The notes under the pieces were generated by a model, which did no database searches, was not told the origin of the DNA, and saw only the letters and a program-made list of their open reading frames with translations. The translations under genes and the position numbers were made by a program. Below are positions 1 to 64,000 of a DNA stretch of 64,000 bases, one piece after another. This DNA comes from Ramlibacter cellulosilyticus (GTDB lineage: Bacteria; Pseudomonadota; Gammaproteobacteria; Burkholderiales; Burkholderiaceae_C): contig NZ_JACORT010000003.1 in the NCBI RefSeq assembly GCF_014297465.1, positions 1-64,000 of the forward strand, read 5' to 3'. Within the stretch, counting starts at the first letter, position 1. The number at the start of each line of letters is the position of its first letter.

Positions 1-1
1 C

Positions 2-103
2 AGCCTGAACCTGTTCGAGAAAGTCCCTCTGGAACGGCTATTGAGCGAGGTGTCGCTCTACGATGAAAGCGACGGCTCCCCCGCCCAACTGCCTCTCCTT
101 TGA
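2..103 (+). pseudogene. IS4-type transposase, C-terminal end (cut by window edge)
   Basis: Only the last 33 codons are in the window, and they enter from the left edge in frame. The peptide begins SLNLFEKVPLERLLSE and ends with an SPAQLPLL tail before TGA. A 'LNLFE...' stretch followed by a short SP.QL.LL/LF terminus is typical of IS4-family transposase ends in Burkholderiales. Whether the complete transposase is functional cannot be told from here. The following 46 bases up to the end of hslR should hold the right end of the element, but I could not recognise a terminal inverted repeat without the left end. The assignment rests on a short tail, so confidence is moderate. Confidence 0.5.
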
Positions 104-149
104 AATCTCCGGACAGGCATGGGTCAAGCCCGCAATGACAAACCTTCCC

Positions 150-584
150 TCACCGTTTGTTCGACCCGTCGTCGTCGATCGACGCGCTCCAGCGATCTCC
201 CCACCCTTGCCGTTGCGCCTCGTCCAGTTCGCGCCGGCCCCGCTTCGTCGGGCGGCCGTGCTCGATGGACAGCGACGGTTCGCGCGCATAGCGGCGCTGC
301 TCCGCGGCGCGTTCGCGCTCCTGGAGGCTTTCGGCCGTCTCTTCGTAAAGCTGCTGCGCCACGGGCGCCGGCCCGCGCACGCCGGACAGGCCTTTCACGA
401 TCACCGTCCGCGTGACGCCTTCGCGCCGCAGGGCCACCGTGTCGCCCACCTTCACCTCGCGGGCAGGCTTGACCTCCTGGCCGTTGACGGCCACGCGGCC
501 CTTGTCGATCTCCTCCGTCGCGAGGCTGCGCGTCTTGTAGAAGCGCGCGGCCCAGAGCCATTTGTCGATGCGCAGTCGTTCCAT
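150..584 (-). CDS. hslR: S4-domain RNA-binding heat-shock protein Hsp15 family
   Basis: The 144-residue protein opens with MERLRIDKWLWAARFYKTR, the start of an S4 RNA-binding domain, with the S4 core over about residues 3-65 (GRVAVNGQEVKPAREVKVGD). The C-terminal third is highly charged, rich in Arg, Glu and Lys. In E. coli, Hsp15 binds 50S subunits carrying a stalled nascent chain and helps recycle them. The length matches the family (about 130-145 residues). The ATG follows directly on the TGA of the upstream kinase gene (TGA at 587-585, ATG at 584), so it is probably translated from the same mRNA as the tctDE-like pair. That linkage to a transport regulator looks incidental. Confidence 0.9.
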   Translation of the reverse strand: MERLRIDKWLWAARFYKTRSLATEEIDKGRVAVNGQEVKPAREVKVGDTVALRREGVTRTVIVKGLSGVRGPAPVAQQLYEETAESLQERERAAEQRRYAREPSLSIEHGRPTKRGRRELDEAQRQGWGDRWSASIDDDGSNKR

Positions 585-1994
585 TCAGCCGACATTTTCC
601 GCCAGCGGCAGGCGGACGGTGGCGGTCAGGCCGGCCGCGCGGCTGTCCTTTTCACGGTTTTCCAGCTCGATCGTGCCGCCGAGCGCCCGCACGATCTCCT
701 GGCAGATCGCCAGGCCGAGCCCGGAACCGCTGCGCACGTCGCCGGCGGAGAACGGCTGGTAGAGCCGCGCCTGCAGCTCGGCGGGGATGCCCGGGCCGCT
801 GTCGCTCACGACGAGGGCGCCCGTGCGCGTGTCGGCGTGCACCCGCACCGACAGCGTGCCGCCGGGCGGGGTGTGCTTGATGGCGTTGTGCAGCAGGTTG
901 CGCGAGAGCTCGCGCAGCATCCATTCGTGCGCGAGCACGGGCGCGGGCACCGTCTCGATGTCGAACTCGATGTCCTTGTCGGCCACCAGCGGCGCCAGGT
1001 CCAGCGCCACCGCGCGCACGGCCTCGGACAGGTCGTTCGCCTGCACGTCGGCCTGCTGGCGCAGCTGTTCCACTTTCGCGAGCGACAGCATCTGGTTGGC
1101 GAGCACCGTGGCGCGGTCCACGGTCTCGCGGATCTCGCCCAGCGCCTGCCGAGGTTCGACGTCGCCGCGCAGCGCGGACTGCACCTGCGCCTTCAGCACG
1201 GCCAGCGGCGTGCGCAGCTGGTGCGAGGTGTCGCGGATGAAGCGCTTCTGGTTGTCCAGCATGTGCGCCAGGCGCGCCATCACCTCGTTGGTCGCGTCCA
1301 GCAGCGGCACGAGTTCGCGCGGCGCGCCGGCGGCCGGCAGCGGGGTGAGGTCGCCCTCGGGGCGGGCCTGCAGCTCCTGGCTCAGCCGCCGCACCGGCCG
1401 GGTCGCGCCCTGCACGACCACCACCACGACCAGCCCGATCACCGCCACCAGCGCGGCCTGCTGCCACAGGAAATCGATGAGGATCCGGCGCGTGAGCTTG
1501 CGCCGCAGCTCCAGGGTCTCGGCGACCTGGATGACGGCCATGGCGCGCCCGCCGGGGCTCGCCACCGGCTGCAGCAGCACGGCCACGCGCACCTGCATGT
1601 CGCGGTATTCCGTGTCGTAGAAGTTCACCAGCGCCGCGTACGGCGGCTGCGGCGGGATGGTGCCGTGCCAGAAAGGCAGGTCGGCGAAGCCGGACACGAG
1701 CTGCCCGTGCAGGTTGGAGACGCGGTAGTACATGCGCGTCTGCACGTCGGCCTCGAAGGCTTCCAGGGCGGAGTAGGGCACGGTGGCGCGCAGCACCGCG
1801 GCCTCGTCGTAGCCCGTCACCGCGAGCTGCTCCCCGATGGACTTGGCGGATGCGAGCAGGGTGCGGTCGTAGGCGGTGTTCACCGCGGCGAGCGTCTTGC
1901 GATAGAGGCTCGCCGCGTTGACGGCGACGACGATGCCCACGGGCAGCAGGATGCCCGCGAGAAGAAAGCTGCGCAGCGACCCCGCGAACTTCAT
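585..1994 (-). CDS. tctE: TctE-like sensor histidine kinase
   Basis: This 469-residue membrane sensor kinase is the probable partner of the response regulator just upstream. A first membrane segment lies at about residues 8-28 (LLAGILLPVGIVVAVNAA) and a second at about 160-180 (ALVAVIGLVVVVVV). The extracytoplasmic region between them resembles the 2CSK_N sensor domain of TctE kinases. Then come the dimerisation H-box with phospho-acceptor His258 (DTSHQLRTP) and an ATP-binding domain with N (NLLHNAIKHTPPGG), G1 (DSGPGIP) and G2 (GSGLGLAI) boxes. The start is ATG 1994, which overlaps the regulator's TGA in ATGA; a longer open frame upstream is only the regulator read in another frame. TctD/TctE in Salmonella controls tricarboxylate uptake, and a tctCBA set lies divergently next door, so citrate-like sensing is likely but inferred. 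Confidence 0.85.
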   Translation of the reverse strand: MKFAGSLRSFLLAGILLPVGIVVAVNAASLYRKTLAAVNTAYDRTLLASAKSIGEQLAVTGYDEAAVLRATVPYSALEAFEADVQTRMYYRVSNLHGQLVSGFADLPFWHGTIPPQPPYAALVNFYDTEYRDMQVRVAVLLQPVASPGGRAMAVIQVAETLELRRKLTRRILIDFLWQQAALVAVIGLVVVVVVQGATRPVRRLSQELQARPEGDLTPLPAAGAPRELVPLLDATNEVMARLAHMLDNQKRFIRDTSHQLRTPLAVLKAQVQSALRGDVEPRQALGEIRETVDRATVLANQMLSLAKVEQLRQQADVQANDLSEAVRAVALDLAPLVADKDIEFDIETVPAPVLAHEWMLRELSRNLLHNAIKHTPPGGTLSVRVHADTRTGALVVSDSGPGIPAELQARLYQPFSAGDVRSGSGLGLAICQEIVRALGGTIELENREKDSRAAGLTATVRLPLAENVG

Positions 1995-2671
1995 TCGCCC
2001 GCTTTGAGCAGGTAGCCCAGCCCGCGCAGCGTCACGAGCTTCACGCCCGTGTGCGCGAGCTTCTTGCGCAGGCGGTAGACGACGACCTCGATGGCCTCGT
2101 ACTGCACGTCGGTCTCGCCGGGGAACACGAGTTCGAACAGGCGCTCCTTCGGCACGGCGTGGCCGGGGCGCGCGAGCAGGGCCTGCAGCAACGCGGCCTC
2201 GCGCGGGGCGAGTTCCAGGATCTCGTCGCGCCAGTGGATCGCGCCGCTCTCGCGATCCCACGCGAGGCCACCGACGCCAGGCTCCGAGCCGGCCCGGCCG
2301 GGCGCGCGGCGGTGCAGCGCGCGCAGCCGCGCCTCGAGCTCGTCGAGGTCGAAGGGCTTGGGGAGGTAGTCGTCCGCGCCGGTGTTGAGGCCGATGATGC
2401 GGTCGCCGACGGTGCCCCGCGCGGTGAGGATCAGCACCGGCGTCCTCAGGCCGCTGCGGCGTGCCTCCTCCAGCACGAGCAGGCCGTCCATGCCGGGCAG
2501 GGTGAGGTCCAGCATCACCACGTCGGGCGGGCTCGCCTTCCAGCGCGCGAGCGCCTCGCGGCCGTCGCTGCAGAGATGGACGTCCATGCCCCGGTTCTGC
2601 AGGGTGCGCTTCAGCGCCACCTGCATGGACGGGTCATCCTCGACCAGCAACAACTTCATGTCCGCCATCAT
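1991..2671 (-). CDS. tctD: TctD-like OmpR-family response regulator
   Basis: This response regulator of about 226 residues has an N-terminal receiver domain with the acidic pair EDD (residues 11-13), phospho-acceptor Asp55 (VVMLDLTLPGMDG), and the conserved Thr and Lys near TARGT and LPKPFD. Its C-terminal winged helix (about residues 130-222) ends in VVVYRLRKKL and LVTLRGLGYLL, typical of OmpR/PhoB members. Three in-frame ATGs (2671, 2668, 2659) are possible starts; MKLLLVEDD at 2659 is where most family members begin. It overlaps the kinase gene by four bases, so expression is coupled. It diverges from tctC, and the 98-base gap between them probably carries its target site. The tricarboxylate role is inferred from this arrangement. 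Confidence 0.85.
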   Translation of the reverse strand: MMADMKLLLVEDDPSMQVALKRTLQNRGMDVHLCSDGREALARWKASPPDVVMLDLTLPGMDGLLVLEEARRSGLRTPVLILTARGTVGDRIIGLNTGADDYLPKPFDLDELEARLRALHRRAPGRAGSEPGVGGLAWDRESGAIHWRDEILELAPREAALLQALLARPGHAVPKERLFELVFPGETDVQYEAIEVVVYRLRKKLAHTGVKLVTLRGLGYLLKAGE

Positions 2672-2769
2672 CGCCGGGGGCGGACATTAGCACTTTCCCT
2701 AGTACGTTGGACAGCCGAATGACAGCGACGCGGTCCACCATCGGCAGGTTCCAACCCAGGAGACAACAA

Positions 2770-3729
2770 GTGCGTAGAGACGAATTCCTGAAGAGCCTCG
2801 CGGCCCTGGCCGCGGCCGGTGCGCTGCCCCTGACGGCCCGCGCCGCCGCGAACGTCAAGATGATGATCCCCGCCAACCCGGGCGGCGGCTGGGACACCAC
2901 CGGCCGTGCGCTGGGCAAGGCGCTGCAGGACGCGAAGGTCGCCGACAGCGTCACCTACGACAACAAGGGCGGTGCCGCCGGCGCGCTGGGCCTGGCGCAG
3001 TTCGTCAACGGCAGCAAGGGCGACCCGAACGCGATGATGGTGATGGGCGCCGTGATGCTGGGCGGCATCATCACCGGCAAGCCGCCGGTGAGCCTGTCGC
3101 AGGCCACGCCGATCGCGCGCCTGATCAGCGAGTACAACGTGTACGTGCTGCCGGCCAACTCGCCGTTCAAGACGATGGCCGACGTGGTCGCCCAGCTGAA
3201 GAAGGACCCGGGCAGCGTGAAATGGGGCGGCGGTTCGCGCGGCTCCACCGAGCACATCGCCGCGTGCATGCTGGCGCGCGAAGTGGGCGTCGACCCCGCG
3301 AAGATCAACTACGTCGCCTTCCGTGGGGGCGGCGAGGCCACCGCCGCCATCCTGGGCGGCAACGTCACCGTGGGCGGCTCGGGCTACAGCGAGTTCGCCG
3401 AGTACATCAAGGCCGGCAAGATGCGCCCGATCGCGGTCACCTCGCCGCAGCGCCTGAAGGGCATCAACGTGCCGACGCTGAAGGAGCAGGGCATCAACGT
3501 CGAACTGGGCAACTGGCGCGGCGTGTACGGCGCCCCCGGCATCTCCGCCGAGCAGCGCAAGCACCTGACCGACATGGTGCTGGCCGCCCTGAAGACCAAG
3601 GCGTGGCAGGAAGCGCTGGAGAAGAACGACTGGACCCCCGCCGTCCTGAGCGGCCCCGCGTTCGACCAGTTCGTGGACAACGAGTTCGCGATGCTGCGCG
3701 CCACGATGGTCAAGGCCGGCATGGTCTGA
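2770..3729 (+). CDS. tctC: Tripartite tricarboxylate transporter substrate-binding protein
   Basis: This 319-residue periplasmic binding protein belongs to the TctC/Bug family. I chose GTG 2770 because AGGAGA lies 7 bases upstream and the product then begins with a clean export signal (MRRDEFLKSLAALAAAGALPLTARAAA). The mature protein starts NVKMMIPANPGGGWDTTGRALG, the glycine-rich ligand loop typical of Bug proteins, and ends with VDNEFAMLRATMVKAGMV. It binds a carboxylate in the periplasm and hands it to TctA/TctB. It is the first gene of tctCBA and divergent from the tctDE-like regulators. A hairpin with a T-run right after it should favour high expression of this gene over the membrane subunits. 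The ligand, perhaps citrate or a related acid, is inferred. Confidence 0.9.
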   Translation: MRRDEFLKSLAALAAAGALPLTARAAANVKMMIPANPGGGWDTTGRALGKALQDAKVADSVTYDNKGGAAGALGLAQFVNGSKGDPNAMMVMGAVMLGGIITGKPPVSLSQATPIARLISEYNVYVLPANSPFKTMADVVAQLKKDPGSVKWGGGSRGSTEHIAACMLAREVGVDPAKINYVAFRGGGEATAAILGGNVTVGGSGYSEFAEYIKAGKMRPIAVTSPQRLKGINVPTLKEQGINVELGNWRGVYGAPGISAEQRKHLTDMVLAALKTKAWQEALEKNDWTPAVLSGPAFDQFVDNEFAMLRATMVKAGMV

Positions 3730-3751
3730 CGCCGGCACCGTCAGCAGTCTC

Positions 3752-3779
3752 CGCCCGGTTCGCCGGGCGTTTTTCTTTT
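3752..3779 (+). terminator. Hairpin plus T-run between tctC and tctB
   Basis: CGCCCGG pairs perfectly with CCGGGCG around a TTCG tetraloop and is followed by TTTTTCTTTT. This has the form of an intrinsic terminator. It lies between the first and second genes of one operon, so it probably acts as a partial terminator or mRNA 3' stabiliser that leaves excess binding-protein message. Confidence 0.8.
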
Positions 3780-3806
3780 CGTACGGGTCCCGTGGAGGGC
3801 AGAACC

Positions 3807-4319
3807 ATGACAACACAGGCAGATTCCCGGCCGACCGCGCAGATCCTGGTGGGGGCGATCGTCACGCTCACCGGACTGGCCCTGGCCTTCGGCGCGCTGA
3901 AGATTCCCGGCGAAGCGGGCTACGGCGGCGTCGGCCCCAACTTCCTGCCCTGGGTGGTGTCGGTCGTGCTGACCGTCTGCGGCGTCCTGATCGTGCGCGA
4001 GGCGCTCACCGGGGGCTTCCGCGAGATGGAGGAGCCTTCGGGCGCGGACCGCGGCTGGTGGCCGGGGCTGGTGTGGGTGTCGGCTGGCCTGCTCGCGAAC
4101 GCGGCGCTGATCACCACGATCGGCTTCATCCTGAGCTGCACGCTGTGCTACCTGCTGGCGGTGCAAGGCCTGCGCCGCGCGCAGGGGCAGGCTGCCGGTC
4201 CGTCGACCATCGCGGTGGACGCGCTCACCGGCGCGGCGATCTCCGCGCCCGTGTTCTGGGCCTTCACGCAATTCCTGGCCATCAACCTGCCGGGCCTCAC
4301 GAACACCGGCTGGATTTGA
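3807..4319 (+). CDS. tctB: Tripartite tricarboxylate transporter small membrane subunit
   Basis: The 170-residue integral membrane protein begins MTTQADSRPTAQILV at ATG 3807, after a GGAGGG sequence about 10 bases upstream. Four hydrophobic segments are visible: about residues 12-30 (ILVGAIVTLTGLALAFGAL), 43-62 (FLPWVVSVVLTVCGVLIV), 87-118 and 140-162. This is the usual TctB layout. TctB is the poorly conserved small subunit that pairs with TctA in the inner membrane and uses the ion gradient. It sits 77 bases after tctC, past the hairpin, and 148 bases before tctA, a gap filled by a repeat. Identification depends on position and topology, since TctB proteins have few invariant residues. Confidence 0.85.
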   Translation: MTTQADSRPTAQILVGAIVTLTGLALAFGALKIPGEAGYGGVGPNFLPWVVSVVLTVCGVLIVREALTGGFREMEEPSGADRGWWPGLVWVSAGLLANAALITTIGFILSCTLCYLLAVQGLRRAQGQAAGPSTIAVDALTGAAISAPVFWAFTQFLAINLPGLTNTGWI

Positions 4320-4325
4320 AGGATG

Positions 4326-4407
4326 GCCCACCCCCGAAGCGCCTTCGGCGCCTCCCCCTCAAGGGGGCGCCACCAGCGGCCCGGCAAAGCCGGTTCCGCG
4401 GTGGCAC
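4326..4407. repeat. Intergenic palindromic repeat inside tctCBA
   Basis: The gap between tctB and tctA holds several nested dyads: GAAGCGCC/GGCGCCTC, CCCCCTCAAGGGGG, and GCGGCCCGGCAAAGCCGG followed by TTCCGCGGTGGC. Near-identical text recurs between genes in many Comamonadaceae genomes, so this looks like a dispersed REP-like element that inserted in the operon. That familiarity is from general knowledge; only one copy is in this window. Confidence 0.6.
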
Positions 4408-4467
4408 TGAGTCAGGCTGCGCGCGCGTTGTTGGCGTGCGCTCGACGAGTCGCCGCGGAGAACTGAT

Positions 4468-5979
4468 ATGGATATTTTCGCCTCCCTCCTGCAAGGCTTC
4501 GCCACGGCGATCAGCCCGGTCAACCTGCTGTGGGCCTTCGTCGGCTGCGTGCTCGGCACGGCCGTCGGCGTGCTGCCCGGCATCGGCCCCGCCGTGGCCG
4601 TGGCCATGCTGCTGCCGATCACGGCCAAGGTGGACATCACCGCGTCCATGATCTTCTTCGCCGGCATCTACTACGGCGCGATGTACGGTGGCTCGACGAC
4701 CTCGATCCTGCTGAACACGCCGGGCGAGACCGCGTCGATGGTGACGGCCATGGAAGGCAACAAGATGGCCAAGAGCGGGCGCGCGGGCCAGGCGCTGGCG
4801 ACGGCGGCGATCGGCTCCTTCGTCGCGGGGACGATCGCGACCGTGCTCGTCACGATGTTCGCGCCGGCGGTGGCCGAGTTCGCGGTGAAACTGGGGCCGC
4901 CCGAATACTTCCTGCTGATGGTGCTGGCGTTCACGACCGTGAGCGCGGTGCTGGGACAGAGCACGCTGCGCGGCATGACCTCGCTGTTCCTGGGCCTCGC
5001 CCTGGGCTGCGTGGGCATGGACCAGATCTCCGGGCAGGCGCGCTACACCGGCGGCATCCCCGAGCTGCTGGATGGCATCGAGATCGTGCTGGTCGCCGTC
5101 GGCCTGTTCGCGGTCGCCGAGGTCCTGTACTTCGCGCTGTACGAAGGCCGCGTCGTGGAGACGCAGAACAGGATGTCGCGCGTGTACATGTCGAAGCGGG
5201 ACTGGAAGCGCTCGATCCCCGCGTGGTTCCGCGCCACCGCCATCGGTGCGCCTTTCGGCTGCATCCCCGCCGGCGGGACCGAGATTCCCACCTTCCTGAG
5301 CTACGCGGTGGAGAAGAAGCTGGCCAAGGGCGAGGACAAGGCGGAGTTCGGCACCACCGGCGCCATCGAAGGCGTGGCCGGCCCCGAAGCCGCCAACAAT
5401 GCCACCGTGACCACGGCGCTGATCCCGCTGCTCACGCTGGGTATCCCGACCTCCAACACCACCGCCATCCTGCTCGGGGCGTTCCAGAACTACGGCATCC
5501 AGCCGGGGCCGCAGCTGTTCACGACCTCCGCGGCGCTGGTGTGGGCGCTGATCGCGTCGCTGTACCTGGGCAACGTGATGCTGCTGATCCTGAACCTGCC
5601 GATGGTGAAGCTGTGGGTGCAGCTGCTGAAGATCCCGAAGCCGCAGCTCTATGCGGGCATCCTGATCTTCGCCACCGTGGGTGCCTACGGCATGCGCCAG
5701 AGCGCCTTCGACCTCGTGCTGCTGTGGGGCATCGGCCTGGTGGGCGTGCTGATGCGCCGCTTCGACTTCCCGACGGCGCCCGTGGTGGTCGGCATGATCC
5801 TGGGCCCGCTGGCCGAGGCGCAGCTGCGCAACGCGGTGTCCATCGGCGAGGGCAGCGCGCGCGTGTTCATCGAGCGCCCGATGTCCCTCGGCCTCATCGT
5901 GGTGATCGTGGCGGTGCTGGCGCTGCCGCGGATCTGGAAGCGGATGGCGGCGCGCAGGGAGCGGCTGGCGGCGGTTTGA
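4468..5979 (+). CDS. tctA: Tripartite tricarboxylate transporter large permease
   Basis: This 503-residue polytopic inner-membrane permease begins [20 protein letters not shown]. It shows the two family signatures: [19 protein letters not shown] (about residues 36-54) and the repeated counterpart near residues 280-330 ([26 protein letters not shown]). About a dozen hydrophobic segments fit the family. TctA forms the ion-coupled translocation pore with TctB and takes substrate from TctC. Length is normal and no frame problem is visible. It ends the tctCBA operon. Regulation by the divergent two-component system is likely from gene order. Confidence 0.93.
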
Positions 5980-6007
5980 AGCGTTCTTCCTTCTCGTCTC
6001 CCCCGAG

Positions 6008-6034
6008 TTGACATCCCGGCGCGGGCGCTAACAT
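6008..6034 (+). promoter_or_regulatory. Candidate sigma70 promoter, possibly leaderless
   Basis: TTGACA (6008-6013) and TAACAT (6029-6034) are separated by 15 bases, slightly short. The -10 hexamer ends only 7 bases before ATG 6042 and there is no Shine-Dalgarno sequence, so transcription may start at or next to the start codon. Confidence 0.45.
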
Positions 6035-6041
6035 CCGGCGC

Positions 6042-7496
<1,455 letters not shown>

Positions 7497-7499
7497 AAA

Positions 7500-7539
7500 C
7501 CAGACAATTGTCTGGACTTCAGGCAATTTCATTGTCTGA
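7500..7539. promoter_or_regulatory. Two upstream activator dyads (UAS) for the sigma54 operon
   Basis: A perfect 16-base palindrome, CCAGACAATTGTCTGG, lies at 7500-7515. A second dyad at 7517-7539 has arms TTCAGGCAAT and ATTGTCTGAA around TTC, with one mismatch. Both share the half-site CAGACAAT. They lie about 115 and 95 bases upstream of the predicted transcription start, where sigma54 activators bind. Confidence 0.75.
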
Positions 7540-7599
7540 ACGTCGGACAGTTCCTCCAGCGGGCGCGGAAAAAGCCTGACGTGACAAGCACTTGCGACC

Positions 7600-7615
7600 T
7601 GGCACGGCGAATGCA
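7600..7615 (+). promoter_or_regulatory. Sigma54 -24/-12 promoter of the ABC/esterase operon
   Basis: TGGCACGGCGAATGCA matches the sigma54 consensus TGGCACG-N4-TTGCA at all but one position. The invariant GG (7601-7602) and GC (7613-7614) are 12 bases apart, as required. It lies 44 bases before the ATG of the binding-protein gene and about 60 bases after the upstream dyads. Confidence 0.85.
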
Positions 7616-7658
7616 AGAGCCGCCCGGTTCCCGCATCCAAAACGTCAGGAGACACCCC

Positions 7659-8855
7659 ATGCAACGACGCACCTGGGCCGCGATCGCCGCCCTCGCCGCC
7701 ACCGCCTTCGCCGCGCCTCTCGCCTGGTCGCAGGCCAACGAGATCCGCATCGCGCACATCTACAGCCGCACCGGCCCGCTCGAGGCCTACGGCAAGCAGA
7801 CCCAGACCGGCTTCATGATGGGCCTGGACTACGCCACCGGCGGCACGATGGCCATCAACGGCAGGAAGCTCGTCGTGATCGAGAAGGACGACCAGGGCAA
7901 GCCGGACCTCGGCAAGTCGCTGCTGGCCGCCGCGTACTCCGACGACAAGGCGGACGTGGCCGTGGGCCCGACGTCTTCCGGCGTCGCGCTGGCCATGCTG
8001 CCGGTCGCCGAGGAATACAAGAAGGTCCTGCTGGTGGAGCCCGCCGTGGCCGACTCCATCACCGGCGACAAGTGGAACAAGTACATCTTCCGCACCGGCC
8101 GCAACAGCTCGCAGGACGCGATCTCCAACGCCGTTGCCGTGGACAAGGACAACGTGTCCATCGCCATGCTGGCCCAGGACTACGCCTTCGGCCGCGACGG
8201 CGTGAAGGCCTTCAAGGACGCGCTGAAGAAGGCGAAGATCGTCCACGAAGAGTACCTGCCGATGACGACCACGGACTTCACGGCCGGCATCCAGCGCCTG
8301 ATCGCGGCGCTGAAGGACAAGCCGGGCCGCAAGATCATCGCCGTGGTGTGGGCCGGCGGCACGCCGCCCTTCAACGCGCTGGCCGATGCCGACCTGCAGA
8401 AGCGCTACGGCATCGAAGTGGGCACCGGCGGCAACATCCTGCCCGCGATGACCGCGTACAAGCGCTTCCCCGGCATGGAAGGCGCCACCTACTACTACTT
8501 CGGCATCCCGAAGAACCCGGCCAACGAGGCGATGGTGTCGCAGCACTACAAGCAGTTCAAGTCGCCGCCCGACTTCTTCACCGCGGGCGGCTTCTCCGCC
8601 GCCATGGCGCTCGTCACCGCGCTGAAGAAGACCAACGGCGACGCGACGGCCGCCAAGCTGATCCCCGCCATGGAAGGCATGTCCTTCGACACGCCCAAGG
8701 GCAAGATGACCTTCCGCAAGGAAGACCACCAGGCCATGCAGAGCATGTACCACTTCAAGATCAAGGTGGACCCGGCCTTCCCGTGGGGCGTGCCGGAACT
8801 GGTGCACGAGATCAAGCCGGAAGAGATGCAGGTTCCGATCCGCAACAAGCGCTAA
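7659..8855 (+). CDS. Branched-chain-type ABC transporter substrate-binding protein
   Basis: This 398-residue periplasmic binding protein of the LivK/peripla_BP_6 type starts at ATG 7659, with CAGGAGAC 5 bases upstream. Its signal peptide is MQRRTWAAIAALAATAFAAPLAWSQA. The mature part opens NEIRIAHIYSRTGPLEAYGKQTQTGFMMGLDYATGG, the ligand-loop signature of the family. GPTSSGVALAMLPVAEEYKK and AQDYAFGRDGV are further family blocks. Many such proteins in Comamonadaceae bind aromatic or aliphatic carboxylates rather than leucine. It is the first gene after the sigma54 promoter, so it should be strongly induced. A 170-base gap holding an inverted repeat separates it from the ATPase gene. The ligand is unknown; the esterases downstream suggest an acid released from an ester. 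Confidence 0.88.
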   Translation: MQRRTWAAIAALAATAFAAPLAWSQANEIRIAHIYSRTGPLEAYGKQTQTGFMMGLDYATGGTMAINGRKLVVIEKDDQGKPDLGKSLLAAAYSDDKADVAVGPTSSGVALAMLPVAEEYKKVLLVEPAVADSITGDKWNKYIFRTGRNSSQDAISNAVAVDKDNVSIAMLAQDYAFGRDGVKAFKDALKKAKIVHEEYLPMTTTDFTAGIQRLIAALKDKPGRKIIAVVWAGGTPPFNALADADLQKRYGIEVGTGGNILPAMTAYKRFPGMEGATYYYFGIPKNPANEAMVSQHYKQFKSPPDFFTAGGFSAAMALVTALKKTNGDATAAKLIPAMEGMSFDTPKGKMTFRKEDHQAMQSMYHFKIKVDPAFPWGVPELVHEIKPEEMQVPIRNKR

Positions 8856-8876
8856 CGGCCGGACACGGACTTCCGG

Positions 8877-8976
8877 AACGCAGAGGGCGCAGAGACTACG
8901 CAGAGGCCGCAGAGGAAGACATCCTCTGGAGGGCTGTTCTCTGCGACTTCTGCGCCACCTCTGCGACCTCTGCGTT
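8877..8976. repeat. CGCAGAG inverted repeat, copy 1
   Basis: The left arm repeats CGCAGAG at short intervals (AACGCAGAGGGCGCAGAG, then ACGCAGAGGCCGCAGAGG). The right arm carries the complementary CTCTGCG/TTCTGCG units ending CTCTGCGTT, so the block folds into a long imperfect hairpin. A second member lies at 24777-24893. This copy sits inside the operon, between the binding-protein gene and livG, and could lower downstream expression. Confidence 0.75.
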
Positions 8977-9025
8977 CTTCATCTCCTTTTCTGGCGCGGC
9001 ATTCGGGACGCGCCTCGCGGAAGCC

Positions 9026-9795
9026 ATGACCCAACTCGCCACGCACGACCTCACGGTCCGGTTCGGCGGCCACGTCGCCGTCAATGGCGTCACCTGCGCC
9101 TTCGAGCCGGGGACGCTCACGGCCATCGTCGGGCCCAACGGGGCCGGCAAGACGACCTACTTCAACCTGATCTCGGGGCAGCTCAAGGCGACCTCCGGCA
9201 CGGTGACGCTCGGGGGGCGCGACCTCTCCGGCGCCTCCGCGTCGGAGCGCACGCGCGCGGGCCTCGGCCGCGCGTTCCAGCTCACGAACCTGTTCCCGCG
9301 CCTCACGGTGCTGGAGAACGTGCGGCTGGCCGTGCAGGCCACGCGCGGCGGCACGCACCGTCGCGGCCTCAACCTCTGGAGCGTGTGGAGCGACCATGCC
9401 GACCTGCTCGCGCGGGCCGACGAACTGCTGGAGTCCATCGCGCTGAAGGACCGCGAGCACGAGCTCGTGGCCAACCTGCCGCACGGCGACCAGCGCAAGC
9501 TGGAAGTGGCGCTGCTGATGGCGCTGGAGCCGCAGGTCTACATGTTCGACGAGCCCACTGCCGGCATGAACCACGCGGAAGCGCCCGTGATCCTGGACCT
9601 CATTCGCAAGCTGAAGGCCGACCGCAGCAAGACGATCCTGCTGGTCGAGCACAAGATGGACGTGGTGCGCGAACTCGCGGACCGCATCATCGTGCTGCAC
9701 AACGGCACGCTGGTGGCCGATGGCGAGCCGGCGGAAGTGATCGCATCGCCCGTGGTGCAAGAGGCGTACCTCGGCGTCTCGCAAAAGGAGGCGGC

Positions 9796-9799
<4 letters not shown>
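9026..9799 (+). CDS. livG: Branched-chain-type ABC transporter ATPase (LivG-like)
   Basis: The 257-residue nucleotide-binding subunit begins MTQLATHDLTVRFGGHVAVNGV at ATG 9026. Walker A is GPNGAGKTT (residues about 36-44), the Q-loop lies in FQLTNLFPRLTV, and Walker B is VYMFDEPTAGMN with the H-loop in VEHKMDVV. The signature motif is degenerate, NLPHGDQRKLEVA instead of LSGGQQ; a change of this sort (often LPYGxQR) is usual in LivG. It couples ATP hydrolysis to import with LivF and the LivH/LivM permeases. Its TGA overlaps the ATG of livF. The substrate is probably not leucine, given the operon context. Confidence 0.9.
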
Positions 9800-10517
<718 letters not shown>

Positions 10518-10521
<4 letters not shown>

Positions 10522-11498
10522 GTTTCAAGGAAATGGACTGGCAGCCGCTGGCGCTCGTGCCGGTGCTCGCCCTGCTCGTGCTGCCCTTCGTGGGCTCGCC
10601 CTCCACCTGGCTCACGCTCACGGTGGCGGGGCTCGCGATGGGGATGATCATCTTCATCATCGCCTCGGGCCTCACGCTCGTCTTCGGCCTGATGGACGTG
10701 CTGAACTTCGGCCACGGCGTGTTCATCGCGCTGGGTGCCTTCGTCGCGACCAGCGTGCTGGGCGCGATGGGCGACTACACGGGCTCCGAGAGCCTGTGGC
10801 GCAACCTGCTCGCCGTGCTGCCGGCGATGGTCGTGGCCATGCTGGTCGCGGGCGCCATCGGCCTCGCCTTCGAACGCTTCATCGTGCGGCCGGTGTACGG
10901 CAACCACCTCAAGCAGATCCTGATCACGATGGGGGGGATGATCATCGGCGAGGAACTGATCAAGGTGATCTGGGGCCCGCTGCAGATCCCGCTGCCGCTG
11001 CCCGAAGGCATGCGCGGCAGCCTGTACCTGGGCGACGCCGCGGTGGAGAAGTACCGCCTGATCGCCGTCGTCGTGGGCATCGTCGTCTTCGGCGTGCTTC
11101 TGTGGACGCTCACGCGCACCAAGATCGGCCTGCTGATCCGGGCCGGCGTGCAGGACCGCGAGATGGTGGAGTCGCTCGGCTACCGCATCCGCGTGCTCTT
11201 CGTCGGCGTGTTCGTCGTGGGCAGCGCGCTCGCGGGCCTGGGCGGCGTGATGTGGGGCCTGTACCAGCAGAACGTCATCCCGCAGATGGGGGCGCAGGTC
11301 AACGTGCTGATCTTCATCGTGCTGATCATCGGCGGGCTGGGTTCCACGACCGGCGCGCTCGTGGGCGCGCTGCTGGTGGGCCTCATGGCCAACTACACCG
11401 GCTTCCTGGTGCCGAAGGCGGCGCTCTTCTCCAACATCCTGCTGATGATGGCCATCCTGCTGTGGCGTCCGCAGGGCGTCTACGCCCTGAGCAAGTGA
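10518..11498 (+). CDS. livH: Branched-chain-type ABC permease (LivH-like)
   Basis: This 326-residue inner-membrane permease shows LivH blocks. GLTLVFGLMDVLNFGHGVFIALGA (about residues 50-73) contains the conserved LNFAHG-like loop, and DREMVESLGYRIRVLFVGVFVVGSALAGLGGVM (about 213-245) contains the coupling-helix region that contacts the ATPases. IIGGLGSTTGALVGALLVG lies near the end. About eight hydrophobic segments are visible. It pairs with the LivM-like permease that follows after 10 bases. Confidence 0.9.
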
Positions 11499-11508
11499 GG
11501 ACGCAGAC

Positions 11509-12645
11509 ATGCTGACGCGCCTCCTCTCCAACGACTACCCGCGCAGCCGCGTGCTGGCGGTGATCCTGCTCGCGATCTTCGTCGCGCTCGCCGTGACTCC
11601 CTTCGCGATCCCCGGCGTCAAGGCGCTGAACGTCGCGGCCAAGATCCTGGTGTTCATCGTGCTGGTCGCGAGCTTCGACCTGCTGCTCGGTTACACGGGC
11701 ATCGTGAGCTTCGCCCACACCATGTTCTTCGGCATCGGCGCCTATGGCGTCGCGATCGCCTCCACGCGCCTGGGGGCAGGGTGGGGCTCGCTCGCCATCG
11801 GCATCGGGGCCGCGCTCGTGCTGTCGCTGGTGCTCGCGGCGGCCATCGGCCTGTTCTCGCTGCGGGTGCGCGCCATCTTCTTCTCGATGATCACGCTCGC
11901 GTTCGCGGCCGCCTTCCAGACGCTGGCCTCGCAGCTGTCGGAGATCACGGGCGGCGAGGACGGCCTGACCTTCAAGATGCCGGAAGTGATCTCGCCGAGC
12001 TTCGACTTCGAGCTGTTCGGCCAGGCGTACGACGGGCGCCTCCTCTGCTACTACCTGCTGTTCGTCGTGGCCACGGTGCTGCTCCTCGCCATGCTGCGCA
12101 TCGTCAACTCGCCCTTCGGCCGCGTGCTGCAGGCGATCCGCGAGAACGAGTTCCGGGCGGAGGCGATCGGCTACCGCGTGGTGGTGTACCGCACGATCTC
12201 CAGCGTCCTGTCCGCGCTGTTCGCGACGCTGGCCGGCGCCATGCTGGCGATCTGGCTGCGCTACAACGGTCCGGACACGACGCTGTCGTTCGAGATCATG
12301 CTGGACGTGCTGCTGATCGTCGTGATCGGCGGCATGGGCACCATCTACGGCGCGGCGATCGGCTCGGCCCTGTTCCTGGTGGCCCAGAGCTACCTGCAGG
12401 ACCTGCTGAAGCTCGCGAGCGGCGCCGTGGCGGGCGTGCCCACGCTCGCCGCGCTGCTCTCGCCGGACCGCTGGCTGCTCTGGCTCGGGCTGCTGTTCGT
12501 GCTGTCGGTCTACTACTTCCCCACCGGCGTGGTCGGGCGGCTGCGCGCCCTGCGCGCCGCTGCGCCGGTGCGGTCTCCATCCCTTCCCGCGGCCCCGGCC
12601 GCATCCCCCCAGAAGAGAGTGCAAGGAGACTATGTTGAGAACTAG
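11509..12645 (+). CDS. livM: Branched-chain-type ABC permease (LivM-like)
   Basis: The 378-residue permease begins MLTRLLSNDYPRSRVLAVIL. LivM signatures are SFDLLLGYTGIVSFAHTMFFGIGAYG (about residues 53-78), RAIRENEFRAEAIGYRVVVYRT-like sequence near 205-228, and IGGMGTIYGAAIGSALFLV near 277-295. The last 30 or so residues are an Ala/Pro-rich tail without obvious function. The gene runs 14 bases into the carboxylesterase gene, which starts at ATG 12632, so the two are coupled. That physical linkage is the best evidence that esterase and importer belong to one pathway. Confidence 0.88.
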   Translation: MLTRLLSNDYPRSRVLAVILLAIFVALAVTPFAIPGVKALNVAAKILVFIVLVASFDLLLGYTGIVSFAHTMFFGIGAYGVAIASTRLGAGWGSLAIGIGAALVLSLVLAAAIGLFSLRVRAIFFSMITLAFAAAFQTLASQLSEITGGEDGLTFKMPEVISPSFDFELFGQAYDGRLLCYYLLFVVATVLLLAMLRIVNSPFGRVLQAIRENEFRAEAIGYRVVVYRTISSVLSALFATLAGAMLAIWLRYNGPDTTLSFEIMLDVLLIVVIGGMGTIYGAAIGSALFLVAQSYLQDLLKLASGAVAGVPTLAALLSPDRWLLWLGLLFVLSVYYFPTGVVGRLRALRAAAPVRSPSLPAAPAASPQKRVQGDYVEN

Positions 12646-14386
12646 CAAGACATTGGCGAAGTGCGCATGGGCGGCAGCGCTCGGCGTGCCGCTGCTTCTG
12701 GCCGCGTGCGGCGGCGGCGGCATCGACATCGGCGGCGCGCTGCAGGACGTGTCGCTGCGCAGCACCACGCTCGGCCCCATCAAGGGGGCGGAAGACACCG
12801 CGACGGGCACGTTCGCGTGGAAAGGCATTCCCTACGCGAAGCCGCCCGTGGAGGCCTTGCGCTGGCAGCCGCCGCAGGACGCGACGCCGTGGACGAGCGT
12901 GAAGACCACCACCTCGTTCGGCCCCGCCTGCTCGCAGTACGGCCGCATCTACGGCCCCGGCAGCAACAACCGCTACGACGCGACGATCGGCACCACGCTG
13001 AACCAGGCCGTCGGCCAGGAGGACTGCCTGTACCTGAACGTCTGGCGTCCGGCCAACCGCGACGAGAACCTGCCCGTCATCGTGTTCTTCCACGGCGGCA
13101 GCAACGTCTCCGGCTACACCGCCGACCCGGTGTACGACGGCGCGGCGCTCGCCAAGGCGGCGAACGCGGTGGTGGTCACGGCCAACTTCCGCCTGGGCAT
13201 CCTCGGCTTCCTGACGTTGCCGCAGCTCAAGACCGGCGACCCGGCCAACGACTCGGGCAACTACACGATCCTGGACAGCATCAAGGCGCTGCAGTTCGTG
13301 CGCGGCAACGCGCGCACCTTCGGCGGCAACCCGGACAACGTGACGATCATGGGCCAGTCCGCGGGCGCGATCAACGTGTGGGCGCTGCAGACCTCGCCGC
13401 AGATGACCGCGGCGAACCCGAAGCTGTTCCACCGCAACGTGCCGCTGTCCGGCGGCATCTCGCTCGCGAGCAACCTGCCGGTGGGCAGCATCCCGACGCT
13501 GTCGCCGCTGTCGCAGTACCAGCTGCAGGGCCTGACGCTGCTGCAGCAGCTGCTGATCGTCGACGGCCTCGCCACGGACGCGGCTTCGGCGAACACCTAC
13601 ATCGCGGGCAAGACCAGCGCCGAGATCGCGGCCTACCTGCGCGGCAAGACGCCGCAGCAGCTGTTCACGACCCTGCTCACGCGCCTGCCCCTCCTGGCGG
13701 GTTCCGGGCCCATCCCCGACGGGACCGTGGTCGCGGCCGACCCCATCGGCGCGATCAACGCGGGCAACTACGTGAAGGTGCCGGTGCTGGCGGGCAACAC
13801 GCGCGACGAGGGCAAGCTGTTCCCGTCCTTCCTGCCCCTGGTGGGCGGCACGGGCAACGCGCGTATCGTCACGGACGCGCAGCTGTTCTCCAACCACTTC
13901 GGCTACAACCCGGAAGCCGCGGCGCAGACGACGGTGGACCAGTGGATCGCCGCGTCCTACCTGCCGGTCAACGCCCCGACCACGGGCTTCACCGCACGCG
14001 CCGAAGCGCTGAACCGCGTGTTCTTCGTGAACAGCCGCGACAACGTGCTCAACGCGCTGAAGACGCAGCAGTCCAGCGTCTGGTACTACCGCTTCGACTG
14101 GGACGAGCAGCCGGCCCCGTGGAACGACATCTACGGCGCGGTGCACGTCGTGGACCTGCCCTTCCTCTTCGGCAACTTCGGCCCGTCGCTGTTCGGGAAC
14201 GTGTGGTTCAACACGGCCAACCGGCCGGGCCGCCTGGAGCTGTCGGCCACGATGATGCAGACGCTCGGGACCTTCGCGCGCAACGGCGACCCGAACAACG
14301 CGTCGCTGGGCGTCAGCTGGCCCGCGTGGCCCGCGAAGATCGTTTTCGACGCCACGCCGACGACGAAGGCGATCCACGTCGAGTGA
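12632..14386 (+). CDS. Lipoprotein type-B carboxylesterase
   Basis: This 584-residue type-B carboxylesterase has a lipoprotein signal: MLRTSKTLAKCAWAAALGVP, then lipobox LLAAC with the acylated Cys near residue 25, so it is probably outer-membrane-anchored. The nucleophile is Ser243 in GQSAGA. Other family features are ACSQYGR and EDCLYLNVWRP near the N-terminus, the HGG oxyanion loop (VFFHGGSNVSG), an acid residue in GNTRDEGKLFPSF, and catalytic His in GAVHVVDLPFLFGNF. All triad elements are present. It should hydrolyse carboxylic esters outside the cytoplasm, and the coupled ABC importer could take up the acid. The substrate cannot be read from sequence. Confidence 0.9.
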   Translation: MLRTSKTLAKCAWAAALGVPLLLAACGGGGIDIGGALQDVSLRSTTLGPIKGAEDTATGTFAWKGIPYAKPPVEALRWQPPQDATPWTSVKTTTSFGPACSQYGRIYGPGSNNRYDATIGTTLNQAVGQEDCLYLNVWRPANRDENLPVIVFFHGGSNVSGYTADPVYDGAALAKAANAVVVTANFRLGILGFLTLPQLKTGDPANDSGNYTILDSIKALQFVRGNARTFGGNPDNVTIMGQSAGAINVWALQTSPQMTAANPKLFHRNVPLSGGISLASNLPVGSIPTLSPLSQYQLQGLTLLQQLLIVDGLATDAASANTYIAGKTSAEIAAYLRGKTPQQLFTTLLTRLPLLAGSGPIPDGTVVAADPIGAINAGNYVKVPVLAGNTRDEGKLFPSFLPLVGGTGNARIVTDAQLFSNHFGYNPEAAAQTTVDQWIAASYLPVNAPTTGFTARAEALNRVFFVNSRDNVLNALKTQQSSVWYYRFDWDEQPAPWNDIYGAVHVVDLPFLFGNFGPSLFGNVWFNTANRPGRLELSATMMQTLGTFARNGDPNNASLGVSWPAWPAKIVFDATPTTKAIHVE

Positions 14387-14408
14387 CGTGACGGGAGGAG
14401 GAAAGCAC

Positions 14409-15299
14409 ATGCCATCCAGTTCGAACTACGCGACCTGCGCGGGGCGCGAGATCCACTACACGGAGTGGGGCGCGCAGCACGCGCGCACGGTGATCGCCTG
14501 GCACGGCCTCGCGCGCACCGGCCGCGACATGGACGAACTGGCGGAAGCGCTGTCCTCCTCCGGCTACCGGGTGGTCTGCCCGGACACCCTCGGGCGGGGC
14601 TTCAGCCAGTGGAGCCCCGACCCCAAGGCCGAGTACACGCTGGCCTTCTACGCGCGCCTCGCCGCGGACCTGATGGACCAGCTCGGCGTGGAGCGCGCCC
14701 ACTGGGTCGGCACGTCCATGGGCGGGGCGATCGGCACGGTCTGCGCGGCCGGCATCGCCCAGCCGCGACTGAAGGACCGCATCCAGAGCCTGGTGCTGAA
14801 CGACAATGCGCCGCGCCTGGCCGAGCCGGCGCTGGAGCGCATCCGCAGCTACGCGGGCAGCCCGCCCGCCTTCGACACCATGACGCAGCTGGAAGCGTTC
14901 TTCCGGCAGGTGTACAAGCCTTACGGCTGGTTGAGCGATGCGCAGTGGCGCCGCCTCACCCAGACCTCCACGCGCCGCCTGCCGGACGGCCGCGTGACGC
15001 CGCACTACGACCCGGCGATCGTGCGGCAGTTCATCGACCACCCGAACGACTACGACCTGTGGGAGCACTACGACCGGCTGCGCATCCCGGTGCTGCTGCT
15101 GCGGGGGGCCGAGTCGGACCTGGTGCTGGCGGATGCGGCGGCGGAGATGCTGACGCGCGGGCCCGGGGTGCTGGGGCTGACGCGGGTGGTGGAAGTGGCC
15201 GGGTGCGGGCATGCGCCGGCGTTGAATGTGCCGGAGCAGCTGGAGTTGGTGATGGGGTTCATCGAGCAGGCGGAGGCGGGGGCGAAGGTCGCGGCTTGA
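14409..15299 (+). CDS. Alpha/beta hydrolase
   Basis: The 296-residue alpha/beta-fold hydrolase starts at ATG 14409 behind GGGAGGAGGAAAG; an ATG 21 bases earlier lacks a ribosome site. WHGLARTGRDMDELAEAL forms the oxyanion loop, GTSMGG carries the nucleophilic Ser (near residue 109), and the His is in GCGHAPALN near the C-terminus. LLLRGAESDLVL supplies the acid. There is no signal peptide, so it is cytoplasmic. As last gene of the operon it could cleave an ester, lactone or C-C bond in the imported compound. The family is too broad to name a substrate. Confidence 0.85.
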   Translation: MPSSSNYATCAGREIHYTEWGAQHARTVIAWHGLARTGRDMDELAEALSSSGYRVVCPDTLGRGFSQWSPDPKAEYTLAFYARLAADLMDQLGVERAHWVGTSMGGAIGTVCAAGIAQPRLKDRIQSLVLNDNAPRLAEPALERIRSYAGSPPAFDTMTQLEAFFRQVYKPYGWLSDAQWRRLTQTSTRRLPDGRVTPHYDPAIVRQFIDHPNDYDLWEHYDRLRIPVLLLRGAESDLVLADAAAEMLTRGPGVLGLTRVVEVAGCGHAPALNVPEQLELVMGFIEQAEAGAKVAA

Positions 15300-15303
15300 A
15301 AGG

Positions 15304-15403
15304 GCGCTGGGGTGCGCTTCGCGCAACCCAGCCTACGGCCCGGCGTGCATCGCGGCCCGCGACGGCGCGGTAGGCTGGGTTGCGCGATAGCGCACCCCAG
15401 CGC
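15304..15403. repeat. Type A inverted repeat, copy 1
   Basis: The left arm GCGCTGGGGTGCGCTTCGCG continues as CAACCCAGCCTACG; the right arm GTAGGCTGGGTTGCGCGATA continues as GCGCACCCCAGCGC. Arms of about 31 bases match with few differences around a 30-base loop. It lies between the convergent hydrolase and hemH genes, so it could act as a bidirectional terminator. Four more copies are in the window. Confidence 0.85.
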
Positions 15404-15411
15404 TCGCGCGT

Positions 15412-16515
15412 CTAGCGCGCCGCCCCCAGCGCCATCGCCCGCTCCTTCTGCGCCGCCAGCTCCTTCGCATCGGGCTGCCGCTGCGTCTCCCACCCCCCCA
15501 TGTGCCGCACCGCGATCCCGCCCAGCGCGTGGATCCATTCCGTCTCGTCGTTCAGGCACGGGATGTAGTGGAACTCCTTCCCTCCCGCGGCGAGGAACGC
15601 GTCGCGCCCTTCCTGCGCGATCTCCTCCAGCGTCTCCAGGCAATCGCTGGTGAAGCCGGGGCACGCGACGTCCACGCGCTTCGTTCCGCCGCGCGCCAGC
15701 GCCTGCAGCGTGGGCTCGGTGTACGGCTCCAGCCACTTGGCCTTTCCGAACCGCGACTGGAAGCTCACGGTCATCTGCGACGCGCCGAGGTTCAGCGCCT
15801 CGCCCAGCAGCCGCGCCGTCTTGCGGCATTCGCAGTGGTACGGGTCGCCGAGGTGCAGCGTGCGCTCCGGCACGCCGTGGAAGCTCAGGACCAGGTGCTC
15901 CGGGCGGCCGTGTTCGCGCCAGTGGCGCTGGATGCGGTGCGCGAGCGCCGCGATGTAGCCCGGGTCGTCGTGGTAGCGGTTCACGAAGCGCAGCTCCGGC
16001 ACGTGGCGCTGCGTGCGCGCCCAGGCGCCCACCGCGTCGATGACGCTCGCGGTCGTGGTGCCGGAGTACTGCGGGTAGGCAGAGAGAATGAGGATGCGCG
16101 TCGCGCCGGCATCCGCCAGCGCCTGCAGCTGGCTGGCAATCGAAGGCGTGCCGTAGCGCATCGCGTACGCCACGCGCACGCGGTGCCCCTGCTCGCCGAG
16201 CCAGCCTTGCAGGCGCTTGGCCTGCCGCTCGGTCCAGAGCTTCAGCGGCGACCCGTCGGGCGTCCAGATGGTCGCGTACTTGGCCGCGGACTTCGCGGAG
16301 CGCAGCGGCAGGATCAGCCCGTACAGGATCGGCAGCCACACGGCGCGCGGGATCTCCACCACGCGGCGGTCGCCGAGGAACTCCGCGAGGTAGCGGCGCA
16401 CCGCCGGTGGCGTGGGTGCGTCGGGGGTGCCGAGGTTGCACAGGAGCACGGCGGTCTGGGCCGCCTGCCCGTGCGTGTGGGCATGGGCGGCGGGGGAGGG
16501 CGCGTCGGACGGCAT
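15412..16515 (-). CDS. hemH: Ferrochelatase
   Basis: This 367-residue protein inserts Fe2+ into protoporphyrin IX, the last step of haem synthesis. Recognisable blocks are TAVLLCNLGTPDAPTPPAVRRYL near residue 20, the active-site His in LSFHGVPERTLHLGDPYHCECRKTA (about 205-230), and PGFTSDCLETLEEI near 285. The first 18 residues are an unconserved His-containing extension, so translation may start slightly downstream. Its ATG at 16515 is only 17 bases from the divergent ATG of the HAD gene, leaving almost no room for two separate leaders. Haem demand of the oxidase operon elsewhere in the window fits but is not linked. Confidence 0.95.
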   Translation of the reverse strand: MPSDAPSPAAHAHTHGQAAQTAVLLCNLGTPDAPTPPAVRRYLAEFLGDRRVVEIPRAVWLPILYGLILPLRSAKSAAKYATIWTPDGSPLKLWTERQAKRLQGWLGEQGHRVRVAYAMRYGTPSIASQLQALADAGATRILILSAYPQYSGTTTASVIDAVGAWARTQRHVPELRFVNRYHDDPGYIAALAHRIQRHWREHGRPEHLVLSFHGVPERTLHLGDPYHCECRKTARLLGEALNLGASQMTVSFQSRFGKAKWLEPYTEPTLQALARGGTKRVDVACPGFTSDCLETLEEIAQEGRDAFLAAGGKEFHYIPCLNDETEWIHALGGIAVRHMGGWETQRQPDAKELAAQKERAMALGAAR

Positions 16516-16532
16516 GCGCTATTCTCGCCGCC

Positions 16533-17231
16533 ATGCTCGCCCTCGGGAAAATCAAGGCCATCACGCTGGACCTGGACGACACGCTCTGGCCCATCTGGCC
16601 CACCATCGAGCGCGCGGAGAAGGTGCTGCTCGAATGGCTGTCGGCGCATGCGCCCATGACGTCGGCGCTGTTCGCCAATCCGGCGGCCCTGCGCGACATC
16701 CGCGCGGAGATGACCAGCTCGCGCCCCGACCTCAAGCACGACATGAGCGCGCTGCGCCTCGAGTCCATCCGCCTCGCGCTCACGCGTGCCGGCGACGACC
16801 CGCAACTGGCGGAGCCCGCGTTCGAAGCCTTCTTCGCCGAGCGCCAGCGCGTGACGCTGTTCGACGACGTGCTGCCGGCGCTGGAGTTCCTCGCGGAGCG
16901 CTTCCCGCTGGTGGCGCTCTCCAACGGCAACGCGGACGTGCAGCGCGTCGGCCTCGGCCGCTTCTTCCGCGCCTCGGTGTGCGCGCGCGATTTCGGCGTC
17001 GGCAAGCCCGACCCGCGCATCTTCCACGCGGCGGCCGGCGCGGTGGACACGATGCCGGAGTTCATCCTGCACGTCGGCGACGACGTGACGCTCGACGCGC
17101 TCGGGGCGCTGAATGCCGGCATGCAGGCGGCGTGGGTGAACCGGTCGGACGCGATCTGGCCGCACGAGCAGGAGCCGCACGTGACGTTGACGCACCTGGG
17201 GGAGTTGAAGGATTTGTTCGCGGGGGAGTGA
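16533..17231 (+). CDS. HAD-superfamily hydrolase
   Basis: This 232-residue haloacid-dehalogenase phosphatase has all four motifs: I, ITLDLDDTLW (nucleophile and acid Asp near residues 12 and 14); II, VALSNGN; III, Lys in FGVGKPDPRIF; IV, HVGDDVTLDALGALNAG. An alpha-helical cap fills about residues 20-100. The predicted substrate is a small phosphorylated metabolite. The ATG at 16533 has no Shine-Dalgarno sequence, but TATTCT ends 7 bases before it, so a leaderless message is possible. It is divergent from hemH. Confidence 0.88.
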   Translation: MLALGKIKAITLDLDDTLWPIWPTIERAEKVLLEWLSAHAPMTSALFANPAALRDIRAEMTSSRPDLKHDMSALRLESIRLALTRAGDDPQLAEPAFEAFFAERQRVTLFDDVLPALEFLAERFPLVALSNGNADVQRVGLGRFFRASVCARDFGVGKPDPRIFHAAAGAVDTMPEFILHVGDDVTLDALGALNAGMQAAWVNRSDAIWPHEQEPHVTLTHLGELKDLFAGE

Positions 17232-17240
17232 ACGCCGATC

Positions 17241-17357
17241 GGTGGGGTTCGCTTCGCTCACCTGCCGCTATCGCGCCACCCTACATGCGGGACGCACGTT
17301 TGCATTGGTAGGGTGGCGCGGCGACAGCCGCGGAAGGTGAGCGCAGCGAACCCCACC
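17241..17357. repeat. Type B inverted repeat
   Basis: GGTGGGGTTCGCTTCGCTCA at the left matches the complement of TGAGCGCAGCGAACCCCACC at the right, with one mismatch. An inner pair CGCGCCACCCTAC / GTAGGGTGGCGCG follows. The total length is 117 bases and it separates the convergent HAD and hpnE genes. It resembles type A in design (TAC...GTA, GGGTT/GCG content) but differs in sequence. Confidence 0.85.
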
Positions 17358-17359
17358 GT

Positions 17360-18625
17360 TCACGCGAGCCGCGCCGCCACCGCGAGACCGCTCCGCACCG
17401 CCCCCTCCAGCGTCGCCGGATACGGCCCTTCGACGTAGTCCCCACAAGCCCACAACCCCGGCCCGACCGCCACCGGCGGCCGTTCCAACCCGGGCACGCA
17501 GGCAAAGGTCGCGCGCTTCTCCACCACCGTCTGCAGCGGCCGCACGTCCCACCCCAGCGCCGCGGCCTGCGCCAGCACCTCGGCCTGCAGCACTTCCTTC
17601 TCCCGCAGGCTCGCGCTCGCCACGAACGCGAGCAGCCCCTGCGGCCCCCCGAGCTGGCCGCGATCGAACACGAACTGCGCAGGACCGCCGTGCAGCGCGA
17701 GCATCGGCTGCGGCAGGCGCGGCCCGCCCCAGGCGTAGACGGTGGCGATGGCCTCGAGGGCGAGCGACCGCGCTGCGGCGACCCACGCCGCCGCGCCGAC
17801 GCCACTCTCCGCGACGAGCCGCGCCGCTTCGAGCGAAGGCGTCGCGAGCACCACTGCATCGAACGCTTCGCCGTCCAGCGCCCACCCTTCGCCCGCGCGC
17901 GACAGCTGCTGCACGCGCGCGCCGATGCGCGCCTGCGCGCCATGCGCAGCCAGCCACGCGGTCGCGGCCTGCGGCAGCAGCCGCCCCAGGTCCTGCCGCG
18001 GCAGCAGCAGGTTCGACCCGCCCCAGCCCGCATGGCCGCGGCCGAAGAGCGCATCGCGCAGCACGCGCAGGAAGACCTCGGCGCTCGCGCGGGCCGCCGG
18101 CGTGTTCAGCGCGGCCACGCACAAGGGGTCGACCACGTCGTCGCGCACGCGCGGCGTGAGGCCGCGGGTGAGGTCCGCGACGGTCATTGCCGGGTCGCAG
18201 CGGAAGCCGGAGAGCTGCCAGCCGACGGCGGCCCGCAGCAGCGAGAGCTTGTCGCGCGCCTGCCAGCCGCGTGCACCGAGGATCCCCGCGAAGGCGTCCC
18301 AGGGCGCGGGCCAGGAGGGCAGGGCGAGGCCTTCGCCCCGCGTGTCCTGCAGCACCAGCGGCATTCGCAACAGCGCGGAGGAAGGGTCCACCCCCACCGC
18401 TTCCATCAAGGCGAGTGTCTCGACGTACGCGGCGATCAGGATGTGCTGCCCGTTGTCGACGGACACTTCACGCCCGTCCGGCAGCACCAGCGGCAGGCTG
18501 CGCGCGCGGCCGCCCGGCGTGCGCGCTGCTTCGAAGAGCGTCACCCGGTGCCCGCGCCGCACGGCCTCCACGGCCGCGGCCAGGCCGGCCCATCCGGCGC
18601 CCACGATGGCGACGCGCCGCGTCAC
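17360..18625 (-). CDS. hpnE: Hydroxysqualene dehydroxylase
   Basis: The 421-residue FAD-dependent enzyme of the amine-oxidase fold performs the last step of the HpnCDE route, reducing hydroxysqualene to squalene. The dinucleotide-binding motif VAIVGAGWAGLAAAVEA is at the N-terminus, and VDNGQHILIAAYVETLALM near residue 60 is a family marker. The C-terminus has GLWACGDYVEGPYPATLEGAVRSG, the FAD-contacting end motif. Start is GTG 18625, overlapping the hpnD stop as GTGA, so expression is coupled. Gene order on the minus strand is hpnC-hpnD-hpnE. No squalene-hopene cyclase lies within the window. Confidence 0.92.
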   Translation of the reverse strand: MTRRVAIVGAGWAGLAAAVEAVRRGHRVTLFEAARTPGGRARSLPLVLPDGREVSVDNGQHILIAAYVETLALMEAVGVDPSSALLRMPLVLQDTRGEGLALPSWPAPWDAFAGILGARGWQARDKLSLLRAAVGWQLSGFRCDPAMTVADLTRGLTPRVRDDVVDPLCVAALNTPAARASAEVFLRVLRDALFGRGHAGWGGSNLLLPRQDLGRLLPQAATAWLAAHGAQARIGARVQQLSRAGEGWALDGEAFDAVVLATPSLEAARLVAESGVGAAAWVAAARSLALEAIATVYAWGGPRLPQPMLALHGGPAQFVFDRGQLGGPQGLLAFVASASLREKEVLQAEVLAQAAALGWDVRPLQTVVEKRATFACVPGLERPPVAVGPGLWACGDYVEGPYPATLEGAVRSGLAVAARLA

Positions 18626-19461
18626 AGCCGGCCCAGAGCCTGGACCTTCCACGCGAGCCAGAGCTTGCGCAGGGGCGTGAGGCTGATGCGCTGGTTCAGC
18701 ACCTGGAAGTCCTCGGCCTCGATCTCGCGCAGCAGCGTGCGGTAGATGCTGGCCATCATGAGGCCGGGTTTCTGCGCGCGCCGGTCCTCCGCCGGCAGCA
18801 GCGCCAGCGCCTCGTCGTACAGCGCGTGCGCCCGCTGCGCCTGGAAGCGCATGAGCGCCACGAAGCGGTCCGAGTGCTTGCGCTGCAGGATCTCGTGCGC
18901 CTTCACGTCGAACTGCTGCAGCTCGTTGACGGGCAGGTAGATCCGGCCGCGCATCGCGTCCTCGCCGACGTCGCGGATGATGTTCGTGAGCTGGAAGGCG
19001 AGCCCCAGCTTGTGCGCATAGTCCGTGGTCTGCGGCTGCGCCTGCCCGAAGATGCGCGCGGAGACTTCGCCCACGACGCCGGCCACCAGGTGGCAGTAGC
19101 GCTGCAGGCCGGCATAGTCGAGGTAGCGCGTCTGTTCGAGGTCCATCTGGCAGCCGCGCACGACGGCCTGCAGCTGCTCCTGCGTGAGCCCGTACACGGA
19201 CACGTGCGGCATCAGCGCCTGCATCACGGGATGCGAGGGCTGGCCGGCGAAGGACTTCGCGACTTCCGACTGCCACCAGGCCAGCTTGGTGCGGGCCACG
19301 CCGGGGTCGGTGACCTCGTCCACCACGTCGTCCACCTCGCGGCAGAAGGCGTAGAAGGCCGTGATCGCCGCGCGGCGCGGCGGCGGCAGGAAGAGGAAGG
19401 CGTAATAGAAGCTGCTGCCCGAAGCGGCAGCCTTCTGCTGGACGTACTGTTCCGGCGTCAT
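18622..19461 (-). CDS. hpnD: Presqualene diphosphate synthase
   Basis: This 279-residue squalene/phytoene synthase-family enzyme has both Asp-rich motifs: REVDDVVDE near residue 40 and NIIRDVGEDAMRGRIYLP near 150. HpnD condenses two farnesyl diphosphates to presqualene diphosphate. I chose ATG 19461 (MTPEQYVQQKAAASGSSFYYAF), which matches family N-termini; upstream codons in frame are shadows of hpnC. It starts 25 bases after hpnC ends and overlaps hpnE. Confidence 0.92.
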   Translation of the reverse strand: MTPEQYVQQKAAASGSSFYYAFLFLPPPRRAAITAFYAFCREVDDVVDEVTDPGVARTKLAWWQSEVAKSFAGQPSHPVMQALMPHVSVYGLTQEQLQAVVRGCQMDLEQTRYLDYAGLQRYCHLVAGVVGEVSARIFGQAQPQTTDYAHKLGLAFQLTNIIRDVGEDAMRGRIYLPVNELQQFDVKAHEILQRKHSDRFVALMRFQAQRAHALYDEALALLPAEDRRAQKPGLMMASIYRTLLREIEAEDFQVLNQRISLTPLRKLWLAWKVQALGRL

Positions 19462-19486
19462 GCTCGTTCTTGTAGGGCCCGGATTT

Positions 19487-20380
19487 TCACATCCGCGCCG
19501 CATGCCACAGCATGGGCGGGACGTCGGCGGGGCCGAGCCTGGGTCTCTGCCGGAAGGTGCGGTACCCCAGGCCCTCGATGCGGCGCAGGATGCGCAGCCC
19601 GCCCTGCACGACCAGCCGCAGCTCCCAGCCGGCACGCCCGGGCACCGCGTGCACGAGCGGCGCGCCTTCGAGCATCAGGGCACGGGCCCAGTCGCACAGC
19701 TCCCGGACCAGCGCCGGCGCGGCGGGGTGATCCGGCCAGCTGGCCGGGTCCGCCGGATCGATGCCGTGCCGCCGGCAATCCTCGGCCGGCAGGTAGTACC
19801 GGCCGCGCGCGAGATCCACCCCCAGGTCCTGCCAGAAGTTGACCAGCTGCAGCGCACTGCAGATCGCGTCGCTCTGCGCGAGCGACCGCGCATCCGACAC
19901 GCCGTAGAGGTGCAACAGCAGCCGCCCCACCGGGTTGGCCGACCGCCGGCAGTAGTCCAGCAGCTCCGCCCGGTCCGCGTACCCCGCCCCGGCCGCCGTC
20001 TTCCGCACGTCCTGCTCGAAAGCGTCGAGCAGATCGAACATGGGTTGCCCGGGCAGGCCGAAGCCTTCGATGGCTTGGCCCAAGGGCCCGAAGACATGCG
20101 GCCACCTCCCCGCCGGCACACCGTTGCCCCCCAGAGACGCTCGAAGAAGGTTTCGGTATGTAAACAGATCGGCCAGCCGTTCACCCTCTGTTGCAATTCC
20201 CTCATCCGCGATATCGTCGGCGGTACGGGCGAACCAGTAGATCGCCGCCACCGGCTGCCGCAGCCGAGGAGGGCAGAGCCAGGAGGCAACGGGGAAGTTT
20301 TCGTAGTGGTCGACGGCGCGATGCCGGTCGTCGGGGCGGGAGCTCACGCCGGGATTGTGCTTGACAAGCTCTGCGGCCAC
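19487..20380 (-). CDS. hpnC: Hydroxysqualene synthase
   Basis: The protein has about 297 residues and belongs to the squalene/phytoene synthase family. It carries RTADDIADEG (first Asp motif, near residue 55) and LVNFWQDLGVDLARGRYYLP (second, near 175). HpnC converts presqualene diphosphate to hydroxysqualene. The likely start is GTG 20380, though AGGA abuts it directly; GTG 20347 is an alternative. Conserved sequence begins at AVDHYENFPVASWLCP. The gene is divergent from the RND efflux pair, and the predicted promoter of that pair overlaps its first codons, so the two units may influence each other. Confidence 0.9.
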   Translation of the reverse strand: MAAELVKHNPGVSSRPDDRHRAVDHYENFPVASWLCPPRLRQPVAAIYWFARTADDIADEGIATEGERLADLFTYRNLLRASLGGNGVPAGRWPHVFGPLGQAIEGFGLPGQPMFDLLDAFEQDVRKTAAGAGYADRAELLDYCRRSANPVGRLLLHLYGVSDARSLAQSDAICSALQLVNFWQDLGVDLARGRYYLPAEDCRRHGIDPADPASWPDHPAAPALVRELCDWARALMLEGAPLVHAVPGRAGWELRLVVQGGLRILRRIEGLGYRTFRQRPRLGPADVPPMLWHAARM

Positions 20381-20402
20381 TCCTAGATTACTAACCGGTC
20401 AG
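20361..20402 (+). promoter_or_regulatory. Sigma70 promoter with TetR-type operator for the RND pair
   Basis: TTGACA (20361-20366), a 17-base spacer and TAGATT (20384-20389) make a good sigma70 promoter. Immediately after it, CTAACCGGTCAG (20391-20402) is a near-perfect 12-base palindrome covering the expected start site. ACCGGTC cores of this kind are bound by TetR-family repressors of efflux pumps. No tetR gene is adjacent. Confidence 0.65.
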
Positions 20403-20456
20403 TCATTAACGCGCTGCGCCAGCCCACCCGGCGCGCCTGAGCTCACGGATTCCGCC

Positions 20457-21638
20457 ATGGTCACATCCCATCCACCCCGCCGCGCCCTTGCCTGGGCGCT
20501 GGCCCTGCTGCCCCTGGCCTGGCTGGCCGGCTGCTCCCGTGGCGAAGCGCCGCCGGAGCCGGTGCGGGCCGTGAAGGTGATCACCGTCGGCGCGTCGGCC
20601 ATGCAGTCGCAGAACGAGTTCTCCGGCGACGTGCGGGCGCGCGTGGAGTCGCGGCTCGGCTTCCGGGTGGGCGGCAAGATCACGCAGCGGCAGGCCGAGG
20701 TCGGCCAGCACGTGCAGGCCGGCGCGCTGCTGGCGCAACTCGACCCGCAGGACTATCGCCTCGCCGCCGAAGCCGCGCGCGCGCAGGTCGCCGCGGCGAC
20801 GACCAACCGCGACCTCGCCGCCGCCGACTTCAAGCGCTACCAGACCCTGCGCGAACAGAACTTCATCAGCGGCGCCGAACTGGAGCGGCGCGAGACGACG
20901 CTGAAGGCGGCCCAGGCGCAGCTCGAACAGGCGCAGGCGCAGCTCGCATCGCAGGGCAACCAGGCCCGCTACACCACGCTGGTGGCCGATGTCTCCGGGG
21001 TGATCACCGCCGTGGAAGCGGAAGTGGGCCAGGTCGTGGCGGCCGGCACGCCGGTCGTGCGCATCGCGGCGGACGGTCCGCGCGACGTGGTGTTCGCCGT
21101 GCCCGAGGACAAGGTGGCGGCACTGCGTCCCGGCACCGACGTCGCCGCACGCCAGTGGGCCAGCGCCACCACCGTCGCTGGGCGCATCCGCGAAGTCGCC
21201 GCCAGCGCCGACCCCGTCACGCGGACCTATGCCGTGAAGGTGGCGCTCGATCCGGCCGCGCAGCCGCCGCTGGGCGCCACCATGTCCGTGGCCCCGCGGG
21301 CCCTGAGCCACGCGGGCACCGTCGTCATCAAGATCCCCACGAGCGCGCTGCGCCAGGAGGGGCAGGGCTCCGCGGTGTGGGTCCTCGATCGCACGACGAT
21401 GACGGTGAAGCTGCAGCCCGTGCAGGTCGCCACGGCCGACGGCAACGACGCGGTCATCGCCGCCGGCCTGCAGCCCGGCATGACCATCGTGACGGCCGGC
21501 GTGCACGTGCTCTCGCCCGGCCAGAAGGTGACGGTGTGGCAGGAGAAGACTTCCGCCGTTCCCGCGATCGCGACGCAGGACGCCCGCAAGCCGGTCGCCG
21601 GCGCCGCGCAGGCCGCGACGCTGCCCACCACGCGCTGA
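20457..21638 (+). CDS. RND efflux periplasmic adaptor lipoprotein
   Basis: This 393-residue membrane-fusion protein of the AcrA/MexA type has a lipoprotein signal with lipobox LAGC near residue 23. LGFRVGGKITQRQAEVGQHVQAGALLAQLDPQDY (about 63-96) is the lipoyl half-domain. A coiled-coil hairpin (about 98-165, rich in AQAQLEQAQAQL) follows, then the second lipoyl half and a beta-barrel. It links the inner-membrane RND pump to an outer-membrane channel; no channel gene is nearby, so a shared TolC-like protein is probably used. It ends 7 bases before the permease gene. Confidence 0.92.
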   Translation: MVTSHPPRRALAWALALLPLAWLAGCSRGEAPPEPVRAVKVITVGASAMQSQNEFSGDVRARVESRLGFRVGGKITQRQAEVGQHVQAGALLAQLDPQDYRLAAEAARAQVAAATTNRDLAAADFKRYQTLREQNFISGAELERRETTLKAAQAQLEQAQAQLASQGNQARYTTLVADVSGVITAVEAEVGQVVAAGTPVVRIAADGPRDVVFAVPEDKVAALRPGTDVAARQWASATTVAGRIREVAASADPVTRTYAVKVALDPAAQPPLGATMSVAPRALSHAGTVVIKIPTSALRQEGQGSAVWVLDRTTMTVKLQPVQVATADGNDAVIAAGLQPGMTIVTAGVHVLSPGQKVTVWQEKTSAVPAIATQDARKPVAGAAQAATLPTTR

Positions 21639-21645
21639 GCCCGCC

Positions 21646-24600
21646 ATGGACGAGACCGCCGGCAAGCGCGAGCGCTTCAACCTCTCGCGCTGGGCCCTCG
21701 AGCACCCCGCGCTGACCCGCTACCTGATGGTGGTGCTGCTGGTGCTGGGCGTTGCCGCCTACTTCCAGCTCGGGCAGGACGAGGATCCCCCCTTCACCTT
21801 CCGCGCGATGGTGATCCAGGTGTACTGGCCGGGCGCCACCGCGCAGCAGGTGGCCGACCAGGTGACGGACAGGATCGAGCGCACGCTGCAGGAAGTGCCG
21901 TACGCGGACATCATCCGCAGCTACGCGAAGCCGGGCGAGACCCTGATCGTGCTGCAGATCAAGGACTCCTCGCGCGCCAGCGAAGTCCCCAACGTCTGGT
22001 ACACGGTGCGCAAGAAGGTCGGCGACATGCGCGGCACGCTGCCGGCCGGCGTGGTGGGTCCCTTCTTCAACGACGAATACGGCGACGTCTACGGCGTGAT
22101 CTACGCGCTGGAGGCGGACCCGGGCTACAGCTACGCGGAACTCAAGGACTTCGCCGACGACGTGCGCCAGCAGCTGCTGCGCGTGCCCGACGTGGCCAAG
22201 GTGCAGCTGTTCGGCGTGCAGGACGAGAAGCTGTTCGTCGAGATCTCGCAGAAGCGCCTGTCGCAGCTGGGGCTGGACCTGAACCAGGTGCTCGCGCAGC
22301 TCGGGCAGCAGAACGCGGTGGAGTCGGCCGGTGCGCTGCAGACGCCGCTGGAGGTGCTGCAGGTGCGCGTGGCCGGCCAGTTCCAGGCGGTGGAGCAGCT
22401 GCGTGCGATGCCGATCCGCGGCGCCTCGGGCAACCAGCTGCGCCTGGGCGACATCGCGGAGGTGAAGCGCGGCTACGTGGACCCGCCGCAGGTGAAGGTG
22501 CGCCACCAGGGCAGGGAAGTCATCGCGCTCGGCGTGTCCATGGCCAAGGGCGGCGACATCATCCGTCTCGGCCAGTCGCTGAAGGCCGCGACCGGCCGCA
22601 TCGACGACAACCTCCCCGCGGGCGTGCGCCTGGTGCAGGTGCAGGACCAGCCGAAGTCGGTGTCCTCCTCCGTCAACGAGTTCGTGCGCACGCTGGTCGA
22701 GGCCATCGTGATCGTCCTGGCCGTGAGCTTCATCAGCCTGGGCCTGCACAAGCGGCCCGGCGCCGCCGCGCTGCCCTTCTGGCGGCGCTGGTACGTGGAC
22801 ACGCGGCCGGGCCTCGTCGTGGCGATCACGATCCCGCTGGTGCTCACCGTGACCTTCCTCGCGATGCACTACTGGGGCATCGGTCTGCACAAGATCTCGC
22901 TGGGCTCGCTGATCATCGCGCTGGGCCTGCTGGTCGACGACGCCATCATCGCCGTGGAGATGATGGTGCGGAAGATGGAGGAGGGCTACGACAAGGTCCG
23001 CGCCGCCACCTTCGCCTACGAGGTGACCGCGATGCCGATGCTCACGGGCACCCTGATCACCGCCGCCGGCTTCCTGCCGATCGGCATGGCGCGCTCCACC
23101 GTGGGCGAGTACACCTTCGCGATCTTCGCCGTCACCGTGATCGCGCTGGTCCTGAGCTGGCTGGTGTCGGTGTTCTTCGTGCCCTACCTCGGCACGCTGC
23201 TGCTGAAGGCCAAGCCCGTCTCGGCGGAGCACCACGAGCACTTCGACACGCCTTTCTACCGCGGCTTCCGTGCCACCGTGGACTGGTGCGTGCAGCACCG
23301 CTGGAAGACGATCGCGGCCACCGTGGCGCTGTTCGGGCTGGGCGTGCTGGGCATGGCGAAGGTGCAGCAGCAGTTCTTCCCGGACTCGAGCCGCCCCGAG
23401 ATCCTGGTGGACATCTGGTCGCCGGAAGGCACGGCCTTCGTGGCCACCGAGGACATCACGAAGCGGCTGGAACAGCGCCTCATGCACACGGCAGGCGTGG
23501 TGGACGTGACCAGCTGGGTCGGCTCCGGCGTGCCGCGCTTCTACCTGCCGCTGGACCAGATCTTCCCGCAGCCGAACGTGGCGCAGCTGATCATCCGGCC
23601 GCAGGACCTCGCCACGCGCGAGAAGCTGCGCGCGCAGCTGCCCGCCCTGCTGGCGCAGGAGTTCCCGGAGGTGCGCGGCCGCGTGAAGCTGCTGCCGAAC
23701 GGCCCGCCGGTGGCCTACCCGGTGCAGTTCCGCGTGCTGGGCCCGGACCCCGCGCAGTTGCGCCAGCGCGCCGACGAGGTGAAGGCCGCCATGCGCCAGA
23801 GCCCCAACACCCGCGGCGTGAACGACAACTGGAACGAGTCCGTGAAGTCGCTGCGCATGGAGGTCGACCAGGACAAGGCGCGCGCGCTCGGCGTCACCAG
23901 CCAGTCCATCGCGCAGGCGAGCCGCACGATGCTGAGCGGCACGCCCATCGGCCAGTACCGCGAGGGCGACAAGCTGATCGACATCGTGCTGCGCCAGCCG
24001 CTGGACGAGCGCAACGCCATCGCCGACATCGGCAACGCCTACCTGCCCACCGCGTCGGGCAAGGCGATCCCGATGACGCAGATCGCCAGGCCGGTGTTCT
24101 CCTGGGAGCCGGGCGTGATGTGGCGCGAGGGCCGCAGCTACGCGATCACCGTGCAGTCGGACGTGGTCGAGGGCCTGCAGGGCGCGACCGTGACCAACGA
24201 GCTGCTGCCGGCGCTGCGCAAGCTGGAGCGCGCCTGGCCGGCGGGCTACCGCCTCCAGGTGGCCGGTGCTGTGGAGGAAAGCGGCAAGGGCTCGTCCTCG
24301 ATCGCCGTGGGCGTGCCCGTCATGCTGTTCATCACCTTCACGCTGCTGATGCTGCAACTGCAGAGCTTCAGCCGCGCGATGCTGGTGTTCCTGACCGGGC
24401 CGCTCGGGATCGCCGGCGTGGCGGGCGCGCTGCTGCTGCTGGACCGCCCCTTCGGCTTCGTGGCGCTGCTGGGCGTGATCGCGCTCATGGGGATGATCCA
24501 GCGCAATTCCGTGATCCTGATCGACCAGATCGAGCAGGACCGGGCACGGGGCGTGCCGACGTGGGACGCCATCGTCGAGGCGGCGGTGCGCCGGCTGCGG

Positions 24601-24774
24601 CCCATCGTGCTGACGGCCGCCGCCGCGGTGCTGGCGATGATCCCGCTGTCGCGCTCCGTCTTCTGGGGCCCGATGGCGGTGGCGATCATGGGCGGCCTGG
24701 TCGTTGCGACCGTGCTGACGCTGCTGGCCTTGCCGGCCATGTATGCGGCCTGGTTCCGGGTGAAGCGCAGCTGA
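21646..24774 (+). CDS. RND-family efflux permease
   Basis: The 1042-residue inner-membrane proton antiporter belongs to the AcrB/HAE1 type. It has a first membrane helix near residues 25-42, a large periplasmic porter domain, a helix bundle from about 345, and the proton-relay acidic pair in LIIALGLLVDDAIIAVEMM (Asp residues near 427-428). A second periplasmic domain and a last bundle (LLLDRPFGFVALLGVIALMGMIQRNSVILIDQIEQD) follow. Length matches the family. Drug, solvent or metabolite export is expected; the substrate is unknown. Regulation is probably by the TetR-type operator upstream. Confidence 0.93.
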   Translation: MDETAGKRERFNLSRWALEHPALTRYLMVVLLVLGVAAYFQLGQDEDPPFTFRAMVIQVYWPGATAQQVADQVTDRIERTLQEVPYADIIRSYAKPGETLIVLQIKDSSRASEVPNVWYTVRKKVGDMRGTLPAGVVGPFFNDEYGDVYGVIYALEADPGYSYAELKDFADDVRQQLLRVPDVAKVQLFGVQDEKLFVEISQKRLSQLGLDLNQVLAQLGQQNAVESAGALQTPLEVLQVRVAGQFQAVEQLRAMPIRGASGNQLRLGDIAEVKRGYVDPPQVKVRHQGREVIALGVSMAKGGDIIRLGQSLKAATGRIDDNLPAGVRLVQVQDQPKSVSSSVNEFVRTLVEAIVIVLAVSFISLGLHKRPGAAALPFWRRWYVDTRPGLVVAITIPLVLTVTFLAMHYWGIGLHKISLGSLIIALGLLVDDAIIAVEMMVRKMEEGYDKVRAATFAYEVTAMPMLTGTLITAAGFLPIGMARSTVGEYTFAIFAVTVIALVLSWLVSVFFVPYLGTLLLKAKPVSAEHHEHFDTPFYRGFRATVDWCVQHRWKTIAATVALFGLGVLGMAKVQQQFFPDSSRPEILVDIWSPEGTAFVATEDITKRLEQRLMHTAGVVDVTSWVGSGVPRFYLPLDQIFPQPNVAQLIIRPQDLATREKLRAQLPALLAQEFPEVRGRVKLLPNGPPVAYPVQFRVLGPDPAQLRQRADEVKAAMRQSPNTRGVNDNWNESVKSLRMEVDQDKARALGVTSQSIAQASRTMLSGTPIGQYREGDKLIDIVLRQPLDERNAIADIGNAYLPTASGKAIPMTQIARPVFSWEPGVMWREGRSYAITVQSDVVEGLQGATVTNELLPALRKLERAWPAGYRLQVAGAVEESGKGSSSIAVGVPVMLFITFTLLMLQLQSFSRAMLVFLTGPLGIAGVAGALLLLDRPFGFVALLGVIALMGMIQRNSVILIDQIEQDRARGVPTWDAIVEAAVRRLRPIVLTAAAAVLAMIPLSRSVFWGPMAVAIMGGLVVATVLTLLALPAMYAAWFRVKRS

Positions 24775-24776
24775 AG

Positions 24777-24893
24777 GCGGACAGCCGAACGCAGAGGTCG
24801 CAAAGGTCACGCAGAGGTCGCAGAGGAAATCCCTGAAAGGGCTTCTCTGCGTCCTCTGCGGATCCTCTGCGTCCTCTGCGTTCGGATGTCCGC
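24777..24893. repeat. CGCAGAG inverted repeat, copy 2
   Basis: The outer arms GCGGACAGCCGAACGCAGAG and CTCTGCGTTCGGATGTCCGC are complementary except at one position. Inside, CGCAGAG units on the left and CTCTGCG units on the right extend the hairpin. It starts 2 bases after the permease stop and probably stabilises or ends that message. The relative at 8877-8976 has the same inner units but not the outer arms. Confidence 0.8.
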
Positions 24894-24934
24894 TTCCCTG
24901 ACTCCGGTTAAAATCTTCGGCTGACCGGATTCGA

Positions 24935-24970
24935 GCGGGCTGCCGGGTTCTTCCCCGGGGGCCCGCTTTT
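24935..24970 (+). terminator. GC-rich hairpin with T-run before tRNA-Leu
   Basis: GCGGGC (from about 24935) pairs with GCCCGC (24960-24966), with CCGGG/CCCGG inside, and TTTT follows. It could end transcription from the RND genes before the tRNA, or sit in the tRNA leader. Confidence 0.5.
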
Positions 24971-24985
24971 CCCTTTGAAGGACCT

Positions 24986-25072
24986 GCGCGGGTGGCGAAA
25001 TTGGTAGACGCACCAGGTTTAGGTCCTGACGCCTTCACGGGCGTGTCGGTTCGAGTCCGACCCCGCGCACCA
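24986..25072 (+). tRNA. tRNA-Leu (anticodon TAG)
   Basis: This 87-base gene has acceptor GCGCGGG / CCCGCGC, D-arm GGCGAAATTGGTAGACGC, anticodon loop TTTAGGT giving TAG, a long type-II variable arm (CGCCTTCACGGGCGT), T-arm GTCGGTTCGAGTCCGAC and an encoded CCA. It reads CUA/CUG-type Leu codons and lies 26 bases before tig. Confidence 0.97.
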
Positions 25073-25098
25073 CGCGTTTAACCCCTCTCGAGAGCATC

Positions 25099-26415
25099 AT
25101 GGCCGTGACCGTAGAAACCCTGGACAAGCTGGAACGCAAGATGACGCTGACGCTCCCCGTCACCGCCATCCAGTCCGAAGTCGATTCCCGCCTGAAGAAG
25201 CTGGCACGCACCGTCAAGATGGACGGCTTCCGCCCCGGCAAGGTGCCGATGTCGGTCGTGGCCCAGCGCTATGGCTACTCGGTGCAGTACGAGGTGATGA
25301 ACGACAAGGTCGGCGAGGCCTTCGCCGCCGCCGCCAACGAGGCCAAGCTGCGCGTGGCCGGCCAGCCGAAGATCACCGAGAAGGAAGGCGCGCCCGAGGG
25401 GGAGCTGGCCTTCGACGCCGTGTTCGAGGTGTACCCGGAAGTCAAGATTTCCGACCTGGCCGAAGCCGAGGTCGAGAAGGTCAGCACCGAAGTGACGGAC
25501 GAGGCCATCGACCGCACCCTGGACATCCTGCGCAAGCAGCGCCGCACCTTCGCGCAGAAGGCCGCCGGCAGCACCGTGGACGCCGGTGACCGCGTGACCG
25601 TGGACTTCGAGGGCAAGATCGACGGCGAGACCTTCGCCGGCGGCAAGGCCGAGGACTTCCAGTTCATGGTGGGCGAAGGCCAGATGCTCAAGGAGTTCGA
25701 CGACTCCGTGCGCGGCATGAAGGCCGGCGAGAGCAAGACCTTCCCGCTGGCCTTCCCGGCCGACTACCACGGCAAGGACGTCGCGGGCAAGACCGCCGAC
25801 TTCATGGTCACCGTGAAGAAGATCGAGTCCGCCAACCTGCCGGAAGTGAACGAGGCCTTCGCCAAGTCGCTGGGCATCGCCGACGGCACCGTCGACGCGC
25901 TGCGCGCCGACATCCGCAAGAACCTGGAGCGCGAGGTCAAGTTCCGCCTGCTGGCCCGCAACAAGCAGGCCGCGATGGACGCGCTGGTCGCCAAGTCCGA
26001 GCTGGACCTGCCGAAGTCGATCGTGCAGAACGAGATCGACCGCCTGATCGAGAGCCAGCGCAACGAGCTGAAGCAGCGCGGCATCAAGGACGTCGAGAAG
26101 CTGCCGATCCCCGAGGACATCGTCCGCCCGCAAGCCGAGCGCCGCGTGCGCCTGGGCCTGGTGGTCGCCGAGCTCGTGCGCGCCAACGGCCTGGAAGCCA
26201 AGCCGGAGCAGATCAAGCAGCACATCGAGGATCTGGCCGCGTCGTACGAGCGTCCGGCCGACGTCGTGCGCTGGTACTACGGCGACAACCGCCGCCTGGC
26301 CGAGGTCGAGGCGATCGTGATCGAGAACAACGTCACGGACTTCATCTTCGGCAAGGCGAAGACGGTCGAGAAGAAGGTCGGCTTCGACGAGCTGATGGGG
26401 CAGAACCAGGCTTGA
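25099..26415 (+). CDS. tig: Trigger factor
   Basis: The 438-residue ribosome-associated chaperone and peptidyl-prolyl isomerase begins MAVTVETLDKLERKMTLTLPV. The ribosome-docking loop GFRPGKVP is near residues 46-53. An FKBP-like PPIase domain (about 160-245) contains VDAGDRVTVDFEGKIDGETF. The helical C-terminal cradle follows. It binds nascent chains at the tunnel exit. The order tig-clpP-clpX-lon is widely conserved and groups folding with degradation. A type A repeat and a hairpin separate it from clpP, so clpP may have its own promoter. Confidence 0.97.
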   Translation: MAVTVETLDKLERKMTLTLPVTAIQSEVDSRLKKLARTVKMDGFRPGKVPMSVVAQRYGYSVQYEVMNDKVGEAFAAAANEAKLRVAGQPKITEKEGAPEGELAFDAVFEVYPEVKISDLAEAEVEKVSTEVTDEAIDRTLDILRKQRRTFAQKAAGSTVDAGDRVTVDFEGKIDGETFAGGKAEDFQFMVGEGQMLKEFDDSVRGMKAGESKTFPLAFPADYHGKDVAGKTADFMVTVKKIESANLPEVNEAFAKSLGIADGTVDALRADIRKNLEREVKFRLLARNKQAAMDALVAKSELDLPKSIVQNEIDRLIESQRNELKQRGIKDVEKLPIPEDIVRPQAERRVRLGLVVAELVRANGLEAKPEQIKQHIEDLAASYERPADVVRWYYGDNRRLAEVEAIVIENNVTDFIFGKAKTVEKKVGFDELMGQNQA

Positions 26416-26427
26416 GGCCGTGCGGGA

Positions 26428-26522
26428 GCGCTGGGGTGCGCATTCGCGCAACCCAGCCTACCGGGGCCGCCAGGATCGGCGTGCGCACCGAACGTAGGCT
26501 GGGTTCGCGCAGCGACCCCAGC
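26428..26522. repeat. Type A inverted repeat, copy 2
   Basis: Arms GCGCTGGGGTGCGCATTCGC and GTAGGCTGGGTTCGCGCAGC belong to the same element as at 15304-15403, slightly diverged, around a loop of about 30 bases. It lies between tig and clpP. Confidence 0.85.
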
Positions 26523-26526
26523 AACA

Positions 26527-26563
26527 GGGGCCGGCGGGACTTGTGAAAGGTCTCGCCGGCCCC
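26527..26563 (+). terminator. Strong hairpin after tig
   Basis: GGGGCCGGCGGGAC pairs with GTCTCGCCGGCCCC, 14 bases with one mismatch, around a 9-base loop. No T-run follows, so it is as likely an mRNA-stabilising structure as a true terminator. Confidence 0.5.
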
Positions 26564-26615
26564 AATTCCATTCAGGCTAAAGTACAGCCAAGTCTTTCGG
26601 AGCGAAATTCCCCCC

Positions 26616-27224
26616 ATGAGCGCACTTGATACCCAGGGCCTGGGCCTGATCCCCATGGTCATCGAGCAGTCCGGCCGCGGCGAGCGGTCGTACGATATCT
26701 ACTCGCGCCTGCTGCGCGAGCGGGTGGTGTTCCTCGTCGGACCGGTGAACGACCAGACGGCCAACCTGGTGGTCGCCCAGCTGCTGTTCCTGGAGTCCGA
26801 GAACCCGGACAAGGACATCTCCCTGTACATCAACTCCCCCGGCGGCAGCGTGAGCGCCGGCATGGCCATCTACGACACGATGAACTTCATCAAGCCGTCG
26901 GTGTCCACCCTGTGCACCGGCATGGCCGCCTCCATGGGGGCCTTCCTGCTGGCGGCGGGCGAGAAGGGCAAGCGCTTCGCGCTGCCCAACTCCAAGATCA
27001 TGATCCACCAGCCCCTGGGCGGCATGCAGGGCCAGGCGACGGACATCGAGATCCACGCCCGGGACATCCTCAAGACCAAGGGCGTCCTGAACCGGATCCT
27101 GGCGGAGCGCACCGGCCAGCCCCTGGAGAAGATCGAGCGCGATACCGATCGGGATTATTTCCTCGAGGCGGAAGAGGCGAGGGCCTACGGCCTGGTGGAC
27201 CAGGTCATTGCGAAGCGGCCGTAA
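26616..27224 (+). CDS. clpP: ATP-dependent Clp protease proteolytic subunit
   Basis: The 202-residue serine protease has Ser106 in GMAASMGAF and His131 in [11 protein letters not shown], with the third triad residue in the ERDTDRDYF region. The N-terminal [22 protein letters not shown] is typical. Fourteen subunits form the barrel that degrades proteins fed by ClpX, encoded next. A leader of at least 30 bases precedes ATG 26616, with TAAAGT about 40 bases upstream as a possible -10. An unusual TAGGG inverted repeat separates it from clpX. Confidence 0.97.
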
Positions 27225-27235
27225 GCCGCTTTGCA

Positions 27236-27329
27236 GGGACTAGGGGCTAGGGACTAGGGATTAGGGGGGACCCGGCGTGCGCCGGGGTCTTACAACACCC
27301 CTAGCCCCTAATCCCTAGCCCCTAGTCCC
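27236..27329. repeat. TAGGG-unit inverted repeat between clpP and clpX
   Basis: The left arm (27236-27267) is built from TAGGGG/TAGGGA units: GGGACTAGGGGCTAGGGACT and onward. The right arm (27298-27329) is CCCCTAGCCCCTAATCCCTA and onward. The outer 18 bases match perfectly and the inner part with a few differences. The loop contains a second hairpin, GACCCGGCGTGCGCCGGGGTC-like. The units repeat every 7-8 bases. Confidence 0.85.
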
Positions 27330-27367
27330 TTTCTGTTTATCATTCAGCAACTCTAGGCACGCAACAC

Positions 27368-28633
<1,266 letters not shown>

Positions 28634-28747
28634 TGACCCGGGACCGGAAACCCCTCTCCCCTCAGGCTGTTCCAGCCGATCCTCCGGTCCTCCCTTCTTT
28701 TTCTAATGACATTCGGCCCGGTCCGACCCCGAAAGGGATCGGCCGGG

Positions 28748-28775
28748 TTGAAAATGTCCTTTTGCCGGCTATCTA
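28748..28775 (+). promoter_or_regulatory. Candidate promoter of lon
   Basis: TTGAAA (28748-28753) and TATCTA (28770-28775) are 16 bases apart and fit sigma70. GGTTGAAAA with a CTATCTAT downstream element also resembles the heat-shock sigma32 pattern known for lon in other bacteria. The start would give a short leader before ATG 28800. Confidence 0.5.
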
Positions 28776-28799
28776 TGGCTGGTCACATTGAGGGATTCC

Positions 28800-31212
<2,413 letters not shown>

Positions 31213-31214
<2 letters not shown>

Positions 31215-31250
31215 GTTTTTCAGGCCTCCGTCAGGAGGCCTGAAAAACTC
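31213..31250 (+). terminator. Terminator of lon, 17-bp perfect stem
   Basis: GAGTTTTTCAGGCCTCC and GGAGGCCTGAAAAACTC are exactly complementary around the loop GTCA. The stem starts in the lon stop codon TGA. A T-rich left arm and an A-rich right arm allow termination on either strand. TATACT at 31254-31259 is a likely -10 box for the tRNA cluster. Confidence 0.85.
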
Positions 31251-31271
31251 CGGTATACTTGCGGCTTCGAC

Positions 31272-31347
31272 GCGGGAATAGCTCAGTTGGTAGAGCGCAA
31301 CCTTGCCAAGGTTGAGGTCGCGAGTTCGAGCCTCGTTTCCCGCTCCA
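31272..31347 (+). tRNA. tRNA-Gly (anticodon GCC), first copy
   Basis: This 76-base cloverleaf has acceptor GCGGGAA / TTCCCGC, D-arm GCTCAGTTGGTAGAGC, anticodon arm CAACCTTGCCAAGGTTG with GCC, T-arm GCGAGTTCGAGCCTCGT and an encoded CCA. It differs from the copy at 31481 by one base in the T-loop (GAGC against GAGT). Confidence 0.97.
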
Positions 31348-31395
31348 GGTTCTCCAAAAGGGACGCTACATGGCGTCCCTTTGCATCTGGATGTC

Positions 31396-31469
31396 GGCGC
31401 GTTAGCAAAGCGGTTATGCAGCGGATTGCAAATCCGTTTAGATCGGTTCGACTCCGGTACGCGCCTCCA
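31396..31469 (+). tRNA. tRNA-Cys (anticodon GCA)
   Basis: This 74-base gene has acceptor GGCGCGT / ACGCGCC, anticodon arm CGGATTGCAAATCCG with GCA, T-loop GGTTCGACTCC and an encoded CCA. It sits between the two tRNA-Gly copies, a cluster usual in this order. Confidence 0.96.
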
Positions 31470-31480
31470 GGAAAGTCGAT

Positions 31481-31556
<76 letters not shown>

Positions 31557-31636
31557 ACCCCCGAAGGGAAGCCACCGTGCTTCCCTTCTTCGTTTCCGGA
31601 GCCCGTCGCGGCCATGCCGTACAGTCCGTGCAGGGC

Positions 31637-31725
31637 GCCTCGATGGTGAAATCGGTAGACACAGCGGACTTAAAATCCGCGGCCCCTCAAAAGGCGTGCC
31701 GGTTCGATTCCGGCTCGAGGCACCA
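31637..31725 (+). tRNA. tRNA-Leu (anticodon TAA)
   Basis: This 89-base type-II tRNA has acceptor GCCTCGA / TCGAGGC, anticodon loop CTTAAAA (TAA), a long variable arm, T-arm GCCGGTTCGATTCCGGC and an encoded CCA. It is the last gene of the cluster. Its final 25 bases are repeated exactly 102 bases downstream. Confidence 0.97.
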
Positions 31726-31802
31726 GATCAATCACAATACCTGCCGGCCGGACTCGAACCGGCCCGCCGGGGGCGAACACAGGAACGCGCGCAAGCGCGC
31801 GG

Positions 31803-31827
31803 GGTTCGATTCCGGCTCGAGGCACCA
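31803..31827 (+). pseudogene. Duplicated 3' end of tRNA-Leu (att-like or tRNA remnant)
   Basis: The 25 bases from GGTTCGATTCC to the terminal CCA of tRNA-Leu (31701-31725) recur here without the rest of a tRNA. Between the copies, on the opposite strand, CCGGTTCGAGTCCGGCC (about 31750-31766) looks like another T-arm. This pattern fits a decayed tRNA array or the scar of an element that used the tRNA 3' end as its attachment site. Confidence 0.6.
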
Positions 31828-31886
31828 CACCCCCAGCAGAACTGGAAAACCGGCCGGATGAGTCCAAAATAGGGCCGGAGAGCACC

Positions 31887-32516
31887 ATGTCCCAATACGA
31901 CGCCCCCTTCGAGATCCATGTGCACGGCGACGTGCCGCTGCGCACCGGGGTGACCTATGCCCAGCTGCAGGAGGCGCTGAAGCCCCTGTGGACGTACGCC
32001 GGCGCCAAGTCGCTCGCCGACGGCGCCGAGAGCGCCTACGAGGAAGAGCCCGGCATCAAGTTCGACGCGCAGGAGCGCATGCTCACCATGTGCTGGACGG
32101 TCGCGGGCGACACCGACTTCCGCCAGCAGCTCGACGAGATGTGCATGTCGCTCAACGAGCTGGCGGAGGAGGGCGCGGCCATCGAGGTCACCTTCTACGA
32201 CGCCGAGTTCGACGAGGAGGAGGCCCCGCCGGAGGAGGAGTCGCGCGACGACTTCCTGATGCTCTTCGTCGGCCCCACGCCGGCGGCGATCATGCAGGTG
32301 CAGCGCGACCTGCTCGTGCAGGACGTGGTGAACCTCATGGAGCGCCACTTCGAGGCCAACGAGCTCGATGGCGTCGTCGGCGAGATCGACAAGCTGTTCT
32401 CCGACCGCTTCGACAAGCTCGTGAGCTCGCTCGAGCTGGGCAAGCCCCCCCGCGGCAGCGGCGGCGGCTCCGGGGGCGGCCACGGCGGCGGGCGCCGTCC
32501 GCGCCACCTGCACTAG
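31887..32516 (+). CDS. Uncharacterised acidic protein with Gly/His-rich tail
   Basis: I do not recognise a function. The 209-residue protein starts MSQYDAPFEIHVHGDVPLRTGVT behind a GGAGAGC site. It has no signal peptide or membrane segment. The body is acidic with blocks such as DEEEAPPEEESRDD near residues 112-125, and two alpha/beta halves (VTYAQLQEALKPLW and a region DDFLMLFVGPTPAAIMQVQRDLLVQDVVNLMERHFE) suggest a compact domain. The last 20 residues are GSGGGSGGGHGGGRRP followed by RHLH, which could bind metal or nucleic acid or be a flexible linker. Similar proteins occur as hypotheticals in Burkholderiales; I believe this is the DUF6806 type but cannot confirm it. Its neighbours, the tRNA cluster and the acyl-CoA ligase remnant, give no clue. 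Confidence 0.75.
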   Translation: MSQYDAPFEIHVHGDVPLRTGVTYAQLQEALKPLWTYAGAKSLADGAESAYEEEPGIKFDAQERMLTMCWTVAGDTDFRQQLDEMCMSLNELAEEGAAIEVTFYDAEFDEEEAPPEEESRDDFLMLFVGPTPAAIMQVQRDLLVQDVVNLMERHFEANELDGVVGEIDKLFSDRFDKLVSSLELGKPPRGSGGGSGGGHGGGRRPRHLH

Positions 32517-32529
32517 GCGACGCAGGGTC

Positions 32530-33910
32530 CTAGCGGGCGCCGGGCCGTTCCGTGCCCGCGTAGATCTCGCGGATGCGGTCCGCGAAGCGCTGTTCGAGCT
32601 GCGGGCGCCGCAGCTTGAGCGTGGGCGTGATCAGGCGCTCGTCCACCGTCCAGGCCTCCAGCGTGAGCCAGACGCCGCGCACGCGCGCGTACGAGGGGAA
32701 GGGCGCCAGCCGCGCCTGCAGCCGCTGCAGCACCTCGGCGCGCACTTCGGGGCGGTGGATGGCGTCGTCCGCTTCGGGGTCCAGTTGCAGGCGCGCGGCC
32801 AGCTCGCGCCACACTTCGCGATTGAGGACGGCCAGGGCCGCGAGGAAGCCGCCCGCCCAGCCGCGCGAGCAGCTTCTCCGCCACCAGCTTGTGCAGCACC
32901 GGCCACATCAGTTCCGCGAGCGCGCCGGGCGGCTCGCCGCGGTGCTGCGCGGCCTCGAAGCGCCGCCAGCCCAGGCTCTCCGCCCATTCGAACAGCTGGC
33001 GCGCGGGCGCGCCGCCCGCTTCGAGCGACTGCTGGATCTTCGCGTACAGCCGCTCGTAGATGCGGGGCACCGAAACGAGCGCGGTGGGCCGCACGGCGAC
33101 GAGGTCCTCCGGCAGGTCGACCACGGAGCGCGCGAAGGCGACGGTGCTGCCCGTGACCATCGGCAGGTAGTAGCCCACGGTGCGCTCCAGCGCGTGTGAC
33201 AGCGGCAGGAAGGACAGGAACAGGTCCTCCTCGTAGACCTCCACCGTCTGGAGGACCGCGTCGACGTTGGAGAGGATGTTCCGGTGCGACAGCATCACGC
33301 CCTTCGGCCGCCCCGTCGTGCCGGAGGTGTAGACGATGGTGGCCAGCGCGTCGGGGTCCGGATCGGGAGAGGCCGGCAGGGGCGGTGCGTCCTGGAGCCA
33401 CGTGCGCAGCGATCGCAGGCGGCCCGGCGCCGCGTCCTCGGGCAGGGCGGCGTCGCACAGGGCGCGCTGCAGGTCCGGCAGCTTGTCCAGCAGCGGCACG
33501 AGCGCGTTCCAGTGCTCGACGTCGCCGAGCAGCAGCACGCGCGCGCCGCAGTCCGCGAGGATGTACGCGATGTTCTCCGCGTTGTCGGTCGCATAGAGCG
33601 GCACCACCACCAGGCCGAGGGCCTGGGCCGCCATGTCGAAGGCGACCCACGGCACGCTGTTGCGCAGCATCACCGCGACGCGTTCGCCGGGCGCGAGCCC
33701 TTCGCGCGCGAGGGCCGAACGCCAGCGCTCCACCTCCGCGTGCACCTGCGACCACGTGACGCCGCGCCATGCGTGGCGGCTCGCGTCGTACTCGCGGTAG
33801 GCCTCGCCGTCCGGCGAACGCGCGCAGCGCGTGCGGAACAGCGCGGGCAGCGTCGCCGCCTCGGCGAAGCGGATGGTGTCCAGCGTCTGCGGGGTGGCGG
33901 TGTCGTTCAT
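32530..33910 (-). pseudogene. Long-chain acyl-CoA ligase, broken by internal deletion and frameshift
   Basis: The first 353 codons read cleanly as an AMP-forming long-chain acyl-CoA synthetase (FadD15-like): MNDTATPQTLDTIRFAEAAT, WSQVHAEVERWRSAL, the P-loop IVYTSGTTGRPKGVMLSH and LPLSHALERTVGYYLP. At about 32848-32857 (minus strand, after ARLGGR) the frame jumps. The other frame continues FLAALAVLNREVWRELAARL and runs to a normal C-terminus (LITPTLKLRRPQLEQRF...IREIYAG) at 32530. Roughly 140-160 residues are missing, including the GYGLTE adenylate-binding motif and the hinge. Reading on in the first frame gives only a low-complexity Arg/Ala tail. It should be inactive. A ribosome site GGAG precedes ATG 33910. 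An assembly error is possible. Confidence 0.85.
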
Positions 33911-33957
33911 GGCGGCTCCAGGGGTGGACCTCCATGCTGCGGCGTGCGCGCCGCGGC

Positions 33958-33975
33958 GATCTGCGCCAGATCAAG
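33958..33975. promoter_or_regulatory. Inverted repeat between the ligase remnant and the MFS gene
   Basis: GATCTG-CGC-CAGATC is a perfect 6-3-6 dyad followed by AAG. Read on the minus strand it is TTGATCTGGCGCAGATC, whose TTGAT half-site recalls FNR/CRP-type sites. It lies 48 bases upstream of the ligase ATG. The regulator is unknown. Confidence 0.35.
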
Positions 33976-34018
33976 TGTGCGGCGGCCCCGTGCTCGGCCG
34001 TCGGTATGATCCGCCGCC

Positions 34019-35326
34019 ATGGCCCTGTTTTCCCAGGACGCGCTGAACCCCGGCGTACGCAAGCGCGAGGTGTTCGGCTGGGCGATGTACGACTTCGCCA
34101 ACTCCGGCTACACCACCGTCGTCATCACCGCGGTCTTCGCCGCGTACTTCGTGAGCGGCATCGCCGGCAACGCCGAATGGGCCACGTTCGCGTGGACGGC
34201 AGCCCTGAGCATCTCGTATGCGGTGGTCATGCTGACCATGCCCACGCTGGGCGCGTACGCTGACCTGCGCGGCGCCAAGAAGCGCGTGCTGGCCATCGTC
34301 ACGGCCTGCTGCGTCCTGAGCACGGCGGCGCTCGCCTTCGCGAAGCCGGGGGCCGTGGCGCTGGCCATGGTGCTCGTGATCGTCTCCAACATCTTCTACA
34401 GCTACGGCGAGTCGCTGACCGCGGCCTTCCTGCCGGAGCTCGCGCGCCCCGAGTCGCTCGGCAAGGTGAGTGGCTGGGGCTGGAGCTTCGGCTACTTCGG
34501 GGGCATGTTGGCCCTGGGCATCTGCATCGCATACGTGGTCTGGGCGCAGGGGCGACAGATCCCGGCGGCGGAGTTCGTCCCGGTCACGATGCTGGTCACG
34601 GCCGTCCTGTACGGGACGGCGTCCCTCTTCACCTTCCGGCTGTTGCGCGAACGGGCCGTGCCGGCCGCGCGAGCCGGGCGTGAAGGAGGTTTCGCCGCCT
34701 CGCTGCAGCAGTTGAAGCGCACCTTCGCCGAGGCGCGCCGCTACCGCGACTTCATGTGGCTGCTCGGGTGCATCGTGGCCTACCAGGGCGGCGTCGCCGT
34801 CGCCATCTCGCTCGCGGCGATCTACGCGCAGACGGTGATGGGGTTCCAGCCGCAGGAGACCATGGTGCTGGTCTTCGTGCTGAACCTGGCGGCGGCGGGC
34901 GGCGCTTTCGCCTGGGGCTACCTGCAGGACCGCGTGGGCCACAAGATCGCGCTGGGGAGCACGCTGGTGGGCTGGATCGTGACCTGCGTGGTCGCGGCGC
35001 TCTCCGCCACCAAAGGCCAGTTCTGGGTCGCCGCGGCGATCGCGGGCACGTGCATGGGGTCGAGCCAGTCCGCCGGCCGCGCTCTGGCCGGCGTGTTCGC
35101 GCCGCCGGCGCAGCTGGCGGAGTTCTACGGGCTGTGGTCCTTCGCGACGCGGCTTTCCAGCATCATCGGCCCGCTGACGTATGGCGCGATCACCTGGGCC
35201 ACGGGCGGCAACCAGCGCATCGCGATCGTGTCGACGGCGGTGTTGTTCGCGGTGGGGTTGGGGTTGTTGACGAAGGTGGATGTCGCGCGCGGGCGCGCAG
35301 CGGCGTTGGCTCCGTCGGCCCCGTAG
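34019..35326 (+). CDS. MFS transporter, Atg22/UMF1-like
   Basis: This 435-residue transporter has about twelve hydrophobic segments. REVFGWAMYDFANSGYTTVVITAVFAAYF at residues 15-44 is the marker of the Atg22/UMF1 branch of the major facilitator superfamily; yeast Atg22 exports amino acids from the vacuole. Bacterial members are mostly uncharacterised. LMLTMPTLGAYADLRGAKKRVL-like sequence carries the loop 2-3 motif. TATGAT lies 8 bases before the ATG with no ribosome site, so the message may be leaderless. The stop codon TAG is the second base onward of the type A repeat's GTAGGC, so the element supplies the 3' end. Confidence 0.85.
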   Translation: MALFSQDALNPGVRKREVFGWAMYDFANSGYTTVVITAVFAAYFVSGIAGNAEWATFAWTAALSISYAVVMLTMPTLGAYADLRGAKKRVLAIVTACCVLSTAALAFAKPGAVALAMVLVIVSNIFYSYGESLTAAFLPELARPESLGKVSGWGWSFGYFGGMLALGICIAYVVWAQGRQIPAAEFVPVTMLVTAVLYGTASLFTFRLLRERAVPAARAGREGGFAASLQQLKRTFAEARRYRDFMWLLGCIVAYQGGVAVAISLAAIYAQTVMGFQPQETMVLVFVLNLAAAGGAFAWGYLQDRVGHKIALGSTLVGWIVTCVVAALSATKGQFWVAAAIAGTCMGSSQSAGRALAGVFAPPAQLAEFYGLWSFATRLSSIIGPLTYGAITWATGGNQRIAIVSTAVLFAVGLGLLTKVDVARGRAAALAPSAP

Positions 35327-35398
35327 GCTGGGTTGCGCGAAGCGCACCCCAGCGTTCGGCGCGTGATGCTGGGGTGCGCTTCGCGCAACCCAGCCTAC
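35323..35398. repeat. Type A inverted repeat, copy 3 (perfect 31-bp arms)
   Basis: GTAGGCTGGGTTGCGCGAAG...CCAGC at 35323-35353 and its exact complement at 35368-35398 surround a 14-base loop. The TAG in each GTAGGC arm is the stop codon of the MFS gene on one strand and of murI on the other, so both convergent genes end inside the element. It is the best-preserved copy in the window. Confidence 0.92.
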
Positions 35399-36198
35399 AG
35401 CGAGAGCCAGCGAGCGGCAGCCTGCCGCAGCGCGTCCGTGGAACCGGTGGTCTGCCAGCGCACCGCGCCAGATCCGTTCGGGTTCAGCAAGCCTTTTTCC
35501 TCCAGCAGCCGCCGCGTCTGCCGCGCCACTGGCTGCCCCGTCTCCACCAGCTGGATCTTCTCCCCGAGCAGCTCGCGCAGCACGTCCGACGCGAAGGGAT
35601 AGTGCGTGCACCCCAGGACCAGCGTGTCCACGTCGTGCGCCGCCAGCTCGCGCGTGTAGCGGTCGCAGAGCGCCCGCACCTGCGCGTCGTCGCCGGATTC
35701 GATCGCCGCCGCCAGCCCGTCGCACGGCACCAGCACGAACTGCGCCTCGTGCTGCAGCGAGTCCAGCAGCCGCCGGAACTTCGCGCTGGACAGCGTCCCG
35801 CGCGTCGCGAACACGCCGACATGCCCGGTCTTCGTCAGCGCCGCGGCGGGCTTCACCGCCGGCTCGACGCCGACGACGGGCAGGTGCGTGTGCCTGGCGC
35901 GCAGCAGGTGCACCGCGGCCGCCGTGGCCGTATTGCAGGCCACGACGAGCCCCTTGATCCGGTGCTGCTCCAGCAGGTCCACCGCGATGGCCAGGGAGCG
36001 GTCGGAGACGAAAGATTCGCCCTTCTCGCCGTAGGGCGCGTGCCCCGCATCGGAGAAGTAGACGAAATCTTCCTGCGGCAGTTCGGTGCGCAGGGCGCGG
36101 AGGATGCTGAGGCCCCCCACCCCACTGTCGAAAACCCCGATCGGACGGTCGCGGTCCGCCGCCGAAGGCGGCAAGACCCTCGCAGATGGGTGATCCAT
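35395..36198 (-). CDS. murI: Glutamate racemase
   Basis: The 267-residue cofactor-independent racemase makes D-glutamate for peptidoglycan. The catalytic pair is Cys in VVACNTATAAAVHLL (near residue 89) and Cys in LVLGCTHYPF (near 200), with FDSGVGGLSIL at the N-terminus. I chose ATG 36198 (MDHPSARVLPPSAADRDRPIGVFDSG); upstream frame has no family similarity. It follows fumA by 47 bases on the same strand, so the two may share a message. The C-terminus RWLSL ends within the type A repeat. Confidence 0.94.
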   Translation of the reverse strand: MDHPSARVLPPSAADRDRPIGVFDSGVGGLSILRALRTELPQEDFVYFSDAGHAPYGEKGESFVSDRSLAIAVDLLEQHRIKGLVVACNTATAAAVHLLRARHTHLPVVGVEPAVKPAAALTKTGHVGVFATRGTLSSAKFRRLLDSLQHEAQFVLVPCDGLAAAIESGDDAQVRALCDRYTRELAAHDVDTLVLGCTHYPFASDVLRELLGEKIQLVETGQPVARQTRRLLEEKGLLNPNGSGAVRWQTTGSTDALRQAAARWLSL

Positions 36199-36245
36199 GG
36201 CCGCAACTCTACCGGGCGGGCGCGGCAGCGCCGCGCCAGACAAGT

Positions 36246-37799
36246 TCAGCCCGCCGCGACAGGAATCTTCTTGAATTCGCCGGTCGCGATCTTCCTGCTC
36301 CACTCGGCCGGGCCGGTGGTGTGCACGCTGGTGCCGTTGGCGTCCACCGCGACGGTGACCGGCATGTCGACCACGTCGAACTCGTAGATCGCTTCCATGC
36401 CCAGGTCCGCGAAGCCGAGCACGCGGGACTTCCTGATGGCCTTGGACACCAGGTAAGCCGCGCCGCCGACGGCCATCAGGTAGGCCGCCTTGTGCTTCTT
36501 GATCGCCTCGATCGCCTCCGGGCCGCGCTCGGACTTGCCGATCATGCCGATCAGGCCGGTCTGCGCCAGCATCATGTCGGTGAACTTGTCCATGCGGGTG
36601 GAGGTCGTCGGGCCCGCCGGGCCCACGACTTCGTCACGCACCGGGTCGACCGGGCCGACGTAGTAGATGACGCGGTTGGCGAAGTCCACGGGCAGCTTCT
36701 CGCCCTTGGCCAGCATGTCCTGGATGCGCTTGTGCGCGGCGTCGCGGCCGGTCAGCATCTTGCCGTTCAGCAGCAGCGTGTCGCCGGCCTTCCAGGTGGC
36801 GATCTCTTCCTTGCTCAGCGTGTCGAGGTTGACGCGCTTGCTCTTCTTCGTGTCGGCCTGCCAGGCGACCTGCGGCCACAGGTCGAGGCTCGGCGGGTCG
36901 ATGTAGGCGGGGCCGGAGCCGTCGAGCGTGAAGTGCGCGTGGCGCGTGGCGGCGCAGTTGGGGATCATCGCCACGGGCTTGCCGGCGGCGTGGCAGGGGA
37001 ACATCTTGATCTTGATGTCCAGCACCGTCGTGAGGCCGCCCAGGCCCTGCGCGCCGATGCCCAAAGCGTTGACCTTCTCGTACAGCTCCAGGCGCATCTC
37101 TTCCAGCTTCGACAGCTTCTCGCCGCGCGAGGACTTCGCCTGCAGCTCGTACATGTCGATGTCTTCCATCAGTGCTTCCTTCGCCAGCAGCACCGCCTTT
37201 TCCGCGGTGCCGCCGATGCCGATGCCCAGCATGCCGGGCGGGCACCAGCCCGCGCCCATCGTCGGCACGGTCTTCAGCACCCAGTCGACGATGGAGTCGC
37301 TGGGGTTCAGCATCACCATCTTGCTCTTGTTCTCGCTGCCGCCGCCCTTGGCCGCGACGGTCACTTCCACCTTGTCGCCGGGCACCAGTTCCACGTTGAC
37401 GACGGCGGGCGTGTTGTCCTTCGTGTTCTTGCGCTCGAACTGCGGGTCGGCGACCACCGAGGCGCGCAGCGTGTTCTCCGGATGCAGGTAGCCGCGGCGC
37501 ACGCCTTCGTTGACCGCGTCCTCCAGGCTGCCGCCGAAGCCGGCCAGCTTGCAGTCCATGCCGATCTTGACGAACACGTTGACGATGCCGGTGTCCTGGC
37601 AGATCGGGCGATGGCCCGTCGCGCTCATCTTGCTGTTGGTCAGGATCTGCGCGATCGCGTCTTTCGCCGCGGGGCTCTGCTCGCGCTCGTACGCGCGGGC
37701 GAGGTGGGCGATGTAGTCGGCGGGGTGGTAGTACGAGATGTACTGCAGCGCGGCGGAGACGGATTCGATCAGGTCGGCTGCCTGGATGGTGGTCGTCAT
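36246..37799 (-). CDS. fumA: Fumarate hydratase, class I (iron-sulfur)
   Basis: The 517-residue single-chain class I fumarase interconverts fumarate and malate with a [4Fe-4S] cluster. A cluster-ligand Cys lies in HRPICQDTGIVNVF (near residue 107); others are in the NCAATRH region and the WCPPGMLGIGIGGTAEKAV region. The C-terminal beta domain contains VVGPAGPTTSTRMDKF. It is oxygen-sensitive, and the window also encodes oxygen-stable class II FumC at 49826, a common pairing. It is the first gene of a likely fumA-murI unit. Confidence 0.94.
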   Translation of the reverse strand: MTTTIQAADLIESVSAALQYISYYHPADYIAHLARAYEREQSPAAKDAIAQILTNSKMSATGHRPICQDTGIVNVFVKIGMDCKLAGFGGSLEDAVNEGVRRGYLHPENTLRASVVADPQFERKNTKDNTPAVVNVELVPGDKVEVTVAAKGGGSENKSKMVMLNPSDSIVDWVLKTVPTMGAGWCPPGMLGIGIGGTAEKAVLLAKEALMEDIDMYELQAKSSRGEKLSKLEEMRLELYEKVNALGIGAQGLGGLTTVLDIKIKMFPCHAAGKPVAMIPNCAATRHAHFTLDGSGPAYIDPPSLDLWPQVAWQADTKKSKRVNLDTLSKEEIATWKAGDTLLLNGKMLTGRDAAHKRIQDMLAKGEKLPVDFANRVIYYVGPVDPVRDEVVGPAGPTTSTRMDKFTDMMLAQTGLIGMIGKSERGPEAIEAIKKHKAAYLMAVGGAAYLVSKAIRKSRVLGFADLGMEAIYEFDVVDMPVTVAVDANGTSVHTTGPAEWSRKIATGEFKKIPVAAG

Positions 37800-37924
37800 G
37801 GCTTCGGGAGAGTAGGGGGAGGGCTTACCCTCATTATCCCAGACGCTGTCGAGGTACCGTCCGCCACCGATTTACGAGTGCCCGGGCTTGAGGCACCATA
37901 GCCCGAGGCAGAGAGGAGGCCCCC

Positions 37925-38338
37925 ATGGTCCACCGCCCCTATCGCTGGCGCTGCTTCGTCTGCGACAAGCCGAACGCTGCGTCGGCGACTTCCTGCGCCT
38001 CGTGCGGCTTTCCTGCGCGCGCCTCCGGCGCGGAGATCGAGCGGGCGCGTGCTGCCTGGCGCGGCGGCCAGGGTCTTCGCTTCGCGGACATCGCCCCCTC
38101 CGCCGCCATCGCACCTTCGCGGGAGAAATGGAGCGGCTGGCGCATGGCCCTCGCCATCGGCGGCGCCGCATTGCTGGCCATCAGCGCGTACGGCTGGAGC
38201 GGCTCGCTCTCCTGGACCCGTCTCGCCCTTTCCCTGTTCGCCTGCATGTTCGGTGCGCTGCTGCTCGTCGTCGCATTCGTCGCGAACGACAGGCGTACCG
38301 GCTCGAGCGGCGATCCACACGCCGTCGCAGCGCACTGA
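37925..38338 (+). CDS. Zinc-ribbon membrane protein, uncharacterised
   Basis: I do not recognise a named family. The 137-residue protein opens MVHRPYRWRCFVCDKPNAAS and has a W-x-C-x2-C-x10-C-x2-C pattern (WRC, VCD, SCASC) over residues 8-28, which fits a RanBP2-type or short zinc ribbon. Two hydrophobic segments follow at about 77-94 (MALAIGGAALLAISAYGW) and 98-120 (LALSLFACMFGALLLVVAFVA). The zinc domain would face the cytoplasm if the N-terminus is inside. GAGAGGAGG just upstream of ATG 37925 is a strong ribosome site. A hairpin terminator follows. Confidence 0.8.
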   Translation: MVHRPYRWRCFVCDKPNAASATSCASCGFPARASGAEIERARAAWRGGQGLRFADIAPSAAIAPSREKWSGWRMALAIGGAALLAISAYGWSGSLSWTRLALSLFACMFGALLLVVAFVANDRRTGSSGDPHAVAAH

Positions 38339-38345
38339 ATGCCGC

Positions 38346-38376
38346 AAGGCCCGCCGTCAGCGGGCCTCCTTCTTCA
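38346..38376. terminator. Bidirectional terminator
   Basis: AGGCCCGC and GCGGGCCT pair around CGTCA and are followed by CCTTCTTC. It separates the zinc-ribbon gene from the convergent gene ending at 38374. Confidence 0.75.
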
Positions 38377-38784
38377 ACAGACCAGGTCCTCGATGACGAG
38401 GAAGCGATAGCGCTGGCCGTACGAGATGTGCGAGTCGTGCAGCAGCTCCAGCACGTGGCTGGAAGTCAGCTTCGCGCTGGCGTGGATGATGAGGGCGTGG
38501 TGGCCGGCATGCGCCAGCTCGCGGAAGTGGTGCGCCGTTTCCGACTCGGTCCCGATCGACGGCAGCAGCATGTCGTCGTCGTCGTCGGAGATGCCGATGA
38601 GCTGGCGCTCGAACTCCTCCGGCCTGGCCAGGCACAGGTCGTCCTCGGAGACCCCGTCGTGTCGCAGCAGCTCGCACGCGTGCCGGGCGTCCTCCTCGGT
38701 GGGGAACATCAGCACGATGTGGCCGGTGGGATAGAAGACGCCGCGCATGTTGGTCATGCGGCGGTCGATGGCGAAGGGCTTCAT
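38374..38784 (-). CDS. Uncharacterised 136-residue protein
   Basis: No function recognised. The start at ATG 38784 has AGGAG 8 bases upstream; a longer frame upstream lacks this. The product begins MKPFAIDRRMTNMRGVFYPTGHIVLMFPTEEDARHACELL and has no signal or membrane segment. The first half (HIVLMFPTEEDARHACELLRHDGVSEDDLCLARPEEF) resembles a ferredoxin-like alpha/beta unit with an acidic stretch DDDDD near residue 73. The second half (AHAGHHALIIHASAKLTSSHVLELLHDSHISYGQRYRFLVIEDLV) looks like a repeat of that unit. Several His residues cluster there. It is divergent from the cytochrome oxidase operon, but a link is speculative. Confidence 0.75.
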   Translation of the reverse strand: MKPFAIDRRMTNMRGVFYPTGHIVLMFPTEEDARHACELLRHDGVSEDDLCLARPEEFERQLIGISDDDDDMLLPSIGTESETAHHFRELAHAGHHALIIHASAKLTSSHVLELLHDSHISYGQRYRFLVIEDLVC

Positions 38785-38920
38785 GCGCGACTCCTGTGCG
38801 AACCCTGAGAACTTAAGCATAGGTCGCGCACCGCAGCCTGTACAGGCCCCCCGCCTTGCCTTGCTGCGGCAGCAGGTGTAAAACAGCACGCACTGCGCTG
38901 CCGTGCGCAAGGGGGGCCGT

Positions 38921-38995
38921 ATGGACACTCTCTTGAGGTTGCAGTCCTGTCAGTGCCGGGCCTCGCCCCCGCACGCCGCGCCGGCGGAGCCATAG
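38921..38995 (+). CDS. Possible 24-codon leader peptide upstream of coxB
   Basis: ATG 38921 follows an AAGGGGGG site by 4 bases and opens a short frame, MDTLLRLQSCQCRASPPHAA and four more residues, ending in TAG 38993-38995. The stop lies 2 bases before the coxB ATG at 38998 (TAGCCATG), so ribosomes finishing it could restart on coxB. The CQC motif might bind copper. This is inference from layout only. Confidence 0.35.
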   Translation: MDTLLRLQSCQCRASPPHAAPAEP

Positions 38996-38997
38996 CC

Positions 38998-40374
38998 ATG
39001 GCGATCGCCGTCGCGCTGGTCGTGCTGGCCCTGGGCTCGGTCCTGTTCCACTTCCTGAGCCCCTGGTACTTCACGCCGATCGCCTCCAACTGGCACGAGA
39101 TCGACCAGACGATCTCCATCACCTTCTGGGTGACCGGCTTCGTATTCGTCGCGGTGGGCCTGTTCACCGCCTGGTGCGTGGTCCGCTACCGCCACCGCGA
39201 AGGCGGGCGCGCGAGCTACGAACCCGAGAGCAAGAAGCTGGAATGGTGGCTCCTGGTCCTCACGGCGGGCGGAGTGGCCGCCATGCTGGCCCCGGGCCTG
39301 CTGGTGTGGGCGAAGGTCATCCACGTGCCGGAAGACGCGCTGGTGATCGAGGCGGTCGCCCAGCAGTGGCACTGGAACTACCGGCTGCCGGGCAAGGACG
39401 GAAAGCTGGGCACGGTCCACCCGCGCTTCGTCACCGATGCCAACCCGTTCGGGCTCAATGCAGCCGACGCGAGCGGCCGCGACGACGTGCTGGTGGCCAG
39501 CCCCGAACTGCACGTGCCGCTCGGCAAGCCCGTCAAGCTGCTGCTGCGCTCCAAGGACGTGCTGCACAACTTCTCGATCGCGCAGCTGCGCGTCAAGATG
39601 GACCTGGTGCCGGGCCTCGTCTCCTACACGTGGTTCACGCCGACCCGCACCGGATCCTTCGACCTGCTTTGCGAGGAACTCTGCGGCGTCGGCCACTTCG
39701 CCATGCGCGGCCGCCTGGTGGTGGACGAGCCGGCGGTCTACCAGGCGTGGCTGGACCGGCAGTCCACCGTGGCCGTGGCGAGTGCCCGCGCGCCGGGCGA
39801 CGCGGTCGCCGGCAAGGCCGCGTATGCCGTGTGCGCCGCCTGCCACGGCGCCAATGCCGAAGGCAACGTGGCGATGAACGCGCCCAAGCTGAGCGGGCAG
39901 GGCGGCTGGTACCTCCACCGGCAGCTGAACCTGTTCAAGCACGGGGCGCGCGGCACGCAGGAGAAGGACGTGTACGGCAAGGCCATGGCGCCGATGGCGG
40001 CCACGCTGGCGGACGACGCGGCCATCGCCAACGTGGTGGCCTACATCGCCAGCCTGCCCGACACGCCGGCGCCGACCACGATCAACGGCAACCTCGACAT
40101 CGGCCGGCGCAGCTTCGCGACCTGCGCGGCGTGCCATGGCGCCGACGGCGGCGGCATCGCGGCGACCAACGCCCCGCGCCTGAAGGGCATGAGCGACTGG
40201 TACATGGCCAGGCAACTGAAGAATTTCAGGGACGGCGTCCGCGGCCACCATCCGCAGGACATCTACGGGGGCCAGATGGCGCTGATTGCCGGAATGCTCA
40301 ACGACGACGCGGCAGTCGGTGACGTGCTGGCCCACATCAACACGCTTGCAGCAGGCAAGGGAGAGCCGCGATGA
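38998..40374 (+). CDS. coxB: Cytochrome c oxidase subunit II with two cytochrome c domains
   Basis: The protein has about 458 residues from ATG 38998; GTG 38953 would add 15. Two N-terminal membrane helices (MAIAVALVVLALGSVLFHFL and a second near 95-115) anchor a cupredoxin domain. The CuA ligands are in LLCEELCGVGHFAMRG (C-x3-C-x3-H-x2-M) with the further His in VLHNFSI; the electron-entry Trp is in QWHWNY. Two c-type haem domains are fused after it, CAACHGANAEG and CAACHGADGGG, each with later Met candidates. Such fusion lets the enzyme take electrons without a separate docked cytochrome c. It starts the coxBA operon and overlaps coxA by four bases. Confidence 0.92.
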   Translation: MAIAVALVVLALGSVLFHFLSPWYFTPIASNWHEIDQTISITFWVTGFVFVAVGLFTAWCVVRYRHREGGRASYEPESKKLEWWLLVLTAGGVAAMLAPGLLVWAKVIHVPEDALVIEAVAQQWHWNYRLPGKDGKLGTVHPRFVTDANPFGLNAADASGRDDVLVASPELHVPLGKPVKLLLRSKDVLHNFSIAQLRVKMDLVPGLVSYTWFTPTRTGSFDLLCEELCGVGHFAMRGRLVVDEPAVYQAWLDRQSTVAVASARAPGDAVAGKAAYAVCAACHGANAEGNVAMNAPKLSGQGGWYLHRQLNLFKHGARGTQEKDVYGKAMAPMAATLADDAAIANVVAYIASLPDTPAPTTINGNLDIGRRSFATCAACHGADGGGIAATNAPRLKGMSDWYMARQLKNFRDGVRGHHPQDIYGGQMALIAGMLNDDAAVGDVLAHINTLAAGKGEPR

Positions 40375-42170
40375 CCAGCCACGCCGCGCATGACGAATCG
40401 GACTTCGCGCCGCCGGCGGAAGTGGGCGAGGTCGAGCTCTACCACCCCCGCACCTTCATCGGCAAGTACATCTGGAGCCAGGACGCCAAGGTGATCGCGC
40501 TGCAGTACGCGGTGACGGCCATCGCCATCGGCCTCGTCGCGCTGGTGTTCTCGTGGCTGATGCGCCTGCAGCTCGGGTTCCCCGGCCGCTTCTCCTTCAT
40601 CGACCCGAGCACGTACCTGCAGCTGGTGAGCATGCACGGGATGATCATGGTGATCTACCTGCTGACCGCGCTGTTCCTCGGCGGGTTCGGCAACTACCTC
40701 ATCCCGCTGATGGTGGGCGCGCGCGACATGGTGTTCCCGTACGTGAACATGGTGAGCTACTGGCTGTACCTGCTGGCCGTGCTCCTGCTGGTCGCGAGCT
40801 TCTTCGCGCCGGGCGGCCCGAGCGGCGCCGGCTGGACGCTGTACCCGCCCCAGGCCATCCTGGACGGCACGCCGGGAGCGCACCTGGGCATCATCCTGCT
40901 GCTCGTCTCCCTGATCGTGTTCGTCATCGGCTTCACCATGGGCGGCCTGAACTACGTGGTGACCGTGCTGCAGGCGCGCACGCGGGGCATGACGCTGATG
41001 CGGCTGCCGCTGACGGTGTGGGGCATCTTCATGGCCACCGTGCTGGCCCTGCTGGCCTTTCCCGCGCTGTTCGTCAGCGCCCTCATGATGCTGCTGGACC
41101 TGACGCTGGGCACCAGCTTCTTCATGCCCGCACTGGTGTCCATGGGGCAGCAACTGGATTACCGCGGCGGCAATCCGCTGCTGTTCCAGCACCTGTTCTG
41201 GTTCTTCGGCCATCCCGAGGTGTACATCGTGGCCCTGCCGGCCTTCGGCATCGTCTCCGACCTGATCAGCACCCATGCACGCAAGAACATCTTCGGCTAC
41301 CGCATGATGGTGTGGGCCATCCTGATCATCGGCGGCCTGAGCTTCATCGTGTGGGCGCACCACATGTACGTGAGCGGGATGAACCCGTACTTCGGCTTCT
41401 TCTTCGCCACCACCACGCTGCTGATCGCGGTGCCGACGGCCATCAAGGTCTACAACTGGGTGCTGACGCTGTGGCGCGGCAACATACACCTGAACGTGCC
41501 GATGCTGTTCGCCATCGCGTTCATCTTCACCTTCGTCAACGGCGGCCTGACCGGCCTGTTCCTGGGCAACGTGGTGGTCGACCTGCCGCTGTCCGACACG
41601 ATGTTCGTCGTCGCGCACTTCCACATGGTCATGGGCATCGCCCCCATCCTGGTGGTGTTCGGGGCGATCTACCACTGGTACCCGAAGATCACCGGCCGCA
41701 TGCTGGACGACACCCTGGGCAAGCTGCACTTCTGGGTCACCTTCGTCGGCACCTACGCGATCTTCTATCCCATGCACTACCTGGGGTTCATGGGGATCCC
41801 GCGGCGCTACTACGCGATAGGCGGCACCAACTTCATCCCCGATTCGGCGCACCTGCTGAATGCCTGGATCTCGCTCGCGGCCTTCGTGGTCGGGGCCGTG
41901 CAGCTGGTGTTCCTCTACAACCTGGTCGCCAGCTGCTTCCGGGGCCGGCCGGCCGGGCCCAACCCGTGGAACGCCACCACGCTGGAGTGGCAGACGGCGG
42001 AGACGCCGCCGAAGCACGGCAACTTCGGCAAGGAGCTGCCCGCCGTCTACCGGTGGGCCTACGACTACGGCGTGCCCGGCGTGAAGGCCGACTACATCCC
42101 GCAGAACGTCGCGCCGGCGGAGGTCGCGGCGGAAGCGTGGACCCGGGGCGCGCCGCGCGCGGGAGGCTAG
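40371..42170 (+). CDS. coxA: Cytochrome c oxidase subunit I
   Basis: This 599-residue catalytic subunit is a heme-copper oxidase with twelve or more membrane helices. FWFFGHPEVYIVALPAFGIVS contains the CuB His and cross-linked Tyr; GHPEV marks the A1 subfamily. AHHMYVSG holds the other two CuB His residues, and VVAHFHMVMGIAPI holds the haem ligands. It reduces O2 to water and pumps protons. It starts in the coxB stop codon (ATGA). The adjacent subunits III and IV complete the complex. Confidence 0.95.
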   Translation: MTSHAAHDESDFAPPAEVGEVELYHPRTFIGKYIWSQDAKVIALQYAVTAIAIGLVALVFSWLMRLQLGFPGRFSFIDPSTYLQLVSMHGMIMVIYLLTALFLGGFGNYLIPLMVGARDMVFPYVNMVSYWLYLLAVLLLVASFFAPGGPSGAGWTLYPPQAILDGTPGAHLGIILLLVSLIVFVIGFTMGGLNYVVTVLQARTRGMTLMRLPLTVWGIFMATVLALLAFPALFVSALMMLLDLTLGTSFFMPALVSMGQQLDYRGGNPLLFQHLFWFFGHPEVYIVALPAFGIVSDLISTHARKNIFGYRMMVWAILIIGGLSFIVWAHHMYVSGMNPYFGFFFATTTLLIAVPTAIKVYNWVLTLWRGNIHLNVPMLFAIAFIFTFVNGGLTGLFLGNVVVDLPLSDTMFVVAHFHMVMGIAPILVVFGAIYHWYPKITGRMLDDTLGKLHFWVTFVGTYAIFYPMHYLGFMGIPRRYYAIGGTNFIPDSAHLLNAWISLAAFVVGAVQLVFLYNLVASCFRGRPAGPNPWNATTLEWQTAETPPKHGNFGKELPAVYRWAYDYGVPGVKADYIPQNVAPAEVAAEAWTRGAPRAGG

Positions 42171-42174
42171 CGCC

Positions 42175-42870
42175 ATGACCATCGGCCTGGTGTTCCTCAC
42201 CCTGATGATGGCGGTCATCGTGTGGTGGCTGTTCCGCCAGACCATCCACGTGCAGCCGTGGCAGGCGCAGGCGTTGGACCTGACGGGGCACGAGGCCGTC
42301 CCGCGCCCGCCGGCGAGGACGGCGTTGTGGGTGTTCCTTGCCGTGGCGACTTCGCTCTTCGTGCTGTTCGTCAGCGCCTATGCGATGCGCCTGGGCCTGT
42401 CCGACTGGTCTCCCCTGCCACGGCCCCGGCTGCTGGTGCTGAACACCGCGCTGCTGGTGGGGGCCAGCCTGGCGATGCAGTGGACGGTGCATGCCGCGCG
42501 GCGGGGGCAGGGTGACGACGTGCGGCGCGGCCTGCTGGCCAGCGGGCTGCTGACGGGGGGCTTCCTGGCCGGGCAGCTGACCGTCTGGAAGCAGCTGGAC
42601 GACGCCGGCTTCTTCGTCGCCAGCAGTGCCGCCGCAGCCTTCTTCTACATGCTCACTGCGGTGCACGGCCTGCACGTGCTGGGTGGGCTGGTGGCGTGGC
42701 TGCGCGCGCTGCTGCGGGCCTGGCGATCTCCGGACGCGGGCGCGATCCGGCTGGGCGTCGAACTGTGCGCAACCTACTGGCACTACCTGCTCGCCGTCTG
42801 GGTGGTGCTGTACGCGCTGCTGGTTTCCGACGCATTCGGGATGGCGATCTGTTCGGCCGCGCCCTTGTGA
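42175..42870 (+). CDS. Cytochrome c oxidase subunit III-like protein, first copy
   Basis: The 231-residue protein begins MTIGLVFLTLMMAVIVWWLFRQTIHVQPW and has about seven hydrophobic segments. It carries subunit III features: TALWVFLAVATSLFVLFVSAYAMR, FFYMLTAVHGLHVLGGLVAW, and VELCATYWHYLLAVWVVLYALL, the helix VII block. It is clearly more diverged than the second copy, which follows after 22 bases. The first 45 residues resemble an extra membrane subunit. A duplicated subunit III suggests an alternative or asymmetric assembly; its role is not known. Confidence 0.85.
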   Translation: MTIGLVFLTLMMAVIVWWLFRQTIHVQPWQAQALDLTGHEAVPRPPARTALWVFLAVATSLFVLFVSAYAMRLGLSDWSPLPRPRLLVLNTALLVGASLAMQWTVHAARRGQGDDVRRGLLASGLLTGGFLAGQLTVWKQLDDAGFFVASSAAAAFFYMLTAVHGLHVLGGLVAWLRALLRAWRSPDAGAIRLGVELCATYWHYLLAVWVVLYALLVSDAFGMAICSAAPL

Positions 42871-42892
42871 GCGCGCCGGCGAGGACACGCAA

Positions 42893-43615
42893 ATGATGGT
42901 GCACCAGGAAAGCGAAATGACCGGCGCGTTGCCGGCACCGGCCGGGTGGCGAGGCGCCGTGGCGGACGTGTCCTCGGACCAGCGGGCGTTCAAGGACGTC
43001 CCCTGGGGCAAGCCGATGATGTGGATCTTCCTGCTCAGCGACACCTTCATCTTCGGCAGCTTCCTCATCTCGTACATGACGGTGCGCATGTCGACCACGG
43101 TCGACTGGCCCAATCCGAGCGAGGTGTTCTCGCTGACGATGTTCGGCCGGAACGTCCCCTTGCTGCTGATCGCGATCATGACCTTCGTCCTGATCACCAG
43201 CAGCGGCACGATGGCGCTGGCGGTCAACTACGGCTACCGGCGCGACCGCAAGACCACGGCCCTCCTGCTGCTGGCCACGGCGGCCCTGGGCGCCACCTTC
43301 GTCGGCATGCAGGCGTTCGAGTGGACCAAGCTGATCCACGAGGGCGTCCGGCCCTGGGGCAACCCGTGGGGCGCGGCGCAGTTCGGGTCGTCCTTCTTCA
43401 TGATCACCGGCTTCCACGGCACGCACGTGACCATCGGCGTGATCTTCCTGGTCATCGTCACCGCCAAGGTGCTGCGCGGAGACCTCGACCAGCAGAAGCC
43501 GGGCTTCCTGACCGGCCGCAGGGGCAACTACGAGATCGTCGAGATCCTGGGCCTGTACTGGCACTTCGTGGACCTGGTCTGGGTCTTCATCTTCGCGTTC
43601 TTCTATCTCTGGTAG
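42893..43615 (+). CDS. coxC: Cytochrome c oxidase subunit III, second copy
   Basis: This 240-residue protein begins MMVHQESEMTGALPAPAGW; ATG 42893 or 42896 could start it, with GAGGA 9 bases upstream. It has WGKPMMWIFLLSDTFIFGSFLISYMTVR, QAFEWTKLIHEGV, the highly conserved ITGFHGTHVTIGVIFLVIV, and EILGLYWHFVDLVWVFIFAFFYLW at the end. These are canonical subunit III blocks. Subunit III stabilises proton uptake and prevents turnover inactivation of subunit I. It is a better match to the family than the copy before it. Confidence 0.92.
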   Translation: MMVHQESEMTGALPAPAGWRGAVADVSSDQRAFKDVPWGKPMMWIFLLSDTFIFGSFLISYMTVRMSTTVDWPNPSEVFSLTMFGRNVPLLLIAIMTFVLITSSGTMALAVNYGYRRDRKTTALLLLATAALGATFVGMQAFEWTKLIHEGVRPWGNPWGAAQFGSSFFMITGFHGTHVTIGVIFLVIVTAKVLRGDLDQQKPGFLTGRRGNYEIVEILGLYWHFVDLVWVFIFAFFYLW

Positions 43616-43626
43616 CGGAGGCAGCC

Positions 43627-44019
43627 ATGGAGCACGCAGAGCATCATCCGGCCGCCGCGGGCGAACCGCCCGCCACGCAGGCGCACGGCCAGCAGCACCC
43701 GCTGGGCATCTACTTCAGGATCTGGGCGCTGCTGTTCGTGCTGAGCGCGATGTCGTACGCGGTCGACTACTTCCACGTGCAGGGGCTGCTGCGCTGGTCG
43801 CTGATCGTGATCTTCATGCTCCTGAAGGCGGGCCTGATCGTCGCGGTCTTCATGCACATGCTGTGGGAGCGGATGGCGCTGGTGTACGCGATCGTGGTCC
43901 CGCCCCTGCTGCTGGTCACGCTGGTGGCGATCGGCGCGCTCGAGGCCAACTACACCTGGCTGACGCGCGGCACCTTCTTCGCCGCCGAGGCCAGGCAGCC
44001 GCCGGCACCCACGCACTAG
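43627..44019 (+). CDS. Cytochrome c oxidase subunit IV-like protein
   Basis: The 130-residue membrane protein begins MEHAEHHPAAAGEPPATQAHGQQHPLG, a His/Ala-rich N-terminus, and has three hydrophobic segments: LGIYFRIWALLFVLSAMSYAV, LRWSLIVIFMLLKAGLIVAVFMHMLWE and YAIVVPPLLLVTLVAIGALEA. LKAGLIVAVFMHM is the marker of the bacterial COX4/CyoD-like subunit IV. It aids assembly of the oxidase. It follows subunit III after 11 bases. Confidence 0.88.
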   Translation: MEHAEHHPAAAGEPPATQAHGQQHPLGIYFRIWALLFVLSAMSYAVDYFHVQGLLRWSLIVIFMLLKAGLIVAVFMHMLWERMALVYAIVVPPLLLVTLVAIGALEANYTWLTRGTFFAAEARQPPAPTH

Positions 44020-44028
44020 GAGCCGGCC

Positions 44029-44541
44029 GTGCGCAGGCGCCTCTACTGGCTGTTGCCCGACCTGGCCAGCGCGCGGGCCACGATGGACGACCTGCTGCTC
44101 GTCGGTGTCGACGTGCACCGGATGCATTTCATGGGCCGAGAGGATTGCGACCTGTCCGGCCTGCATGCCGCCGGCGTGCTGCAGACCTCGGACGTGCTCC
44201 GCTCGGCGGAAGCCGGCCTGGTCGTCGGCGCCGCGGTCGGCGGCATGCTGGGCGCGCTGCTCGCGGGGCTCTTTCCGGCGCCCGACGGCGCGCTGCAATG
44301 GAGCCTCGTGCCCACGCTGGTCATCGGCGGTGCGCTGTTCGATGCATGGACGTCGAGCATGATCGGCATCTCCGTGCCGAACAGGTGCCTGGAACGGTTC
44401 GCGACGCACATCGCCCAGGGGCGCATCCTGCTGATGCTGGATGCGCCGCCGCAACGCGTGGGGGAGATCGCGGCGCGGATGCGCCAGCTGCATCCGGAAG
44501 CGCTGTCGGACCGCCGCGAGCTGGAGCTCGTGTTCAGGTGA
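44029..44541 (+). CDS. Small membrane protein at end of the oxidase operon
   Basis: The protein has 170 residues from GTG 44029, 9 bases after the subunit IV stop. It begins MRRRLYWLLPDLASARATMDDLLLVGVDVHRMHFMGRED. A central glycine-zipper-like hydrophobic stretch (GLVVGAAVGGMLGALLAGLFPA, about residues 63-84) and a second near 95-110 suggest membrane insertion. ISVPNRCLERFATHIAQGRILLMLDAPPQRVGEIAARM near the C-terminus resembles the DUF1269 type of soluble end domain. The function is unknown. Its place in the cox operon hints at assembly or stress adaptation, which is inference. Confidence 0.78.
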   Translation: MRRRLYWLLPDLASARATMDDLLLVGVDVHRMHFMGREDCDLSGLHAAGVLQTSDVLRSAEAGLVVGAAVGGMLGALLAGLFPAPDGALQWSLVPTLVIGGALFDAWTSSMIGISVPNRCLERFATHIAQGRILLMLDAPPQRVGEIAARMRQLHPEALSDRRELELVFR

Positions 44542-44560
44542 GCACGGCGGCCGGCGCCGC

Positions 44561-45697
44561 TCAGGCCGGCACCTGCCTGGCGCGCACCAGGTGCCGGTAG
44601 CGCAGGTTGAGCAGCACATAGCAGATCATCGTCGCCGTCATGCCCGCCAGCATGCCCTCGGGCCCGAGCGGCAGCATCAGCACGAGTGCGTTCAGCACGA
44701 ACACCGCCGCGGTGTTGGACAGCAGGTAGGGCCGCAGCTCCGGCACCTCCATGTAGTAGCCGTATTGCTTGCCCAGGAAGAACAGCACGGTGCCGGCGAC
44801 GGCGAGCTGGCGGAAATCCCCCGGGTCGAGGCCGCCCAGGATCGCATGCCGGACCAGCGAGCCCAGGATCGCCAGCCCGACGAGCAGGAAGAAGTGCGAG
44901 TAGAGGATCGAGTGCCCGGTCGTCAGCTTGCGATGCTCCAGCAGGTGGAAGCTGTCATAGTAGATCCACCAGATCGCCGACACCATGACGAATCCGCTGA
45001 TGGCGGCGGTGACGTTGGCGGGGTTCCAGGCGATGTCCGCCAGGGCCGCGGAGATGCTGATCACCGATTCGCCCAGCATGATGATGGTCAGCAGGCCGAC
45101 GCGCTCGACCAGGTGCGCCGTGTGCGCGGGCACCACGTGCAGGCGCCGGTTGAGCACCACCAGCGCCGCCATGTCGAACAGGATGCCGGCGTAGAAGACC
45201 ACGTAGCTCCAGGGCGGCGGCAGCAGGACCGAGGTCAGGCTGACCGCGGCGCCGATGGCGAACACGCTGCCCACCGTGGTCGCGATGCCACCCCGGTCGT
45301 GGTGCTTGCGCCTGGAGGCGAAGTACATCCCGGCGACGATCAGCCGCGCACCGCAGTAGCAGGCCACGGCCAGCGTGTACTTGCCAGGGTCGTGCGCGCC
45401 CTCCGAGATCTGCGCCGCGATCACGACCAGCAGGAACATCATCAGCAGCGTCGACAGCCGGTGCTGGCGGCTGTCGGTGTCGAAGCGATTGGCGTAGATC
45501 GTGTGGCCGGCCCAGATCCACCACACCGGCAGGAACACGAGCACGAAGTGCAGGAACTGCTGCGGCGCGATGTGGCCGTCGTGCGTTTCGCTCAGGATCT
45601 CGCCGACGTCGCGCAAGGCGACGACGAAGATCAGGTCGAAGAACAGCTCCAGCCAGGTCGCGTGCCGGTGCGGGTCGAAATATCTCAGGTCCTTCAC
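44561..45697 (-). CDS. ltrA: Low temperature requirement protein A (LtrA) family
   Basis: The 378-residue polytopic protein begins MKDLRYFDPHRHATWLELFFDLIFVVALRDVGE; the TWLELFFDLIFV block is the LtrA family hallmark. About eleven hydrophobic segments follow, with VERVGLLTIIMLGESVISI near residue 195 as a second conserved block. LtrA was named in Listeria for growth in cold, but its biochemical role is not known. It converges on the oxidase operon, 20 bases apart. Confidence 0.9.
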   Translation of the reverse strand: MKDLRYFDPHRHATWLELFFDLIFVVALRDVGEILSETHDGHIAPQQFLHFVLVFLPVWWIWAGHTIYANRFDTDSRQHRLSTLLMMFLLVVIAAQISEGAHDPGKYTLAVACYCGARLIVAGMYFASRRKHHDRGGIATTVGSVFAIGAAVSLTSVLLPPPWSYVVFYAGILFDMAALVVLNRRLHVVPAHTAHLVERVGLLTIIMLGESVISISAALADIAWNPANVTAAISGFVMVSAIWWIYYDSFHLLEHRKLTTGHSILYSHFFLLVGLAILGSLVRHAILGGLDPGDFRQLAVAGTVLFFLGKQYGYYMEVPELRPYLLSNTAAVFVLNALVLMLPLGPEGMLAGMTATMICYVLLNLRYRHLVRARQVPA

Positions 45698-45797
45698 GCA
45701 GCCATCGTAGGGGCTGGAGCCCGGCCATGCGCGTGCCGAGGCGTGTTCCGCCCCTCGGCAATGCTTTGTCCCCCTGGGGCCTGGGGGCGAAGGCGGG

Positions 45798-46655
45798 TCA
45801 GGCGGCCCGTCGCGGACGCAGCCGGAAGCCGAACTGGGTCGCGTGCAGCCGTGCCCATTCCTCCTCCGTGTCCACCTCGAGCGTCATCTTGCCGAGCGAG
45901 ACGCGCGCGGGGAAGCGCTCGATCGGCGCCGGCATCGCCGATTGCGAGACGATGGCGGCCGCTTCGATCGCGAAGCCGGTTTCCTCGAACATCGCCTGCA
46001 TGCCTTCGTAGGTGAAGAAGCGCACGTGCGTCACGTCGAGGATGCCCATCGCGTCATAGGCGAAGTGGCCGCGGGCCAGGTCCTGCAGGATGTCGATGTT
46101 CCCCACGTTGGGCAGGGTCACGACCACCTGCGCGTCGGGGCGCAGCCGCTCCGAAAGGAACGCGAGCTCCGCCCAGGGGTTGTACATGTGCTCCAGCACG
46201 TCGAGCAGCAGCACGGTGTCGACCGTCGCCACGCGCGCGAGGTCGTCCGCGCTCCATTGCTCGCGCGGCGCCGGGGTGACGTGGTCGAGGCGGCCGGCCG
46301 CCACCTGCGCGGCCTGCGGGTTCAGCTCGCAGCCCCAGGCCCACAGGCCGGGGAAGGCCTGCTTCATGCCGGCGGCGACGGCCCCCGTGGCGCAGCCGAT
46401 GTCCAGCAGCCGGCGCGGCGGATGCGCGAAGAACTCCCGGACGCCTTCCCGCGGATGCTCGCCGTACGAGAGGTCCTGGACGCCGATGCGGTCATCGAGG
46501 AGGCGCCACACGGGGCCGGGCGCCGTCCCGGCGGGTGCGGAGGCCGGGCCGGCCTGGGGATCCTGCTGCTGCATGGCAGGGGGCAGCGCCTGCGTCGCGG
46601 CGGCCTGGTTGCGCACCGCCATCACGGTGCGAAGGGCATTCATCAGCAGGGACAT
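45798..46655 (-). CDS. SAM-dependent methyltransferase
   Basis: This 285-residue class I methyltransferase starts at ATG 46655 (MSLLMNALRTVMAVRNQAAA) behind GGAGGAGGAG. SAM-binding motif I is RRLLDIGCATGAVAAGM (near residues 83-99). TVLLLDVLEHMYNPWAELAFL and VVVTLPNVGNI are the later motifs. The first 60 residues form a Pro/Ala-rich extension. YGEHPREGVREFFAHPPRRLLDIGC resembles methyltransferases in O-antigen or glycan loci, but no such genes are near. The substrate is unknown. Confidence 0.85.
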   Translation of the reverse strand: MSLLMNALRTVMAVRNQAAATQALPPAMQQQDPQAGPASAPAGTAPGPVWRLLDDRIGVQDLSYGEHPREGVREFFAHPPRRLLDIGCATGAVAAGMKQAFPGLWAWGCELNPQAAQVAAGRLDHVTPAPREQWSADDLARVATVDTVLLLDVLEHMYNPWAELAFLSERLRPDAQVVVTLPNVGNIDILQDLARGHFAYDAMGILDVTHVRFFTYEGMQAMFEETGFAIEAAAIVSQSAMPAPIERFPARVSLGKMTLEVDTEEEWARLHATQFGFRLRPRRAA

Positions 46656-46704
46656 GGCCGTGCTCCTCCTCCGGCGGGGATTGTGGCAGCGCCGGTGCCC
46701 TGCT

Positions 46705-48060
46705 TCACGCGGCGGGCGACCGGGGAGCGTGGCGCGGCCACGGGCGTGCGGCTTCCAGCTGCCCGGCGACGCCGAGAAGCAACGCTTCCGACCCGGGCCG
46801 CCCGAGGAAATGCGCGCCGATCGGCAAGCCGTCCGCATGCAGGGCCGCGGGCACGCCCAGGCCCGGGACGCCCGCGAAATTGGCGGCGCCGGTGAACGGC
46901 GCGTAGCGCACGCTGGCGACGAGGTTGGCCCACCAGCTGCGCCCGGCCCAGCCGTCCGCGGCCAGCGCGGTGCTGGTCGTCGTCGGCGTCAGGAGCAGGT
47001 CGTACGCACCCAGCTTGCGCAGCAGCGCGGCGCGCCAGCGCTCGCGCGCGCCGGGGCGGATCGCGCCGAGCCGCTGCGCCCACGCGCCCAGGGCGGCGTG
47101 CGTGCGCGTGCGGGGCTGCAGGCGGGCGGGATGGGGCAGGGTGCGGGCGTCCTCGTGCGTGCCCGCGAACCAGTGGGCGAAGACCGCGAGCGCGGTGGAC
47201 GTGGGCACGACGAAGTCGATGTCGTCGACGGCGTGCCCCAGCGTGCGCAGGAGCGCCGCCACCTCGCGCACCGCCTGGGCGACGCCCGGATCGGTCCGGA
47301 CGCCGGGCACGGGGCTGGTCGTCGCCAGCGCGATGCGCAGCTTGCCGGGCATGTCGATCGTGCCAAGCGCGGGCCGCTGCGCGAGCACGGACAGCACCAG
47401 CGCCGCATCCCGCGTGTTCGTCGCGAGCACGCCGTTGGCGGACATGCCGTACCAGGACCCGTTGCCGACGTCCGCGGGAACGACGCCGTCGCCCGGCTTC
47501 AGCCCCAGCACGCCGCAGGCCGCGGCGGGAATGCGCACGGAGCCCAGCCCGTCGTTGCCGTGCGCGACGGGCACCAGGCCCGCCGCGACGGCGGCCGCGC
47601 TGCCCCCCGAGGAGCCGCCCGGGGCGCGCTGCAGGTTCCACGGGTTGCGCGCGGTGCCCAGCGGGCCATCGCTCACGGGCCAGATGCACAGCTCCGGAAC
47701 GCGCGTGACGCCCACGACGACGGCGCCCGCGGCGCGCAGGCGGCGCACCACTTCGTGGTCCGCGGCGCTCGGCGCATCCGAGGTGGCTTCGGAGCCGACG
47801 CGCAGGGGCTCGCCGGCGACGGGGATGTTGTCCTTGACGGCGACCGGCACGCCCGCCAGCGGCAGGCTGGTGAGCCCCGGATGCGCGGCGAGCGCCTGCG
47901 CTTCCGCGATCGCCGCCGCCGCGCGCACGCGCTGGAAGGCGCCGATCGCCCCGTCCCGGGCCGCGATGGCCGCGAGGTGCGCGCGCACGGGCGCGTCCGC
48001 CGCGAACCGGCCGCTGCGCACCGCTTCGGCCATCTCGTGCGCGGGCAGGCCGAGGGGCAT
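46705..48060 (-). CDS. Amidase-signature family hydrolase
   Basis: This 451-residue amidase begins MPLGLPAHEMAEAVRSGRF. The Ser-cisSer-Lys triad is present: Lys in GVPVAVKDNIPV (near residue 77), and the glycine-rich signature PGGSSGGSAAAVAAGLVPVAHGNDGLGSVRIPAAACGVLGLKP holds both Ser residues; GNDGLGS replaces the usual GTDGGGS. It hydrolyses a carboxamide. It has no signal peptide. It lies 11 bases downstream of the chemoreceptor gene on the same strand, so the two may be co-transcribed. Confidence 0.88.
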   Translation of the reverse strand: MPLGLPAHEMAEAVRSGRFAADAPVRAHLAAIAARDGAIGAFQRVRAAAAIAEAQALAAHPGLTSLPLAGVPVAVKDNIPVAGEPLRVGSEATSDAPSAADHEVVRRLRAAGAVVVGVTRVPELCIWPVSDGPLGTARNPWNLQRAPGGSSGGSAAAVAAGLVPVAHGNDGLGSVRIPAAACGVLGLKPGDGVVPADVGNGSWYGMSANGVLATNTRDAALVLSVLAQRPALGTIDMPGKLRIALATTSPVPGVRTDPGVAQAVREVAALLRTLGHAVDDIDFVVPTSTALAVFAHWFAGTHEDARTLPHPARLQPRTRTHAALGAWAQRLGAIRPGARERWRAALLRKLGAYDLLLTPTTTSTALAADGWAGRSWWANLVASVRYAPFTGAANFAGVPGLGVPAALHADGLPIGAHFLGRPGSEALLLGVAGQLEAARPWPRHAPRSPAA

Positions 48061-48071
48061 GGTGCGTGGCC

Positions 48072-49655
48072 TCAGGCCCGGCCGAGGCGCGGCCAGGCGG
48101 CGCCGGGGACGGCGGCGGGCTTCGCGACCGGCGCCGCGACCGGCCCCGCCTTGCGGTAGATCCCGCAGATCAGCACGGTGTCGCCCACGCGCTGGAAGTA
48201 GGCGGACTTCTCCTCGACCCGCCCCGTGGCCGGGTTCACCGGGCGGTAGTCGCACCAGCCGCTGCCCTGCTTCAGGGCGAGCTGCACCAGCATGCGCGAG
48301 AAGAAGCGGCCGTCGGCATCCTGCTGGTTCCAGTCGTTGCGCCCCACCTGGTCGGGGCTGCTGCCCAGGGCGAGCACGGTGCACTTCGGGTCCAGCGCAA
48401 CGAGGAACAGCTCGCCGCGCACGAAGCCACCGCGCCGGTCGTTGAAATCCGCCAGCGCGCGCTGCAGGCCGTGGCGCCGCACGTGCTCCACGGCCGCCTG
48501 CACCAGTGCGACGGCCTCGCCGCGCTGCTCGCTGCGGTCCGTCTTGAAGCGGCCCACCACCTCCACCAGCTGCCGTGCCTCGCGCTCGAAGGATTCCGCC
48601 GCGCCCGCGGCTTCTTCCACGAGCGCCGCGTTCTGCTGCGTCACGGCGTCCACCTGGGCGATGGCCTTGTTGATCTCCTGCACGCCGCTGTTCTGCTCGC
48701 GCGTGGCGAGCGCGATGCCGCCCAGCACCTGCGTCACCTGTTCGACGCTGCCCAGCACCCGGCCCATGGTCTCCTCCGCGGCGTCGACGAGTTCGCGGCC
48801 GCGTTCGACGCTGGCGATCGATTCGCCGATGAGCCCGTGGATCTCCCTGGCGGCTGCCGCGCTGCGTTGCGCCAGCGAGCGGACTTCGGTGGCGACCACG
48901 GCGAAACCGCGGCCCTGGTCGCCGGCGCGCGCGGCTTCCACCGCCGCATTCAGCGCCAGGATGTTCGTCTGGAAGGCGATGCCTTCGACCGTGCCCAGGA
49001 TCTCGGCGACGCGGCGCGCGCTGTCTTCGATGCTGCGCATGGTGGCCGCTACCTGCTGCATGCGCTCCGCGGCCTGGGAGGCGACTTCCCGCGAAGCGCC
49101 GGCCAGCTCGTTCGCCTGGGCGCAGCCCTCGGCATTGCGCTGCGCCGATGCCGCCAGCTGCTCGATGCCGCTGGCCGTCTCCTCCAGCGAAGCGGCCTGT
49201 TCTTCCGTGCGTTGCGCGAGCTGCGCGTTGCCGTCGGCGATGGTGCGCGCGCCGGCGGCGATCGCCTCGGCGCTGGCCCGGACCTGCAGCACGATGTCCG
49301 CCATCGTGCCGTTCATCTGGATGATGGAGTTCCACAGCCGGCTGGAGTCCCGCGTCCCGCGCTTCGGCACGGCCACGCCCGCCGACAGCAGCTCGCCGCC
49401 GGCGATGCGGTCGGTGATCCGGATGATGCGGGCGATGCCGGTGGACACGAACTCGCGCAGGGCGATGAGCCCGTAGACCGCCAGGGCGCACAGGGCGGCG
49501 ACGAGCGCGAGCAGCTGCGGCCGCGGCAGCAGGTCCTGCGCGAACAGCGCGATGCCGGTGGGCAGCAGGAAGAGGGCGCTCACCATGACGAAGGCAGCGA
49601 CGAAATTGAGCCGCGCGAGCACCCAGTGGGCGGGCGCGAAGAGGATCTTGACCAT
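48072..49655 (-). CDS. Methyl-accepting chemotaxis protein with C-terminal Cache-like domain
   Basis: In this 527-residue receptor, two membrane helices lie at about residues 14-38 and 46-66 with only a few residues between, so there is no periplasmic sensor. A HAMP-like stretch follows. The coiled-coil signalling domain carries the hairpin tip ILGTVEGIAFQTNILALNAAVEAARAGDQGRGFAVVATEVRSLAQRSA (about residues 213-260). After it, residues about 385-505 form a second globular domain (ALADFNDRRGGFVRGELFLVALDPKCTVLALGSSPDQVGRNDWN, then GWCDYRPVNPATGRVEEKSAYFQRVGDTVLICGIYRK) that reads as a single-Cache fold, usually periplasmic and N-terminal. Here it would be cytoplasmic. CheA/CheW coupling is expected; the ligand is unknown. 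Confidence 0.88.
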   Translation of the reverse strand: MVKILFAPAHWVLARLNFVAAFVMVSALFLLPTGIALFAQDLLPRPQLLALVAALCALAVYGLIALREFVSTGIARIIRITDRIAGGELLSAGVAVPKRGTRDSSRLWNSIIQMNGTMADIVLQVRASAEAIAAGARTIADGNAQLAQRTEEQAASLEETASGIEQLAASAQRNAEGCAQANELAGASREVASQAAERMQQVAATMRSIEDSARRVAEILGTVEGIAFQTNILALNAAVEAARAGDQGRGFAVVATEVRSLAQRSAAAAREIHGLIGESIASVERGRELVDAAEETMGRVLGSVEQVTQVLGGIALATREQNSGVQEINKAIAQVDAVTQQNAALVEEAAGAAESFEREARQLVEVVGRFKTDRSEQRGEAVALVQAAVEHVRRHGLQRALADFNDRRGGFVRGELFLVALDPKCTVLALGSSPDQVGRNDWNQQDADGRFFSRMLVQLALKQGSGWCDYRPVNPATGRVEEKSAYFQRVGDTVLICGIYRKAGPVAAPVAKPAAVPGAAWPRLGRA

Positions 49656-49825
49656 ACGACGTCTCCGGTGGCGCTGTGCACCGCGCCCGCTACCCGTCTG
49701 CGCGGGCTGTGTCTTTGTGTGAGATCAACTATAGCCGCGCTGGCGCGGGTTGCCGCCCCGGGGAGTCGCGCTGGCCCAACAGGAGGCGGCCCCAAGGCTC
49801 GTGCCGAAAGTGCTAGCGTGCGCAC

Positions 49826-51211
<1,386 letters not shown>

Positions 51212-51254
51212 AGGTCGCCCTGCGCCGCTTTCCGCGCGGGGGCCCTGCCGCACC

Positions 51255-51336
51255 GTAGGCTGGGTTGCCCGAAGGGCACCCCAGCTTTTCGCGGCGGCAC
51301 GCATCGCTGGGGTGCGCTTCGCGCAACCCAGCCTAC
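51255..51336. repeat. Type A inverted repeat, copy 4
   Basis: GTAGGCTGGGTTGCCCGAAG...CCCCAGC and GCTGGGGTGCGCTTCGCGCA...GCCTAC pair with few mismatches around a loop of about 20 bases. It lies between fumC and the operator region of the next operon. Confidence 0.88.
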
Positions 51337-51391
51337 GACCCGGAGCGCGGATGACCAGGAACTGGGACAAACCCTCAAGCCTTCTTCCCTC

Positions 51392-51424
51392 AGTGTCGAC
51401 GTTAGGGTCTGAAGTGTTGACACT
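51392..51424. promoter_or_regulatory. Tandem GntR-type operators upstream of the ABC/PrpD operon
   Basis: AGTGTCGACGTT (51392-51403) and AGTGTTGACACT (51413-51424) share an AGTGTCGACACT-like dyad. Their centres are 21 bases apart. TTGACA inside the second site (51418-51423) is a good -35 box with CAACAT (51440-51445) 16 bases on, so a bound repressor would block the promoter. The same dyad and spacing occur before the gntR gene at 59773-59805. Confidence 0.75.
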
Positions 51425-51485
51425 TTGAAAATCCGTCTCCAACATGCGCCAGCGGTCCGCGCATGGCCGCGTCAAGGAGACAAGC

Positions 51486-52526
51486 ATGTCCGTGAAGCCC
51501 GCCGCCGCCCTGGCGCTCGTGGCCGCACTTGCAGCCGGTGCGGCCCATTCCCAAGCTCCCGCTCCCTACGACGCGACGCCGCAGCTGGTGGCCGCCGCGC
51601 AGAAGGAAGGCAAGGTCGTCTGGTACTCCGCCACCGACGTCCAGGTCGCCGAGAAGCTCGCCCGTGCCTTCGAGGCGAAGTACCCGGGCATCAAGGTGCA
51701 GGTGGAGCGCTCCGGCGCCGAGCGCATCTTCCAGCGCATCAACCAGGAGTACGGCTCGAAGATCCACAACGCGGACGTGGTGGAGACGTCCGACGCGGTG
51801 CACTTCATCCACTTCAAGAAGCAGGGCTGGCTGCAGCCGGCGGTGCCCAGCGAAGTGGCGAAGTTCTGGCCCAAGGACGAACGCGATCCCGACGGGCAGT
51901 TCGCGGTGTATCGCGCGCACCTCTCCGTGATCGCCTACAACACCAAGCTCGTGCCGAAGGAGCAGGCGCCGAAGTCGCACGCCGACCTGCTGGACCCGAA
52001 GTGGAACGGCAAGATCGTCAAGGCGCACCCGGGCTACAGCGGCACGATCATGACGGGCACGCAGGCCCTGAGCCAGTCGCCCCTCGGGTGGAAGTACTTC
52101 GAGGCGCTGGGCAAGCAGAAGATCATGCAGGTGCAGTCTTCCACCGAGCCGCCCAAGAAGCTGGCGGCCGGCGAGCGCCCCGTGATGGCCGACGGCAACG
52201 AGTACAACGTGTTCCTGCTGAAGGAAAGCGGCGTGCCCATCGAGCCGGTGTACGCGCCGGAAGGCACGCCCCTCGTCGAGGGCAACGCCGCCATCCTGAA
52301 GAACGCGCCAAACCCCAACGCGGCAAGGCTGTTCTACCACTTCATGTTCACGCGCGAGGCGCAGCAGCTCAATAGCGACGTCGGAGGCCTCCGCTCCTTC
52401 CATCCCGAGGTGAAGGAGAAAGCCGGCCGCATGCCGCTGTCGCAGATCAAGCTGCTGCACTCCGACCCCGAAAAGCTGGATCCGGAAAGCATCAAGAAGA
52501 AGTACGAAGAGTACTTCGGGACCTGA
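51486..52526 (+). CDS. Iron-type (family 1) ABC transporter substrate-binding protein
   Basis: This 346-residue periplasmic protein starts at ATG 51486 behind AAGGAGA. Signal peptide MSVKPAAALALVAALAAGAA cleaves near HSQA. The mature protein reads VVWYSATDVQVAEKLARAFEAKYPGIKVQVERSGAERIFQRI, the family-1/AfuA fold. It lacks the tandem Tyr cluster expected in ferric-binding proteins as far as I can see, and the operon encodes carbon enzymes, so an organic acid ligand is more likely than iron. The permease gene starts 3 bases after its stop. Control is by the tandem operators upstream. Confidence 0.85.
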   Translation: MSVKPAAALALVAALAAGAAHSQAPAPYDATPQLVAAAQKEGKVVWYSATDVQVAEKLARAFEAKYPGIKVQVERSGAERIFQRINQEYGSKIHNADVVETSDAVHFIHFKKQGWLQPAVPSEVAKFWPKDERDPDGQFAVYRAHLSVIAYNTKLVPKEQAPKSHADLLDPKWNGKIVKAHPGYSGTIMTGTQALSQSPLGWKYFEALGKQKIMQVQSSTEPPKKLAAGERPVMADGNEYNVFLLKESGVPIEPVYAPEGTPLVEGNAAILKNAPNPNAARLFYHFMFTREAQQLNSDVGGLRSFHPEVKEKAGRMPLSQIKLLHSDPEKLDPESIKKKYEEYFGT

Positions 52527-52529
52527 CCG

Positions 52530-54242
52530 GTGACGATCGCCGTTGAAGCCACCGAGGCGATCGCCAAGCCGCACTTCCGCGTCGACCTGCTCAAGCCGGT
52601 GTTCTGGGCACTGGCTGCGGTGCTGGCCGTCCTGGTGGTGCTGCCGCTGGCCTGGCTCGCCTACTACGCGGTCGTCGACAAGAACGGCCAGCTGACGCTG
52701 GCCAACTTCGCGGCGCTGGTGAACGACGCCACGCTGCGCAAGCCCTACCTGCTCGCGATGGGGATGGCGCTGGGCGTCGGCGCGCTGTCCTGCGCCATCG
52801 CGACACCGCTCGCGTGGCTGGTGTCGCGCACCAACCTGCCGGGGCGGCGCGTGGTGCGCGCGCTGGTCACGGCATCCTTCGTCACGCCGCCTTTCCTCGG
52901 CGCGATCGCGTGGGAGATCCTGGCGGCGCCGAACAGCGGGCTCGTCAACGTCTTCTGGCGGCAGCTCACCGGGGCGCAGCCGTACGACGCGCTGGTCAAC
53001 ATCTACACCTTCACCGGGCTGGTGTTCGCCATCGCCTGCTACACCTTCCCCTATGTCTTCACGCTGGTCGCCAACGGCCTCGACCGGGTGCCGGCGGACC
53101 TCGAGGACGCCTCTTCCATCCTCGGCGGCCGCGCCTGGACCACGCTGCGGCGCGTGACGCTGCCGCTGGTGCTGCCGGCGATGCTCGCGGGCTCGCTCAT
53201 CGCGATCCTGCAGGCGCTGACGATGTTCGGCTCGCCCGCCATCCTCGCCTTGCCCGCGGGCTTCCACGTGATCACGACCAAGATCTGGAGCCTCTTCCAG
53301 TTCCCGCCCAAGCCGGGGCTCGCCGCGGCCGCCGCGCTGCCGCTGCTGCTGATCACCGTGCTGCTGCTGCAGGGCAAGAGCTGGATCCTGGGCCGCAAGG
53401 GCTACACCGTGCTGGGCGGCAAGAGCGGCGAGCCCCGCGTCACGCAGCTCGGGCTGTGGATGCCGGTCGCGGTGCTGTTCGCCTTCTTCGTGCTGTCGCT
53501 CACCGTCCTCCTGCCGTATGCGGCGCTGGTGAAGGCCGCGCTGACGAAGAACGGCGTGGACGGCCTCACGCTGCACAACTTCCACTTCGTGTTCTTCGAG
53601 TTCTCGGCCACGCGGCTCGCGATGTGGAACACCTTCCTGCTCGGTTTCTCCACCGCGACCATCGGCACGGGCCTCGCGCTGCTGGCGGCCTACATGGTCT
53701 CGCGCACGCCGGTGCGCGGCGCGGGGATGCTGGGCATGCTGGCCACGGCACCCGTGGCGATCCCCGGCATCGTGCTGGGCGTCGGCCTGTTCCTCACCTA
53801 CTCGCACCCGCAGCTGATGCTGTACGGCACGCTGTGGATCCTGCTGATCGCCTTCCTCACCATCGAGATGCCCGCGGGCTACCAGCAGATGTCCGCGGCC
53901 TTCCACGGCATCCACCCCGAGCTGGAGGAGGCGAGCCGCATCCTGGGCGCGAGCCGCCTGAAGACGCTGCGCCTGATCACGGCGCCCCTGCTGCGCACGA
54001 GCGTCATCGCCACCTGGTGCTTCGTCTTCATCGGCACGATCCGCGAGCTGTCCGCGACCATCCTGCTCACCACCGCGAACACCAAGCTGGTGTCCGTGAT
54101 CATCTACGACCTCAACGAAAGCGGCGACATGGGCGCGATCTCGGTGCTCGGGATCACGTTGCTCGCCGTCTCGTTCACCGTGGTCGTGATCGCCAACCGC
54201 CTGCCCCTGCTGGGCGGACCGCGCCTGCCGGCGCTGCGCTGA
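52530..54242 (+). CDS. Fused two-domain ABC permease (FbpB type)
   Basis: The 570-residue inner-membrane permease starts at GTG 52530 and has about twelve hydrophobic segments in two halves. Each half carries the ABC permease coupling motif: EDASSILGGRAWTTLRRVTLPLVLPAMLAG near residue 190 and EEASRILGASRLKTLRLITAPLLRTSVIA near 470 (the EAA loop). This duplicated layout is typical of ferric, spermidine or phosphonate importers of the family-1 type. It works with the ATPase that follows after 12 bases. Confidence 0.9.
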   Translation: MTIAVEATEAIAKPHFRVDLLKPVFWALAAVLAVLVVLPLAWLAYYAVVDKNGQLTLANFAALVNDATLRKPYLLAMGMALGVGALSCAIATPLAWLVSRTNLPGRRVVRALVTASFVTPPFLGAIAWEILAAPNSGLVNVFWRQLTGAQPYDALVNIYTFTGLVFAIACYTFPYVFTLVANGLDRVPADLEDASSILGGRAWTTLRRVTLPLVLPAMLAGSLIAILQALTMFGSPAILALPAGFHVITTKIWSLFQFPPKPGLAAAAALPLLLITVLLLQGKSWILGRKGYTVLGGKSGEPRVTQLGLWMPVAVLFAFFVLSLTVLLPYAALVKAALTKNGVDGLTLHNFHFVFFEFSATRLAMWNTFLLGFSTATIGTGLALLAAYMVSRTPVRGAGMLGMLATAPVAIPGIVLGVGLFLTYSHPQLMLYGTLWILLIAFLTIEMPAGYQQMSAAFHGIHPELEEASRILGASRLKTLRLITAPLLRTSVIATWCFVFIGTIRELSATILLTTANTKLVSVIIYDLNESGDMGAISVLGITLLAVSFTVVVIANRLPLLGGPRLPALR

Positions 54243-54254
54243 AAAGAAGAACCA

Positions 54255-55316
54255 ATGGGATTCCTCGAACTCCAGGGCCTCACGAAACGCTACGCCGGCG
54301 CGCCGGTGGTGAAGGACGTCTCGCTCTCCGTCGACAAGGGCCAGCTGGTCTGCCTGCTCGGGCCCTCGGGCTGCGGCAAGACGACGACGCTGCGCCTCAT
54401 CGCGGGTTTCGTCGAGCCGGACGGCGGCGAGATCCGCGTGGGCGGCCGCCGCATCTCCGCACCCGGCGACAGCGAGGCGCCCGAGCGCCGCAACATGTCG
54501 ATGATCTTCCAGAGCTACGCGCTCTGGCCGCACATGACGGTGTTCGACAACGTCGCGTACGGCCTCAAGTTGCGCGGCCTGTCGAAGAACGACACGCAGC
54601 AGCGCGCGGAAACCATCCTCGCCGCCACGAAGCTTTCGCAGCTCGCGCAGCGCTATCCCGGCGAGCTCTCCGGCGGCCAGCAGCAGCGGGTGTCGCTTGC
54701 GCGCGCGCTGGTGGTCGAGCCGGAGACGCTGCTGCTCGACGAGCCGCTCTCCAACCTCGACGCCAACCTGCGCGAGGAGATGCGCTTCGAGATCCGGCGC
54801 CTGCACGACAAGTACCGCTACACGACCGTCTACGTCACGCACGACCAGGCCGAGGCAATGACGACGGCCGACCTCATCGTCGTGATGAACAACGGCGTGA
54901 TCGAGCAGGCCGGCTCGCCGGAAGACGTGTACCAGCGGCCGAAGACGGAGTTCGTCGCCCGCTTCATAGGCGGCACCAACATCCTGCGCGGCAAGTGGGA
55001 CGGCCAGGACGGGGTGGCGTCGGCCAACGGCCTGTTCCTCCGCTGCGGCTCGGGCGAGTTCGCCAAGGACGGCGACACCGCCGTCTCCCTGCGCCACCAC
55101 GACGTGCACCTGAGCGCGACGAAGCCCGCCGAGACCAATTGCGTGCAAGGCACGGTCACCCGCCAGATCTACCTGGGCTCGCACCGCGACTACCTGGTGA
55201 CGCTGCCCGACGGCGAGAGCGTGCGGGCCGTCGCGCCGTCCGACTTCAGCCTGGCGCCCGGCGCGTCCGTCTGGCTGCACCTGCCGCCCGCGCACTGCCG
55301 CGCCCTGGCGCACTGA
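54255..55316 (+). CDS. ABC transporter ATPase with C-terminal TOBE domain
   Basis: The 353-residue ATPase begins MGFLELQGLTKRYAGAPVVKDVSL behind AAAGAAGAA. Walker A GPSGCGKTT, signature LSGGQQQRVSLARAL, Walker B TLLLDEPLSNLD and switch His in YVTHDQAEAMTTAD are intact. Residues about 240-350 form the regulatory TOBE-like domain (FIGGTNILRGKW onward). It belongs to the PotA/FbpC group. The ligand is set by the upstream binding protein. Confidence 0.92.
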   Translation: MGFLELQGLTKRYAGAPVVKDVSLSVDKGQLVCLLGPSGCGKTTTLRLIAGFVEPDGGEIRVGGRRISAPGDSEAPERRNMSMIFQSYALWPHMTVFDNVAYGLKLRGLSKNDTQQRAETILAATKLSQLAQRYPGELSGGQQQRVSLARALVVEPETLLLDEPLSNLDANLREEMRFEIRRLHDKYRYTTVYVTHDQAEAMTTADLIVVMNNGVIEQAGSPEDVYQRPKTEFVARFIGGTNILRGKWDGQDGVASANGLFLRCGSGEFAKDGDTAVSLRHHDVHLSATKPAETNCVQGTVTRQIYLGSHRDYLVTLPDGESVRAVAPSDFSLAPGASVWLHLPPAHCRALAH

Positions 55317-55351
55317 ACCCATCCCGACCGACACACCAAGAGGAGCATGTC

Positions 55352-56773
55352 GTGAGCATCACCCAGCAACAGGCCGCGGAACACCTGACGCACTACGTGG
55401 CCGATTTCGTCTGCAGCACGCGCCTGCAGGACCTGCCGCAGGACGTCGTGGGCCTGGGGAAGAAGTCCATCCTCGACGGCATCGGGCTGGCGCTGTCCGG
55501 CGGCGCCAGCCATCTCGGAGAACTGGTGCGTCGCCACCTCGCGGACCTGCACCTGGGCAACGGTCCCGCCACGGTGATCGGCACGCGGCTGAAGGTCGCG
55601 CCGCGCTTCGCCGCCTTCGCCAACGGCGTGGGCATCCACGCCGACGACTACGACGACACGCAATTGGCCGTCGCGACGGACCGCGTGTACGGGCTGCTGA
55701 CGCACCCCACGGCGCCCGCGCTTCCTGCAGCGCTCGCGATGGCCGAAACGCTGGGCGCGAGCGGTGCGGATGCGATGCTGGCCTACCACCTCGGCGTGGA
55801 GGTCGAGTGCAAGATCTCGGAGGCCATCCACCCGCGCCACTACCAGACGGGTTTCCACTCCACCGCGACCTGCGGCACCTTCGCGGCGGCATCGGCCGCT
55901 TCGAAGCTGATGGGGCTCTCCGAAGAAGCGACCTGCCGCGCCTTGTCGATCGCGGGCAGCCAGTCGGCCGGACTGCGCGAGAACTTCGGGACGATGACCA
56001 AGCCCTTTCACGCGGGGCGTTCGTCGGAGAGCGGCGTCGCCGCGGCGCAATTCGCCTCCTACGGCTGGACGGCCACGGACAGGATCCTGGAAGCGCCGCG
56101 TGGCTTCTTCAGCGCCGCGGGCGGCGGCTACGACGCGAACGCGATCGCCGGCCGCCTCGGCAAGCCCTGGACCTTTGCCGAGCCGGGCGTGTCGATCAAG
56201 CCGCACCCGAGCGGCTCGCTGACGCACCCGGGCATGACGGAGATGCTGCGGCTGATCCGCGAGAACCGGATCCAGGCAAGCGACGTGGTGCGCGTGCGCG
56301 TCGGCACCAACCACAACATGCCCAACGCGCTGATCCACCACCGCCCGACCAACGAGCTGCAGGCCAAGTTCTCCATGGAGTTCTGCATGGCGATCCTGCT
56401 GCTGGAGGGCCGCGCGGGGCTGAACGAGTTCACCGACGCAGTGGTGAACCGCCCCGACGTGAAGAAGATGATCGAGAAGGTCGACTTCGTCGTCGACAAG
56501 GACGCGGAAGCGGCCGGGTACCACAAGATGACCACGATCATCGACATCGAGCTGGCCGGCGGCCGCAAGGTGAGCGGCCGCGCCGACTTCGGCAAGGGCA
56601 GCCCCGCCATGCCCATGACCTACAACGAAGTCGCCGACAAGTTCCGCGAGAACGCGGAGTTCGCGAAGTTCCCGAAGCAGAAGGCGGAAGAGGTGGTTGC
56701 GATGGTGCGGGAGCTGGAGACGCTGCCCAGGATCTCCACGTTGATGGACTCGCTGGCCCATGACCGCAGCTGA
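55352..56773 (+). CDS. MmgE/PrpD family protein
   Basis: This 473-residue enzyme starts at GTG 55352 behind AGAGGAG; an ATG at 55347 runs straight into TGA. The MmgE/PrpD fold is shown by DGIGLALSGGASHLGELVRR near residue 45, NGVGIHADDYDD near 88, and the helical region ALSIAGSQSAGLRENFGTMTKPFHAGRSSESGVAAAQFA near 200-240, with KPHPSGSLTHPGM near 285. Members include 2-methylcitrate dehydratase, cis-aconitate decarboxylase and iminodisuccinate epimerase, all acting on di- or tricarboxylates. The exact reaction is not predictable. It overlaps the next gene by 14 bases. Confidence 0.85.
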   Translation: MSITQQQAAEHLTHYVADFVCSTRLQDLPQDVVGLGKKSILDGIGLALSGGASHLGELVRRHLADLHLGNGPATVIGTRLKVAPRFAAFANGVGIHADDYDDTQLAVATDRVYGLLTHPTAPALPAALAMAETLGASGADAMLAYHLGVEVECKISEAIHPRHYQTGFHSTATCGTFAAASAASKLMGLSEEATCRALSIAGSQSAGLRENFGTMTKPFHAGRSSESGVAAAQFASYGWTATDRILEAPRGFFSAAGGGYDANAIAGRLGKPWTFAEPGVSIKPHPSGSLTHPGMTEMLRLIRENRIQASDVVRVRVGTNHNMPNALIHHRPTNELQAKFSMEFCMAILLLEGRAGLNEFTDAVVNRPDVKKMIEKVDFVVDKDAEAAGYHKMTTIIDIELAGGRKVSGRADFGKGSPAMPMTYNEVADKFRENAEFAKFPKQKAEEVVAMVRELETLPRISTLMDSLAHDRS

Positions 56774-57788
56774 CCCGCGGCCCGTGCTGGGATTGATGCC
56801 CGGCGACATGACGGGCATCGGCCCCGAAATCACCGCGAAGCTCCTCGCCAGCAACAAGCTGCGCGACGTCGCCCGCATCGCCGTCGTCGGCGACGCCCGC
56901 GTCTTCGACCTCGGCTGCCGCGACGCGAAGATCGAGCCGCAGTGGCGCTGCTACTCCGCGGTGCGCGACATCGACTGGTCACGCAACGAAATCCCCGTCG
57001 TCGACCTCGCGAACATCGACCCCGCGAAGCTCCCCCGCCGCGAGAACTCCCCCGAATCCGGCCGCCTCACCGGCGAGACGCTGCAGCACATGACGCAGCT
57101 CGCGCAGCGCGGCGAGATCGAAGGCGTCACCTTCGCGCCCCTGTCCAAGGCCGCCCTGCACCAGGGCGGCTGGAAGTACCACGACGAGCACCAGATGTTC
57201 GCCGCGTGGAATGACCACCAGGGCTTCTTCGGCGAGATGAACGTCATCGAGCAGTTCTCCACCTTCCGCGTCACCTCGCACGTGGCGCTGCGGCAGGCGC
57301 TGGAGCTGGTGACGCCCGAGCGCATCGCGTCCGCCGTGCGCCTGGCTGACCGCAGCCTGCGCGAAGCCGGACACGCCAAACCCCGCATCGGCGTGGCGGC
57401 GCTCAACCCGCACTGCGGCGAAGGCGGGCTCTTCGGCGACGAGGAGATCCGGCTCATCGCGCCGACGGTGAAGCGGCTGGCGGAAGAGGGCATCGCGGTG
57501 AGCGGGCCGATCTCCTCCGACGCGATCTTCCTCAAGGCGCTCCGGGGCGAGTACGACGGGGTGGTCATGATGTACCACGACCAGGGGCAGATCGCGACCA
57601 AGCTCCTGGGCTTCCACAAGGGCGTCACGGTCACGGCGGGGCTGAAGACCGTGTACACGACGCCCGCGCACGGCACCGCGTTCGACATCACGGGGCAGGG
57701 CAAGGCCGACACGGGGGCGCTGGAGCAGGCGCTGCGCATCGCGGCACGCATGGCCCTCGCCCGCAGGAAAGGGAAGGTGGCCGCATGA
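56760..57788 (+). CDS. PdxA2-like 4-hydroxythreonine-4-phosphate dehydrogenase family protein
   Basis: The 342-residue protein begins MTAADPRPVLGLMPGDMTGIGPEITAKLLAS, the PdxA N-terminal block. Metal-binding His residues lie in KYHDEHQMFA, in YHDQGQIATKLLGF and in TPAHGTAFDITGQGKAD. LNPHCGEGGLFGDEE is also family-typical. PdxA2 proteins outside vitamin B6 synthesis oxidise other 4-phosphorylated or hydroxylated acids, for example in D-threonate and D-erythronate breakdown. No DUF1537 kinase is present here, so the substrate may be unphosphorylated. The gene overlaps both neighbours, which points to one pathway. Confidence 0.85.
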   Translation: MTAADPRPVLGLMPGDMTGIGPEITAKLLASNKLRDVARIAVVGDARVFDLGCRDAKIEPQWRCYSAVRDIDWSRNEIPVVDLANIDPAKLPRRENSPESGRLTGETLQHMTQLAQRGEIEGVTFAPLSKAALHQGGWKYHDEHQMFAAWNDHQGFFGEMNVIEQFSTFRVTSHVALRQALELVTPERIASAVRLADRSLREAGHAKPRIGVAALNPHCGEGGLFGDEEIRLIAPTVKRLAEEGIAVSGPISSDAIFLKALRGEYDGVVMMYHDQGQIATKLLGFHKGVTVTAGLKTVYTTPAHGTAFDITGQGKADTGALEQALRIAARMALARRKGKVAA

Positions 57789-58855
57789 AGGACCCGCACC
57801 TGGTGCTGGGCGTGCTGGAGGGCGACGACATCGGGCACGAGGTCGTGCCGGCGTCCGTGCAGGTCGCGTCCGCCGCGGCGGAGCAGCACGGGCTGCGCAT
57901 CCAGTGGAAGCCGATGCCAGTCGGCCGGCGCGCGCTGGACACGCACGGCGCCACCTTGCCCGCGGGCACGCTGGAGACGCTGGCCACCTACGACGGCTTC
58001 GTGCTGGGCCCGATCGGCCACCGCGAGTACCCGAAGGTGCCGGGCGCGATCAACCCGCACCCGATCATGCGCAAGCACTTCAACCTGTTCGCCAACGTGC
58101 GGCCGACGCGCTCGTACCCGGACATCGGCTGCCTGCGCGACGACGTGGACCTGGTGATCGTGCGCGAGAACAACGAGGGCTTCCAGCCGGACCGCAACGT
58201 GGTGGCGGGCTCGGGCGAGTTCCGCCCCAGCGAGGACATGACCATCTCCGTGCGCGTGATCACGCGCAAGGGCAGCGACCGGGTGGCGCGCGTGGCGCTC
58301 GCGCTCGCGCGCAGCCGCCGCAAGAAGCTCACCGTGGTGCACAAGAACACGGTGTTCAAGCTCGGTTGCGGCATGTTCGTCGAGGAGTGCCTGAAGGCCG
58401 CGAAGGACTTCCCCGACGTGGAAGTGAACGAGGTGATCGTCGACACCATGGCCATGCGCCTGGTGCGCGACCCGCACAACTTCGACGTCGTGGTCACCAC
58501 CAACATGTTCGGCGACATCCTCACCGACGAAGCCGCGGGGCTGGTGGGCGGCCTGGGCATGGCGCCGGGCCTGTGCATCGGCGACGGCGACTTCGCGATG
58601 GCACAGGCCACGCACGGCTCGGCGCCGGACATCGCGGGGCAGGGGAAGGCGAATCCCTATGCGATGGTGGATTCGACGCGGATGCTGCTCGACTGGCTGG
58701 GGCGGCGGAAGAACATCCCGCAGGCCGTGGCGGCGGCGGGGAGCATGGAGCGCGGGCTGACCGCGGCGCTCGCGGATGCGAAGGCGCGGACGGGGGATAT
58801 TCGGGGGCAAGGCAACACGGAGTCGTTTACCCGCGCGGTGATCGGCAACCTGTAG
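57785..58855 (+). CDS. Isocitrate/isopropylmalate dehydrogenase family enzyme
   Basis: This 356-residue NAD-type beta-decarboxylating dehydrogenase begins MKDPHLVLGVLEGDDIGHEVVPA. Substrate-binding Arg lies in NVRPTRSYPD, with IVRENNEGF, the catalytic Lys block VVHKNTVFKLG, and metal Asp residues in IVDTMAMRLV and TTNMFGDILTDEAAGLVGG. HGSAPDIAGQGKANP is the NAD-binding loop. RENNEGF rather than RENTEGEY, and a general divergence, put it with tartrate or other 2-hydroxyacid dehydrogenases rather than LeuB. It would oxidise and decarboxylate a 2-hydroxy-dicarboxylate. It starts inside the pdxA2 stop codon. Confidence 0.87.
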   Translation: MKDPHLVLGVLEGDDIGHEVVPASVQVASAAAEQHGLRIQWKPMPVGRRALDTHGATLPAGTLETLATYDGFVLGPIGHREYPKVPGAINPHPIMRKHFNLFANVRPTRSYPDIGCLRDDVDLVIVRENNEGFQPDRNVVAGSGEFRPSEDMTISVRVITRKGSDRVARVALALARSRRKKLTVVHKNTVFKLGCGMFVEECLKAAKDFPDVEVNEVIVDTMAMRLVRDPHNFDVVVTTNMFGDILTDEAAGLVGGLGMAPGLCIGDGDFAMAQATHGSAPDIAGQGKANPYAMVDSTRMLLDWLGRRKNIPQAVAAAGSMERGLTAALADAKARTGDIRGQGNTESFTRAVIGNL

Positions 58856-58868
58856 GTTGGTCGGATCC

Positions 58869-58944
58869 GTAGGCTGAGTTGCGCGAAGCGCACCCCAGCA
58901 GCGTGCGCGAAACGCTGGGGTGCGCTCCGCGCAACCCAGCCTAC
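58869..58944. repeat. Type A inverted repeat, copy 5
   Basis: GTAGGCTGAGTTGCGCGAAG...CCCCAGC and GCTGGGGTGCGCTCCGCGCA...GCCTAC form arms of 31 bases with two differences around a 14-base loop. It separates the dehydrogenase gene from the convergent gntR. Confidence 0.9.
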
Positions 58945-58946
58945 GA

Positions 58947-59042
58947 GTGCCTTCGGCAACCCCGCCCCGAGCGCCTGCGGCAACCCATCCCCGGGCGCCT
59001 TCGGCAACCCCGCCCCGAGCGCCCGCGGCCACCCAGCCGACG
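58947..59042. repeat. Four tandem 24-bp repeats
   Basis: Units start at 58947, 58971, 58995 and 59019. Units one and three differ only at their first bases (GTGCCTTCGGCAACCCCGCC against GCGCCTTCGGCAACCCCGCC). Units two and four are diverged copies (GCGCCTGCGGCAACCCATCC, GCGCCCGCGGCCACCCAGCC). The unit length is a multiple of three, but no supported gene covers it. It lies just downstream of gntR. Confidence 0.85.
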
Positions 59043-59059
59043 GGCCGCCACGCGCAGGC

Positions 59060-59725
59060 TCAGTGTTCTTCCGCCAGCGCGAGCAGCCGCGTCCGCCCCG
59101 CCTGGATGTGCTCCTCGGCGTACTGCTTCGCCTTGGCCGCGTTTCCCTTGGCGATCGCCTCGTAGATCCTGCGGTGTTCCACGTTGGAGCGGCGCATGTT
59201 GCCCGGCGCGTTGAAGTTCTGGCGGCGGTACAGGTGCAGCTCCTTCACGTAGCTGTCGTACAGCTGCCGCGCGCGCTCGTGGTGCGAAAGCGTGAGCACC
59301 AGCTCGTGGAAGCGGACGTTGAGGTCGTAGTAGAGCCCGCTGTCGTTCTCCTGGGCGGCGGTGTCCATGCCGTCCAGGAGCGACTCGAAGGCGGCACGGT
59401 CCCGGTCGGTCACGTGCTCGCAGGCCCGCTCCGCCGCGAAGCCGAAGACCAGGGCGCGCAGCTCGTAGATCTCCAGCATCTCCTGGATCGAGACCTTGCG
59501 CACGAACACGCCGCGGTTCACGACCGGCGTGACCAGCCCCGTGCCGGTGAGGATGCGGATCGCCTCGCGGATCGGCCCGCGGCTGGTGCCCATGCGCACC
59601 GCCAGCGCCGCCTCGTTCAGGCGGTCGCCCGCCTTGAACTCGCCGGCGTAGATCAGCTGCTTCAGCTGCTCCGCGATCTGCCGCGACAGGCCTTCGGTGG
59701 TCTGGATGGGAGGGATGGCGCTCAT
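59060..59725 (-). CDS. GntR-family regulator with FCD domain
   Basis: The 221-residue repressor begins [28 protein letters not shown]. The winged helix-turn-helix occupies about residues 12-78 ([33 protein letters not shown]). The C-terminal FCD ligand domain (about 85-215) has the metal-site residues spread over [10 protein letters not shown], the HHE stretch and [12 protein letters not shown] proteins bind a small carboxylate with a metal ion. It is convergent with the ABC/PrpD operon, and both promoters carry the same operator pair, so it should repress that operon and itself until the substrate appears. Confidence 0.9.
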
Positions 59726-59761
59726 GACTGCACCGCCGCCCGGGCGGCGGCGATGTCGGCA

Positions 59762-59805
59762 ATCATAGCAATCGTGTCGACGCTGTCACGGAGATTGTCG
59801 ACACT
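59762..59805 (-). promoter_or_regulatory. gntR promoter with tandem GTCGAC operators
   Basis: On the minus strand GTGACA (59789-59784) and TATGAT (59767-59762) are 16 bases apart and fit sigma70. One dyad, CGTGTCGACGCT (59773-59784), sits in the spacer; the second, ATTGTCGACACT (59794-59805), lies 21 bases upstream centre to centre. The arrangement fits autorepression. Confidence 0.72.
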
Positions 59806-59812
59806 TTGGCGA

Positions 59813-60427
59813 TCAGAGTTCCTCGGTGTCGTGGTGCGGCGTGGGCGCCATCACGCGGTCGGTGAAGGCGATCGCCAGGGCCGACAGCAGGAAGGTGATG
59901 TGGATGACCGTCTGCGCCACCAGCACCTTCGTGTCGTAGTTCGCGGCGTTGATGAAGGTCTTGAGCAGGTGGATCGACGAGATGCCGATGATCGCGGTCG
60001 CCAGCTTCACCTTCAGCACCGAGGCGTTCACGTGGCTCAGCCACTCGGGCTGGTCCGGGTGTCCCTCCAGGTTCATGCGGCTCACGAAGGTCTCGTAGCC
60101 GCCGACGATCACCATGATCAGCAGGTTCGAGATCATCACCACGTCGATCAGCGCGAGGACGACCAGCATGATGATCGTCTCGTTGAGGGCGTGGATGCCC
60201 TCCCCGTTGTAGCCGATGCTCGTGACGAGGTGCTTCAGCGCGTCCTGGCTGCCCATGGCGGCCAGCACCAGGTACCAGAGTTCCAGCAGGAAGTGCACCA
60301 CGTACACGGCCTGGGCCGCGATCAGCCCCAGGTACAGCGGCAGCTGCAGCCAGCGGCTGGCGAAGATCAGGTTCGGAAGCGGGCGCAGCGGCGAGGAGCG
60401 GCTGATGCCGGTGGGGTCTTGGCGCAT
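59813..60427 (-). CDS. UPF0114 family membrane protein
   Basis: The 204-residue inner-membrane protein begins [39 protein letters not shown]; the [17 protein letters not shown] block marks UPF0114 (YqhA). Four hydrophobic segments are seen near residues 28-50, 86-110, 135-155 and 165-185. [26 protein letters not shown] is another conserved block. The function is unknown, although some members have been linked to small-solute or carboxylate passage. It ends 8 bases before the gntR operators. Confidence 0.88.
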
Positions 60428-60574
60428 GGTTGGGGGTTACTACGGATCGGGCCGATTGTAGATAAGCGCGCCGGAGGGCCAGAATCGGCGGGACGTGCGG
60501 CCGCCGGCAGTCAGTGGCTTGTAAGACCCTCCGCCGACAGTACCGCGCAATTCCCTTCCCCATCGGAGACAAGC

Positions 60575-62560
60575 ATGAGCGCCATCGAGTCCGTCCTCGT
60601 CGAAAACCGCGTGTTCCCGCCCAGCGACGCCACCGTGAAGGCGGCGCGCATCTCCGGCATGGCCGCCTACGAGGCGCTGTGCAGGGAAGCGGAGAAGGAT
60701 TTCGAGGGCTTCTGGGCGCGCCTCGCCCGCGACAACGTGCAGTGGACGAAGCCGTTCACGCAGGTGCTCGACGAGTCGAAGGCGCCGTTCTACAAGTGGT
60801 TCCAGGACGGCGAGCTCAATGCCAGCGCGAACTGCCTCGACAAGCACGTCGGCACGCCCGTGGAGAACAAGGTCGCCATCGTCTTCGAGTCCGACGACGG
60901 CCAGGTGAGCCAGGTCACGTACAAGGAGCTGCTGGCGCGCGTGAGCCAGTTCGCCAACGCGCTCAAGGCGCAGGGCATCAAGAAGGGCGACCGCGTCATC
61001 GTCTACATGCCGATGGGCGTGGAAGGCGTGGTGGCCATGCAGGCCTGCGCGCGCATCGGCGCGACGCACAGCGTGGTGTTCGGCGGCTTCTCGGCCAAGT
61101 CCATCCACGAGCGCGTCATCGACGCGGGCGCGGTGGCGATCGTCACGGCCAACTACCAGATGCGCGGCGGCAAGGAGATGGGCCTGAAGTCCATCGTCGA
61201 CGAGGCGCTGGCCATGGGCGGCTGCGAGAGCGTGAAGAGCGTGCTGGTCTACATGCGCACGCCCACGGCCTGCAACATGGTCGCCGGGCGCGACAAGACC
61301 TTCGACGAAGTGCTGAAGGGCCAGTCGACCGAGTGCAAGCCGGAGCCGGTGGGTGCCGAGCACCCGCTCTTCATCCTCTACACCTCCGGTTCCACGGGCA
61401 AGCCCAAGGGCGTGCAGCACTCCACGGGCGGCTACCTGCTGTGGTCCAAGCTCACGATGGACTGGACCTTCGACCTGCAGCCCAAGGACCTCTTCTGGTG
61501 CACCGCCGACATCGGCTGGATCACGGGCCACAGCTACGTCGCCTACGGCCCGCTCGCGGCCGGCGCGACGCAGCTGATCTTCGAAGGCATCCCGACGTAT
61601 CCGCACGCGGGCCGCTTCTGGCAGATGATCGAGAAGCACAAGGTCTCGATCTTCTACACGGCGCCGACCGCGATCCGCTCGCTGATCAAGGCGGCGGAGA
61701 CCGACGAGAAGGTGCACCCGAAGAACTGGAACCTCACCTCGCTGCGCATCCTGGGCACGGTCGGCGAGCCGATCAACCCCGAAGCGTGGATGTGGTACTT
61801 CCGGAACGTGGGCGGCGAGCGCTGCCCGATCGTGGACACCTTCTGGCAGACCGAGACCGGTGGCCACGTCATCACGCCGCTGCCGGGCGCCACGCCGCTC
61901 GTGCCGGGCTCCTGCACGCTGCCGCTGCCCGGCATCATGGCCGCCATCGTCGACGAGACCGGCAAGGACATCCCGAACGGCTCCGGCGGCATGCTGGTGA
62001 TCAAGCGTCCGTGGCCGTCGATGATCCGCACGATCTGGGGCGATCCCGAACGCTTCAAGAAGTCGTATTTCCCCGAGGAGATGGGCGGCAAGCTGTACCT
62101 CGCGGGCGACGGCGCGGTGCGCGACGCGAAGACGGGCTACTTCCGCATCACGGGCCGCATCGACGACGTGCTGAACGTGTCGGGGCACCGCCTGGGCACG
62201 ATGGAGATCGAGTCGGCGCTGGTCTCCAAGACCGACATGGTGGCCGAAGCCGCCGTGGTGGGCCGGCCGGACGACCTGACCGGCGAAGCGGTGTGCGCCT
62301 TCGTCGTGCTGAAGCGCCCGCGTCCCACCGGAGAGGAAGCGAAGAAGATCGCCAACGAGCTGCGCAACTGGGTGGCCAAGGAAATCGGCCCGATCGCCAA
62401 GCCCAAGGACATCCGCTTCGGCGACAACCTGCCGAAGACGCGCAGCGGGAAGATCATGCGGCGGCTGCTGCGGAGCATCGCCAAGGGCGAGCAGATCACG
62501 CAGGACACCACGACGCTGGAAAACCCCGCGATCCTCGATCAATTGGCGGAGAACAACTGA
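60575..62560 (+). CDS. acs: Acetyl-CoA synthetase
   Basis: The 661-residue AMP-forming ligase starts at ATG 60575 behind [30 protein letters not shown] is the P-loop motif (near residue 265), [19 protein letters not shown] the adenylate-binding motif, and [39 protein letters not shown] the hinge. The C-terminal Lys in [17 protein letters not shown] (near residue 628) is the one acetylated in the family. It converts acetate, ATP and CoA to acetyl-CoA. A REP-like repeat and a terminator follow. Confidence 0.96.
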
Positions 62561-62564
62561 ATTC

Positions 62565-62638
62565 TTCGTCACCCCCGCGGAGGCGGGGGCCCAGGGCTTC
62601 CGGGAGCCCTGGGTTCCCGCCTTCGCGGGAATGACGAA
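62565..62638. repeat. REP-like inverted repeat after acs
   Basis: TTCGTCACCCCCGCGGAGGC and GCCTTCGCGGGAATGACGAA form outer arms; an inner pair CCCAGGGCTTCC / GGAGCCCTGGG closes the hairpin. This type (CGTCA...CCCGCG...TGACG) is widespread between genes in Betaproteobacteria. Confidence 0.8.
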
Positions 62639-62648
62639 AGGAGAAACG

Positions 62649-62678
62649 AAAAAGGCCCGCGCGAGCGGGCCTTCTTTC
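62649..62678. terminator. Bidirectional terminator between acs and cytochrome c gene
   Basis: AAGGCCCGC pairs with GCGGGCCTT around GCGA, with AAAA before and TCTTT after. It serves both convergent genes. Confidence 0.85.
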
Positions 62679-62691
62679 TGGGACGCAGCGC

Positions 62692-62997
62692 TTATTTCTG
62701 CGTCAGCACCCACGCCGCCAGCTTCTTCGCCTCGGCTTCGTTCACCTGCGCGTTCGCCGGCATCGGCACCGGGCCCCAGACGCCCGCGCCGCCCTTGATG
62801 ATCTTGGCGGCGAGCTTGTCCACGGCATCCTTCTGGCCGGCGTACTTGGCGGCGACGTCCTTGTAGGAGGGGCCGACCAGCTTCTTGTCCACGGCATGGC
62901 AGGCCATGCAGTTCTTGGCGGTGGCCAGGGCCTGGTCCGCCAGAGCCGGCGCAGAGATCGCGGCCAGGGCCGCCAGCGCCAGGAGGGCTCGTTTCAT
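62692..62997 (-). CDS. Periplasmic class I cytochrome c (c551/c552 type)
   Basis: This 101-residue precursor has a signal peptide, MKRALLALAALAAISAPALA, and an 81-residue mature domain. The haem motif is CMACH (near residue 30), with VGPSYKDVAAKYAGQ after it and the axial Met in PVPMPANAQV near residue 78. Small cytochromes of this kind carry electrons in the periplasm to terminal oxidases or nitrite reductase. It is not in an operon with the oxidase genes, but could serve them. Confidence 0.92.
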   Translation of the reverse strand: MKRALLALAALAAISAPALADQALATAKNCMACHAVDKKLVGPSYKDVAAKYAGQKDAVDKLAAKIIKGGAGVWGPVPMPANAQVNEAEAKKLAAWVLTQK

Positions 62998-63108
62998 AAG
63001 GGATCCTCGCTCGTTGGGTTACATTCCTTCAACGGTATTGTACGGACCGGCGTTGACCCGCCCGGCCGTCCAGGGAATTCGGGGTCGCGCGAAGGAGTTG
63101 GAGGGCGC

Positions 63109-63354
63109 ATGTATCTGCTCGGACTGGGGATCGTCCTGCTGGCGATGAAATACCTGGAGATCGGCCCCGTGGCCGCCTGGGACTGGTGGGTCGTCCTCGT
63201 GCCTTTCGGCCTCGCCGCCCTCTGGTGGGCCTGGGCGGACTACTCCGGCTACACCAAGCGCAAGGCGGTCGAACGCGAGAACGCGCGCAAGAAGGCCCGC
63301 CTCGAGAAGCAGCGCGAGCAACTGGGCCTGGGCACCCGCAAGGGCCGCCGGTAA
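63109..63354 (+). CDS. Small Trp-rich membrane protein (TIGR04438 type)
   Basis: The 81-residue protein starts at ATG 63109 with GGAGGG 3-4 bases upstream. Two hydrophobic segments, MYLLGLGIVLLAMKYL and WWVVLVPFGLAALWWAW, are rich in Trp (six in about 25 residues). The C-terminal half is a basic, likely coiled-coil stretch (KRKAVERENARKKARLEKQR). It matches my memory of the TIGR04438 Trp-rich family found in Burkholderiales. The function is unknown. Confidence 0.8.
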   Translation: MYLLGLGIVLLAMKYLEIGPVAAWDWWVVLVPFGLAALWWAWADYSGYTKRKAVERENARKKARLEKQREQLGLGTRKGRR

Positions 63355-63368
63355 ATCTCCGGTAAAGA

Positions 63369-64000
63369 CTAGCCGGCGTCGCCGCCCCCCAGCGGCGGCG
63401 CATGCTTGCGCTTCAGCCCGCTCAGCGCCGGGCCTTCGATCACGGTCCCGTCCGGCCGGAACCGGCTGCCGTGGCACGGGCAGTCCCAGGTGGTCTCCAC
63501 GCTGTTCCAGTGCACCTTGCATCCGAGGTGCGGGCACACGTTGGACACGGCGAAGAGCTCGCCCGCCGGCGACCGGTAGGCGGCGAAGGTCTCGCCTTCC
63601 GCGTCGACGATCGCGCTGTCCCCGGGCTGCAGCTGCGCCAGCTTCTCGTCCTGGCGGCCGGTGAGGTAGTCCTTCACCAGCTGCTTCACCACCGTGACGT
63701 TCTCCTCGACGATCGCCTTGGCGCCCTTCACCGGCGAGAGCCGGTTCGGCCGCACGAGGTCGGCGAATGCGGCCTTGTGCCCCAGGAGTTCGGCGGCGGC
63801 CAGGCGCGCGGCCACCGTGCCCCAGGTGAGGCCGTCGGTGGAGAAGCCGGTGGCGATGAAGATGCCTTGCGCGTTGCGCCCGATGTAGGGCAGGCCGTCG
63901 GCGCCGCGGTAGTTCTGCGCGGACCAGCGATGCGTGATCGTCCGCTCCCCGAAGTACTTCTTCGCCAGGTTTTCCAGCGCCAGCAGGGCCGCGGTGGCAT
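63369..64000 (-). CDS. FAD-dependent oxidoreductase with C-terminal Rieske domain (5' end beyond window)
   Basis: Only the C-terminal 210 or so residues are in the window. The visible part has the end of a DAO-type FAD domain (DGLPYIGRNAQGIFIATGFSTDGLTWGTVAARLAAAELLG). It then has a Rieske domain with both cluster motifs, CPHLGCKVHW and CPCHGSRF (near 63540-63470). The FAD-plus-Rieske layout matches the YhfW-like group. The role is unknown. The stop codon is TAG at 63371-63369. Confidence 0.88.
   Translation of the reverse strand, partial: ATAALLALENLAKKYFGERTITHRWSAQNYRGADGLPYIGRNAQGIFIATGFSTDGLTWGTVAARLAAAELLGHKAAFADLVRPNRLSPVKGAKAIVEENVTVVKQLVKDYLTGRQDEKLAQLQPGDSAIVDAEGETFAAYRSPAGELFAVSNVCPHLGCKVHWNSVETTWDCPCHGSRFRPDGTVIEGPALSGLKRKHAPPLGGGDAG

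Follow-up and report, generated by a model that had tools for sequence, protein, structure and literature searches.

The promoters of a GntR-type regulator gene (gntR) and of a neighbouring ABC/PrpD/PdxA2/dehydrogenase operon in Ramlibacter cellulosilyticus, as judged by comparison among species, very probably carry genuine, evenly spaced tandem operators. We consider it highly likely that these dyads serve as operators for the FCD-type GntR protein encoded nearby, which would repress itself and its pathway and be released by an acid. The window, that is, the whole stretch of DNA analysed, comprises 64,000 nucleotides of contig NZ_JACORT010000003.1.

Tandem dyads in the operon and gntR promoters

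The operon, on the plus strand, encodes an ABC transporter substrate-binding protein (51486-52526; PF01547/PF13416) whose remote PDB kin are for the most part iron-binding substrate-binding proteins, an ABC transporter permease with two BPD_transp_1 stretches (52530-54242), an ABC transporter ATPase assigned by domain search (54255-55316), an MmgE/PrpD family protein (55352-56773, start approximate; PF03972 and PF19305), a PdxA2-like dehydrogenase of the PdxA family (56760-57788; PF04166) whose best PDB kin is D-threonate 4-phosphate dehydrogenase (6e85), and an isocitrate/isopropylmalate dehydrogenase family protein (57785-58855; PF00180). gntR lies on the minus strand (59060-59725). Its product has an N-terminal GntR winged helix that begins at residue 13 (PF00392; 60.8 bits, cut-off 27) and a C-terminal FCD domain (PF07729; 98.4 bits, cut-off 24.3); with a candidate palindromic operator having a GT-N2/3-AC core, it shows the features of the FadR (FCD) subfamily. 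N136, H140, H184, and H206 are invariant among 18 sequences, fit the metal-site FCD signature D/N-x3-H...H...H, match the spacing of the Ps5454 metal ligands, and are predicted to form a metal site. The best NCBIfam match, TIGR03338 (phnR_burk, a phosphonate-associated regulator), extends over nearly the full length and scores 181.9 bits, below its cut-off of 271.5. A literature search, weak because subscription journals were thinly covered, revealed no publication dealing with the regulator or the operon.

As a sequence-only reading had claimed, each promoter contains two TGTCGACA-like dyads with GTCGAC/GTTGAC cores, separated centre to centre by 21 bp in each case. In the operon promoter (plus strand), the distal dyad AGTGTCGACGTT (51392-51403) has its core TGTCGACG at 51394-51401, and the proximal dyad AGTGTTGACACT (51413-51424) encloses the -35 box TTGACA (51417-51422). 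A weak -10-like CAACAT (51440-51445), read by eye, lies 17 bp past TTGACA; in several relatives, AATAAT is found one base beyond that position. Since the -10 is weak in the window genome, a sigma-70 scan gave no complete match at the operon promoter. The promoter scan gave GTGACA-16-TATGAT for gntR (59789-59762, minus strand), with the -35 box at 59784-59789 and the -10 box at 59762-59767. The dyad CGTGTCGACGCT (59773-59784; plus-strand letters) sits between these boxes, and ATTGTCGACACT (59794-59805; plus-strand letters), upstream of the -35 box, has a perfect TGTCGACA core. The positions that the earlier reading gave for the dyads covering TTGACA and lying between the gntR boxes were correct, and the blocking role that it deduced is supported in that proteins bound there would be expected to obstruct RNA polymerase. 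Of the four dyads, just one (51413-51424) has both of the outer AGTGT/ACACT arms that it described in complete form, and it overlooked a third, weaker dyad TGCCGACA in the gntR promoter (59754-59761, minus strand), located just past the -10 box in the same 21-bp register. In 10 of the 14 intact gntR promoters, this third dyad reaches 5 or more of 8 matches, and it also appeared as a one-mismatch pair in the genome search. The intact set, used for the register and polarity counts, consisted of 11 promoters with the window's gene order and 3 divergent ones; L043, L046, and L052 were excluded, and the anchors for these three and L054 were placed by hand in the promoter alignment.

Conservation, rarity, and co-occurrence with the regulator

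Conservation in orthologous promoters had been set beforehand as the test that could refute the pairs, and they passed it in the relatives compared, which were species of the same genus (Ramlibacter); the regulator is 67-89% identical across 16 of these genomes. Upstream of the operon, the pair was present in all 17 genomes having the regulator and a readable promoter. It was found in 13 of 13 readable operon promoters with the window's gene order (11 plus G001 and G040; G002 was left out because its promoter runs off the contig, with just 38 bases present), in 3 of 3 with a divergent gntR, and in that of G099, whose regulator is unlinked. Upstream of gntR, the pair was present in 11 of the 14 genomes sharing the window's gene order and degraded in three (L043, L046, and L052). 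Throughout the genus, intact pairs have a constant inter-site distance of 21 bp (L054 also has one at 42), and this spacing occurs in L081-L083 as well. Identity was 0.92-1.00 in the dyads versus 0.31-0.53 in the outer flanks. In the 11 operon promoters, pairwise identity was 1.00 in the proximal core, 0.96 in the distal core, and 0.31 in the flank upstream of the latter. The spacer of the operon element is likewise conserved (0.75); two dimers do not account for this, and it counts against our best explanation.

Sister GntR proteins (56-58% identical) kept the 21-bp tandem dyads with the core changed to AAGTG-N4-CACTT, and sister gntR genes have dyads of similar spacing adjoining other operons. 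The more distant L074, with divergent order, has one strong dyad and a pair score of 13 of 24, obtained from 300 bp before the operon, which reached the strong dyad only in part. No comparable 21-bp pair was found upstream of a paralogous gntR beside another prpD (L060). G046 (L102) retains prpD only and is uninformative.

The best pair scores in the 11 operon promoters were 17-21 of 24, while 3300 shuffles yielded two at 17 and none higher. When up to two mismatches were allowed, the 31-bp form GTGTYGAC-N14-TGTYGACAC was found in the 5.5-Mb genome at both promoters and at one two-mismatch site on C12. An exact 29-bp form occurred in 10 of 18 genomes with the regulator, where all 16 places were operon or gntR promoters, and in 1 of 42 genomes without it, where the copy lay within long open frames. 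Only this exact form discriminates, since the pattern at one mismatch matched 45 of 60 genus genomes. The short pair TGTYGAC-N14-TGTYGAC was rejected as a unique marker because two of its four zero-mismatch places in the genome are coding (a urease alpha gene and a metal-dependent hydrolase gene), the others being the two promoters.

Genomes that have the operon without the regulator provide natural controls for operator function. G015 and G010 retain the operon promoter with TTGACA intact, no gntR was found in either (the G010 assembly is only 76% complete, which limits its gntR absence), and the spacing is 20 bp in both; AATAAT is also retained in G015. These two cases may represent one common loss event.

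At class III CoA-transferase genes, the element was found in 7 of 12 places in genomes that have the regulator and in 0 of 7 in genomes without a found one. Of the 12 places, among 19, that lack it, seven thus belong to genomes without a found regulator and five to genomes that have it. For four of these five (L093, L094, L097, and L098), idh immediately precedes the CoA-transferase gene, and a promoter would therefore not be expected between them. No close copy of this gene was found in the window genome. Judging from these candidate operators, the regulon in some relatives extends to the CoA-transferase operon. The specific regulon proposed earlier holds insofar as the long form is essentially restricted to gntR and the operon in the window genome; this further target was missed. 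A wider regulon at unlinked idh genes was rejected because none of the seven has the element upstream (400 bp searched; 251 bp for L095). By comparing species, the analysis thus delimits the operator and the small regulon of an FCD regulator. It also assigns two operons that had not been characterised (ABC/PrpD/PdxA2/dehydrogenase and CoA-transferase/enoyl-CoA hydratase/TctC) to what is likely a single pathway, and the releasing compound should be one of the substrates or intermediates of that pathway.

Proposed mechanism, alternatives, and origin of the two copies

We propose that GntR dimers would occupy two dyads at the operon and two to three at gntR, one per 21 bp, an interval that would place the dimers on the same DNA face. 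At the operon, they would cover the -35 box; at gntR, they would abut the -35 box, sit in the spacer between the -35 and -10 boxes, and lie over the start region. Both promoters would be closed to RNA polymerase, resulting in local repression and autorepression, and a small organic acid belonging to the pathway, held probably via the FCD metal site, would release the repressor. Binding, repression, cooperativity, and the effector class are what we infer from sequence. A more elaborate form of this model is tentative at best: two or three dimers may line up in a rigid, polar array whose fixed 21-bp register is conserved more than the letters. While gntR changed its place between operons of a single pathway (ABC/PrpD/PdxA2 and CoA-transferase), each promoter would have kept or received the entire array, which would be a multi-dimer GntR assembly without the N-terminal extension of NanR. 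The altered core with kept spacing in sister regulators and the one-base slip in genomes without a found regulator suggest such a register.

The TTGACA within one dyad and the short pairs in coding DNA might suggest that the 21-bp pair simply reflects conservation of the promoter or arose by chance. We give this almost no weight because the scores are well above those of shuffles, the pair is preserved in gntR promoters, in which dyads and promoter boxes are distinct, and the boxes survive in G015 while the register does not. A different, perhaps more global, regulator might bind the dyads, since their link to gntR consists of motif, neighbourhood, and co-occurrence alone. This is very improbable given that the window genome has two long-pattern elements and one two-mismatch match, that element presence follows gntR, the spacing being disrupted in genomes without a found gntR, and that sister gntR genes have similarly spaced dyads by other operons. 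Somewhat less improbable, although still unlikely, is that the regulator owns the sites and activates the operon or binds only with ligand, the proximal dyad merely overlapping the promoter. Some FCD regulators act only with ligand, and the conserved operon spacer could house an extra contact. However, dyads over the -35 box and inside the gntR promoter occupy the usual blocking position, and the retention of both promoter boxes in G015 is as expected once a repressor has been lost.

The two copies had been regarded as independent sites, which they probably are not. No obvious homology was seen between the promoters outside the motif, and functional need could explain the equal polarity of the operon and gntR elements; convergent selection without duplication of a shared divergent operator is nevertheless the doubtful alternative. 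Polarity was as predicted in 13 of 14, the divergent genes share one element in L054-L056, and gntR and the CoA-transferase gene share one in L076-L078 and L080. The divergent order is also found in L074, and the tree requires one change to reach the window's order. Both copies thus probably descend from a single operator once shared by divergent genes.

Comparison with known systems

FCD/GntR control with tandem operators is already a familiar kind, to which the window regulator adds another case. For FadR-subfamily (FCD) regulators, double sites separated by a constant distance have been interpreted as a means of controlling the two divergent operons co-operatively (Suvorova et al. 2015, PMC4494728), and palindromes with a GT-N2-AC core were given for the GntR, HpxS, HypR, MdcY, PrpR, and UxuR groups; the group of the window regulator was not seen among those named there. 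The window regulator resembles these systems in its GntR winged helix, FCD domain, and GT-N2-AC core palindrome, and differs from the double sites described there in that the paired element occurs twice, at places separated by 8.4 kb, one of which has an additional third dyad. DgoR of E. coli is reported to be a repressor of the FCD type that has a site for a divalent metal, an acid effector, and two inverted repeats over its own promoter (PMC7674646), features paralleled here by the FCD type, the predicted metal site, the proposed acid effector, and the dyads over the gntR promoter. The similarity in sequence to DgoR (PDB 7c7e) is remote (E 1.6e-9), and the metal residues of DgoR (D146, H150, and H195) differ from those of the window regulator. 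In NanR of E. coli, three GntR-type dimers are described as occupying neighbouring positions on an operator made of closely spaced GGTATA repeats, with cooperativity through a 32-residue N-terminal extension (PMC8012715), whereas the dyads of the window lie 21 bp from one another and the regulator's winged helix, starting at residue 13, leaves no room for an extension of that type. The constant inter-site distance across species resembles that of cooperative tandem-operator repressors.

Tandem dyads and their conservation among relatives

In the 5.5-Mb genome of R. cellulosilyticus, the genes of the operon at 51486–58855 specify an ABC importer, made up of a binding protein, a permease carrying two transport domains, and an ATPase, together with an MmgE/PrpD protein (prpD), a PdxA-family dehydrogenase (pdxA2), and an isocitrate/isopropylmalate-dehydrogenase-family protein (idh). 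The GntR/FCD regulator gene (gntR; 59725–59060, minus strand, 221 residues) faces the end of the operon and is preceded by a UPF0114 gene of the same orientation. The operon promoter (51392–51424) and the gntR promoter (59773–59805) each carry two dyads with centres 21 bp apart, positioned as the sequence-only reading had placed them. That reading also gave the dyads common outer bases; the outer arms are complete on both sides only in AGTGTTGACACT, one of the four 12-bp dyads, and incomplete in the other three. The proximal dyad of the operon promoter contains TTGACA, and the −10 box there is weak in this genome; the boxes of the gntR promoter are GTGACA-16-TATGAT.

The short pair (TGTYGAC-N14-TGTYGAC) is present in four exact copies genome-wide, of which two fall within coding DNA. 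A search with the 31-bp pattern that includes the outer bases (GTGTYGAC-N14-TGTYGACAC), allowing as many as two mismatches, matched only at the two promoters and at a single other site, itself with two mismatches.

Of 58 same-genus genomes other than the window's, 16 carry an orthologue of the regulator (67–89% identity). In 13 of these, gntR occupies the window's position, at the distal end of the operon; in three (L054–L056), it is divergent from the operon. G099 is an additional case, with a regulator of 64–65% identity at another location. When the orthologous promoters were searched, as the sequence-only reading had proposed, every one of the 17 readable operon promoters among the 18 genomes with the regulator, window included, was found to carry the pair (13 in the window's order, three divergent, and one in G099; that of G002 lies off its contig and was excluded as unreadable). 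The best pair scores of 11 operon promoters were 17–21 of 24, and of 3300 dinucleotide shuffles two reached 17 and none exceeded it. Scores of at least 17 were obtained for 11 of 14 gntR promoters and for 5 of 4200 shuffles. Identity on the operon side was 0.96 and 1.00 in the dyads and 0.31–0.53 in the flanks, and the 13-bp spacer (51402–51414) was unusually conserved (0.75). On the gntR side, the values were 0.98 and 0.92 for the dyads, 0.46 and 0.60 for the spacers, and 0.36–0.40 for the flanks. Three of the 14 gntR promoters (L043, L046, and L052) miss one or both dyads; the first two loci retain the operon pair despite this loss, and the operon promoter of L052 is unreadable.

The products of pdxA2 and idh are both beta-decarboxylating-dehydrogenase-type enzymes. 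Their gene content varies among L042–L051 and the window's operon (56760–58855): both occur in eight loci, pdxA2 without idh in L042 and L046–L051, and idh without pdxA2 in L043.

Co-occurrence with the regulator

The exact 29-bp form was sought in 60 genomes of the genus. Ten of the 18 with the regulator have it, at 16 places that all belong to these two promoters; of the 42 lacking the regulator, one has it (G041), at a single place inside open frames 474 and 691 residues long. Since 45 of the 60 genomes match when one mismatch is allowed, the pattern then no longer discriminates.

Three genomes (G010, G015, and G046) have the operon's prpD without a gntR orthologue. Only prpD is left from the operon in G046 (L102, G046:C1:3204000-3219000), between fumC and acs; this match holds one TGA. 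G015 keeps the order fumC, operon, UPF0114, acs, and gntR is absent between pdxA2 and UPF0114. In its element, which retains TTGACA and AATAAT, the dyad remnants lie 20 bp apart, which lowers the score at 21-bp spacing to 7 of 24; the pair at L051, a comparison locus with gntR, scores 17. Remnants are likewise 20 bp apart in G010 (assembly 76% complete; best score 13). The two slips may stem from one shared event, and gntR of G010 could merely be missing from the assembly; therefore, we count one firm and one weaker case of decay.

Third dyad, polarity, and origin of the two copies

When 14 intact gntR promoters were scanned from −20 to +67 of the first dyad for the 8-base TGTCGACA, the mean match reached at least 3.6 of 8 only at offsets 0, 21, and 42 (7.7, 6.8, and 5.2, respectively). 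The window's third dyad, TGCCGACA, lies just beyond the −10 box; L045 and L053 have no dyad at offset 42. At the divergent L054, dyads occur at offsets 0, 21, and 42. L074, more distant and also divergent, has no full pair and shows a 7/8, 5/8, 5/8 series in the same 21-bp register. The L074 contig is labelled Herminiimonas (Oxalobacteraceae) and carries the operon at 74–84% protein identity, reflecting either lateral transfer or a misbinned contig. Upstream of gntR, sister regulators L081–L083 (56–58% identical) have two AAGTG-N4-CACTT dyads 21 bp apart (one arm GAGTG in L082). The 21-bp spacing outlasts the core letters of the dyads.

With an operon-derived matrix, the gntR copies score higher opposite to the orientation of gntR at 13 of 14 loci (exception, L045), indicating that the element is polar. 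Its polarity is that of one copy serving both divergent genes. In the protein tree, one change separates the window's gene order from all others (split support 76%, midpoint root), and gntR is divergent from the operon at L074 and from a CoA-transferase gene at L077 and L078. From the tree and these relatives we infer a divergent ancestral order with one shared operator, copies of which would have stayed at both promoters as gntR moved. The two sites, which had been taken as independent, would thus not be so at origin; the retention of both since then is evidence for function.

Similar hairpin repeats with arms like GGGGTGCGCTNCGCGCAACCCAGCCTAC lie at both operon ends (about 51255–51338 and 58868–58946), with 125 and 130 matches genome-wide at up to three mismatches and none for a reversed control. 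These repeats could have helped the rearrangement.

A probable second target in relatives and the proposed regulation

The G099 regulator gene (L115, G099:C1:4221000-4237000) lies inside a class III CoA-transferase operon that also contains enoyl-CoA hydratase-like, zinc-dehydrogenase-like, and TctC-like genes (families as shown for relatives). Downstream of the regulator gene are one of the TctC-like genes, a distant prpD (35%), and idh (73%). The promoter of this operon has a pair at 20 of 24, and the pair is also present at the ABC operon, roughly 3 Mb from it. In genomes with the regulator, the pair precedes the CoA-transferase gene at 7 of 12 places, three in the genus (G001, G040, and G099) and four outside it (L076, L077, L078, and L080), where gntR adjoins the gene; in genomes without a found regulator, it does so at none of seven. 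Seven genomes without the operon idh (L092–L098) have idh (70–75% identical) elsewhere, directly adjoining a class III CoA-transferase gene at L093, L094, L097, and L098, which ties the ABC and CoA-transferase operons to one pathway. Because the window's genome gave no CoA-transferase match at E 1e-150 and the 31-bp pattern marks only the two promoters, its regulon probably consists of these two. A second gntR/FCD gene in this genome (L060, G000:C12:80000-90000; about 36% identical), without this operator, adjoins a second prpD-like gene (36%).

The sites, their spacing and positions, their conservation, their co-occurrence with the regulator, and their decay were all observed, and the dyads are very probably operators through which the FCD regulator represses the operon and itself. 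The G010, G099, and CoA-transferase results slightly raised our already high confidence; counted against it were the dyad loss in three gntR promoters, the conserved operon spacer, and the absence of the element, in genomes with the regulator, from five of the CoA-transferase places and from seven idh genes. Regulator dimers would bind, presumably cooperatively, on the same DNA face, one every two turns, covering the operon −35 box and wrapping the gntR promoter, so that both would be repressed. N136, H140, H184, and H206 of the FCD domain are invariant and spaced as the metal ligands of Ps5454; by this analogy, the effector probably belongs to the organic acids bound via a divalent metal.

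Palindromic GT-N2-AC operators and double sites a constant distance apart have been described for FCD regulators (PMC4494728). NanR places three dimers side by side via an N-terminal extension (PMC8012715), which the window's regulator lacks. Repression by DgoR involves two inverted repeats, and its acid effector is metal-dependent (PMC7674646). This operator type is already known for FCD regulators, and the window's regulator would be a further example.
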